From Wenzhouxiangella sp. (lineage in GTDB: Bacteria > Pseudomonadota > Gammaproteobacteria > Xanthomonadales > Wenzhouxiangellaceae): a stretch of 41,409 nucleotides of DNA. Positions 1 through 41,409 of the stretch are shown here, piece after piece. The stretch spans positions 1-41,409 of the forward strand of contig RECK01000148.1 of the NCBI GenBank assembly GCA_007694055.1, written 5' to 3'. Each line of letters opens with the position of its first letter. The first letter of the stretch is position 1. The position numbers were made by a program, and so were the translations under genes. Under the pieces are notes generated by a model. That model made no database searches, was not told the DNA's origin, and saw only the letters and a list, made by a program, of their open reading frames with translations.

Positions 1-1
1 T

Positions 2-77
<76 letters not shown>

Positions 78-90
78 AATCGAGCCGCCC

Positions 91-118
91 ATTCTAGGCA
101 TATTTTTCAGACTGTCAA
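91..118 (-). promoter_or_regulatory. Sigma-70 promoter of tRNA-Gly
   Basis: On the minus strand there is a perfect -35 TTGACA (118-113), a 16-base spacer and a -10 TAGAAT (96-91), five of six matches to TATAAT. A GC-rich discriminator (gggcggc) follows, as is usual for stable-RNA promoters under stringent control. Transcription would start near 84, a few bases before the mature tRNA 5' end. Confidence 0.85.
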
Positions 119-153
119 GGCCTGTCACGGCGATTTTTGGAAGTGAATTTCCA

Positions 154-2871
154 TTGCCGAAACGAATCAGCGACAATACGCGGCCACCTCAACCGTCAGC
201 GGCCGCCCGTCTTGCCATGACTCGACATTCTGCCAACAGTGACGACGGTCAGCAATGCGCTCCGGAGTATTCCATCGTGGTGCCCACGCTCGACGAGGGC
301 AAAAACATTGATCGGCTGCTCGAGCGCGTTTTTGCCAGCCTGCCGGACAGCGACCGGATGGAAGTCATCATCGTCGACGACAACTCGCGCGATGAGACCG
401 TCGCCCGGGCGAAGGCCTGGGCCGCCGACTATCCGGTCCGAGTCATCGAACGCCAGGGCCCACCCGACCTGTCAGCCTCGGTGCTTGCCGGCGCCAGGGC
501 AGCGCACGGTGAATGGGTGGCGGTCATGGATGCCGATGGTTCGCATCCGCCAGAGCGCCTCCCTGACCTGCTGGCGCCTCTGCGCGCCGGCAGCCACGAC
601 GTCAGCATCGGCTCCAGGCACGCCCCCGGGGGGCGAACGAGCGGCTGGCCCTGGATCAGGCACCTGACTTCGCGTACCGCCACGCTGCTGGCCTGGCCGT
701 TCACTGACGTTGCCGATCCCATGGCCGGGTTTTTCGCCACTTCCCGCGAGCGTCTGCTGGCCCTGCCGGCCCATGCCGCCGGCTACAAGATCCTGCTTGA
801 GATCCTGGTTCAGGGCGGCGATCGCATTCGCACGACTGAAGTACCCATCACCTTCGAGGATCGGCAGCATGGCCAGTCAAAACTGGGCCTGAAGCAGCAG
901 CTGACCTATCTTCAGCGCCTCAGTTACCTGGGCGGTGGCCGCATCTCCCTGGGCAGCGCGTCGAAATTCGGCCTGGTGGGCTTGAGCGGCATGCTGGTCG
1001 ACTTGCTTATCTTCCACTTCCTGCTCAGCAGCGGAGCACGACTGGGCTCGGCCCACGTCGCCAGCTTCGTCGTCGCCACGCTGACCAACTTCGCCCTCAA
1101 TTATCGCTGGACCTTCAGCGGGGATGCCCAGGCCGACATGAAACTGTCGCTGCGCTACCTGCGTTTTTTCACTGTCGCGATACTGGCACTGATGATGCGC
1201 GGCGGCGTACTGGTGTTGCTGGTCCAGGTTTTCAACTTGCCGCCCATGCTGGCGATCTTCCCGGCCATCGTGGTGACCGCCGGGGTCAACTACCTGGGTT
1301 CTGCCTTCTACGTTTTTGCCTCGACTGCATCGGGCGTCATCCCCCGGGTGCGCTGGCACCTGGCGGCACTCGGCCTGTTTGCCTACGTGCTGGTACTGCG
1401 CATGCTTTACATGGGACAGGTCGAGTTGATTCCGGATGAGATGTATTACTGGATGTACAGCCAGCACCTGGCCCTGTCCTACCTGGACCATCCACCCCTG
1501 GTCGGCTGGCTGATCGCCGCGGGAACGGCCCTGTTCGGCGACACGATCTTCGGCGTGCGCGCCATGCTGATTCCGTTGAGCCTGATGGGGGCCTGGTATT
1601 TCTACCGCTATGGCGCCACGATGGGCGGGCGCACTGCCGGCCTGCTGTGCGTACTGGCCGTTGCCGTGGTGCCCTTTTTCACCGTTTCAGGTGTCCTGAT
1701 GACGCCGGACGCCCCCATGATCGTCGCCTGGGTGGCTGCGCTTTACTATTTCAAGCGCGCCCTGATCGACGACGAGCCGACTGCATTCCTGGGCCTTGGC
1801 CTGGCCATGGGGCTGGGCTTGCTGGCCAAGTACACCATCGCCCTGCTCGCTCCGGCCGCCTTGCTGTTCATGCTGATTGACCCCGGCGCCCGGCGCTGGT
1901 TCTTCCGCCCGCAGCCCTACCTGGCCGTGCTCCTGGCAACCCTGATCTTCATGCCGGTGCTGGTCTGGAACTGGCAGCATGACTGGGCTTCATTCCTGTT
2001 CCAGGGTACCCGTCGACTGTTCGAGAACCCGGACTTTGCCAGCTATCTGGTTATCGTCTATGCGCTTTTGCTGTTGTCTCCGGTGCTGGCCGTCGCCTGT
2101 TTCCAGGCCTTCGGCCCGGTTCGGCAACAACTGGAGCCCGATCAGCGCCGTCGCCGCTTCATGCTGATCATGACGGCGTTTCCTCTCGCCGTCTTTTTCA
2201 TCTACGGGCTGTTTACGGTGATCAAGTTTCACTGGACCTTGCCGGCCTGGATTGCCATGCTGCCCATGGTCATGGTCGGCCTGGTCCGGGACATCTGGCC
2301 GGGACAGTCCGCGCTGAGTCGGCTGCACGGGCGCCTGATGAGGCTCTGGATACCGTCCACCCTCGTACTGGTCATCCTCTACGGCATGCTGCTGCACTAC
2401 TTCACCCTGGGCCTGCCAGGCTTGCGCACGGCCGATTTCGACAGTGGCTACCTGGGATGGCAGGAAACGGCGCAAGCGGTGGCGCAGATCGAGCAGGAGG
2501 TCGCCGAGCGCACGGGACGAGACCCGATCGTGGCCGGCACCAGCAAGTGGGCCGTTTCGGCCGCGCTGGCTTTTCACCATCCAGAGGGCCGCCACGACCA
2601 TATCACCGCCCAGAACATCATCGGCATGAGCGGATCGATGTGGGAATTCTGGTTCGACGAAGACACCGACCCCGGCAGACCGGTCATCCTGGTCAATTAT
2701 TCATCCAAGCTGATCGACGAGGACTGGCTGGAACTGGCCCTGATCGGACTCGGCCCCCTTGAACAGGCCCGGATCATGCGCGATGGGGAGGTCATTCGGA
2801 CCCTGTATTACCGTATTGCAGAGGGCTTTCGGCCGGAACAACTCCGAACCCCGAGTCGGATTCCCGAGTGA
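154..2871 (+). CDS. Three-domain membrane glycosyltransferase (GT2 / GtrA / GT39-PMT fusion)
   Basis: This 905-residue protein joins three modules. Residues about 38-260 are a family 2 glycosyltransferase of the polyprenyl-phosphate mannose/glucose synthase (DPM1-like) type, with the nucleotide-sugar motif SIVVPTLDEG and the metal-binding D126-A-D128. Residues about 270-395 are a GtrA-like four-helix membrane domain. Residues about 400-860 are a multi-pass GT39/ArnT-like transferase with the acidic loop motif PDEMYYW (D428, E429) and the DHPPL motif at 445. The likely role is to make a polyprenyl-phosphate sugar, flip it and transfer it to a periplasmic acceptor such as lipid A, O-antigen or protein; the acceptor is not visible. 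The start used is TTG 154, preceded by a GGAAG ribosome site. ATG 217 is an alternative 21 codons in, with a weak upstream site. Confidence 0.85.
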   Translation: MPKRISDNTRPPQPSAAARLAMTRHSANSDDGQQCAPEYSIVVPTLDEGKNIDRLLERVFASLPDSDRMEVIIVDDNSRDETVARAKAWAADYPVRVIERQGPPDLSASVLAGARAAHGEWVAVMDADGSHPPERLPDLLAPLRAGSHDVSIGSRHAPGGRTSGWPWIRHLTSRTATLLAWPFTDVADPMAGFFATSRERLLALPAHAAGYKILLEILVQGGDRIRTTEVPITFEDRQHGQSKLGLKQQLTYLQRLSYLGGGRISLGSASKFGLVGLSGMLVDLLIFHFLLSSGARLGSAHVASFVVATLTNFALNYRWTFSGDAQADMKLSLRYLRFFTVAILALMMRGGVLVLLVQVFNLPPMLAIFPAIVVTAGVNYLGSAFYVFASTASGVIPRVRWHLAALGLFAYVLVLRMLYMGQVELIPDEMYYWMYSQHLALSYLDHPPLVGWLIAAGTALFGDTIFGVRAMLIPLSLMGAWYFYRYGATMGGRTAGLLCVLAVAVVPFFTVSGVLMTPDAPMIVAWVAALYYFKRALIDDEPTAFLGLGLAMGLGLLAKYTIALLAPAALLFMLIDPGARRWFFRPQPYLAVLLATLIFMPVLVWNWQHDWASFLFQGTRRLFENPDFASYLVIVYALLLLSPVLAVACFQAFGPVRQQLEPDQRRRRFMLIMTAFPLAVFFIYGLFTVIKFHWTLPAWIAMLPMVMVGLVRDIWPGQSALSRLHGRLMRLWIPSTLVLVILYGMLLHYFTLGLPGLRTADFDSGYLGWQETAQAVAQIEQEVAERTGRDPIVAGTSKWAVSAALAFHHPEGRHDHITAQNIIGMSGSMWEFWFDEDTDPGRPVILVNYSSKLIDEDWLELALIGLGPLEQARIMRDGEVIRTLYYRIAEGFRPEQLRTPSRIPE

Positions 2872-2967
2872 AAACCTCACTTTCCTTGCCGCAACTGTTG
2901 CTTTTGCTTGCGTCTTTCGCCAAAGATGGCACAATAACTCGGTTTTAACACTTCCCACTCAAAGGTT

Positions 2968-3186
2968 ATGCCGAAAGACGATCACTTAGAAATGGAAGGC
3001 AAGGTGCTCGACACCCTGCCAAACACCATGTTCCGTGTGGAACTGGATAATGGACATGTCATCACTGCTCACATCTCCGGTCGCATGCGGAAGAATTACA
3101 TCCGCATTCTCACCGGAGACCGGGTCAAGGTCGAAATGACGCCCTATGACCTCACCAAGGGCAGAATCACCTACCGCATGAAGTAA
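2968..3186 (+). CDS. infA: Translation initiation factor IF-1
   Basis: A 72-residue single OB-fold protein of exactly the family's usual length. It contains the conserved segments [22 protein letters not shown] and [19 protein letters not shown], and ends in the typical [10 protein letters not shown]-1 binds the A site of the 30S subunit with IF-2 and IF-3 during initiation. An AAAGG element lies just before ATG 2968. The gene is convergent with clpA, which starts its stop-side end only 15 bases downstream. Confidence 0.97.
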
Positions 3187-3200
3187 GAAGCCGCGCGCTT

Positions 3201-5489
3201 TCAGGCCTCGGGCGAGGCCTGCACCACCTCGGAATCATTCGCGGCCTTGATACTCAAGGCCAGGGAAGCCTTGTCCTCGGCGACTTCGACGGTGACGGTC
3301 CCGCCGTGCTCGGACAAGCCGCCAAACAGCAATTCATCGGCCAGCGGTCGCTTGATGTTGTCCTGGATCACCCGCTTCATGGGGCGTGCGCCCATAAGCT
3401 CGTCGAAACCATGCTCGGCCAGCCATTGCCTGGCCGCCGTGCTGACATCCAGGGTGACGCCCTTGTCGGCCAACTGGTTTTCCAGGTCCATCAGGAATTT
3501 ATCGACCACCTTCAGGATCACGTCCAGAGGCAGTGAGCTGAACTGGATGATGGCATCAAGCCGGTTGCGGAACTCGGGCGTGAACTGCCGCCGGATCGCT
3601 TCCATGCCATCGGTGGCATTGTCGGACTTGGTAAAGCCGATCCCGCGGCGATTCATCAGCGCAGCGCCAGCATTGGTGGTCATCACGACGATCACATTGC
3701 GGAAGTCCGCAGCCCGACCATTGGCATCGGTCAATTTACCGTGGTCCATGATCTGCAACAGCAGGTTGTAAACGTCAGGGTGGGCTTTCTCGATTTCGTC
3801 GAGCAGCAGAACCGCGTGCGGGGTCTGGGTAACAGCCTCGGTCAGCAGTCCACCACGATCAAAGCCCACGTAGCCCGGTGGTGCCCCGACCAGGCGTGAG
3901 ACGGTATGGGCCTCCATGTATTCCGACATATCGAAGCGGATCAGCTCGATACCCAGGGTCATCGACAACTGACGGGTGATCTCGGTTTTCCCGACACCAG
4001 TCGGACCGGCAAACAGGAAACTGCCAATCGGCCGATCGGCATCACCCAGGCCCGAGCGCGACATCTTGATTGCGGCCGCCAGGGTAGTAATCGCCTCATC
4101 CTGCCCGAACACGACCATTTTCAGATCACGTTCCAGCGTCTTCAGCGCATCCCGATCGGAGCGCGAGACCTGGCGCGGCGGAATGCGTGCCATGCGGGCC
4201 ACGACCTCTTCGATCTCGTGAACCCCGATGGTTTCAACGCGCTCGGCTTCAGGCTTCAGGCGCTCCCGCGCACCGGCTTCATCAATCACGTCGATTGCCT
4301 TGTCCGGCAGATGTCGGTCGTTGATATGGCGGGCCGACAAGGTCGCAGCCGCTTCCAGCCCTTCGCCCGAATATTTCACGCCGTGGTGCTCTTCGAAGCG
4401 GTGCTTGAGGCCATTCAGTATCTCGATCGTCTCGCCGACCGTCGGTTCGACGATATCAATCTTCTGGAAACGGCGCGCCAGTGCCCGATCCTTCTCGAAC
4501 ACCCCGCGATATTCCTCGAATGTGGTCGATCCGATGCAGCGAAGTTCGCCGTTGGCCAGCACCGGCTTGATCAGATTGGATGCGTCCATGACCCCGCCGG
4601 AGGCCGCACCTGCCCCGATAATGGTATGAATTTCGTCGATGAACAGGACCGACTTGTCGCGCTGACGAAGCTCGGACAATACGGCTTTCAGTCGTTTTTC
4701 GAAGTCACCGCGGTACTTGGTACCGGCCAGCAGAGCGCCCAGGTCCAGCGCCCAGATTTCTGCATCGAGCAGGATATCCGGCACCTCGCCCTCGACGATA
4801 CGGCGGGCCAGGCCCTCGGCGAGCGCCGTTTTCCCGACGCCTGATTCGCCGACGTAGAGCGGATTGTTCTTGCGCCGACGGCAAAGAATCTGGATGGTCC
4901 GCTCGACTTCCAGTGCACGACCGATCAGTGGGTCGATCTTGTCGGCACGGGCCCGTTCATTGAGATTGACGGCATAGGCTGATAACGCCGACTTGTCCTC
5001 ATCCTCTCCCTGCCCTTCCAGCTTCTGGGTCGGCTCCGCGGCCTGCTCAGCCCCGTCTTTCTTGGCAATACCGTGCGATATGAAGTTGACGACATCAAGC
5101 CGGGCGAGATCCTGTTTCCCGAGCAGGTAAACGGCGTGGGAGTCCTTCTCGCCGAAAATAGCGACCAGGACATTGGCGCCCAGCACTTCCTTGCGCTCAG
5201 CCGACTGGACATGGTAGAGAGCGCGCTGCAGCACGCGCTGAAAACCAACGGTCGGTTGGGTATCGCGCTGGTCGCCGGCCGACAGGACGGGTATGGTTTC
5301 GTCCAGCACCTGCCCGAGTTCGTGACCCAGGCGCCTGATGTCAACGCCGCAGGCGTCGAGGACTTCACGGGCCGACTTGTTGTCCAGCAGGGCCAGCAGC
5401 AGGTGTTCCACGGTCAGAAACTCGTGGCGCTTGCTGCGGGCCGTGTGGTAGGCCTGGGAAATGGAGAGTTCGAGATCCTTGCTGAACAT
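3201..5489 (-). CDS. clpA: ATP-dependent Clp protease ATPase subunit ClpA
   Basis: ClpA unfolds substrates and feeds them to the ClpP peptidase; ClpP is not in this window. The protein is 762 residues (E. coli 758). It has an N-terminal double Clp-N repeat (about 1-145) and two AAA+ domains. The first has Walker A GESGVGKT (about 214-221) and Walker B LFIDE (about 282-286). The second has GPTGVGKT (about 495-502), the IGF loop that contacts ClpP, and a C-terminal D2-small domain. ATG 5489 was chosen because the sequence from there (MFSKDLELS) aligns with the normal ClpA start; the frame stays open 16 codons upstream. It follows clpS by 76 bases on the same strand. Confidence 0.96.
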   Translation of the reverse strand: MFSKDLELSISQAYHTARSKRHEFLTVEHLLLALLDNKSAREVLDACGVDIRRLGHELGQVLDETIPVLSAGDQRDTQPTVGFQRVLQRALYHVQSAERKEVLGANVLVAIFGEKDSHAVYLLGKQDLARLDVVNFISHGIAKKDGAEQAAEPTQKLEGQGEDEDKSALSAYAVNLNERARADKIDPLIGRALEVERTIQILCRRRKNNPLYVGESGVGKTALAEGLARRIVEGEVPDILLDAEIWALDLGALLAGTKYRGDFEKRLKAVLSELRQRDKSVLFIDEIHTIIGAGAASGGVMDASNLIKPVLANGELRCIGSTTFEEYRGVFEKDRALARRFQKIDIVEPTVGETIEILNGLKHRFEEHHGVKYSGEGLEAAATLSARHINDRHLPDKAIDVIDEAGARERLKPEAERVETIGVHEIEEVVARMARIPPRQVSRSDRDALKTLERDLKMVVFGQDEAITTLAAAIKMSRSGLGDADRPIGSFLFAGPTGVGKTEITRQLSMTLGIELIRFDMSEYMEAHTVSRLVGAPPGYVGFDRGGLLTEAVTQTPHAVLLLDEIEKAHPDVYNLLLQIMDHGKLTDANGRAADFRNVIVVMTTNAGAALMNRRGIGFTKSDNATDGMEAIRRQFTPEFRNRLDAIIQFSSLPLDVILKVVDKFLMDLENQLADKGVTLDVSTAARQWLAEHGFDELMGARPMKRVIQDNIKRPLADELLFGGLSEHGGTVTVEVAEDKASLALSIKAANDSEVVQASPEA
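3202..3221. terminator. Hairpin between convergent infA and clpA
   Basis: CAGGCCTC and GAGGCCTG form a perfect 8-bp stem with a GGGC loop. It overlaps the last codons of clpA and sits 15 bases after the infA stop. No T-run follows on either strand, so its role as a bidirectional terminator is inferred from position only. Confidence 0.45.
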
Positions 5490-5565
5490 GAGGGCTATGC
5501 CTGGTAGTGCGTCTGGTTTGAGACCAGTATGACGCAAGATGATTCAGTGCGGTGTGGGCAAACGC

Positions 5566-5904
5566 TCACGACTCCCCGGCCTCTTCCAGAGTCGACTGCA
5601 AGGGATGCTCATGTTCCCGCGCGTAGTCGTTGACCATGATCACCTTGGTTTCGGCAATTTCGTAGGTGTAAACGCCTGCCACTCCGCGCCCGCGCGTGTG
5701 AATGTGCAACATGACCGTGGTCGCCCGATCATGCGACAGGCCGAAAAAACGTTTCAGAACCTGGACCACGAAGTCCATGGGGGTGTAGTCGTCGTTGAGG
5801 AGAACGACCCTGTAAAGGGGCGGTTTCTTGACTTTGGGGCTGGCTTCCTGCAGCGCCAGGCCATCGCCAGCGAAATGATCGGGATGTTGTTCTTGCTCGC
5901 TCAT
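5566..5904 (-). CDS. clpS: ATP-dependent Clp protease adaptor ClpS
   Basis: A 112-residue adaptor that binds N-end-rule substrates and delivers them to ClpA. The core has the signature [15 protein letters not shown], whose Asn-Asp-Asp binds the substrate alpha-amino group, and the [19 protein letters not shown] strand-helix segment. A disordered N-terminal tail of about 28 residues precedes the core, as expected for the arm that enters ClpA. ATG 5904 (MSEQEQ) gives the normal family length; the frame stays open for 31 more codons upstream with no family similarity. It is directly upstream of clpA, the standard clpS-clpA arrangement. Confidence 0.95.
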
Positions 5905-5967
5905 GAATGTCGCAGAGGATTCACATAAAGCGACATCATACTGCGTCAGAGTCGACAGGTTTTCAAC

Positions 5968-5996
5968 TGTCTCCCTGCCGTGTCGGCAGGGAGACA
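5968..5996 (-). terminator. Stem-loop after aceA
   Basis: A 13-bp perfect inverted repeat (TGTCTCCCTGCCG / CGGCAGGGAGACA) with a 3-base loop TGT lies 14 bases after the aceA stop and before clpS on the same strand. No clear T-run follows on the minus strand, so it may terminate weakly or protect the aceA mRNA 3' end. Confidence 0.6.
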
Positions 5997-6009
5997 ATCG
6001 GGTAGGAGC

Positions 6010-7302
6010 TCAGGCCTTGACCTTCTCGTCGAACTGCTGCTCCTCGGTCGAGCCCTTCAGGGCGCTGAGCGAGGACTGGCCGGCACTGATCGCCTGGGTC
6101 AGCTGATCGAAGTAGCCTGTTCCGACTTCGCGCTGGTGGCGCGTGGCCGTGTAGCCCTGCGGTTCGGCAGCGAACTCTGCTTCCTGCAACTCGACGTAAG
6201 CTTCCATCTGCCGCGCCTTGTAGCCACGGGCAAGCTGGAACATGGAGTGGTTGAGGGCATGGAATCCAGCCAGGGTAATGAACTGGAACTTGTAACCCAT
6301 GGCTCCCAGCTCACGCTGGAAACGCGCGATATCAGTGTCGGAGAGATTCTTTTTCCAGTTGAAGCTGGGTGAGCAGTTGTAGGCCAGCATCTTGTCCGGG
6401 AATTCACCACGAATCGTCTCGGCAAAGGCCTTGGCCTGACCCAGGTCCGGCGTCGAGGTTTCGCACCAGACCAGGTCCGAATAAGGCGCGTAAGCCAGGC
6501 CACGGGCGACCGCCTGCTCATGACTGGCCCGAACCCGGTAAAAGCCTTCGACGGTGCGCTCACCGGTCATGAACTCGGCATCGCGCTCGTCGATGTCATT
6601 GGTCAGCAAATCGGCGCCCATGGCATCGGTCCGCGCCACAATGATCGTCGGTACGTTGCAGATATCGGCCGCCAGCCGGGCCGCAATCAGCTTCTGGACT
6701 GCCTCCTGGGTGGGAACCAGCACCTTGCCACCCATGTGACCGCACTTTTTGGCCGAAGCCAGCTGATCTTCGAAGTGGACACCGGCCGCACCGGCCTCGA
6801 TCATGCCCTTCATCAGCTCGTGGGCATTGAGCACCCCGCCGAAACCAGCCTCGGCATCGGCCACGATCGGGGCAAACCAGTCGATGTCACCCTTGCCTTC
6901 CATGGTCTGAATCTGATCGGCACGCTGGAACGTGTTGTTGATGCGCTTGACTACTGCCGGCACCGAGTCGGCCGGATACAGCGACTGGTCGGGATACATT
7001 TGCCCGGCCAGGTTGGCATCGGCGGCGACCTGCCAGCCGGACAGGTAAATGGCCTTCAGCCCTGCGCGAACTTGCTGCATGGCCTGGTTGCCGGTGAGGG
7101 CACCCAGCGCGTTGACGAAAGGCTCGTCGTGCATCAGTTGCCATAGCTTCTCGGCGCCCATGCGTGCCAGCGTGTATTCGATCGTGACACTGCCGCGCAG
7201 ACGCATCACCTCAGCGGCGTCGTACGGCCGTTCCACACCTTTCCAGCGCGGATTCTCCAGCCAGTCCTTTTCCATCTCGATGATGCTGCTTACGTTGGTC
7301 AT
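6010..7302 (-). CDS. aceA: Isocitrate lyase
   Basis: First enzyme of the glyoxylate shunt: it cleaves isocitrate to glyoxylate and succinate. The 430-residue length is close to the E. coli enzyme (434). The catalytic motif KKCGHMGGK is at about 185-193 with active-site Cys187. Other family blocks include [15 protein letters not shown] (metal-binding Asp), HFEDQ, VARTDA and the substrate loop [11 protein letters not shown]. The gene lies 45 bases downstream of aceB on the same strand, and the two are probably one transcript. A small inverted repeat (TTGAAA-CTGC-TTTCAA, 7336-7351) lies in the junction. Confidence 0.97.
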
Positions 7303-7347
7303 TTCAGTTAGCTCCGTGTACTAAAACTGCAGGGGTTGAAACTGCTT

Positions 7348-8979
7348 TCAATCCAGCCTCTGGTAGGCCGGCAGGGTTAGAAACTCGACAAATTCATCGC
7401 TGGCCGTCACTTCCGTCAGAAGCTCGGCTGCGTCCTGGTAATGGCCCTGGTCAAAGGCATCGGCCCCGACCTCCTCGCGGATGCGCTCCAATTCTTCGGC
7501 TTGCCAGGCCCTGATCAGCTCATGGTCGATATTGCGCCCGTCATCCAGGCGCCCGGCGCTGTGCCGAATCCATTGCCAGACCTGGGCCCGGGCGATTTCA
7601 GCGGTGGCCGCATCCTCCATCAGATGATTGATCGGCACGCAGCCCTGGCCACCCAGCCAGGCAGCCATGTAGCGCATGGCCACGTTGAGGTTGCCGCGCA
7701 CACCGGCCTCGGTGATGGTCCCCTCGCACGGGCTGACCAGGTCGGCGGCGGTGACCCTGACGTCCTCGCGCAGGCGATGGAGCTGGTTGGCATGTTCGCC
7801 GAGATGGCGATCAAAGATGTCCATCGCCACGGGAATCAGTCCGGGATGAGCCACCCAGGTGCCATCATGGCCGTCACCGGCTTCGCGCTCCTTGTCCTCG
7901 CGCACCCGCTTCAGAGCCTCCGCGTTGGCCGCCTCGTCGCCCTTGATCGGAATCTGGGCCGCCATGCCGCCCATGGCAAAGGCGCCGCGCGCGTGGCAGG
8001 TTCGAATCAACAGCTGGGAGTAGGCACGCAGGAACGGCACCTTCATGGTCACCTGCGCACGATCCGGAAGCACTTTATCAGGATGTTTCTGGAAACACTT
8101 GATATAGCTGAAGATATAGTCCCACCGGCCACAGTTGAGCCCAACGATTCTCGTCCGCAGCGCGTGCAGAATCTCGTCCATCTGGAATACCGCCGGGAGC
8201 GTTTCGATCAGGATGGTGACCTTGATCGTACCCGGCTTGATTTGCAGCGCTTTCTCGATGTCGGTCAGGACCTCTTCCCACAGCTCGGCCTCGCGCCAGT
8301 GCTCAAGCTTGGGCAAGTAGAGGTAGGGCCCGCTGCCCTGGCCAAGCAAAGTCTCGGCATTGTTGAACAGGTAGACCGCAGCGTCGAACAGACCGCCGGG
8401 AAGCGGCCGGCCGTCGACCAGCACATGCTTTTCATCCAGGTGCCAACCACGCGGACGCACGATCAATACGGCCGGGTTGGCTTCGAGCCGGTAATGTTTG
8501 CCGCCTTCGGCGGTCAGCTCGATACTGCGTCGAACCGCATCATGCAGATTGAGCTGGCCATCGACCATGTTTGTCCAGGTCGGGGTAGACGAATCCTCGC
8601 AGTCGGCCATGAATACCCGGGCACCGGAGTTCAGGGCATTGATGATCATCTTGCGATCAACCGGCCCGGTGATCTCAACGCGCCGGTCACGCAAGTCTTC
8701 TGGAATCCGGGCGACTCGCCAGCTACCATTTCGAATATCGACGGTATCCGGATCGAAATCCGGCACCTCACCCGCGTTGAAACGCGCCTGACGCTCACGC
8801 CTGGCCGCAAGCAGCTCATCAACCCGCCCGCGGTACTTCTGGCCCAGCTTGCCGAGCAGGTTCATCAACCCGGTGGAAAACAGATGCCTGGCGTTCTCGG
8901 GAATCGGGGCAACGATCTGGGGTTGCAACGCATCGGCCTTCAGGCTGTCGCCTGAATAATGCTGGGTGGGCTGGTTCAT
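7348..8979 (-). CDS. aceB: Malate synthase A
   Basis: Second enzyme of the glyoxylate shunt, condensing glyoxylate with acetyl-CoA to malate. At 543 residues it matches the A isoform (E. coli 533) rather than the long G isoform. Recognisable segments are the ITGPVDRKMIINALNSGA block, FMADCEDSSTPTW, the LNCGRWDYIFSYIK active-site strand and the C-terminal GVRGNLNVAMRYMAAWLGG and HLMEDAATAEIARAQVWQW helices. The start ATG 8979 has a GGAG ribosome site. It is the first gene of aceB-aceA and diverges from a LysR gene across a 125-base region with a palindrome. Confidence 0.97.
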   Translation of the reverse strand: MNQPTQHYSGDSLKADALQPQIVAPIPENARHLFSTGLMNLLGKLGQKYRGRVDELLAARRERQARFNAGEVPDFDPDTVDIRNGSWRVARIPEDLRDRRVEITGPVDRKMIINALNSGARVFMADCEDSSTPTWTNMVDGQLNLHDAVRRSIELTAEGGKHYRLEANPAVLIVRPRGWHLDEKHVLVDGRPLPGGLFDAAVYLFNNAETLLGQGSGPYLYLPKLEHWREAELWEEVLTDIEKALQIKPGTIKVTILIETLPAVFQMDEILHALRTRIVGLNCGRWDYIFSYIKCFQKHPDKVLPDRAQVTMKVPFLRAYSQLLIRTCHARGAFAMGGMAAQIPIKGDEAANAEALKRVREDKEREAGDGHDGTWVAHPGLIPVAMDIFDRHLGEHANQLHRLREDVRVTAADLVSPCEGTITEAGVRGNLNVAMRYMAAWLGGQGCVPINHLMEDAATAEIARAQVWQWIRHSAGRLDDGRNIDHELIRAWQAEELERIREEVGADAFDQGHYQDAAELLTEVTASDEFVEFLTLPAYQRLD

Positions 8980-9036
8980 GGCACTCCGTTCGCTAGCGTA
9001 TGGTCATACTGCAAGGTTAGTCGCTGGCGCTGGTAT

Positions 9037-9079
9037 TTGGCAAATCAAATGTTTTGATCTAAAATATTTGATTTTCCAA
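9037..9079. promoter_or_regulatory. Palindromic candidate operator between aceB and lysR
   Basis: The arms TTGGCAAATCAAAT (9037-9050) and ATTTGATTTTCCAA (9066-9079) match at 13 of 14 positions around a 15-base AT-rich centre. A third TTTGAT lies in the centre at 9053-9058. The site is AT-rich against a GC-rich background and overlaps a possible lysR promoter (TTGATC 9055-9060, 17 bases, AATACT 9078-9083). LysR-type proteins usually bind such interrupted dyads and regulate both divergent transcripts. The link to this LysR protein is inferred from position. Confidence 0.7.
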
Positions 9080-9104
9080 TACTGCTTTTCCCCTTTTTCC
9101 TCCC

Positions 9105-10007
9105 ATGTACAAAGGCAATCTCCTCAAGCATTTGCGGGCCTTTATCCAAACGGCTCGCAACGGCAGCGTCTCGGCCGCGGCTGACAAACTGTTTCTCAGT
9201 CAGCCTTCCATCAGCCAGCAGATTCGCGCACTGGAGGACGGTCTGGATACCATCCTGTTTGAACGACACGGACCACGCATGCAGCTGACCCCGGCCGGCA
9301 AGGCGCTACTGGAGATGGCTCGTCCGCTGGTCGACCGCCTTGATGCCCTGCCCGATGACTTTGCCAAGCGCTACGGATCGCTGGACTCCGGCGAAGTCCG
9401 AATCGCTGCTGGTGAATCGACCATCATGCACCTGCTGCCCGCACTGCTGACCCGCTTTCGCCGCAAGCACCCGGGCATCTTCGTCCACTTCCACAATGTC
9501 TCCGGTGCCGACGGGCTGGGCATGATCCGCGATGACGAGGTCGATTTCGCAGTCGGCTCCATGCTCGATGTGCCGGCCGACATTGATTACCGGCCGATCT
9601 ATCGCTTCAACCCGGTACTCATCATGAGTCCGGATCACCCGCTAAGCCGGAAACGGAAACTGAACCTCGCCGATGTAAGCCCCTATGGGCTCATACTCCC
9701 ACCCCGGCGACGGACCACTTACCAGCTTGTCGACCTGGTCTTTCAGAAACATCGCCTGCCCTTCCGGGTCACCCTGGAGGTTGGCGGCTGGGAAGTCATC
9801 AAGCGCTATGTCAGCCTCGGGCTCGGCATTTCCATTGTCACCAGCATCTGCATCACCGAGGCCGATCGCGAGCGCCTGCTGGTGCGCGACATGAGCGAAT
9901 ACTTTCCGCAGCGCTCCTACGGCGTGGTCATGCGCCGTGGCGCCTACCTGTCGCCGCAGGCTGAGCGCTTTATCGACTTGATGAGTCCGGAGTTGTTTGG
10001 GGAGTAG
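9105..10007 (+). CDS. LysR-family transcriptional regulator, likely controlling aceBA
   Basis: A 300-residue LysR-type regulator. Residues about 5-64 form the winged helix-turn-helix (HLRAFIQTARNGSVSAAADKL, LSQPSISQQIRALEDGL, LFERHGPRMQLTPAGKALL). Residues about 95-295 form the two-lobed effector-binding domain. It diverges from aceB, and the intergenic palindrome suggests autoregulation and control of the glyoxylate shunt genes. The effector cannot be read from sequence; a metabolite of acetate or fatty acid breakdown would fit. LysR genes beside unrelated enzymes are common, so the target assignment rests on the divergent arrangement and the shared dyad. Confidence 0.9.
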   Translation: MYKGNLLKHLRAFIQTARNGSVSAAADKLFLSQPSISQQIRALEDGLDTILFERHGPRMQLTPAGKALLEMARPLVDRLDALPDDFAKRYGSLDSGEVRIAAGESTIMHLLPALLTRFRRKHPGIFVHFHNVSGADGLGMIRDDEVDFAVGSMLDVPADIDYRPIYRFNPVLIMSPDHPLSRKRKLNLADVSPYGLILPPRRRTTYQLVDLVFQKHRLPFRVTLEVGGWEVIKRYVSLGLGISIVTSICITEADRERLLVRDMSEYFPQRSYGVVMRRGAYLSPQAERFIDLMSPELFGE

Positions 10008-10067
10008 AGGGAAAAGGGGAATGGGGAAAGGGCTTTTGGTTTTTTAACTGGCCCCAATGTTGTTGTC

Positions 10068-11216
10068 ATGAAGGAATCAAGTCCTCTGATCATGGTTGCC
10101 CTGTCGGGCGGGGTCGATTCGGCGACGACTGCCTGGCTTCTCAAGCAGCGCGGCGAGCGCATCGCTGCGATGTTCATGAAGAACTGGGAAGAAGACGATC
10201 CCGACGGCGGCTGCACGGCCGAGGCCGATGCGGCGGATGCGCGCCAGGTCGCCGAACTCCTGGGCATCGAGTTCCATGGCCGCAACTTCGCGGTGGAATA
10301 CTGGGAGGACGTGTTCGAGCATTTCCTGGCCGAACTGACCGCAGGCCGCACGCCCAACCCCGACATCCTGTGCAACCGCGAAATCAAGTTCAAGGCCTTT
10401 GTCGACCATGCCCGTGATCTCGGTGCCCGCTACGTTGCCACCGGGCACTACGCACGCCGCCGCGATAACGCGGATGGATCGGTTTCCCTGCTCAAAGGCG
10501 TCGATCCCGGCAAGGATCAGAGCTACTTTCTGCATGCTCTGACCCAGGATCAGCTCCAGCTTGCGCTGTTCCCGCTGGGCGAACTCGAGAAATCGGAAGT
10601 GCGCCGGATCGCCGCTCAAGCAGCACTGCCCGTTGCTCGAAAGAAGGATTCAACCGGCATCTGTTTCATCGGCGAGCGCAATTTCGATCATTTCATCGCC
10701 CGCTACCTGAAGGCCGATCCGGGCGAGATCTGCACCGATGACGGCCAGGTCATCGGCCATCATCGGGGCCTGATTCACTACACGCTGGGACAGCGCAAGG
10801 GATTGAATATCGGCGGCTTGAAGGACTTCCCGGAAGCCCCGTGGTTCGTTGCCTGCAAGGATCTCGCGGCCAATCGCCTGTTCGTCGTTCAGGATGGTGA
10901 ACATCCGCTGTTGATGTCAACCCGCCTCGAGGCAGGTGACCTGACCTGGATCTCGGGGCAAGCCCCCACTGTCGGCACCCGACTGGGGGCCAAGGTACGC
11001 TACCGACAGCCGGACCAGGCCTGCCGCATCGAACGGGTGGACTCAGAACGAATGGAACTGACCTTCGAGCATCCCCAGCGTGCGGTCACCCCCGGACAGT
11101 CCGTGGTGTTGTACGATGACGAATTATGCCTGGGCGGCGGAGTGATCCGCTCCTGCGACGCACCCAGGCCCGAAGCCCTGCGTCACTGCAAACTCGAAGC
11201 AAACAACTCACCATGA
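10068..11216 (+). CDS. mnmA: tRNA-specific 2-thiouridylase MnmA
   Basis: It adds sulfur to C2 of U34 in tRNA-Lys, -Glu and -Gln, using ATP and persulfide relayed by the Tus system. The 382-residue protein has the PP-loop SGGVDS at 13-18, catalytic Cys102 in NPDILCNREIKF, and the second catalytic Cys199 in DSTGICFIGERNF. The C-terminal beta-barrel domains follow. The stop overlaps the hflD start (ATGA, 11213-11216), so the two are translationally coupled, as in many gammaproteobacteria. A substrate, tRNA-Gln(TTG), is encoded elsewhere in this window. Confidence 0.97.
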   Translation: MKESSPLIMVALSGGVDSATTAWLLKQRGERIAAMFMKNWEEDDPDGGCTAEADAADARQVAELLGIEFHGRNFAVEYWEDVFEHFLAELTAGRTPNPDILCNREIKFKAFVDHARDLGARYVATGHYARRRDNADGSVSLLKGVDPGKDQSYFLHALTQDQLQLALFPLGELEKSEVRRIAAQAALPVARKKDSTGICFIGERNFDHFIARYLKADPGEICTDDGQVIGHHRGLIHYTLGQRKGLNIGGLKDFPEAPWFVACKDLAANRLFVVQDGEHPLLMSTRLEAGDLTWISGQAPTVGTRLGAKVRYRQPDQACRIERVDSERMELTFEHPQRAVTPGQSVVLYDDELCLGGGVIRSCDAPRPEALRHCKLEANNSP

Positions 11217-11824
11217 AAGAAGCCACCATTGCCTTTGCCGGGATGCTGCAGGCCAGCGAGCTCGTTCGCCAGCTTGCCTCCTCGGGCACCTGCAGCCAGA
11301 CCGCGGCGCGGGCCAGCCTGGCCAGCATTTTTGCCATGACGCCGGAATCCACGGAAGATGTTTTTGGCGGTCTGGGCGGCGTTCGCATGGGGCTGCGGGT
11401 CATGGTCGAGCTTTTCAGTGCGCGCAGCGGCCAGGAAAACCTGCAAAGTCTCAACTATGCCCTGGGTATCGCCAAGCTGGCCGGCCAGGTCGAGCGCGAC
11501 GGCAAACGCCAGGCCGAGCTTGGCCGGGAAATATCACTGATCGAATCGGCCTGGAAAGACAGCGAGGAAGCCCTGGATGAGAGCGTACTGAGCCAGCTCG
11601 CCGATGCCTACCAGCGCCACATATCCACCCTCGATTTTCGACTTTCGATCAGCGGCAAACCGGAGTACCTCAAACAGCCGGAAAAAGTGGCCTTCATCCG
11701 CGCCTTGCTGCTGGCCGGAATCCGTTCAGCCTTTCTTTGGCGTCAGATGGGTGGACGGCAGTGGCGACTGGTCTTTCAGCGTCGCAAGATGCTGAGTCAG
11801 GCCCAGGCGTTGCTTTCGGCCTGA
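11213..11824 (+). CDS. hflD: High frequency lysogenization protein HflD homologue
   Basis: A 203-residue mainly helical protein of the HflD/YcfC family, recognised from segments such as CSQTAARASLASIF, GLGGVRMGLRVMVELF and the C-terminal IRALLLAGIRSAFLWRQMGG, and from its place directly after mnmA. In E. coli HflD is a membrane-peripheral protein that affects lambda CII stability; its host role is not established. ATG 11213 is used because it overlaps the mnmA stop and aligns with the family start. In E. coli purB follows; here acnA does. Confidence 0.92.
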   Translation: MKEATIAFAGMLQASELVRQLASSGTCSQTAARASLASIFAMTPESTEDVFGGLGGVRMGLRVMVELFSARSGQENLQSLNYALGIAKLAGQVERDGKRQAELGREISLIESAWKDSEEALDESVLSQLADAYQRHISTLDFRLSISGKPEYLKQPEKVAFIRALLLAGIRSAFLWRQMGGRQWRLVFQRRKMLSQAQALLSA

Positions 11825-11870
11825 ACGGGCAGACGCGACCATCGTCGCAGGGCGCGCGTCGAGATCAGCG

Positions 11871-11879
11871 TGGTAAAAT
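11871..11879 (+). promoter_or_regulatory. Candidate extended -10 promoter for acnA
   Basis: TGG-TAAAAT (TGn plus five of six -10 matches) lies just after hflD, and no -35 match is seen. A start near 11886 would give a roughly 60-base leader containing a small stem (GCTGA/TCAGC, 11885-11899) before the ribosome site TGAGGAGAG and ATG 11948. Confidence 0.5.
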
Positions 11880-11947
11880 AGAAAGCTGACCGGATCAGCA
11901 TTGACGCCGATCCCTGACCCATTGCAAGCACTTGAGGAGAGTCCCCC

Positions 11948-14716
11948 ATGCGTGACGAGCTTGGCTGCCGCGACAGCTTCGACGCCGATGGCAAGCGTTT
12001 CGGTTTCTACAGCCTGAAAAAACTGTCCGAACAACACGACAGCGTCAATCGGCTGCCCTATTCCCTGAAAATCCTGCTCGAGAACCTGCTGCGTCACGAG
12101 GACGGCATTAACATCACCGCCGACGATATCGCCGGCTTGGCCAACTGGGATCCGAAATCCGAGCCTGATACAGAGATTTCCTTTACCCCGGCTCGCGTGG
12201 TCCTGCAGGACTTCACCGGCGTGCCTGCGATTGTTGACCTGGCCGCCATGCGCGATGCCATGAAGAAGCTTGGCGGCAACCCGAACCGAATCAACCCGCT
12301 GTCTCCGGCCGAACTGGTCATCGACCATTCCGTGCAGGTCGACAATTACGGTCGCGCCGATGCGCTGGACCTCAACAACCAGATTGAATTCCAGCGCAAC
12401 AAGGAGCGTTACGCTTTCCTGCGCTGGGGTCAGGGTGCCTTCGACAACTTCAAGGTCGTCCCACCCAATACCGGCATCGTTCACCAGGTCAACCTCGAAC
12501 ACCTCTCACGTGTGGTTTTCGGCGAAAAAGTCGACGGCGAACTGATGGCGTGGCCGGATACCGTGGTCGGCACCGACTCTCACACCACCATGATCAACGG
12601 TCTCGGCATCCTCGGCTGGGGTGTAGGCGGCATCGAGGCCGAGGCCGCCATGCTCGGCCAGCCGATCTCCATGCTCATTCCCCAGGTCATCGGCTTCAAG
12701 CTGACCGGCAAGCTGCCGGAAGGCACCACCGCCACCGACCTGGTCTTGACCATTACCCAGATTCTTCGCGAGAAGGGCGTAGTCAGCAAGTTCGTCGAGT
12801 TCTTTGGTGACGGTCTGTCGCATCTACCCCTGGCGGATCGGGCCACCATCGGCAACATGTCTCCCGAGTTTGGCTCTACTTGCGCCATCTTCCCCATCGA
12901 CGCCGAAACCATCCGCTACATGGAACTGTCCGGGCGCACTTCCGGTCACCGCGAACTGGTCGAAAACTATGCCCGCGCCCAGGGCATGTGGCGCGAGGAT
13001 GGTGATGCCGACCCGATCTACACCGACATCATCGAGCTTGACATGGGCGAAGTCGTACCCAGCCTGGCTGGCCCGAAACGACCGCAGGACCGGGTATTGC
13101 TGAGCAACGCCAAGAACGATTTCCTGGCGGCCAAGAGCACCATGACGAGCGACCGCGATGCGGCCCACGACAAGGAAGACGCGCGCTTCAAGGGCGAAGG
13201 TGGCAGCACGGCTGTCGGCGCTCGCCTGCCGGCCGGCTGCGCCGAAGTCACCTACAAGGATCAGACCTTCCAGCTCAAGGACGGTGCCGTGGTCATTGCA
13301 GCCATCACCTCCTGCACCAACACCTCCAACCCGGCGGTCATGCTGGGTGCGGGCTTGCTGGCGCGCAATGCCCGGCAGAAGGGACTTAACGTCAAGCCCT
13401 GGGTCAAAACTTCGCTGGCACCAGGCTCCAAGGTGGTTACCGATTACCTTACCAAGGCCGGCCTGGTCGACGACCTGGAGGCGCTGGGCTTCTATACCGT
13501 TGGCTACGGCTGCACTACCTGCATCGGCAACTCCGGCCCCCTGCCCGAAGCGATAGAGCGGGCTGTCAAGGATCGTGACATGGTGGTCTGCTCGGTACTG
13601 TCGGGCAATCGCAACTTCGAAGGTCGCATCCACGCCGAAATCAAGATGAACTATCTGGCCTCACCCCCGCTGGTCGTGGCCTACGCCATTGCCGGGCGCA
13701 TGGATGCCGACCTGATCAACGACCCGCTGGGTGAAGACCCGGACGGCAACCCGGTGTACCTGAAAGACATCTGGCCAAACGCGAAGGAGCTGCAGGAGTT
13801 CATTGCCGAAAACGTATCTTCCGAAATGTTCCAGTCCTCTTACAAGAACGTTTTCGAGGGCGATGATCGCTGGAAGAGCATGGACACCCCGACCGGTGAG
13901 ATGTTCGCATGGGACGACGATTCCACCTATGTCCAGAACCCGCCCTACTTCGAGGGCATGGACATGGACGCGCCGGGCATTTCCGACATTCACGGTGCGC
14001 GCGTCCTGGCCAAGCTGGCCGACTCGGTCACGACCGACCATATCTCCCCGGCCGGAAACATCAAGGCAGACTCACCGGCCGGTGAATACCTGCAGAAAAA
14101 CGGCGTGTCTCCGGCGGATTTCAACTCCTATGGCTCGCGCCGCGGCAACCACCAGGTCATGATGCGTGGCACTTTCGCCAACGTCCGCATCCGCAACGAG
14201 ATTGCCCCGGGCACCGAGGGCGGCTTTACCAAGTACCTGCCCGACGACGCCGTGATGCCGATCTTTGATGCCGCCATGAAGTACCAGGCCGACGACACAC
14301 CCCTGATCGTCATCGCCGGCAAGGAGTACGGCTCGGGTTCATCCCGTGACTGGGCTGCCAAAGGCACCCGCCTGCTCGGCATCAAGGCCGTGATCTGCGA
14401 AAGCTTCGAGCGCATTCACCGCTCCAACCTGGTCGGCATGGGCGTGCTTCCCTTGAACTTCAGGGACGGCGATACCCCGGAAAGCCTCGGGCTTGACGGT
14501 ACCGAAACCTATGACATCGTCGGCCTGGGCGATGGCACGGTCAAGGAGGTCGATGTGACGGCGACCAGAAGTGATGGCTCGAAGATCGAGTTCAAGGCCC
14601 GGGTCCGACTGGATACGCCGAAGGAAATCGAGTACTACCGCCATGGCGGCATCCTGCACTATGTGCTGCGCCAGATGGCTGGCGGTGACCCCGGCGAGGC
14701 AGCCAAGGCGGCATGA
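11948..14716 (+). CDS. acnA: Aconitate hydratase A
   Basis: Converts citrate to isocitrate through cis-aconitate in the TCA cycle and glyoxylate shunt, using a [4Fe-4S] cluster. The 922-residue length and domain order match the AcnA/IRP type (E. coli 891), not AcnB. The cluster ligands are Cys456 (in SCTNTSNP), Cys522 and Cys525 ([12 protein letters not shown]). The swivel domain carries [14 protein letters not shown] and [18 protein letters not shown] strong GGAGAG ribosome site precedes the ATG, and a rho-independent terminator follows. Its product isocitrate is the substrate of the nearby aceA product. Confidence 0.97.
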
Positions 14717-14765
14717 GCCAGGAACCAGGCTCCCAGGCCTGAACGCCGCAAGGCGGACTTACAAG

Positions 14766-14799
14766 CCCGGCAGAGCGCAAGCTCCGCCGGGTTTTTTTT
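14766..14799 (+). terminator. Rho-independent terminator of acnA
   Basis: CCCGGC-A-GAGC, loop GCAA, GCTC-C-GCCGGG forms a 10-bp stem with one mismatch, followed directly by eight T residues. It lies about 50 bases after the acnA stop and before the convergent Sel1 lipoprotein gene. Confidence 0.92.
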
Positions 14800-14815
14800 G
14801 GCCTGCCGGATTGGC

Positions 14816-17104
14816 CTATGGCAAGTCGCCGGCGGGACTGGCGATGTAGGGCTGGTCGGATTCGTACAGGGCCATGCGATGGCGCATATCGGCCAGGGTC
14901 TGCTCGGCATTCGGTTCCTGACGCTCGGTTTGGGCCAGTGCAATGGCGTGATTGATGCGCGCCTTTTCGAAGTCGCCCTTGGCGGCCTGGCAGGCGGCCA
15001 GCGTGCTGTACATGTAGTGGTGCGGTTCATCGCGCCGATCAAACACCCGAGCGATGACCGCCATGCCACGCCCGGGGTCCTGACTCGCGCCCAGCTCACC
15101 GGTGCACAGTACGAAGGCCAGATCATTGCCGGCCCAGTCCGACCCGGCCCGGGCCGCCTCTTCCCATACATCGAGACCTGATTCCAGCTTCTCGAGATCG
15201 TAAATCAACGCCATACCGAGCTCATACAGCGCATCCTCGTTACCCTGTTCATGGGCGCGGCGGAACCAGTATGCGCCAGCGGCTTCGTCGAGGGCCAGGG
15301 CATCGCCGGTCAGGTAGCGCTCACCGAGTTGCATGCTGGCTTCGGCCAGACCGGTCTCAGCCAGGTACTCAAGAACAGCCTGGCCATGACGCGGGTCGCG
15401 GCTGAACGGGGCCACCTCGAACAGGTTGCGCGCAACCAGCAAGGCTGCACCAGGCCCTTCATCCGCCAGCAGCGCATCGGTGACAGCCAAACCGCGCCCG
15501 GGATTGTCCGGGCTCAACTCCGGAAAGGCGACGTAGACCGCAGCGAGCAGGGCAACGGCACTGACGTCACCCAGCATCATGCCGCTGCTGAGCCAGTCCA
15601 TCGCCAGGCGCTGGCCAGCAGGCGTTTCCTCGTTCAGCGCTCGAATCGCCTTGATCCGGATGGCCGCGTGATGCCCACCCATGGCGGCGGCTTGCAACCA
15701 TTGGCTGGACTCATCAGGGTCGAGCCGCTGACCGGCCAGGGCGCCCAGCATGAACTGCGACTCGGCCAGACCCAGCTCAGCGGCCCGACGCATCATGGCC
15801 AGGCCACGTTCCGAGGCCAGGCCGGCCTGCAAGGCCGACATGTGCAGGCCCATGGGCAAACCGGCACCCGCAGCAAGTTCGATCCGGGCATCGGAACCGC
15901 CCTGCCCCGACGTCGCCTGCTTGGCATCACTCAGGGCCAGCAGCAGGTGGGCGCGAGCTTCACCGCGCTCGGCAGACGCTTGCAGCAGGGCCAGGCGCAC
16001 TTCACTGTAGCTCGCTTCATCCGTTCGCCCGTCTGGCAACTCGTCTTCACGGAGCAACTCGGCAACGTAGTACAGCGCGAACCCGGGGCCCGTCATGGAC
16101 TCTGCGGTTTCCAGCGCTTCACGGACAGCAACATCATCAAGTCCGCGCTGCTCGCGGATGATCAGGCGACCCGCCTCCAGGGCCCAACCCTCGGCGATCC
16201 CAAGCGAGCGCACGCTCGCCAGGGTTTCAGTCTCCAGCTCGGGGTTGCAAGCCGCGTCGGGCCAGGAAAGGCAGACCTCGACAAGACTCACAGCGGTCCC
16301 TGGATAGCCCGACTGCCAGGCGCGCTCAAGGGCGCGCCGGGCAGCCAGTGCATTCAGGCTCCAGCCCTGGATATCGGTATTCATGAAGCCGGCCAGGGCC
16401 AGGGGATCACCGGCCAGGGCTTCCGACTCCAGAACGCTCAGTGCCAAGGCTCGGCGCGGGCCGGGAAAGTCAGTCAGCCAGTCTTCGCTGTTCAAGGCAG
16501 CCAGGGCCTCAAGCTGATCGAAGTAGAGCCGATGCTGACGCCCGGCGTCATCCATCGCCGACACCTCCAGCAGCAAGTAACGCACGCTGTCGAAAGTCAG
16601 GTAGCGCTTCCACAACACTTCCATGTCCAGCGCCGCGACCAGCGGATAAATGTCCATGGGATGGAGGATTGGCGCAGGCTGCCAGGGTGCCCTGCCCCGC
16701 CCATCCCGCAAGGCGAAGCGAATCAGTGCGTCAATCGCCTCCTCGCTTTCGACCTGCCAGTTCTGATCATCAAGCAAATAGGCACAGTCCAGGGCCGTGT
16801 ACCACTTGTAAAGATCGACCGGCAAACGCGTCAAGGCAGATTGGAGGCCGGTCCGGTGGCGCGTACAAGTGGCCGCCGTCAACGGCTCCTCGAACAACTC
16901 ACGCAGCTGTGCCTCGGCGCGCGGCAACTGCCGGGGAATGGCGGCCGGAGACAGCTGCGCCCACTTGGTCGTGGCCAGGCGCAGGGTTTCGCGATCCAGG
17001 GGGGCGCCGGGCTCCGAGCGCTGATTGCCGGCAACGCAGCCGCCCAGAACGACCACGATCAACACCAGGACAGCCGTCTTCGAAATGGGTGAACTCAAGA
17101 GCAA
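14816..17104 (-). CDS. Large Sel1/TPR-like repeat lipoprotein of unknown function
   Basis: A 762-residue predicted lipoprotein. The N-terminal hydrophobic signal ends in the lipobox LGGC with Cys23; the following Val suggests the outer membrane. The middle and C-terminal half contain alpha-alpha repeats of the Sel1 type, for example MMRRAAELGLAESQFMLGALAG, WLQAAAMGGHHAAIRIKAIRAL, YLAETGLAEASMQLGERYLTG and WFRRAHEQGNEDALYELGMALIY. Such solenoids hold protein partners. The region around 30-400 is less clearly repetitive. It is a single-gene unit, convergent with acnA and divergent from the DUF4197 gene. The specific function is unknown. Confidence 0.82.
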   Translation of the reverse strand: MLLSSPISKTAVLVLIVVVLGGCVAGNQRSEPGAPLDRETLRLATTKWAQLSPAAIPRQLPRAEAQLRELFEEPLTAATCTRHRTGLQSALTRLPVDLYKWYTALDCAYLLDDQNWQVESEEAIDALIRFALRDGRGRAPWQPAPILHPMDIYPLVAALDMEVLWKRYLTFDSVRYLLLEVSAMDDAGRQHRLYFDQLEALAALNSEDWLTDFPGPRRALALSVLESEALAGDPLALAGFMNTDIQGWSLNALAARRALERAWQSGYPGTAVSLVEVCLSWPDAACNPELETETLASVRSLGIAEGWALEAGRLIIREQRGLDDVAVREALETAESMTGPGFALYYVAELLREDELPDGRTDEASYSEVRLALLQASAERGEARAHLLLALSDAKQATSGQGGSDARIELAAGAGLPMGLHMSALQAGLASERGLAMMRRAAELGLAESQFMLGALAGQRLDPDESSQWLQAAAMGGHHAAIRIKAIRALNEETPAGQRLAMDWLSSGMMLGDVSAVALLAAVYVAFPELSPDNPGRGLAVTDALLADEGPGAALLVARNLFEVAPFSRDPRHGQAVLEYLAETGLAEASMQLGERYLTGDALALDEAAGAYWFRRAHEQGNEDALYELGMALIYDLEKLESGLDVWEEAARAGSDWAGNDLAFVLCTGELGASQDPGRGMAVIARVFDRRDEPHHYMYSTLAACQAAKGDFEKARINHAIALAQTERQEPNAEQTLADMRHRMALYESDQPYIASPAGDLP

Positions 17105-17234
17105 TGATCCGCTTCAGCCAGTTTCGGCATTGTAGCAACTGCCGATGACATCGCGATCGACCGACGTTTTCAGCATCCTGCTCGGCCGCTGCAATCAAGT
17201 AAGCTGAACGTTATCTGACCGGGACTGAACAACC

Positions 17235-17963
17235 ATGAAATTCGACAAGGTAGCACTGCGCTCCAGGCCTGCGCTTATCCTGATGATCCTGATAATGCTG
17301 GCGCTGCTCCAGGGCTGTGCCAGCCTCGACGACTGGCCGGGGGTCGCATCAGGGCCTGACTCGGATGTACGCATAGAAGCAGGACTCAGGGAAGCACTGG
17401 AGGTGGGTAGTCAGCGCGCCGTCAACCGGCTGGGGCGCATCGACGGTTACTTTGCCGACCCGAACCTGCGGATCCCGCTGCCGGAAGCCATTGAACCGGC
17501 CGCGACCCAGCTTCGCCGCCTGGGTCTGGCAGGCCAGCTCGATGAACTGGAGCTGGCCATGAACCGGGCCGCCGAGCTGGCCGCCGCGGAAGCCGGCGAT
17601 GTATTCATCCAGGCCATTCGGGGGCTGCGGCCTTCCGATGCCAGGGCAATTCTCAACGGCGGTGATGACGCAGCGACCCGGTTTCTTCGCCAGACAGCCG
17701 GTCCGACCTTGACCCGGCGCTACCAGCCGATTGTTGCCAATGCCCTGAACCAGGTACAGGCCTACCAGCAATTCCGCGAACTGGCCGAGCGCTGGAATCG
17801 CCTGCCGACCGGCCGCCCGCTGGACTTCAATCTTGAAGACTACGTTACCGAACGAGCACTGGATGGTCTGTTCCAGGCGCTGGCCGACGAAGAGCAGCGC
17901 ATCCGCCGCGACCCGGTCGCGCGCACCACTGCCCTGCTTCGGGAAGTGTTCGGCGGTGACTGA
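17235..17963 (+). CDS. DUF4197-family lipoprotein
   Basis: A 242-residue protein that I match to the DUF4197 family from segments such as AGLREALEVGSQRAV, PNLRIPLPEAI, MNRAAELAAAEAGDVFIQAI, LNGGDDAATRFLRQ and DYVTERALDGLFQALADEEQRIRRDPVARTT. The N-terminus has a signal ending LQGC with lipidated Cys28. The function of this family is not known. Its stop overlaps the start of the next gene, so the two are probably coupled. Confidence 0.85.
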   Translation: MKFDKVALRSRPALILMILIMLALLQGCASLDDWPGVASGPDSDVRIEAGLREALEVGSQRAVNRLGRIDGYFADPNLRIPLPEAIEPAATQLRRLGLAGQLDELELAMNRAAELAAAEAGDVFIQAIRGLRPSDARAILNGGDDAATRFLRQTAGPTLTRRYQPIVANALNQVQAYQQFRELAERWNRLPTGRPLDFNLEDYVTERALDGLFQALADEEQRIRRDPVARTTALLREVFGGD

Positions 17964-18588
17964 AGGCAGCGCCGCTGTCGGGCGAGAGGCCGCCACCGGC
18001 ATCGTCCTGGCAGGACTGCTACCCCTGGCGGGAATCGTTCTGCTTGGCTGGGATCCACAGGCAGTGATGCTGGTGCTCTGGCTTGAGGGGCTGGTGATGG
18101 GGTTTTTTCTGGCACTGCGGATCTATTGGCGCCCGCCCTGGAGACCAGGAGCAATGCTCGTTCGCCTGTACGCGATGCTGCTCGTGCTGCTGGCCTGGCT
18201 TTCCTTTGTCACCTCGCAATTGATGGGGATCATGGTCATATTCAGTATCGCCGCCAACGGTGTCGAGGATGACTGGACCGAGCTGTGGGAGCGCTTGGTG
18301 GAGCAGACAATGGACCAGTGGCTATGGGTGCCGGCCATCATGCTCTTGCTGGACCAGATCTGGCGCTTTTGGCGCGAGTGGGTGCAACCAAAGCGCTGGC
18401 TGGCAGTCACCATCTGGCCGCTCCTCGGCGCCCTGTTCGGCCGCGTTGTGCTGGTTCAGCTAGTGTTCCTGGCCGGGCTTGCCATGCTGCTCTTCCTTGA
18501 AGCACCGCAGGCAATGGTCATTTTTCTGATCATCGTGAAGACCGGCCTGGAGCTGGTTCTGCTGCGCCGACGAAAAAACCGCGCGTGA
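17956..18588 (+). CDS. Small multi-pass membrane protein (DUF6498-like)
   Basis: From GTG 17956 this is a 210-residue protein with about five or six hydrophobic segments. The opening GIVLAGLLPLAGIVLLGWD followed by a WLEGLVMGFF segment resembles the DUF6498 family as I recall it; I could not search. The frame is open upstream, but that part overlaps the DUF4197 gene out of frame and has no membrane character. The GTG overlaps the DUF4197 stop by 8 bases, which supports it as the start through translational coupling. Function unknown. Confidence 0.7.
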   Translation: MTEGSAAVGREAATGIVLAGLLPLAGIVLLGWDPQAVMLVLWLEGLVMGFFLALRIYWRPPWRPGAMLVRLYAMLLVLLAWLSFVTSQLMGIMVIFSIAANGVEDDWTELWERLVEQTMDQWLWVPAIMLLLDQIWRFWREWVQPKRWLAVTIWPLLGALFGRVVLVQLVFLAGLAMLLFLEAPQAMVIFLIIVKTGLELVLLRRRKNRA

Positions 18589-18598
18589 GGCCGCAGGC

Positions 18599-19075
18599 TC
18601 AGTCCTCGTCCAGTTCCAGGTAGACCGGCAGCTCATGGTTGCGGCTGTGCTGGAAAATCAGCTGGGTTTCGATATGGGCAACTTCAGGGCGTTCGGTAAA
18701 CGCTGACAGGGCCAGTTCGCGCAGGTGCGAGGCATCGCTTACAGCCACATGAACCAGGTAGTCGTTGGCGCCGGCGACATGGAAAATGGTCACCACTTCG
18801 GCCAGGGATTCGAGATGGCGCTGAAAGGATTCCACTTCGCTGCGAGCGTGGCGGGTCAGTCGCACCGCGACCATCGCCTGCAGGCCGATACCAATAGCGT
18901 CCGGATCAACATCGGCATGGTAACCGGTAAGCACGCGGGCCAGCCGCAATCGCCGCACCCGCTCCAGACAAGACGACGGAGCCAGCCCCACCTTGGCCGC
19001 CAACTCCTTGTTGGACATCCGAGCATTCTTCCGCAAGCAGCGGATGATCTGAATATCTGTCGGATCCAGCCGCAT
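18599..19075 (-). CDS. Lrp/AsnC-family transcriptional regulator
   Basis: A 158-residue Lrp-type regulator. The helix-turn-helix is at about 4-55 (IIRCLRKNARMSNKELAAKVGLAPSSC), and the C-terminal RAM domain (about 65-145) binds the amino-acid effector and oligomerises. It diverges from a PLP-dependent sulfur amino acid enzyme across 92 bases. The arrangement is like mdeR-mdeA of Pseudomonas putida, where an Lrp-type protein activates methionine gamma-lyase. By analogy this one likely controls the neighbouring enzyme gene in response to an amino acid. Confidence 0.92.
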   Translation of the reverse strand: MRLDPTDIQIIRCLRKNARMSNKELAAKVGLAPSSCLERVRRLRLARVLTGYHADVDPDAIGIGLQAMVAVRLTRHARSEVESFQRHLESLAEVVTIFHVAGANDYLVHVAVSDASHLRELALSAFTERPEVAHIETQLIFQHSRNHELPVYLELDED

Positions 19076-19085
19076 TTCTGACCTA

Positions 19086-19109
19086 TTAACCGAATAAATT
19101 ACGGATTAA
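19086..19109. promoter_or_regulatory. Candidate Lrp-type operator
   Basis: An AT-rich imperfect dyad, TTAA-CCG (19087-19093) against CGGATTAA (19102-19109) with one inserted base, lies directly upstream of the lrp-like start. The element ACCGAAT of this region recurs at 19150-19156, close to the enzyme gene start. Spaced AT-rich sites fit Lrp-family binding; no consensus can be confirmed by eye. Confidence 0.4.
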
Positions 19110-19167
19110 ACCTCTCACTGAGAACATTATCTTACCATAGTGTCATTACACCGAATTAAGTGACCCA

Positions 19168-20358
19168 ATGAGCGTCAAGCACACCGATCTTGTTCATGCC
19201 GGCAGACAGGACCTGCGCAGCCTGGGCGTGCATGCCCTGCCCGTCGACCTCTCAACCACCTACCCGCTGCCGGATCTGGGTTGCGGAACGGCCAGCCTGG
19301 ACACCCTGGTGGAAGGCCATCAAGCGGCTGACAACCCGGTCTATGCTCGTTTGTTCAACCCAACGGTTGACCGCTGGGAGCGAAGCCTGGCCCGCGCTGA
19401 GGGCGCCGAAGCCGCGGTCGCGTTCAGCTCGGGGATGGCCGCACTCACTGCCTGCCTGCTGGCAATGCGCGAACGCGGCAGCCATGTGGTGGCCGTCCGG
19501 CCCGTTTACGGTACCAGCGATCATCTACTGGACTCCGGCTTGCTGGGCAACGAGGTCAGCTGGGTGACAGCCGACCAGGTTGGTGATGCCATCCGCCCGG
19601 ACACGGCCATGGTCATGGTGGAAACACCGGCCAACCCGACCCTGAAACTGGTCGATATCGAGGCAGTCGTTGCCCAGGCAGGAAGAGTCCCGGTACTGGT
19701 GGACTCGACTTTTGCGACCCCGGTTCTGCAACAACCGCTGAAACACGGCGCGGCCCTGGTCATGCATTCGGCAACCAAGTTCCTCGGCGGACATGGCGAT
19801 GTAATGGCCGGCGTCATTGCCTGCTCCGAGGAGCTGGCCCGGCCGCTGCGCCGAGTACGGGTGGCCACCGGCGCGCTGCTGCACCCGTGGGCGGCGTACC
19901 TGTTGCATCGCTCCATGCCAACCCTGAAGCTCAGGGTGGAGCACGCCCAGTCTGGCGCCATGACCCTGGCCAGGAAACTGGCCAACGACCCCCGGATAAG
20001 CGCCATCCACTACCCTGGCCTGGCCCAGGGCGAAGCCTGTTCGATATTGAATCGGCAGATGAATGGCCCGGGCAGTGTCCTGGCTTTCGAGGTCAATGGC
20101 GGATATGCGGCGGCGGCGGCTGTCATGGCCAGCGTGACCCTGATGACACCGGCGGTCAGCCTGGGTTCGGTCGATACCCTGATTCAGCACCCGGCCGCCC
20201 TGACTCACCGGGTCATGAATGAAGACGACCGCCAGCAATGCGGCATCGGAACGGGCCTGCTCAGGCTTTCAATCGGCCTGGAAGAGCCGGAAGATCTGTG
20301 GCACGACCTGGATCAGGCGCTGGAACAGGCCAGCCTGACGACCCGCCAGGCAGCTTAG
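19168..20358 (+). CDS. PLP-dependent cystathionine/methionine gamma-lyase-type enzyme
   Basis: A 396-residue member of the Cys/Met metabolism PLP enzyme family, which includes cystathionine gamma-synthase, gamma-lyase, beta-lyase and methionine gamma-lyase. The PLP-binding Lys204 lies in HSATKFLGGHGDV. Other conserved parts are the YARLFNPTVDRWE segment, FSSGMAALTA (phosphate binding), Tyr114, VETPANPTLKL and VDSTFATPVLQQPL. At the position of Cys116, important for methionine gamma-lyase activity, it has Thr116 (PVYGTSDHLL), which argues against a typical methionine gamma-lyase. The divergent Lrp-type gene suggests amino acid-responsive control. Exact substrate unresolved. Confidence 0.9.
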   Translation: MSVKHTDLVHAGRQDLRSLGVHALPVDLSTTYPLPDLGCGTASLDTLVEGHQAADNPVYARLFNPTVDRWERSLARAEGAEAAVAFSSGMAALTACLLAMRERGSHVVAVRPVYGTSDHLLDSGLLGNEVSWVTADQVGDAIRPDTAMVMVETPANPTLKLVDIEAVVAQAGRVPVLVDSTFATPVLQQPLKHGAALVMHSATKFLGGHGDVMAGVIACSEELARPLRRVRVATGALLHPWAAYLLHRSMPTLKLRVEHAQSGAMTLARKLANDPRISAIHYPGLAQGEACSILNRQMNGPGSVLAFEVNGGYAAAAAVMASVTLMTPAVSLGSVDTLIQHPAALTHRVMNEDDRQQCGIGTGLLRLSIGLEEPEDLWHDLDQALEQASLTTRQAA

Positions 20359-20413
20359 GGAGCCTCAGGCTCGGCAATCCAGCCATGCCGGATCTGAACG
20401 CAGTGATGCCCGG

Positions 20414-20887
20414 TCAAGCGAAGCCGGCCGGGCTCCACTGATCCATCATCTTGCGTTGGGCGGCTTCCAGGCGCTTGCCCATCAGTGCCGAAAAGCGCTT
20501 GAACAGCGCGTAACCGAACGCGGAGTCTTCCTCGCAGCGAGCCAGGATGGCCTTGCCATCAAACTCCAGCGCCCGAGTCCGGCCCGTGGCCAGGGCGTTG
20601 AAATGCCAGCGATAGGGTTCGATCAACCACGACCAGCCCAGCACCTGGTCGACACTCAGGCGCGTCACCTCAAGCGTCGGGCCGGCGATGGCCGGGACTT
20701 GAACGGTCAGCCCACCTTCGAGCACGATATAGAAGCGATCGGCTGCCTGCCCCTGCCGGCTGACGATCTCGCCATCATCAAAGTGTTTTTCCTCACCATT
20801 GGCGGCAAGAAATGCCAGCTGCTGATCATCCAGGCCCGAAAACAATTCGTGCTCGGCGAGGTATCGACTGATGTCATCGGCGTTCAT
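20414..20887 (-). CDS. Stand-alone cyclic nucleotide-binding domain protein
   Basis: A 157-residue protein made almost entirely of a Crp/Fnr-type beta-roll sensor domain (about 10-130). Segments such as LFSGLDDQQLAFLA, FDDGEIVSRQGQAADRFYIVLEGGL and VLGWSWLIEPYRW are typical. No DNA-binding helix-turn-helix follows; the C-terminus is a single helix rich in Lys, Arg and Met. It may sense cAMP or another ligand and act on a protein partner. It is a single gene, convergent with the PLP enzyme gene. Confidence 0.85.
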   Translation of the reverse strand: MNADDISRYLAEHELFSGLDDQQLAFLAANGEEKHFDDGEIVSRQGQAADRFYIVLEGGLTVQVPAIAGPTLEVTRLSVDQVLGWSWLIEPYRWHFNALATGRTRALEFDGKAILARCEEDSAFGYALFKRFSALMGKRLEAAQRKMMDQWSPAGFA

Positions 20888-20996
20888 GGTCTCTCCAGGC
20901 GAAAGAATCAGTTAACCAGCTGGGAAAGATACCATGACCGGACTCGATTACGGACCGACACAGCCGTCGTTGACCCGGCGTGCATGACTTACGGCA

Positions 20997-21025
20997 CTGA
21001 CAGGGGCCCGTCAATCTGCGAAAAT
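20997..21025 (+). promoter_or_regulatory. Candidate promoter of the S9 peptidase gene
   Basis: CTGACA (20997-21002, five of six matches to TTGACA), a 17-base spacer and GAAAAT (21020-21025, four of six matches) lie about 33 bases upstream of the ATG. Confidence 0.5.
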
Positions 21026-21057
21026 AGCAGGCAAATCGCATATGTTCGGAGCTTCTG

Positions 21058-23034
21058 ATGAATAAGAGCCTGACTGGACTTTTTTTCTCCCTTGTCCTCG
21101 TCGCCACTTCCCTGTCTGCTGCAGCCAATGAATTGCCTACCCGGCTCTTCTACGACGATGCACGGGTGACCAACATGAAGATTTCCCCGGACGGTGGACA
21201 CGTTGCATTCACCTTCCCGGAAGGCAGCGAGGTCAAGCTGGCCATCATGAACCTTGACAGTCAGCAACTCACAACCGTCTTTGGCCTCGGCAAGAACCAG
21301 CATGTATTCAACTTCTGGTGGAGCAGCGACACCCGGGTAGTCATGTCGGTAGGCGAAGTAACCGGCTTTCTCGATAACATGGGTCGCCCTTCACGCCTTT
21401 ACGCCGGTAGCGTGGATGGCTCGCGCCGGGAACAGCTGCACGATGGCCAGGGCGGCTTTGCCCAGCTTCTCCATCCCCTGCCCGATGATCCGGACCATAT
21501 CCTGGTAGCTCGCTACCACTGGGCAGATGGCGGCACGCCAAGAGCGCATCGCATCAATACCTATCGACGCACCCGCAACTACGTTGGCGACCAGCCGGCC
21601 AGCAGCGATATCATCGCCCTGATTCCCGACAACAGTGGCGAACTGAGGGTGGCCGTGGAAGCAAAACGGGGCGACACCTTTGACGACGCTGAACTCAACC
21701 TGCACGTCAAGCACAACGATAACTGGCGGGTGCTTTCGCTGGACTCGAAGCGCCAGCCGGTGACGGTGCGGCCAGCCGGATTTTCCGCAGACAACTCGCG
21801 GGCGTATTTCCTGAGCAACCATGACGTCGCCGAGGGCGACACCCTGGGGCTGTTCCGCTACGATTTTTCCAGTCGCCAGATCGAGCTTCTGCACCGCGAT
21901 GACGAGGTCGATATCAGCGGCATCATTTCCGGCTACGACGGCGAAGTTCTCGGCGTGCTGACCCGCTCAGGCCCCGCCACGTATACGTTCCTGGAAGAGG
22001 CTGCGGATAACGACGATGCCATCCTGCTGCAACGTCTGGCCCTGTCCTTCCCTGGCCAGGATGTCAGCATCACGTCATACACACGCGATGGCAAGCGGGC
22101 ACTGGTATTCGTGCGCGGAGATCGCAATCCGGGCGAGTTCTTCCTGTTCGACCTGGAGACAATGCAAGCCCGCTTCATCAGTGCAGCGATGCCGGACCTG
22201 CCCCGGGACACGCTGGTGCCGATGGAGCCGATCCGGGTCACGGCCAGAGACGGTGTAGAACTCCACGGCTTCCTGACTCGCCCAGCGGGCCAGAAGGAAA
22301 ACCTGCCGCTGATCGTCGAGGTCCATGGCGGACCTTTCGGCGTGGCCGATACCTGGGGCTTCCGTCGCGATGCGCAATTCTTTGCCCAGCACGGTTACGC
22401 GACCTTGCAGATCAACTTTCGCGGCTCCGGCAACCGCGGCGATGACTTCGTCCGCATGGGTCGGCGCGAATGGGGCGGAAAGATGCAGGACGACGTTACC
22501 GATGCCACCCGCTGGGCGATCGAGCAAGGTATTGCCGATCCGGACCGGATCTGCATTCAGGGCGGCAGCTACGGCGGCTACGCGACCCTGATGGGCGTGA
22601 TTCGTGAACCGGAGCTTTACCAGTGCGGCGTCGCCATCGTCGGGGTCTTCGATTTGCCCTGGTTCCGGCGCGGTGACGGCAATGACTGGTCCCGCCAGCG
22701 TGACCGTCGCAGCCGCGAGCAACGGGAACAGTGGTTCTCGGTTCACGTCGGCGACGATGAGTCGTTCCTGCGCCGGAATTCGCCTGTTCACAACGTCGAC
22801 CAGATCCAGGCCGAACTGTTCATCGTTCACGGTGGTGCCGACGTGCGCGTGGTTGTTGGTCACGCCAATCGCCTGCGCGAAGCGCTGGACCGCATCGGCA
22901 AGTCCTATGAATGGATGCTCAAGGAAGAAGAGGGACATGGTTTCTACAGCGTCGACAACCGGGTCGAACTGGCCGACCAGATGCTGGACTTCTTCAATCG
23001 CCACATCGGCGCGGAAAGCAACGGCCGTAACTGA
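21058..23034 (+). CDS. Secreted prolyl oligopeptidase-family (S9) serine peptidase
   Basis: A 658-residue peptidase of the S9 family (acylaminoacyl-peptidase / dipeptidyl aminopeptidase type). A Sec signal peptide (about 1-23, cleavage near SAAAN) sends it to the periplasm or outside. Residues about 30-390 form a beta-propeller with repeated strands such as MKISPDGGHVAFTF. The alpha/beta-hydrolase domain follows: VEVHGGPFG, then nucleophile Ser504 in GGSYGGY, Asp595 in HGGADVRV and His627 in EEGHGF. All three catalytic residues are present. It degrades peptides, and the transporter gene after it, beyond a terminator hairpin, may handle amino acids. Confidence 0.94.
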   Translation: MNKSLTGLFFSLVLVATSLSAAANELPTRLFYDDARVTNMKISPDGGHVAFTFPEGSEVKLAIMNLDSQQLTTVFGLGKNQHVFNFWWSSDTRVVMSVGEVTGFLDNMGRPSRLYAGSVDGSRREQLHDGQGGFAQLLHPLPDDPDHILVARYHWADGGTPRAHRINTYRRTRNYVGDQPASSDIIALIPDNSGELRVAVEAKRGDTFDDAELNLHVKHNDNWRVLSLDSKRQPVTVRPAGFSADNSRAYFLSNHDVAEGDTLGLFRYDFSSRQIELLHRDDEVDISGIISGYDGEVLGVLTRSGPATYTFLEEAADNDDAILLQRLALSFPGQDVSITSYTRDGKRALVFVRGDRNPGEFFLFDLETMQARFISAAMPDLPRDTLVPMEPIRVTARDGVELHGFLTRPAGQKENLPLIVEVHGGPFGVADTWGFRRDAQFFAQHGYATLQINFRGSGNRGDDFVRMGRREWGGKMQDDVTDATRWAIEQGIADPDRICIQGGSYGGYATLMGVIREPELYQCGVAIVGVFDLPWFRRGDGNDWSRQRDRRSREQREQWFSVHVGDDESFLRRNSPVHNVDQIQAELFIVHGGADVRVVVGHANRLREALDRIGKSYEWMLKEEEGHGFYSVDNRVELADQMLDFFNRHIGAESNGRN

Positions 23035-23043
23035 CAGAACCCT

Positions 23044-23074
23044 GGCGCGGCGGGCCCGGCCGCCGCGCCCTTTT
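23044..23074 (+). terminator. Terminator after the S9 peptidase gene
   Basis: A perfect 10-bp GC-only stem (GGCGCGGCGG / CCGCCGCGCC) with a 6-base loop, followed by C and TTTT at 23071-23074. It lies just after the peptidase stop and before the transporter gene on the same strand. Confidence 0.8.
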
Positions 23075-23128
23075 CCACCCTGCCAGTACTGAAACCAGCT
23101 ACTGGCGCCCGCCAGGGAGATTGCAATC

Positions 23129-24508
23129 GTGTCGAACCGCTTCCGTGTACCCCACACGCTGGTCCTCATGTTCGGCATGATGGTCGTGGCCCTGGTCCTG
23201 ACCTGGATCCTGCCGGCCGGCGAGTTCCAGACCGAGCCCAACGAGGCCGGGCGAGAGATGGTGGTGCCGGGCACCTACGAGGTGCTGGAAGAAGCGCCTC
23301 GCCTGAGTCCCGTCTCCCTGCTGACGGTGGTACCGCGCGCACTGGAAGACGCCCAGGGCATCATCTTCTTCGTCTTGCTGGTCGGCGGCGCGATTGCCGT
23401 GCTGCGCCGCACCGGGGCCATTGATGCCCTGCTCAATGCGCTCATTCAGCGTTTTGGTCACACGCCCTGGCTGCTCATCGCTGGTGGCATGCTGGCCTTC
23501 GGCTTCGCCTCGGCCACGCTGGGCATGGCCGAAGAATACATCCCGTTTGCCGCCATACTCATTGCCCTGTGCGTGGCGATGCGAATGGATGCCGTCACTG
23601 CCATCGGCATCATGGTGGTCGGCTACGGCATTGGCTATGGTGTGGCCGTGATCAACCCATTCACCCTGCATGTTGCCCAGGGCGTGGCCGGACTGGAGCT
23701 GAGTTCTGGCTGGGAGTTCCGCCTGGCGCTGTTTCTGCCATTTATTGCCATTGGCTTTCATCACGTCTGGTCCTACGCACGCAAGGTGCAGGCCGACCCG
23801 GCCAGCAGCCTGGTCGCCGACATCCCTGCCGCCCAGCCACCGGAGGCCACCGAGCAACCGGCCATGGATACACGGCGCACGCTGGTGCTGCTGGCAACCC
23901 TGGGCGCTCTGATCCTGTTGATTGTCGGCATTAGCCGCTTCGGCTGGTACCTGGTCGAACTGGGCGCGATCTTTCTCGGGCTGGCCATCCTGGTCGGGCT
24001 GATCGGCGGCCTGAAGCTCGACCAGATCGCCAATCATTTCACCCGCGGCGCGGCCGAACTGGCCGGCACCGCCATATTGATCGGCTTTGCCCGTTCGATT
24101 GCCATGCTGCTCGAAGACGGCATGGTGCTGCACACCATTGTTTACGCGCTGGCCACCCCGCTGGCCATGGTCCCGGCGCAGATCTCGGCCGTGGGCATGC
24201 TGTTCATCCAGAGCGCGCTGAACTTTTTCATCCCCTCAGGCAGCGGCCAGGCCTTTGTCACCATGCCGCTCATGGCCCCGATTGGGGATCTGGTCGGGGT
24301 CAGCCGCCAGACCGCCGTCCTGGCCTTTCAGTTCGGCGATGGATTCATGAACATGATCGTGCCAACCAACCCGGTGCTGATGGGCATCATCGGCCTTGCC
24401 GGCATTCCCTATGACCGCTGGTTCCGATTCATCTTTCCGCTGATCATCAAACTGCTGATCGCCGGCTCGCTGGCCCTGATGCTGGCCGTGTGGATGGGTT
24501 ACAGCTGA
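23129..24508 (+). CDS. YfcC-family transporter
   Basis: A 459-residue integral membrane protein with about twelve hydrophobic segments, of the YfcC / DcuC-like ion transporter superfamily. Recognisable parts are the opening RVPHTLVLMFGMMVV..LTWILPAGEF, the first re-entrant motif near GFASATLGMAEEYIPFAAIL, the INPFTLHVAQ segment, and the second motif NFFIPSGSGQAFVTMPLMAPIGDLVG and PTNPVLMG. The substrate is uncertain; relatives are annotated as carboxylate or basic amino acid carriers. The start is GTG 23129 with ribosome site AGGGAGA eight bases before it. The preceding gene is a secreted peptidase, which makes amino acid or dipeptide use plausible. Confidence 0.88.
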   Translation: MSNRFRVPHTLVLMFGMMVVALVLTWILPAGEFQTEPNEAGREMVVPGTYEVLEEAPRLSPVSLLTVVPRALEDAQGIIFFVLLVGGAIAVLRRTGAIDALLNALIQRFGHTPWLLIAGGMLAFGFASATLGMAEEYIPFAAILIALCVAMRMDAVTAIGIMVVGYGIGYGVAVINPFTLHVAQGVAGLELSSGWEFRLALFLPFIAIGFHHVWSYARKVQADPASSLVADIPAAQPPEATEQPAMDTRRTLVLLATLGALILLIVGISRFGWYLVELGAIFLGLAILVGLIGGLKLDQIANHFTRGAAELAGTAILIGFARSIAMLLEDGMVLHTIVYALATPLAMVPAQISAVGMLFIQSALNFFIPSGSGQAFVTMPLMAPIGDLVGVSRQTAVLAFQFGDGFMNMIVPTNPVLMGIIGLAGIPYDRWFRFIFPLIIKLLIAGSLALMLAVWMGYS

Positions 24509-24529
24509 GGGGTACGGGGCGTTGCCCCT

Positions 24530-24554
24530 CGATTGAAGCCGTCGGCTTCAATCG
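24530..24554. terminator. Palindrome between convergent yfcC-type gene and prs
   Basis: Perfect 12-bp arms CGATTGAAGCCG / CGGCTTCAATCG around a single T overlap the last codons of prs. A GC hairpin (GGGGC-GTT-GCCCC, 24516-24528) lies just before it. Together they probably end both convergent transcripts; no T-run is present. Confidence 0.55.
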
Positions 24555-25483
24555 ACATACAAGGAACTGACCGACTCCCCTTCCGACATCCGGCGGATGG
24601 TTTCGGCGAGCATCTGGGCAACCGACAGCTGGCGAATTCGACCACAGTCGATGGCCGCCTGGCTCAAGGGGATGGTGTCGGTCACAACGATTTCGTCAAG
24701 CCTGGAATTACTGATATTTGCGATTGCCCGTCCCGACAGGACCGGATGCACGCAATAGGCCACGACCCGCCGGGCACCCTTGTCTTTCAGGGCGCTGGCC
24801 GCTGCGCACAGCGTGCCTGCGGTATCGATCATGTCGTCGACCAGCACGCAGATCTTGTCCTCGACATCACCGATCAGGTTCATCACGGTTGCTTCGTTGG
24901 CGCGCGGACGGCGCTTGTCGATAATGGCCAGGTCGGCATCCAGGCGCTTGGCGATGGCCCGGGCACGCACCACGCCACCGACGTCGGGCGAAACCACGAT
25001 GATTTCGTCGGAGGTGTAATGCTTCCAGATATCGGCCAGGGTCAGCGGGGAGGCATAGACATTATCGACCGGCACATCGAAAAAGCCCTGGATCTGGTCG
25101 GCATGTAGATCGACGGTTACCACCCTGTCGGTGCCGACAACGCTGATCATGCGCGCGGCCACCTTGGCCGTGATCGGCACCCTCGATGAACGCGGTCGGC
25201 GATCCTGGCGGGCATAGCCAAAATACGGGATGATCGCGGTAACGCGCGAGGCGGATGCGCGCTTCAGGGCGTCGATCATGACCAGCATTTCCATGAAGTT
25301 CTCGGCTGCCGGCTGGCAGGTCGGCTGAACCAGGTAGACATCGCGGCCGCGGACGTTTTCCATGATTTCAACCATGACCTCGCCGTCGCTGAAGCGACCG
25401 ACGTTGGCCCGCCCCATGGGCACTCCAAGCGTTTCAGCGATTGACTGGGCGAGCTCCGGATTGGCGGTTCCGGAAAAAACCAT
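24548..25483 (-). CDS. prs: Ribose-phosphate pyrophosphokinase (PRPP synthase)
   Basis: Makes PRPP from ribose 5-phosphate and ATP for nucleotide, histidine, tryptophan and NAD synthesis. From ATG 25483 it has 311 residues, close to the class I norm (E. coli 315). Signature parts are [35 protein letters not shown] (flexible loop), [19 protein letters not shown] and the PRPP loop [13 protein letters not shown] 25501, six codons upstream and preceded by AGGTG, is an alternative start with a better ribosome site. The frame stays open to 25585 but would then run into tRNA-Gln. The tRNA gene upstream on the same strand likely shares its promoter. Confidence 0.96.
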
Positions 25484-25542
25484 CAGGGAGGACTGAGTCA
25501 ACTGGGCACCTGATCCGCTGGTAGTGGCGTGGGCTTGAAGAA

Positions 25543-25619
25543 TGGCAGGGACGGCAGGACTCGAACCTGCGAATGCGGGGATCAAAACCCCGTGCCTTAA
25601 CCAACTTGGCGACGTCCCT
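25543..25619 (-). tRNA. tRNA-Gln (anticodon TTG)
   Basis: A 77-nt cloverleaf on the minus strand. The acceptor is AGGGACG/CGTCCCT with discriminator G and encoded CCA. The anticodon stem GGGG/CCCC surrounds loop TTTTGAT with anticodon TTG, and the T-arm has GTTCGAGTC. It decodes CAA and CAG. A tRNA-Gln gene next to prs is a common gammaproteobacterial arrangement. U34 of this tRNA is expected to be thiolated by MnmA, encoded in the window. Confidence 0.95.
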
Positions 25620-25638
25620 GCAGAAACCTTCTACGCGA

Positions 25639-25661
25639 ACACCGGATATCGTCGCCGGTGT
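25639..25661 (-). other. Leader stem-loop upstream of tRNA-Gln
   Basis: ACACCGG (25639-25645) and CCGGTGT (25655-25661) form a 7-bp stem with a 9-base loop in the predicted leader between the promoter and the tRNA 5' end. It may act in tRNA processing or transcription; function not shown. Confidence 0.45.
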
Positions 25662-25680
25662 CCATCTGTTTCAGGGCGGC

Positions 25681-25686
25681 ATTATA
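25681..25686 (-). promoter_or_regulatory. -10 element of a promoter for tRNA-Gln and prs
   Basis: On the minus strand a perfect TATAAT overlaps the lolB stop codon and is followed by a GC-rich discriminator (gccgccc), typical of stable-RNA promoters. The -35 region is a poor match. The predicted start near 25674 leaves a leader of about 55 bases before the tRNA. Confidence 0.62.
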
Positions 25687-26356
25687 ACGATTTTGAAACA
25701 GGATGGGACCGAGATGGACCCAGCTGCCAGTCTCGCAAGACCACTCGCACCCGATAATCGCCGCTTTCAGCCTGGAAGCGGCTCGGCATCAGGGCCTCCC
25801 GACCCTGGTCGAAGCGCTGGTAAACCATGACCCAGGGATCGCTCTCGACCCGGGACAGGGCGCCATCGGCGGCAAACGAAACGACTGCCTGGCTCCCTGG
25901 CGGGGGCAAACCGCGTATCCACCAGGCCATTTCCCGCACCGGGACCGGCCAGCCCACGGCGGCTTCAACCAGCGGATCTGGATCAAGCGCCCACATCCGT
26001 TCGATGCCGCTACCTTCCAGCATCGCCCCGTTGGGGCCAAAACTCAGCCGCCACTGTCGACCACCGGCAACGGTTCGTAAATGCACATCATGCTCACTGC
26101 CATCGGCCCGCCAGTCGAACGCCAGCGAGCCACCGCGACTGCCATCGGACAAGGCCATGCGTCCGCTGACTGACCAGTCAGGATAGGTTGCAAACAGGGC
26201 CTCGCGCTCATCCAGCCAGGCCCCGGCCTCGCGCTGCTCGCGCACGGCGCATCCGGAGGCCAGCGCCAGCGCCATAAGGGCAAGCATCAGGCCTCGCAGC
26301 ATGACGATACCGGCCCGGCGCGGTTGCGACACATGGGCATTCATCCGGGCATTCAT
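25682..26356 (-). CDS. lolB: Outer-membrane lipoprotein receptor LolB
   Basis: LolB receives lipoproteins from periplasmic LolA and inserts them in the outer membrane. The protein of 224 residues has a signal ending ASGC with lipidated Cys36, then the single-domain half-barrel. Family-like stretches are PDWSVSGRMALSDGSRGGSLAFDWR, WRLSFGPNGAMLEGSG and AAVGWPVPVREMAWWIRGLP. ATG 26356 overlaps the stop of the TPR gene (ATGA), supporting it as start; ATG 26302 would leave a normal 18-residue signal and is an alternative. Usually ispE follows lolB; here the tRNA-Gln/prs unit follows directly. Confidence 0.92.
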   Translation of the reverse strand: MNARMNAHVSQPRRAGIVMLRGLMLALMALALASGCAVREQREAGAWLDEREALFATYPDWSVSGRMALSDGSRGGSLAFDWRADGSEHDVHLRTVAGGRQWRLSFGPNGAMLEGSGIERMWALDPDPLVEAAVGWPVPVREMAWWIRGLPPPGSQAVVSFAADGALSRVESDPWVMVYQRFDQGREALMPSRFQAESGDYRVRVVLRDWQLGPSRSHPVSKSL

Positions 26357-28104
26357 TCAAGCAAGCCCAGGCGCCTGAGGGTATCGAGCAGGTAGTCATC
26401 TTCCGGAAAGCGCTCAAGCGCATCCAGCAGCACCTCTGTGGCCTCGGACTGGCGCTCCAGCACCCACAGCACCTCGCCAACATGGGCCGCGATCTCGGGA
26501 TTGTCCTCACCGGCCAGGGCTTGTTCCAGGTAGGGCAAGGCCTGCTCGGGCTGGCCGAGACGGAAGTAGACCCAGCCCATGGAATCCAGGATCGCCGGTG
26601 AGTCGGGCTCCAGCGCCAGCGCCCGCCGGATCAGGCGGTAGGCCTCTTGATGCCGGTCCGTGCGATCGGTGAGGGTATACCCCAAGGCATTCAGGGCCAT
26701 GGCGTTATCGTCATCGATTTGCAGGATGCGTCGAAAATCCTGCTCCGCCAGCTCCAGATCGTCCATCGCCACGGCACAGATTCCGCGCGTGTACAGCAAG
26801 GCAACGCTGTCGGGACGCTCACGCAGAGCAATGGTCAGCAGTTCCACAGCTTCGTCCGGGCGACCGGCAACCCGCAGCAAGTCCGCTTCAATCAGCCAGG
26901 CCTGTTCGGTCAGTTCCATGCCGCCAGCCAGACGGACAGAGCGCAGCAGATTGCGGGCGACCATCAGGTTCCCCCGATCACCCTCAATGATTGCGCGCCG
27001 CAAGCGGGCCCGATCAGCGCGTGGACCCGATTCTACCTTTTCATACCAGCCCAGCGCCTGCTCGCCCATATCGAGCAACTCGGCCAGGAAGCCGGTCAGA
27101 AAGGCATGATGCATGGGATCGTCGATCTGATCCAGCGCCGCCAGCCGACCCCAGGTCGCGCGTGCGGCCTCTGTCTGGCCGAGCTGATACTGATAGCTGC
27201 CCAGGGTGTACAGCAATTCACTGCTTTCGGGCAGACGCTGCAGCTCGGCAACGGCTTCTTCGAGACGGTCGAGCTGGCGCAGCACCTCAACCTCCGAAAG
27301 CGCCAAAGCGACCTCGTCAGGATCGATTTCCCGCGCCCGACGATAATGGGACAAGGCCAGGTCCAGATCATCGGCTGCCGCAGCAAGCTGGGCGGCCCAC
27401 ACCCAGCGGCGAACGCTACGACCTTGTTCTGCGGCCTGCAAGGCCAGCGCCAGGGCCTCCTCGGTCCTTTCCAGCTGCCACAACAGCAGGCTGCGATTTT
27501 CCAGCGCCAGCGCCGAGTCAGCGTCCAGCTCAGCATCACTGAGCAGGCTGTCCATGGCGGCCATGGCGTCCTCGCTGCGCTCCGCGGCGGCCAGCAGCAT
27601 GGTTGCCTCGCGCCAGGCGGCTTCAGGCTCGCTGCTGCCGGCAATTTGCTGTCCGAGCACAGCCGCAGCCTGCTCGGGCTCGCCCAGGTTCAACAGGCCA
27701 AGGGCCAGAAAGCGGCCCGGACTGCGCTCCCCGGGCGCAAGCTCCTGCCAGCGCATGGCGCCATCGACCAGCGCCGACCAGTCATCCAGGGCAAGCGCCA
27801 GGCTGACAACTTGCCGGGCCAGGTCCGGATCGTCGCCCAGCCTTGCCGCCTCGAGCTGATGTTCCATGGCGGCCTCGAAATCTCCGACCCGGCCCAGCCG
27901 CTCGGCGGCAAGAACGTGAAACAGCAAGTCAGCATCCAGGCCACCCTCGGCCAACACATTCGTGACGTCGGAGTCGCTATCCTGAATAGCTGTTTCTTGC
28001 GTCGTATCAGCTGGTTGCTGAGTCTGGTTTTCGGAGTTATGGGGGCCGGCGGCACAGGCAGCCAGCACGACTGATGCCAGGAATGCCAACAGGAGCTTGC
28101 GCAT
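26353..28104 (-). CDS. TPR-repeat lipoprotein
   Basis: A 583-residue protein with a lipoprotein signal (MRKLLLAFLASVVLAAC, lipidated Cys17) followed by a polar linker and a long solenoid of tetratricopeptide repeats from about 60 to the end. Clear repeats include LSHYRRAREIDPDEVALALSE, LEQDFRRILQ-type and AYRLIRRALALEPDSPAILDSMGWVYFRLGQ. It probably acts as an envelope protein-interaction scaffold. TPR genes beside lolB are common in related bacteria; the function is not defined. It overlaps lolB by 4 bases and diverges from hemA across only 49 bases. The start was placed at ATG 28104 because the signal peptide begins there. Confidence 0.88.
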   Translation of the reverse strand: MRKLLLAFLASVVLAACAAGPHNSENQTQQPADTTQETAIQDSDSDVTNVLAEGGLDADLLFHVLAAERLGRVGDFEAAMEHQLEAARLGDDPDLARQVVSLALALDDWSALVDGAMRWQELAPGERSPGRFLALGLLNLGEPEQAAAVLGQQIAGSSEPEAAWREATMLLAAAERSEDAMAAMDSLLSDAELDADSALALENRSLLLWQLERTEEALALALQAAEQGRSVRRWVWAAQLAAAADDLDLALSHYRRAREIDPDEVALALSEVEVLRQLDRLEEAVAELQRLPESSELLYTLGSYQYQLGQTEAARATWGRLAALDQIDDPMHHAFLTGFLAELLDMGEQALGWYEKVESGPRADRARLRRAIIEGDRGNLMVARNLLRSVRLAGGMELTEQAWLIEADLLRVAGRPDEAVELLTIALRERPDSVALLYTRGICAVAMDDLELAEQDFRRILQIDDDNAMALNALGYTLTDRTDRHQEAYRLIRRALALEPDSPAILDSMGWVYFRLGQPEQALPYLEQALAGEDNPEIAAHVGEVLWVLERQSEATEVLLDALERFPEDDYLLDTLRRLGLLE

Positions 28105-28153
28105 ATTCCGTCCGCGTACGAGAATGGGGAGTTTGTCCTTAACTTTTGCCTGC

Positions 28154-29410
28154 ATGTCACTTTTCGCCTTGGGAATCAGCCACCAGACCGCCCCGATCAC
28201 TATTCGGGAACGCCTGGCATTTACGGCCGAATCGGTACCCGAGGCCCTGTCGAGCCTCGCCGCCGTGCCCGGGATTCAAGGCTGCGCCATTGTCAGCACC
28301 TGCAATCGAACCGAGCTTTATCTTTCCGGCAGACAGCCTATCACGCGGGCTGCATCCGAATGGCTGCACGCCTGGCATGGCCTGGCTCCCGGCCAGTTTC
28401 GCGAGCACCTGTATCAACTGGAGCAATCTGCCTGCATGTTTCACCTCATCAAGGTGATTTCCGGGGCCGACTCCATGATCATCGGCGAGCCACAGGTTGC
28501 CGGCCAGGTCAAGCAGGCCTGGCAGGCCGCGCACGAGCAGCAGGTTCTGGACAGTAGGCTCGACCGGATGTTCCAGCACGCCTTTGCCGGGGCCAAGCGA
28601 GTGCGCTCGCAAACAGGCATCGGGCGTGACCCTGTCACCCTGCCATTCGCTGCCTTGCGCCTGACTCACCAGATTTTTGGATCTCTGGGCAAGCTGCGCG
28701 CCTTGCTGATCGGCGCCGGCGAAATGATCGAGGATTGCGCTGTGCATTTCAGTCAATCTGGCCTGGGTGGAATCAGCATCGCCAATCGCAACCCGGAACG
28801 GGCGCGCACGCTGGCCGCGCGTTTCAACGCCAGCGGACACGGCCTGGAGGACATCGAGACCCTGCTTCCAGGGCATGACCTGGTCATTGCCTGCACCGCC
28901 AGTCCGAAGCCCATCCTCGACCAGGCCATGTTCAAGGCCGCGCTGTCGCGCCGACGCCAACGGCCCATGTTCGCCCTTGACCTGTCGGTGCCGCGCAACA
29001 TCGCCGCCGATGCGGGCCAGTTGCCGGATCTTTTTCTTTACACCATCGACGACCTGCATTCGATCATCGAGACCAACCAGCAGAAACGCGCTGAAGCGAT
29101 GCAGCAGGCCATTGATATTATTGAATCCGAAGTCCAGGCCTTTGAACGGTGGCTGCGATTGCAGGAAACCAGCACCACCCTGCGCGGACTGAGGCGTCGG
29201 GCTCAGGCCGAGCGTGACGCCCTGCTGGCCCAGGCCCGGACCCAGCTCGAAGCCGGCCACGATCCCGACGATGTGATGCAACGATTGAGCCACCGACTGG
29301 TCAATCGCCTTCTGCACGGCCCCAGCATTCGGCTGCGCCAGGCCGCCGAAAGCGCCGATGAGGCGCTGCTGGAAGCGGCCCGTTACTACTTTCTCGAGGA
29401 CGAAGGATGA
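28154..29410 (+). CDS. hemA: Glutamyl-tRNA reductase
   Basis: First committed step of C5 tetrapyrrole synthesis: NADPH-dependent reduction of glutamyl-tRNA to glutamate 1-semialdehyde. The 418-residue protein matches E. coli HemA in length. Catalytic Cys50 lies in STCNRTELY. Other marks are [13 protein letters not shown], the Rossmann segment [10 protein letters not shown], and [13 protein letters not shown]-terminal dimerisation helix follows. ATG 28154 aligns with the usual [14 protein letters not shown] start. The stop overlaps prfA (ATGA), the standard hemA-prfA operon. Confidence 0.97.
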
Positions 29411-30489
29411 ATCCCGGTATCCGCCAGCGACTGGAACAGGTTGACGATCGTTTCGAAGAGCTTTCACGGCTGCTATCTGATCCCGAGATCATTGGCAACC
29501 GCGAGCGCTTTCAGGCCCTGTCGCGCGAGTATGGCGAGCTCGATCCGATTGTTCGGATCTGGAGCGCCCACCAGGCAATCGAACAGGCGCTGAATGAAGC
29601 GCATGAACTCAAGCGCGAGTGCGATCGGGATATGCAAGCCATGATCGAGGAGGAAATCTCGGGACTGACCGACAGCCTGGGTCGCCTTCAGGATGAGCTG
29701 CAGCGGATGCTGCTGCCGCGGGATCCCAATGACGAGCGCGGCGTGTTTCTCGAGATTCGGGCCGGAACAGGTGGCCAGGAAGCCGGTATCTTCGCTGGCG
29801 ATCTGCTGCGCATGTACAGCCGCTATGCCGAGCGGCGCGGCTGGCAGGTCGAGATCATGTCGGCCCATGACAGCGAGGCCGGCGGATTTCGGGAGGTGAT
29901 TGCCCGCATCATTGGCCGCGGTGCCTATTCGCGCCTGAAATTCGAGTCGGGAGCGCACCGTGTGCAGCGCATTCCGGCCACCGAATCCCAAGGCCGCATC
30001 CACACCTCTGCCTGCACCGTCGCCATCCTGCCCGAAGTCGATACGGTCGACGAGGTCAACATCAACCCTGGCGACCTGCGCATCGACACCTACCGCTCAT
30101 CCGGCGCCGGCGGACAGCACGTCAACACCACCGACTCGGCGATACGGATCACGCACCTGCCCTCGGGCATCGTGGTGGAGTGTCAGGACGAACGCTCGCA
30201 GCACAAGAACAAGGCTCGGGCCATGAGCCTGCTCAATGCCCGGCTGCTTGAGGCCGAACAGGAGCAGCAGCGCAGTCAACGGGCCGCCGATCGCAAGCTC
30301 CAGGTAGGTTCGGGGGACCGTTCGGAGCGCATTCGCACCTACAACTTCCCCCAGGGTCGGGTCACGGACCATCGCGTCGGCCTGACCCTGTATGATCTGG
30401 ACAAGATCATCGACGGTGACCTCGATCCCGTGCTGGAACCCTTGCTGGAAGCCCATCAGGCCGAGCTGCTGGCCGAAATGAGTCGATGA
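29407..30489 (+). CDS. prfA: Peptide chain release factor 1
   Basis: RF1 ends translation at UAA and UAG. The 360-residue protein matches the E. coli length. It has the catalytic GGQ motif (about 235-237, in [15 protein letters not shown]) and the RF1-type codon-recognition tripeptide PAT (in [15 protein letters not shown]), which distinguishes it from RF2. Its start overlaps the hemA stop. Confidence 0.97.
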
Positions 30490-30502
30490 AAGAAATGAGC
30501 GG

Positions 30503-30919
30503 ATGAACAAGGACACCCTGACCATTGAGACCCCTGGACGCGGCTTCGTCGACATGACCGCCGAGGTGGCCAGACACGTTACCCGCTCAGGGTTTGCCGA
30601 CGGCCTGTGCCACCTGTTCATCCAGCATACCTCGGCCTCGCTGCTGATCAACGAAAACGCCGACCCGGATGTTCTCCACGACCTGGAGACCTTCTTTTCC
30701 GGTCTGGTGCAGGACGGAGATCCCCGGTTCCGGCACCGCGCCGAGGGTCCGGATGACATGGCCGCCCACATCCGCGCCGCCCTGACCCAGACCAGCCTGA
30801 CCGTCCCGGTCAGGGCCGGCAGGCTGGCGCTCGGAACCTGGCAGGCGGTTTACCTGTGGGAACATCGCCACCGCCCGCACCGAAGACGGGTTCTGGTCAC
30901 CCTGCTCGACAGCACCTGA
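30503..30919 (+). CDS. YjbQ family protein (UPF0047)
   Basis: A 138-residue protein of the YjbQ/UPF0047 family. Conserved segments are FIQHTSASLLINENADPDV, EGPDDMAAHIRAAL and LGTWQAVYLWEHR. Family members have been reported to have weak thiamine-phosphate synthase activity; the real role is not settled. It starts 13 bases after prfA and is likely the third gene of hemA-prfA-yjbQ. The start ATG 30503 gives normal family length. Confidence 0.92.
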   Translation: MNKDTLTIETPGRGFVDMTAEVARHVTRSGFADGLCHLFIQHTSASLLINENADPDVLHDLETFFSGLVQDGDPRFRHRAEGPDDMAAHIRAALTQTSLTVPVRAGRLALGTWQAVYLWEHRHRPHRRRVLVTLLDST

Positions 30920-30989
30920 ACTGGCCGTCGCATTCACATTAGAGTGTTACGATATAGCAATGGCAAATTACTGATAAGGGTTTTGAATC

Positions 30990-32399
30990 ATGGAACTTGA
31001 CCCACTGCTGCTTTCGCGATTTCAATTCGCGTTCGTGGTGTCCTTTCACGCCATATTTCCGGTTTTCACCATCGGCCTGGCGTCATACATCGCTCTGCTG
31101 GAAGGCCTCCATTACAAGACCGAAAACCCTGTCTATCTGAAACTGTCGAAGTTCTGGATCAAGGTCTTTGCCATCGTCTTTGGCATGGGCGTGGTGTCCG
31201 GCATCGTCATGGCCTTCCAGTTCGGCACCAACTGGAGCGTATTTTCTTTCTCGTCGGCCAATTTCCTCGGCCCGATTCTGAGCTACGAAGTCGTCACCGC
31301 CTTCTTCCTTGAGGCGACTTTCCTGGGCGTGCTGTTGTTCGGGCGCGACAAGGTGCCAAAGGGCGTGCATCTTTTCTCTGCCTGCATGGTGGCCCTTGGC
31401 ACGTTCATCTCCTCGTTCTGGATCCTGTCGGCCAACAGCTGGATGCACACACCGGCCGGCGTGGAATTTCACGACGGCATTGTCCACATGACCTCGTGGA
31501 CACAGGCGATTTTCAATCCGTCCATGCCCTATCGCTTCAGCCACATGGCGCTGGCCTCATTCATCACCGGCGGATTCGTCGTCGCCGGCGTCAGCGCCTG
31601 GTACCTGCTCAAGGGGCGCAATCCCAAGACCAGCCGCAAGGCCCTGGCCATGTGCGTAGTCATGCTGGCAATCGCCACGCCGCTGCAGCTTGTGGTTGGC
31701 GACATGCACGGCCTGAACACGTTCGAGCATCAACCGATGAAGGTCGCAGCCATGGAAGGTGCGTGGGAAACCAGAACTCGTGCGCCCCTGTTGTTGTTTG
31801 CCATTCCGGATGCCGCCAACGAAACCAACCACTTCGAGATCGCGATACCGGGCCTGGCCAGTTTGATCCTCACCCACAGCCTGGACGGTGAAGTACCCGG
31901 TCTGCTCGAGGTCGCCCCGGAAGATCGGCCACCGGTCGGCATCGTGTTCTGGAGCTTCCGGATCATGGTTGGCCTGGGCATGCTGTTCATCGCCGTGTCC
32001 CTGGCATCGGCCTGGCAACTCTGGCGTGGCCGTCTGTACGACTCTCCCCGCCTGCTGCGCGTGTTGACCTGGATGATCCCCTTGCCCTTCGTGGCCGTGC
32101 TGGCCGGCTGGTTCGTGACCGAAGTCGGACGTCAGCCCTGGATCATTCACGGGGTCATGCGCATATCCGATGGGGTGACTCCGTCGATCACCGGCTGGAT
32201 GGCGCTGGCCACGCTGATCGGCTACATCAGTGTCTACGCCATTGTCTTCAGCGCCGGTGTGATCTACCTGCGACGGGTCATCCAGGCTGGCCCTGACCCC
32301 ATCGAGGAAGCACCCGACGACGAGACCGCGCGGCCCAAGCGGCCCTGGTCCGCCGTCCCATTCAAGGTTGACGACGCCGCCCAGAGCGCAGGGAGTTAA
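30990..32399 (+). CDS. cydA: Cytochrome bd-type ubiquinol oxidase subunit I, short Q-loop (CioA type)
   Basis: Oxidises ubiquinol and reduces oxygen to water without proton pumping. At 469 residues it is shorter than E. coli CydA (522), with the quinol-binding Q-loop reduced; this is the CIO-like class. Heme ligand His20 lies in SFHAIFPVF, and further signature parts are [11 protein letters not shown] (His), [11 protein letters not shown] and [12 protein letters not shown]. About nine membrane helices are visible. The ribosome site AAGGG precedes ATG. It heads a cydA-cydB-cydD-cydC cluster. Confidence 0.95.
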
Positions 32400-32402
32400 G
32401 CC

Positions 32403-33410
32403 ATGGAACTGATTGACCTGACCCTGATCTGGGTTGTCATCATCGGCATCGGGATCTTCATGTATGTCCTCATGGATGGCTTCGATCTGGGCGTGGGGAT
32501 TCTTTTCCCCTTCGCCCCCAGCGATCATGCACGCGATGAGCTGATGAACTCGGTAGCACCGGTCTGGGACGGCAACGAGACCTGGCTGATCCTCGGCGGC
32601 GCGGGTCTGCTGGCGGCCTTCCCGCTGATTTACGCAGTCTTCCTGCCGGCCCTGTATATCGGCGTGTTCCTGCTTCTGGCCGGGCTGATCTTTCGGGGTG
32701 TGGCTTTCGAGTTTCGATTCAAGGCCCAGGCTCGCAAGTACTGGTGGGATCGCGCCTTTTTCGGCGGCTCGACCGTCGCATCCTTCGCCCAGGGAGCGGT
32801 GGTCGGCGCTTACATCCAGGGCTTTGAAACCGAAGGCTTCAGCTACGTTGGCGGCGCATTCGACTGGCTGACGCCATTTACCGTCATGACCGGCCTCGGC
32901 GTGGTCGCCGGCTACGCCCTGCTGGGTGTGACCTGGACCATTCTGAAAACCGAGGGCAAGACCCAGGAGTGGGCGTTTCGTCTGGCGCCGTGGCTGCTGG
33001 CGGCCGTGATGGGCTTTTTCATCATTGTCAGCCTGTGGACGCCCCTGGCGCATGAACGCGTCATGGAACGCTGGTTCGACAACATCAGCTGGCTGTGGCT
33101 GTTCCCGGCCCTGACCCTGGCGACCGCGACCTGGGTGCTGTGGCGGATCCGCCAACGCGCCGAAGCCTCTCCATTCCTCGGCTCAATGGCGCTGTTTGCC
33201 CTGTTTTACCTCGGCCTGCTCATCACCCAGTGGCCGTATGCCGTGCCGCCCGAGCACACATTCTGGGACGCAGCTTCCGATCCCGGCAGCCAGCTGTTCC
33301 TGCTCATCGGCGTGCTGTTCCTGATCCCCATCATCCTCGGCTACACGGCCTGGACCTACTGGGTATTCCGCGGCAAGGTCAAGACCGGCGAGGGCTACGC
33401 TGGCCACTGA
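32403..33410 (+). CDS. cydB: Cytochrome bd-type ubiquinol oxidase subunit II
   Basis: The 335-residue partner of subunit I, with about eight or nine membrane helices and no heme ligands of its own expected. Family marks are GIFMYVLMDGFDLGVGILFPF, VWDGNETWLILGGAGLLAAFP and GVAFEFRFKA. It begins three bases after the cydA stop, so both subunits are translated together. Its end may overlap the cydD start. Confidence 0.96.
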   Translation: MELIDLTLIWVVIIGIGIFMYVLMDGFDLGVGILFPFAPSDHARDELMNSVAPVWDGNETWLILGGAGLLAAFPLIYAVFLPALYIGVFLLLAGLIFRGVAFEFRFKAQARKYWWDRAFFGGSTVASFAQGAVVGAYIQGFETEGFSYVGGAFDWLTPFTVMTGLGVVAGYALLGVTWTILKTEGKTQEWAFRLAPWLLAAVMGFFIIVSLWTPLAHERVMERWFDNISWLWLFPALTLATATWVLWRIRQRAEASPFLGSMALFALFYLGLLITQWPYAVPPEHTFWDAASDPGSQLFLLIGVLFLIPIILGYTAWTYWVFRGKVKTGEGYAGH

Positions 33411-35100
33411 CGAAGGGAGCTCCAGCCAGCGTCGCTGGCTGGACGGCCTGGCACCTGTCTGGATTGGCCGCGCCAGCGCTGCTGTTGCCCTGCTCGAGGC
33501 CACGGGCTTGCTGGCCCAGGCTGGCCTGCTGGCCTGGATATTTCATGCCGCCGTCGTCGAGCACAGGCCGCTGGACAGCCTCGTTTATCCCCTGCTCGGC
33601 CTGCTCGCCGCGATCCTGGTCAGGTGCGCCGCATCCGCGCTGCGCGGCATGATTGCCGCGCGCGCTTCGCGCATGATTCGCAACAAGCTCCGCCAGCAAC
33701 TCTACCTTGCCCTGGCCGCAGCGGGTCCACGACACGGCCAGGACAGCGGTCACCTGCTCTCGCGCCTGGTCGAACAAATCGAGGCCCTGGATCCATACTT
33801 TGCCCGGTATCGGCCACAGGCCGTGGCTGCGACCATCATTCCGGCATTGATCCTGGTCGCCGTCCTGGGCGTGAACTGGCTGGCCGGGCTGCTGCTGGCC
33901 CTGGCCGCGCCGCTGATTCCGGTCTTCATGATTCTGGTCGGATGGAGCGCGGAGCAAGCAGCCCAGCGGCAGCAGCGGGCGCTGGGCCGGCTGTCCGGCC
34001 TTTTCCACGATCGCCTGCGCGCCCTGGCCCAGATCCGCCGACTTGGCGCCGACAGGTTGGAGCTGGCCAGGCTGCGCGATTACAGCGAAGAGTTCCGCGA
34101 GCGCACCATGCGGGTGCTGCGCCTGGCATTTTTGTCATCGGCAGTGCTGGAATTCTTTGCCGCGATCGCCATTGCCTCGCTGGCCATCTACATCGGCCTG
34201 GGACTGCTCGGCTTCATTGCCTTCGGGCCAGCCGCTCAGCTCACGCTCGCCAGTGGATTGTTCATCCTGCTGCTGGCACCGGAGTTCTTCAACCCTCTGC
34301 GTCAGCTCGCGCAACACTGGCATGACCGCGCCGACGCACTGGCCGCCGCAGCGGACATCCGTCCGCTGCTCGAACTGCCGGCGGCCCGCCCTGCCCCGGC
34401 CCACCCCCCGGCACGAATCCCCGACTACGCCTGCCGGGTCGAAGCCAGCGCGCTGGATCAAGCCTGGCCTGGGCGCCGGCCCGTCCTTGAGAATCTGAGC
34501 CTGAGCGTGGCCGCCGGCGAGCATGTCCTGATCACCGGGCCCAGCGGCTGCGGCAAGTCCACCCTGATCAGCGCACTGGCCGGCTTTATCGCACCCGGCG
34601 CGGGCCACATCAGCTACGACGGCATCGACCTGTCCACGTTCGATCAGGGTAGCCTGGCCAGAAGCCGGGGCTGGTTGGGTCAACGTCCCGTGCTGTTCGC
34701 CGGCACCCTGGCCAGCAACATCGCGCTGGGCAAACCCGGCGCGCAGCCGGACCAGGTACGCAAGGCAGCCGAACTGGCCGGGGTCACGGAATTCGCCCGC
34801 CACCTGCCCGATGGCCTGGGCAGCCCGATCGGCGAGCAAGGCCTGGGCCTGTCTGGCGGCCAGGCCCAGCGCGTAGCCCTGGCCCGCGCCCTGCTCGAAG
34901 CCCGACCGATCCTGTTTCTTGACGAACCGACTGCCAGCCTCGACGAGCTCAGCGAAACGTTGATCTGGCGGGCCATTGGCCGGATCTCGGAAGAGCGTGC
35001 CATGACGGTGATCTGCGCCAGCCACAGCCCGCTGGCCAGAAGCTGGGCCAACCGGACCTTGCTGATGCAGGACGGCCGCCTGCTGGAAGCCGGCCCATGA
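33400..35100 (+). CDS. cydD: Thiol reductant ABC exporter subunit CydD
   Basis: Half-transporter that with CydC exports glutathione and cysteine to the periplasm, needed for cytochrome bd assembly. An N-terminal six-helix membrane domain is followed by the ATPase with Walker A GPSGCGKS, signature LSGGQ and Walker B LFLDEPTAS. The start is unclear. The first conventional codon, TTG 33508, would cut into the first membrane helix. The frame is open upstream and codes for a matching N-terminus (RRWLDGLAPVWIGRASAAVALL). CTG 33400, preceded by GAGGG five bases upstream and overlapping cydB, is used here, giving 566 residues (E. coli 588). TTG 33508 is the conservative choice, 530 residues. Confidence 0.88.
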   Translation: MATDEGSSSQRRWLDGLAPVWIGRASAAVALLEATGLLAQAGLLAWIFHAAVVEHRPLDSLVYPLLGLLAAILVRCAASALRGMIAARASRMIRNKLRQQLYLALAAAGPRHGQDSGHLLSRLVEQIEALDPYFARYRPQAVAATIIPALILVAVLGVNWLAGLLLALAAPLIPVFMILVGWSAEQAAQRQQRALGRLSGLFHDRLRALAQIRRLGADRLELARLRDYSEEFRERTMRVLRLAFLSSAVLEFFAAIAIASLAIYIGLGLLGFIAFGPAAQLTLASGLFILLLAPEFFNPLRQLAQHWHDRADALAAAADIRPLLELPAARPAPAHPPARIPDYACRVEASALDQAWPGRRPVLENLSLSVAAGEHVLITGPSGCGKSTLISALAGFIAPGAGHISYDGIDLSTFDQGSLARSRGWLGQRPVLFAGTLASNIALGKPGAQPDQVRKAAELAGVTEFARHLPDGLGSPIGEQGLGLSGGQAQRVALARALLEARPILFLDEPTASLDELSETLIWRAIGRISEERAMTVICASHSPLARSWANRTLLMQDGRLLEAGP

Positions 35101-36755
35101 GTCCACTGCGAACCCTGCTCGAACTGGCCCGGCAACACCGGGGATGGCTGCTGCTGGGCCTGGCCCTGATGTTGCTGTCGCTGGCCGCCGGCACGGTGCT
35201 GATTGCCTTGTCAGGCTGGTTCATCACCGCCAGCGCGCTGGCCGGCCTGGGCCTGCTGATCGGCCTGGATATCTTCACCCCCGGTGCCGGCATCCGGCTG
35301 GCCGCGATTACCCGTACCCTTTCGCGCTACGGTGAGCGGCTGGCCACCCACGCCGCCACGCTGCGCCTGCTGACTGATCTGCGCCTGCGCCTGCTCGACC
35401 GCATGCTCAAGCTCGATGATGCACAACTGGCAGCGCTGCGCCGCGGCGATACGCTGAACCGACTCACCGGTGATGTCAATGCGTTGGACGGGCTGTTTTC
35501 CGGAATCCTGGGCCCCAGCCTGGCGGCCGCAATGCTGACCTTGCTCGCAGCCATCGGATTTGCCCTGATCCAGCCGGCCTTGAGCGCGCTGGTCGTCCTG
35601 CCGCTGCTGATCCTGCTTCCCCTGCTTTGCCTGGCGTTATTCCGGGCCGGACGACGCCCAGGTGCTGCCGCTGTGGCTGCCTTGCCCCAACTCCGTACCG
35701 CTGCAGCCGATGGCATCGAGGGCCTGAACGAGCTGCGCGCACTGGATCGAACTGACGCCCAGGCACACGCAATCAAGCGTGCATCCGAACGCCTGGGAAA
35801 CTTGCAGCAGCGCCTTGGGGAACTGGACGCATTCGGGCAGTCAGGTGCCCTGCTGGTCGCCTCTCTCAGCTTGTGGCTGGGTCTGGTTGGCGGACTTTAC
35901 CTGCACGAGCGCGATCAGCTGAGTGCGCCCCTGGTTGCCCTGATCGTCCTGGCCGTGCTGGGCCTGTCAGAGGCCTGGCAAGGCATACCCGCCGCCTGGC
36001 GCAGGCTCGGCCACAGCCTGGCCGCGGCACGGCGCGTCGACGAACTGGCGACACAGCCGGGACGGCTGCAGGTGCCCGGCCTGCCCGCGCCATGGCCCAC
36101 TCGAACTGACCTGGTGCTGGAAGATGTGCACTTTGGCTATGGCAAGCATCTGCCCGCCGTTTTGTCCGGCCTGAACCTGACCATCGGACATGGCGAGCAA
36201 TGGCTGCTTTCCGGTGCCAGTGGCATTGGCAAGACCACCCTGGCCCTGCTCCTGATGCGCCAGTTCGACCCCGACCAGGGACGCATTCTCCTCGGCGCCC
36301 AGGACTTGCGTGATTATCATCCCGATGAACTGCGTCGTCGCATCGCCTGGTTGCCGCAAAAGCCGATCATGCTGCGCGACACGCTGGCGGCCAACCTGCG
36401 TCTGGCCAGGGCGTCGGCCAGCGCGGACGAACTGGTCTCTGTGCTGACCGCGGTCGATCTTGATGGTCTGCTGCACGAACTGCCGGATGGCCTGGAAACG
36501 TGGCTGGACGAGGACGGCGCCAACCTCTCCGGCGGCCAGCGTCAGCGCGTGGCCCTGGCACGACTGCTGCTGACCAACCCCGACATCGTGCTGCTCGACG
36601 AACCCACCGCCAGCCTGGATACCGCTACAGCGGCCATCGTCATGAACAGCCTGGATCGCTGGCTGGAAGGCCGCACCACGGTGATCATCAGCCACGACCC
36701 CCTGCCCGGCAGCACCAGACGCAGGACGCTGAAGCTGGACCCCGCGGTCAATTGA
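35097..36755 (+). CDS. cydC: Thiol reductant ABC exporter subunit CydC
   Basis: The 552-residue partner of CydD (E. coli 573). A six-helix membrane domain opens with ALSGWFITASALAGL, typical of CydC. The ATPase domain has Walker A GASGIGKTT, signature LSGGQRQRVALARLLL and Walker B VLLDEPTASLD. The ATG overlaps the cydD stop (ATGA), so the heterodimer is translationally coupled. Linkage of cydDC to cydAB in one cluster supports its assignment to thiol export for oxidase assembly rather than another ABC function. Confidence 0.95.
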   Translation: MSPLRTLLELARQHRGWLLLGLALMLLSLAAGTVLIALSGWFITASALAGLGLLIGLDIFTPGAGIRLAAITRTLSRYGERLATHAATLRLLTDLRLRLLDRMLKLDDAQLAALRRGDTLNRLTGDVNALDGLFSGILGPSLAAAMLTLLAAIGFALIQPALSALVVLPLLILLPLLCLALFRAGRRPGAAAVAALPQLRTAAADGIEGLNELRALDRTDAQAHAIKRASERLGNLQQRLGELDAFGQSGALLVASLSLWLGLVGGLYLHERDQLSAPLVALIVLAVLGLSEAWQGIPAAWRRLGHSLAAARRVDELATQPGRLQVPGLPAPWPTRTDLVLEDVHFGYGKHLPAVLSGLNLTIGHGEQWLLSGASGIGKTTLALLLMRQFDPDQGRILLGAQDLRDYHPDELRRRIAWLPQKPIMLRDTLAANLRLARASASADELVSVLTAVDLDGLLHELPDGLETWLDEDGANLSGGQRQRVALARLLLTNPDIVLLDEPTASLDTATAAIVMNSLDRWLEGRTTVIISHDPLPGSTRRRTLKLDPAVN

Positions 36756-36780
36756 TTGGATTCTGTCTGTAACCCGAATT

Positions 36781-36820
36781 AATACGAACGTATTGCGTTT
36801 GTGTTTGTTTGTGGTATGAT
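36781..36820 (+). promoter_or_regulatory. Promoter with adjoining palindromic operator for the RHH-pspA-yqiJ-yqiK operon
   Basis: A -35-like TTGCGT (36793-36798), a 16-base spacer and an extended -10 TGG-TATGAT (36812-36820) form a good promoter. The perfect inverted repeat AATACG-AA-CGTATT (36781-36794) abuts and overlaps the first two bases of the -35, as a repressor operator would. The protein encoded next has a ribbon-helix-helix-like N-terminus, so autoregulation is the simple reading. This promoter also rules out the in-frame starts at 36801-36819. Confidence 0.7.
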
Positions 36821-36848
36821 GCATATCAAGCTGCATGAGACCAGGACA

Positions 36849-37340
36849 GTGCCTAAACAAACCGTCACACTTCGCCTCGACGAGGATGACCTGACCTTTC
36901 TGAGCCAGGTCGAAATCACCGGGGCAGCGAATCTGAGTGAGAAAATTCGCACCCTGATCAGCGAGGCCCGGGCCCAGCGCGAAGGCATGCACGATCCGGC
37001 CGCCGCCCACGATTTTGCCCGGCGCTTGTTTGCCCGGGTCGATCGCCAGGTGCACGCCGCTGAAATGGAGCACGGTCTGCGCTCGGAGCTGGTCCACCGG
37101 GTCATGGCCTGGCTGCCGGACATCACGGCTTTTGCCCTGTCAGCCTGTCGCAACAGCGGCGGCGATCAGGACACGCGGGCCAGTCTGCAAAGCCTTGAGT
37201 CCGGGCTGGCAGAACGCAGCCTGAGCCTGAGCGAGTCGATCGAGCAACTTGGCAAGAGCGGGTTTCGTGGCTGCTATCGGCCCGAAGCACTGGCCAAACG
37301 GGCCAATTTTGGGGTACAAAGCGATGCAGGGGACGAATGA
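36849..37340 (+). CDS. Ribbon-helix-helix-like putative regulator
   Basis: From GTG 36849 the protein has 163 residues. Its N-terminus (PKQTVTLRLDEDDLTFL followed by NLSEKIRTLISEA) looks like a ribbon-helix-helix DNA-binding domain: a short strand, then two helices. The remaining 115 residues are helical with no recognised domain and may sense a signal or oligomerise. The frame is open to 36801, but that part contains the predicted -10 element. It is followed 60 bases later by a PspA-family gene. Proposed role: local autorepressor of the membrane-stress operon; this is inference from fold, operator and position. Confidence 0.7.
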   Translation: MPKQTVTLRLDEDDLTFLSQVEITGAANLSEKIRTLISEARAQREGMHDPAAAHDFARRLFARVDRQVHAAEMEHGLRSELVHRVMAWLPDITAFALSACRNSGGDQDTRASLQSLESGLAERSLSLSESIEQLGKSGFRGCYRPEALAKRANFGVQSDAGDE

Positions 37341-37400
37341 GCCCGTATCGCCAACTCGATGAATGAAACAGATACCGGCATTCAACTGGAGGAGTAGAAC

Positions 37401-38075
37401 ATGAGTGAGTCTTTGAAACAGCGCGTTGGTCGACTGGTCGCAGGCGGCTTCAACGCCCTGGTCGATGCCGTGGAAAATGCGGCACCCGAGACCGTGATGG
37501 AACAGGCCATTCGAGAAATCGACACCGCCACTGCCGAGGTCCGCAAGGAGCTGGGCGTGGTTGAAGCCCAGCGTCACCTGACCGCCAAGCGCCTGGCCGA
37601 TGACAACAAGCGCCACGATGACCTGACCGAGCAGGCCCGCCTGGCCATGAAAGAGGGTCGTGATGATCTTGCCGAAACGGCCGTTTCGCGCCAGATCGAC
37701 CTCGAAGCCCAGATTCCCGTACTGGAGACACGCCTGGCCGACCTGGCCGACGAGAAAGCGCGCCTGGAAGGCTATATCAATGCACTCAAGGCCAAGAAGC
37801 GGGAAATGCGCGACGCGCTGGACAGCTTCCGCCAGTCCCAGCGCCAGGCAAGCCAGGTATCCGGGCAGGGCGATTCGGGCGGATCAGCCGGCGCTGACAA
37901 CCGCGCTGAACGCGCATCAGCCGCCTTCGATCGCGTTTTCAGCCGCCAGACCGGACTGGCCGGTGCCAGCGGCGCCAGCACCGGCGAAGAAGCCAAACTC
38001 GCCGAACTGGAAGAGCTGTCGCGCAAGAACCGTATCCAGGAGCGGCTGGCCCGACTCAAGTCTGACGACTCGTGA
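37401..38075 (+). CDS. PspA/IM30 family protein
   Basis: A 224-residue coiled-coil protein of the PspA/IM30 (ESCRT-III-like) family, which coats and stabilises the inner membrane. Helices run from about 1 to 150 with typical text such as PETVMEQAIREIDTATAEVRKELG and LETRLADLADEKARLEGYINALKAKKREM. A Gly/Ser-rich linker (about 155-195) separates a last short helix rich in Glu and Arg. The ribosome site GGAGGAG is strong. The stop overlaps the next gene (GTGA). No pspF, pspB or pspC lies nearby; the partners are YqiJ- and YqiK-type genes instead, which marks a different PspA subclass. Confidence 0.9.
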   Translation: MSESLKQRVGRLVAGGFNALVDAVENAAPETVMEQAIREIDTATAEVRKELGVVEAQRHLTAKRLADDNKRHDDLTEQARLAMKEGRDDLAETAVSRQIDLEAQIPVLETRLADLADEKARLEGYINALKAKKREMRDALDSFRQSQRQASQVSGQGDSGGSAGADNRAERASAAFDRVFSRQTGLAGASGASTGEEAKLAELEELSRKNRIQERLARLKSDDS

Positions 38076-38800
38076 TCGAGTACTTCCTCGCCCCCGGCAG
38101 CGTGCCCTTCACGGTCGCGCTGCTGGTCATGGCCGGACTGTTCGTATTCGAACTGGTCGCCCTGTTCAAGGGCTTCGGCATCAACGAGGCGGTTGACGAC
38201 TTCATCGTCTCCAGCGTCGATATGCCCGACGAGGTCTTCGACTTTGGGGATCTGAGCACGGGTGAAACGGCCAGCGGGCTGGAGGGCAGCGGCTCGCCGG
38301 ATGGCGGCAGCATGATTGGCCGCCTGCTGGCCTGGCTTTACATTGGCCGGGTTCCGGTATTGATGGTGCTGGTGGTTTTCCTGATGGTCTTCGGCCTGAC
38401 CGGCCTGATCGGACAGTCGATACTGCGCCAGACCGTGGGCATGGCCGTGCCCGGCGTCATTGCCGCACCGGCGGTATTTTTTCTGACCCTGCCCCTGGTT
38501 CGCTGGTGCACCGGTGGCCTGGCCAGAATCCTGCCCAAGGAAGAGACCAGCGCTGTCAGCACCGCAACCTTCATCGGCAAGACCGCGGTTATTGTCGGCG
38601 GTAACGCGCGCCATGGCCTGCCCGCCCAGGCCCGCCTGTCGGACCGCTTTCGGACAACCCATTACGTCATGGTGGAACCGGAAGAGGATGACCAGGTGCT
38701 GGAACAAGGTAGCCTGGTCCTCTTGGTGAGAAGAATCAACGGCCGCTTCACTGCCATACCGAACCCGAACGCCGCGCTGGTGGCAGAAAGCGACCACTGA
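38072..38800 (+). CDS. yqiJ: YqiJ-type membrane protein with OB-fold domain
   Basis: A 242-residue protein with an N-terminal membrane helix (about 12-33, VALLVMAGLFVFELVALFKGFG), a polar segment, two further membrane helices (about 85-145) and a C-terminal OB-fold domain (about 165-235) of NfeD-like type. The layout and the following flotillin gene match E. coli yqiJ-yqiK. NfeD/YqiJ proteins are partners of flotillins. The start GTG 38072 overlaps the pspA stop by four bases, showing tight coupling. Confidence 0.85.
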   Translation: MIEYFLAPGSVPFTVALLVMAGLFVFELVALFKGFGINEAVDDFIVSSVDMPDEVFDFGDLSTGETASGLEGSGSPDGGSMIGRLLAWLYIGRVPVLMVLVVFLMVFGLTGLIGQSILRQTVGMAVPGVIAAPAVFFLTLPLVRWCTGGLARILPKEETSAVSTATFIGKTAVIVGGNARHGLPAQARLSDRFRTTHYVMVEPEEDDQVLEQGSLVLLVRRINGRFTAIPNPNAALVAESDH

Positions 38801-38824
38801 ATCCGAGCTGTCTTCAGGGGGAAC

Positions 38825-38899
38825 ATGAAAAACAGTGCAAGCAAACCATTGTCTTCAACTCAACTGAATCAGGGAGCGAACAAACAATCATGGACATGA
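38825..38899 (+). CDS. Possible 24-residue leader peptide before the flotillin gene
   Basis: ATG 38825 opens a 24-codon frame (MKNSASKPLSSTQLNQGANK, then QSWT) with a strong CAGGGGG ribosome site just upstream. It ends at TGA 38897-38899, overlapping the flotillin start at 38890 in another frame. It could couple or tune flotillin translation. It could also be chance; no homologue is recognised. Confidence 0.35.
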   Translation: MKNSASKPLSSTQLNQGANKQSWT

Positions 38900-40668
38900 A
38901 CCTCACGGCGCTTGCCGTACCCGTGGCCGTCATTCTCGGTGGCCTATTCCTGCTGGGCCTGATCTTTGCCCGGCTCTACAACCGCGCCAGCAAGGAAGTG
39001 GCTTTCGTGCGCACCGGCATGGGCGGCGAAAAGGTCGTCCGCGATGGCGGCGCGCTGGTGCTTCCGGTACTGCACGACACCATTCCGGTCAACATGAACA
39101 CCCTCAAGCTGGAAGTGGTCCGGCAACGTGAGGGGGCGCTGATTACCCGGGACCGGATGCGGGTCGACGTCCAGGCCGAGTTCTACGTCCGAGTCAAACC
39201 GGATGCCGAGGCGATCTCCACCGCCGCCCAGACCCTGGGCCGGCGGACCATGGAGCCGACCCTGCTCAAGGAACTGGTCGAGGGCAAGTTCGTCGATGCC
39301 CTGCGCGCCGTGGCCGCCGGCATGAGCATGGAAGAGCTGCACGAGAATCGGGTCGATTTCGCCCAGAAGGTGCAGGTCGCCGTGGCCGAGGACCTGCACA
39401 AGAACGGTCTCGAGCTGGAATCGGTCTCGCTGACCGGCCTGGATCAGACCCCGTCGGATTTCTTCAATCCGCAAAATGCCTTTGACGCCCAGGGTCTGAC
39501 CAAGCTGACCCAGGAAATCGAGCGCCGGCGCAAGGAACGCAACGACATCGAGCGCGACACCAAGATCCAGATCGAGCTGAAGGACCTGGAGACCAAGCAG
39601 AAGTCGCTGGAGATCAACCGCGACAACGAATACGCCCAGCTCTCACGCGACCAGGAAGTCAAGGTCCGCGCGGCCGAAACCCGCTCGAACATTGCCCGCC
39701 AGGAAGCCGAGCGACGCCGCGAGGCTGAAGAGGCAACGATCGAGGCTGACCGCTCCATCCGCGAAGCCGAGATCGAGCAGCAGCGCCAGATCGAACAGCG
39801 CCAGATCGAGCGCGAACGGATGGTCCGGATCGCCGAGCAGGAGCGTGAGATCGCGATCTCCGAGAAATCCCGGGAAGAATCGGCCGCCAGGGCCGAGGCC
39901 GATCAGGCACGCGCCAAGGCCGTCGAGGCCGAAGAACAGGTCAAGACGGTGCGCGAAACCGCCTCGGCCGAACGTGCCCGCCAGGTGCGTCTGGTCCAGG
40001 CCCGCGAGGAAGCGGAGAAAGATGCCATCTCGATCACCGTGGCCGCCGAGGCTGAGAAGCAGGCGTCGGACAACCGGGCTGAAGCCATGCGCGTTGCCGC
40101 CACCGGTGAAGCCGATGCGGTACGCATTCGCGCCCAGGCCGATGAAGAACGCTACCGGGTTGAGGCAGAAGGCCAGCGCGCAATCAACGAGGCACGAAAT
40201 GCGCTGAGCCCCGAACAGATTGCGCTGGAAATCAGGCTGGAAATGCTCAGAAACCTGCCGTCCATCATCGAACAATCGGTCAAGCCGATGGAGCGCATCG
40301 ACGGCATCAAGATCATCGATGTGCGCGGCATGAACCAGGGCGGATCCGGCGGCGATGGAAACGGCAACGCTGGCGGTGGCGACGGCAACCTGGCCCGTTC
40401 CGTGGTCGACCAGGCCCTGCGCTACCGGGCCCAGCGCCCGCTGGTTGACTCATTGCTCAACGAAGTCGGACTCGGCGACCTGGCTGATCTCAGCGGCATG
40501 GTCGGCGAAGCCACCAACGGCCGCACCTCGACCCAGGCCGCTGCGAAAAACGGCGATGAAAAGAAAAAGTCCGATGGCGGAAAACCCGCGAGGTCAAACG
40601 AAGCCAGTTCAGGCAAGGCGTCCAGTCGCCGTAGACGCGAAGACCCTGACCAGGGCGGCTCGGAATAG
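38890..40668 (+). CDS. yqiK: YqiK-type flotillin
   Basis: A 592-residue flotillin (E. coli YqiK 553). An N-terminal membrane helix (about 6-28) precedes the SPFH/band 7 domain (about 35-200: RTGMGGEKVVRDGGALVLPVLHD, MRVDVQAEFYVRV). A long, highly charged coiled coil rich in Glu, Arg and Ala runs from about 205 to 440 and drives oligomerisation. A Gly-rich linker (about 482-497) and a basic tail (about 555-592) end the protein. Flotillins organise membrane microdomains. ATG 38890 is used; ATG 38896 is two codons later. It is the last gene of the operon, 89 bases after yqiJ. Confidence 0.92.
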   Translation: MDMNLTALAVPVAVILGGLFLLGLIFARLYNRASKEVAFVRTGMGGEKVVRDGGALVLPVLHDTIPVNMNTLKLEVVRQREGALITRDRMRVDVQAEFYVRVKPDAEAISTAAQTLGRRTMEPTLLKELVEGKFVDALRAVAAGMSMEELHENRVDFAQKVQVAVAEDLHKNGLELESVSLTGLDQTPSDFFNPQNAFDAQGLTKLTQEIERRRKERNDIERDTKIQIELKDLETKQKSLEINRDNEYAQLSRDQEVKVRAAETRSNIARQEAERRREAEEATIEADRSIREAEIEQQRQIEQRQIERERMVRIAEQEREIAISEKSREESAARAEADQARAKAVEAEEQVKTVRETASAERARQVRLVQAREEAEKDAISITVAAEAEKQASDNRAEAMRVAATGEADAVRIRAQADEERYRVEAEGQRAINEARNALSPEQIALEIRLEMLRNLPSIIEQSVKPMERIDGIKIIDVRGMNQGGSGGDGNGNAGGGDGNLARSVVDQALRYRAQRPLVDSLLNEVGLGDLADLSGMVGEATNGRTSTQAAAKNGDEKKKSDGGKPARSNEASSGKASSRRRREDPDQGGSE

Positions 40669-40689
40669 CCTGAAGAAGATCATCGGCAT

Positions 40690-40712
40690 CAGGTCCCGGT
40701 CAGCGGGACCTG
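40690..40712. terminator. Hairpin between convergent flotillin and symporter genes
   Basis: A perfect 9-bp stem CAGGTCCCG / CGGGACCTG with a 5-base loop (GTCAG) lies 21 bases after the yqiK stop and just after the stop of the opposing symporter gene. Without a T-run it is a likely but unproven bidirectional terminator. Confidence 0.6.
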
Positions 40713-40716
40713 CGGA

Positions 40717-41409
40717 TCAAGCCCTTGCCGCTGACCGTGCGCCCTGCCAGGCCAGGGCAAGGGCCAGGAAAAACGGCAACAGCCGCTCGACGGCGTTGCC
40801 CGGTGCCTGCGGGGCGAAACTGATCAGGACTGTCAGCAGCGCCCCGGTCAGCATGGCCGCAAGACGGTAACGACCGTCTACCGGTCCGACAAACAACAGC
40901 ACGATCAACAGCGGACCGAAGGCATTGCCCAGCACCTGCCAGGCAAACAGCACGCGGTCGAAGATAGTGGCCGGAAAGAACAGGGCCAGGCCCAGTGCGG
41001 CCGTCCCCAGCAAGACGATGACCATGCGATCGGCAAACAGCGAGACCCGGCCCCGCCTGAGATCGTGACTGACCGCGCTGCCGGCCACCAGCAACTGGCT
41101 ATCGGAGGTCGACATGATGGCGGCCAGGACACCGCCGGTAACCAGTCCACCCAGCACGGCCGGCAGCAGATCCACCGCCAGCACCAGCAGTGCCGATTCG
41201 CCGTCGCCCAACTCGGGCAGCAGCACGCGGCCTGACCAACCCAGTACGACCATGCCGATGTAGATCATGATTGCCCAGCCCAGGGCCACGTTGCGGGCAA
41301 AACGAACCTGGCTGACCGATTCCAGGGCCATGAAGCGGTTGACCACGTGCGGCTGACCGGGATAGCCCAGACCGATCCCGAACAGTCCGGCCACGAACAC
41401 CATGGCCAG
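40717..41409 (-). CDS. Sodium:solute symporter (PutP-like), C-terminal part
   Basis: The last 230 codons of a sodium:solute symporter; the 5' part lies beyond the window edge. The visible part has about six hydrophobic helices. GIGLGYPGQPHVVNRFMALES is close to the matching block of the Na+/proline symporter PutP, and AAIMSTSDSQLLVAGSAVSHDL contains the conserved Ser/Thr residues of the Na2 sodium site on helix 8. The ATG at 41403 is internal, not the start. Substrate proline is likely but not certain. Confidence 0.88.
   Translation of the reverse strand: MAMVFVAGLFGIGLGYPGQPHVVNRFMALESVSQVRFARNVALGWAIMIYIGMVVLGWSGRVLLPELGDGESALLVLAVDLLPAVLGGLVTGGVLAAIMSTSDSQLLVAGSAVSHDLRRGRVSLFADRMVIVLLGTAALGLALFFPATIFDRVLFAWQVLGNAFGPLLIVLLFVGPVDGRYRLAAMLTGALLTVLISFAPQAPGNAVERLLPFFLALALAWQGARSAARA

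Follow-up and report, generated by a model that had tools for sequence, protein, structure and literature searches.

A putative ribbon-helix-helix-like regulator gene and conserved operator-like palindromes at a PspA-YqiJ-flotillin operon of Wenzhouxiangella sp.

The window analysed here is the whole 41,409-nucleotide stretch of Wenzhouxiangella sp. DNA. Four genes on its forward strand, led by a gene for a ribbon-helix-helix (RHH)-like protein, lie downstream of two operator-like palindromes and of promoter-like elements:

36782-36793, no strand assigned: operator-like copy 1, ATACGAACGTAT, the inner part of a dyad at 36781-36794 and a copy of the palindrome ATACRNNYGTAT
36793-36798, + strand: -35-like element TTGCGT, from direct reading and a script pattern
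36793-36804, no strand assigned: operator-like copy 2, TTGCGTTTGTGT, 11 bp downstream of copy 1, overlapping the -35-like element
36812-36820, + strand: extended -10-like element TGG-TATGAT, separated from TTGCGT by a 16-nt spacer, from direct reading and a script pattern
36849-37340, + strand: RHH-like regulator gene, 163 aa, GTG start, at which conservation among homologues begins
37401-38075, + strand: PspA/IM30 family protein (Pfam PspA_IM30, 2.7e-20; 73.4 bits, cut-off 33.9)
38072-38800, + strand: YqiJ-type OB-fold membrane protein (YqiJ_N 4.2e-29, YqiJ_OB 4.7e-26, both above cut-off)
38890-40668, + strand: YqiK-type flotillin with Band 7 and Flot domains (Flot 2.1e-44, Band_7 2.5e-19, both above cut-off)

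All four frames between 36849 and 40668 were open, and Pfam confirmed the families that an earlier note on this DNA had assigned to the last three products. The pspA and yqiJ genes overlap by 4 nt. A YqiJ_OB protein followed by a Band_7/Flot protein constitutes, by Pfam profiles, a YqiJ-YqiK (NfeD2-SPFH2) pair. The PspA of the operon has diverged from canonical PspA, scoring 42.7 bits against TIGR02977, for which the equivalog cut-off is 242.95. A cydC-like gene (35097-36755) was considered as a further constant part upstream and was set aside because only L002 and L005 of the 30 other loci were found to have it, the sequence at most of the 30 reaching just ~1.5 kb upstream.

The regulator consists of RHH-like residues 1 to ~48 and a helical C-terminal domain. 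Its sequence matched no Pfam or NCBIfam family over cut-off, curated Pfam RHH families included, the Pfam cut-off being a profile criterion and not a structural definition. The best Pfam match, DUF6290, was below cut-off (E 0.06, 14 of 27 bits) and was weakly matched by 6 of 17 members of the regulator family. A 17-row regulator profile matched NikR at E 0.0045, and the match weakened to E 0.034 once more diverse rows were added (24 rows). Alignment with 14 RHH_1 members (the good rows of 22 RHH_1 matches) using hhalign gave 71.7%, compared with 14.9% or less for 100 column-shuffled controls and 7.0% for the C-terminal half. A first run, in which short flanks left 7 of the 22 RHH_1 rows empty and one a fragment, had given 70.5%, in register over residues 6-40. 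Residues R9, S30, K32, and R34, all inside the RHH_1-aligned stretch, were invariant in 24 aligned homologues. An AlphaFold model built from a seven-row alignment placed helices at residues 12-20 and 27-48; residues 1-9 and 21-29 had pLDDT below 50, so that the N-terminus was poorly modelled, and a Foldseek search with this model returned nothing at E 0.001. A single-sequence model of residues 1-59 was of low confidence and, unlike the alignment-based model, had a strand in place of the first helix. The assignment of the N-terminus to the RHH (MetJ/Arc/CopG) superfamily, proposed in the earlier note, is supported by the profile comparisons. The C-terminal domain of ~110 residues, in which E72, S79, E117, and R123 are invariant among aligned homologues, matched no known family in Pfam, NCBIfam or profile comparison.

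Homologue searches with the first gene yielded 31 loci, from 29 genomes and two named records (L070 is the second fragment of a broken copy in genome G550). Two weak hits, L022 (E 0.003) and L023 (E 0.006), were 3-kb loci lacking pspA and yqiJ and were dropped. Linkage of the first gene across species, on which the earlier reading depended, held without exception: at each of the 31 loci the gene is followed on its own strand by pspA (27 loci) or yqiJ (4 loci). At L078/L094, where only the profile search picked up the RHH homologue, the gap to the pspA match was ~330 nt, longer than elsewhere. Among 61 genomes (the present one and relatives), YqiJ_OB occurred in all 15 with the RHH gene and in 6 of 46 others (Fisher test, 7.7e-10). 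The RHH gene itself is patchily distributed: three of the 369 genomes examined from the class have it, and it reaches a scattered set of proteobacteria, including genomes in other classes of the phylum.

PspA is not a constant part of the operon. At L018, L019, L020, and L062 the RHH gene adjoins yqiJ and yqiK with no intervening pspA, and because of these four loci the idea that PspA is a necessary partner of the regulator was abandoned. The reverse arrangement, an RHH gene and pspA without yqiJ, was seen only at L076, where the contig ends. Both observations would fit a regulator that belongs to the YqiJ-flotillin pair, in which case PspA would be a passenger at most loci and the signal would have to do with membrane domains, not with the stimulus of classical Psp. 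We regard this as a real possibility, though not the probable one: pspA sits between regulator and yqiJ at the large majority of loci, and one or two lineages could have lost it secondarily.

The dyad AATACGAACGTATT described in the earlier note is present at 36781-36794, and the number of matches with up to two mismatches expected by chance is small (mean 0.03 in whole-window shuffles). It is also conserved: the exact 14-mer, with two mismatches or fewer allowed, preceded 9 of the 26 homologous genes, close relatives among them (shuffle control: mean 0.02, maximum 1). The dyad is one copy of the palindrome ATACRNNYGTAT, often repeated 10-11 bp, or one helical turn, away. Of 27 upstream regions, 20 contained the palindrome with no more than one mismatch (against a mean of 0.38 and a maximum of 3 in shuffles); the palindrome was chosen after inspection of upstream regions, and its A/T centre (ATACRWWYGTAT) after matrix construction, a post-hoc choice that spares only the 14-mer test and four loci found later. 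Three of those four scored 11.4-13.7 bits in the matrix and the fourth 8.2. At 8.5 bits or more, a threshold set after the scores had been seen, sites were present at 26 of 28 RHH-gene loci and at none of 12 yqiJ operons without the RHH gene; the rank comparison of best scores, which is independent of the threshold, was also in favour of the RHH loci (Mann-Whitney, 8.8e-7). The 28 omit the near-identical L004, L062, and L068, the 12 controls are every RHH-less YqiJ_OB match found, and the scored zone was the 150 nt upstream of the first gene, with start codons of homologues and RHH-less genes picked by the analyst. Operators were weak at L078 (8.2 bits) and L018 (5.6 bits, no convincing site). 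Outside the scored zone, L081/L087 carried a 10.8-bit site ~190 nt ahead of pspA, and in L085 a site of 11.7 bits lay just within yqiJ.

In 19 of 28 loci the best and second-best sites were 10 or 11 bp apart, and extra sites were in excess at +10, +11, -10, and -11 (z 4.9, 6.2, 5.9, and 4.7). Other offsets were enriched as well (+16, z 4.8; +21, z 4.4; -16, z 3.3), in part because the palindrome overlaps itself and because of multiples of a turn. Copy 1 is the best matrix site of the window (16.6 bits) and copy 2 the fourth-best (10.0 bits), two better ones lying elsewhere, at 23579 and 23121. In the 4.15-Mb genome, exact ATACRWWYGTAT occurs once, as copy 1 of the operon, and exact ATACRNNYGTAT in three places, copy 1 among them. 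The operator-like array is, by these comparisons of sequence, tied to the presence of the RHH gene. Short and often tandem palindromes near a gene's own promoter are the pattern of RHH-type operators, here seen at the level of sequence; the operators of Arc and MetJ are short palindromes repeated along DNA, which the array recalls. The NikR/CopG/Arc/MetJ-type repressors also resemble the regulator in the N-terminal profile match (NikR, RHH_1), but differ in that its C-terminal domain is unrelated to any family found and its operator sequence is its own.

The earlier placing of the dyad at the edge of the -35 of an extended -10 promoter was borne out, TTGCGT, 16 nt, and TGG-TATGAT being read directly and matched by script, while a generic sigma-70 scan listed no promoter match. 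Among 27 loci, seven had the same -35/extended -10 pattern at +11 from the operator start and one had it at +22; it was unmatched in the other 19. A site copy covers the -35-like element in 8 of the 27, and in close relatives the operator-like array overlaps that element. Conserved repeats of this kind near the operon start suggest that the operon is controlled by the protein its first gene encodes.

The best explanation, in which we place considerable confidence, is that the first gene codes for a dedicated one-component RHH autorepressor of the regulator-pspA-yqiJ-yqiK operon, acting at tandem palindromes at the -35. From the computed features we infer DNA binding, repression and co-transcription of the four genes. 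RHH-domain dimers would bind the array of short palindromes (core TACRNNYGTA) about one helical turn apart and lie along a single face of the DNA across the -35; cooperative binding would repress the operon, the regulator gene included. The helical C-terminal domain may oligomerise the regulator, receive an inducing signal, or both. Such a signal would most plausibly be the state of the envelope, reported by the operon products or by another ligand, and release of the regulator would raise PspA and the YqiJ-flotillin pair together.

The regulator could instead be a purely homeostatic autorepressor that sets the operon level with no inducer, its C-terminal domain serving only for oligomerisation on tandem operators. 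Sites one turn apart suit cooperative binding, and the domain has neither a family nor a fold match; yet ~110 residues with four invariant positions are much for oligomerisation alone, and PspA-SPFH relatives are stress-linked in B. subtilis, according to the part of PMC8581546 covered here. We consider a strictly homeostatic role unlikely. Activation from the array, rather than repression, appears less probable again. In its favour, the -35-like hexamers (TTGCGT and similar) are poor and could need help; against it, the site copies over the -35-like element occupy a position typical of repression. That the RHH gene is antitoxin-like or belongs to a mobile element, and stands beside pspA by chance, is hardly credible, since its patchy distribution and the fact that small RHH proteins are often antitoxins are set against linkage at every locus, reaching other classes of the phylum, and a search of a plasmid collection that gave no match.

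The classical Psp system (PspF, PspA, and PspBC) shares with the operon a PspA family effector and differs in the type of regulator. The earlier note had contrasted the two. One part of this contrast stood, as PspB, PspC, and PspF profiles (Pfam, NCBIfam) matched none of the four operon proteins; but the genome itself encodes PspF (489.2 bits, curated cut-off 443.55) and a second PspA that scores much higher against PspA_IM30 and is more typical than that of the operon, both on other contigs. In this organism the operon is therefore parallel to classical Psp. In 9 of the 29 RHH-positive genomes, the operon PspA is the sole PspA and there is no PspF at cut-off. The RHH switch would act alongside the classical phage-shock switch or take its place. 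A fuller scenario, tentative at best, is that the helical domain of a one-component RHH repressor reads the state of the membrane or of flotillin/PspA assembly, couples PspA repair to flotillin domain organisation, and stands in for PspF in those nine genomes.

Part of this picture is already published, namely PspA-YqiJ-flotillin linkage and, in Acidobacteriota, HTH regulators in pspA operons. In the part of Ravi et al. 2024 (PMC11237479) covered here, PspA, a YqiJ/YuaF-type protein, and a band-7/flotillin protein share operons with a CesT/Tir-PspA dyad; one RHH factor is described at the end of a PspA operon of another, spermine-synthase type, and a second one within a Toastrack operon from actinobacteria. 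The present operon differs in having an RHH gene first and a conserved operator-like array, and its four proteins, unlike those dyad operons, gave no CesT/Tir match. Popp et al. 2022 (PMC9239133), in the sections covered, associate Acidobacteriota PspA with band 7/FloT and NfeD proteins and with operon-encoded HTH-domain regulators proposed to control these operons; the regulators are HTH and not RHH, the phylum is another, and those sections describe no operator. The pspA-ydjGHI operon of B. subtilis likewise combines PspA with partners in the membrane and with an SPFH protein on which PspA depends for its localisation there, but is under sigma-W control, has a YdjI without a membrane segment, and includes no RHH gene in the portion of PMC8581546 concerned. 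E. coli yqiJ-yqiK joins the same two families in one operon; PMC2636767 contains no occurrence of PspA, its covered text describes no dedicated regulator, and it cites unpublished data that YqiK was not induced by osmotic or alkaline shock. The RHH-plus-operator module was not found in the literature searches made here, nor in the part of PMC11237479 covered. The sensing of membrane state proposed in the earlier note is a hypothetical function of the operon.

Little is known about how Gram-negative bacteria control flotillin and diverged PspA systems. A dedicated regulator points to joint regulation of the PspA-YqiJ-flotillin set, and together with a defined, nearly unique operator it would serve directly as a reporter in the search for the signal, while a protein family without a Pfam match gains a testable function. 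If the model is true, an RHH repressor coupling PspA repair to flotillin domains would represent a further way to control PspA.

The operon lies on the forward strand at the positions assigned to it in the earlier note, and the promoter described there (TTGCGT, 16 nt, TGG-TATGAT) is present. The features of the region are as follows.

30990–36755, + strand: genes that we take to be cydA, cydB, cydD, and cydC (cytochrome bd-like), directly upstream of the operon
36781–36794: AATACGAACGTATT, a perfect 6+6 dyad
36793–36798, + strand: TTGCGT, −35-like element, touched by the dyad
36812–36820, + strand: TGG and TATGAT, extended −10-like element, with TATGAT 16 nt from TTGCGT
36849–37340, + strand: ribbon-helix-helix (RHH)-like protein, 163 amino acids, GTG start, first of four closely spaced genes
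37401–38075, + strand: PspA/IM30 protein, clear Pfam placement
38072–38800, + strand: YqiJ-type protein, clear Pfam placement, overlapping pspA by 4 nt
38890–40668, + strand: YqiK-type flotillin, clear Pfam placement

The cydC-like gene ends at 36755, 25 nt short of the dyad and 93 nt from the RHH-like gene; among 30 other loci, most of them covering just ~1.5 kb of upstream sequence, such a gene was found ahead of the RHH gene only in L002 and L005. Chance occurrence of the dyad 14-mer in the window is not expected. The operon promoter was not flagged by a generic σ70 scan.

The nearest named relatives of the RHH-like gene, at 79–85% identity, come from Wenzhouxiangella and Wenzhouxiangellaceae metagenome assemblies, which makes an origin of the window in this group probable. 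At an E-value of 0.01, matches were found in 16 of 61 genomes (the window's own and its relatives), 15 of them clear, at 8e-14 or below; the remaining one, along with a further weak match among the 61, was not kept as an RHH homologue. Scans of wider taxa recovered the gene in 23 of 299 genomes at the order level (8 new), 3 of 369 at the class level (2 new), and 5 of 398 at the phylum level (4 new). At 31 loci, comprising those from the genome scans and two named records outside them (L006 and L007), the next same-strand gene was pspA in 27 cases and yqiJ in four (L018, L019, L020, and L062). YqiJ was seen at 30 of the 31, in L047 only partially; in L076 the contig stops after pspA. Of the 61 genomes, 21 encode the YqiJ_OB family, and every one of the 15 RHH-positive genomes is among them (Fisher test, 7.7e-10). 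The converse linkage fails, since 12 YqiJ_OB loci, six of them from the 61 genomes, lack the RHH gene; three of the 12 carry pspA (in genomes G364, G261, and G078). The assembly at L069 (G550:C14) shows an RHH gene interrupted after ~53 residues, with pspA downstream seemingly intact and yqiJ split across two frames, reflecting either natural decay or assembly errors. Loci L041–L044, from the window's genus (G019, G022, G008, and G029), contain a highly diverged YqiJ–flotillin pair (YqiJ_OB, 35–39 bits) that is accompanied by no RHH gene and no operator-like site.

Reading of the upstream regions suggested the dyad to be one instance of a palindrome, ATACRNNYGTAT, which, allowing one mismatch, was present in 20 of 27 regions (shuffle mean 0.38), the motif being derived from the same regions in which it was counted. 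Because of this, the exact 14-mer of the earlier note was also searched in the 26 other regions, and was found in nine with up to two mismatches (shuffles, 0.02) and in 13 with up to three (0.26). In the palindromic weight matrix, the strongest positions are TAC..GTA and the centre is A or T; four loci found after the matrix was built scored 13.7, 12.9, 11.4, and 8.2 bits. Sites of at least 8.5 bits were present at 26 of 28 loci with the RHH gene (rank test versus RHH-less loci, 8.8e-7), and no such site was found within 150 nt upstream of the 12 RHH-less yqiJ operons. At 19 of 28 loci, the best and second-best sites were separated by 10 or 11 bp, offsets enriched over shuffled flanks (z 4.7–6.2). 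Since this spacing prevails, the sites tend toward arrays on one helix face, which would be as expected for RHH dimers. Offsets of +16 (z 4.8), +21 (4.4), −16 (3.3), and +22 (3.0) were also enriched, as would be expected if half-sites of a repeated palindrome recur; the z values may combine this effect with that of the 10–11 bp spacing. Across the 4.15 Mb of the window's genome, exact ATACRWWYGTAT occurs only in the operon's copy and its one-base variants at five other places, the total of six equalling the backwards control; this result points to a dedicated regulator more than to a large regulon. At seven of 27 loci, a −35-like element with an extended −10 behind it starts exactly 11 bp downstream of the first base of the operator; in L005 it follows the second operator copy by 11 bp, and the pattern was unmatched in the other 19. 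Variant sites lie upstream of the gene in the L065–L068 subfamily, for example GTATACGATTGCATACGAAGGTAT in L067, with copies 10 bp apart. At one RHH-less pspA-yqiJ-flotillin locus (L081, position 570; L087, G261:C4), a lone operator-like TTGCGTTTGTAA stands ~190 nt upstream of pspA, together with an upstream 352-amino-acid ORF that is SPFH-like by eye; the site may be left over from a regulator since lost.

As to the nature of the first protein, a profile of 17 homologues brought one PDB sequence near significance, NikR (E 0.0045), aligned over its DNA-binding N-terminus; the remaining 12 PDB sequences listed were unrelated (0.6 or worse). With a profile of 24 rows of greater diversity, the NikR match dropped to 0.034. 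In profile–profile comparison, the N-terminal 54 columns matched RHH_1 members from relatives at 70.5% (71.7% with only the 14 usable RHH_1 rows), versus 14.9% for the best of 100 column-shuffled controls and 7.0% for the C-terminal part. R9, S30, K32, and R34 are invariant across 24 homologues. A seven-row fold prediction from a shallow alignment placed helices at residues 12–20 and 27–48, with pLDDT below 50 at residues 1–9 and 21–29, and differed from a single-sequence model of residues 1–59; since the alignment is shallow and the fold requires a dimer, these models are weak evidence either way. The C-terminal ~110 residues are predicted to be helical, and gave neither a family nor a fold match. 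A Cys near residue 142, conserved in other homologues, is absent from the L065–L068 subfamily.

The earlier note contrasted the module with the classical Psp system, finding no pspF beside it. Genome-wide this contrast fails: the window's genome has PspF (G000:C130, 489.2 bits, above the curated cut-off) and a second PspA (E 1.9e-38, versus 4.8e-20 for the operon's PspA); the two genes sit on separate contigs of this draft assembly. Their counterparts in G605 and G997 adjoin in opposite directions, the classical arrangement. PspF exceeded the cut-off in 13 of 29 RHH-positive genomes. Eleven of the 29 had a single PspA_IM30 match; this match lies within the RHH operon in nine (G049, G058, G059, G622, G624, G630, G648, G663, and G719) and at another locus in G050 and G060. 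In none of the nine did PspF exceed the cut-off, a tentative absence as several are drafts. For some species the RHH module is thus supplementary; in others it seems to be the sole PspA locus.

The linkage, operator pattern, and promoter overlap were computed in this analysis, and the conserved regulatory module is real, better supported than from the earlier reading of the sequence. The RHH-like protein is most likely an autorepressor of its own operon. For binding, repression, and signal, we infer that the regulator would cover the −35 element cooperatively, repressing the operon, and that a signal acting through the C-terminal domain would release it, a putative sensory role. Published work describes PspA with an SPFH partner in B. 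subtilis (PMC8581546), PspA-YqiJ-flotillin operons from comparative genomics, with RHH factors noted in other contexts (PMC11237479), and HTH regulators proposed for PspA operons of Acidobacteriota (PMC9239133); in PMC8656257, the searched term occurs only in a reference. The component families are known; the RHH-first arrangement and its operator were not found in the literature searched.
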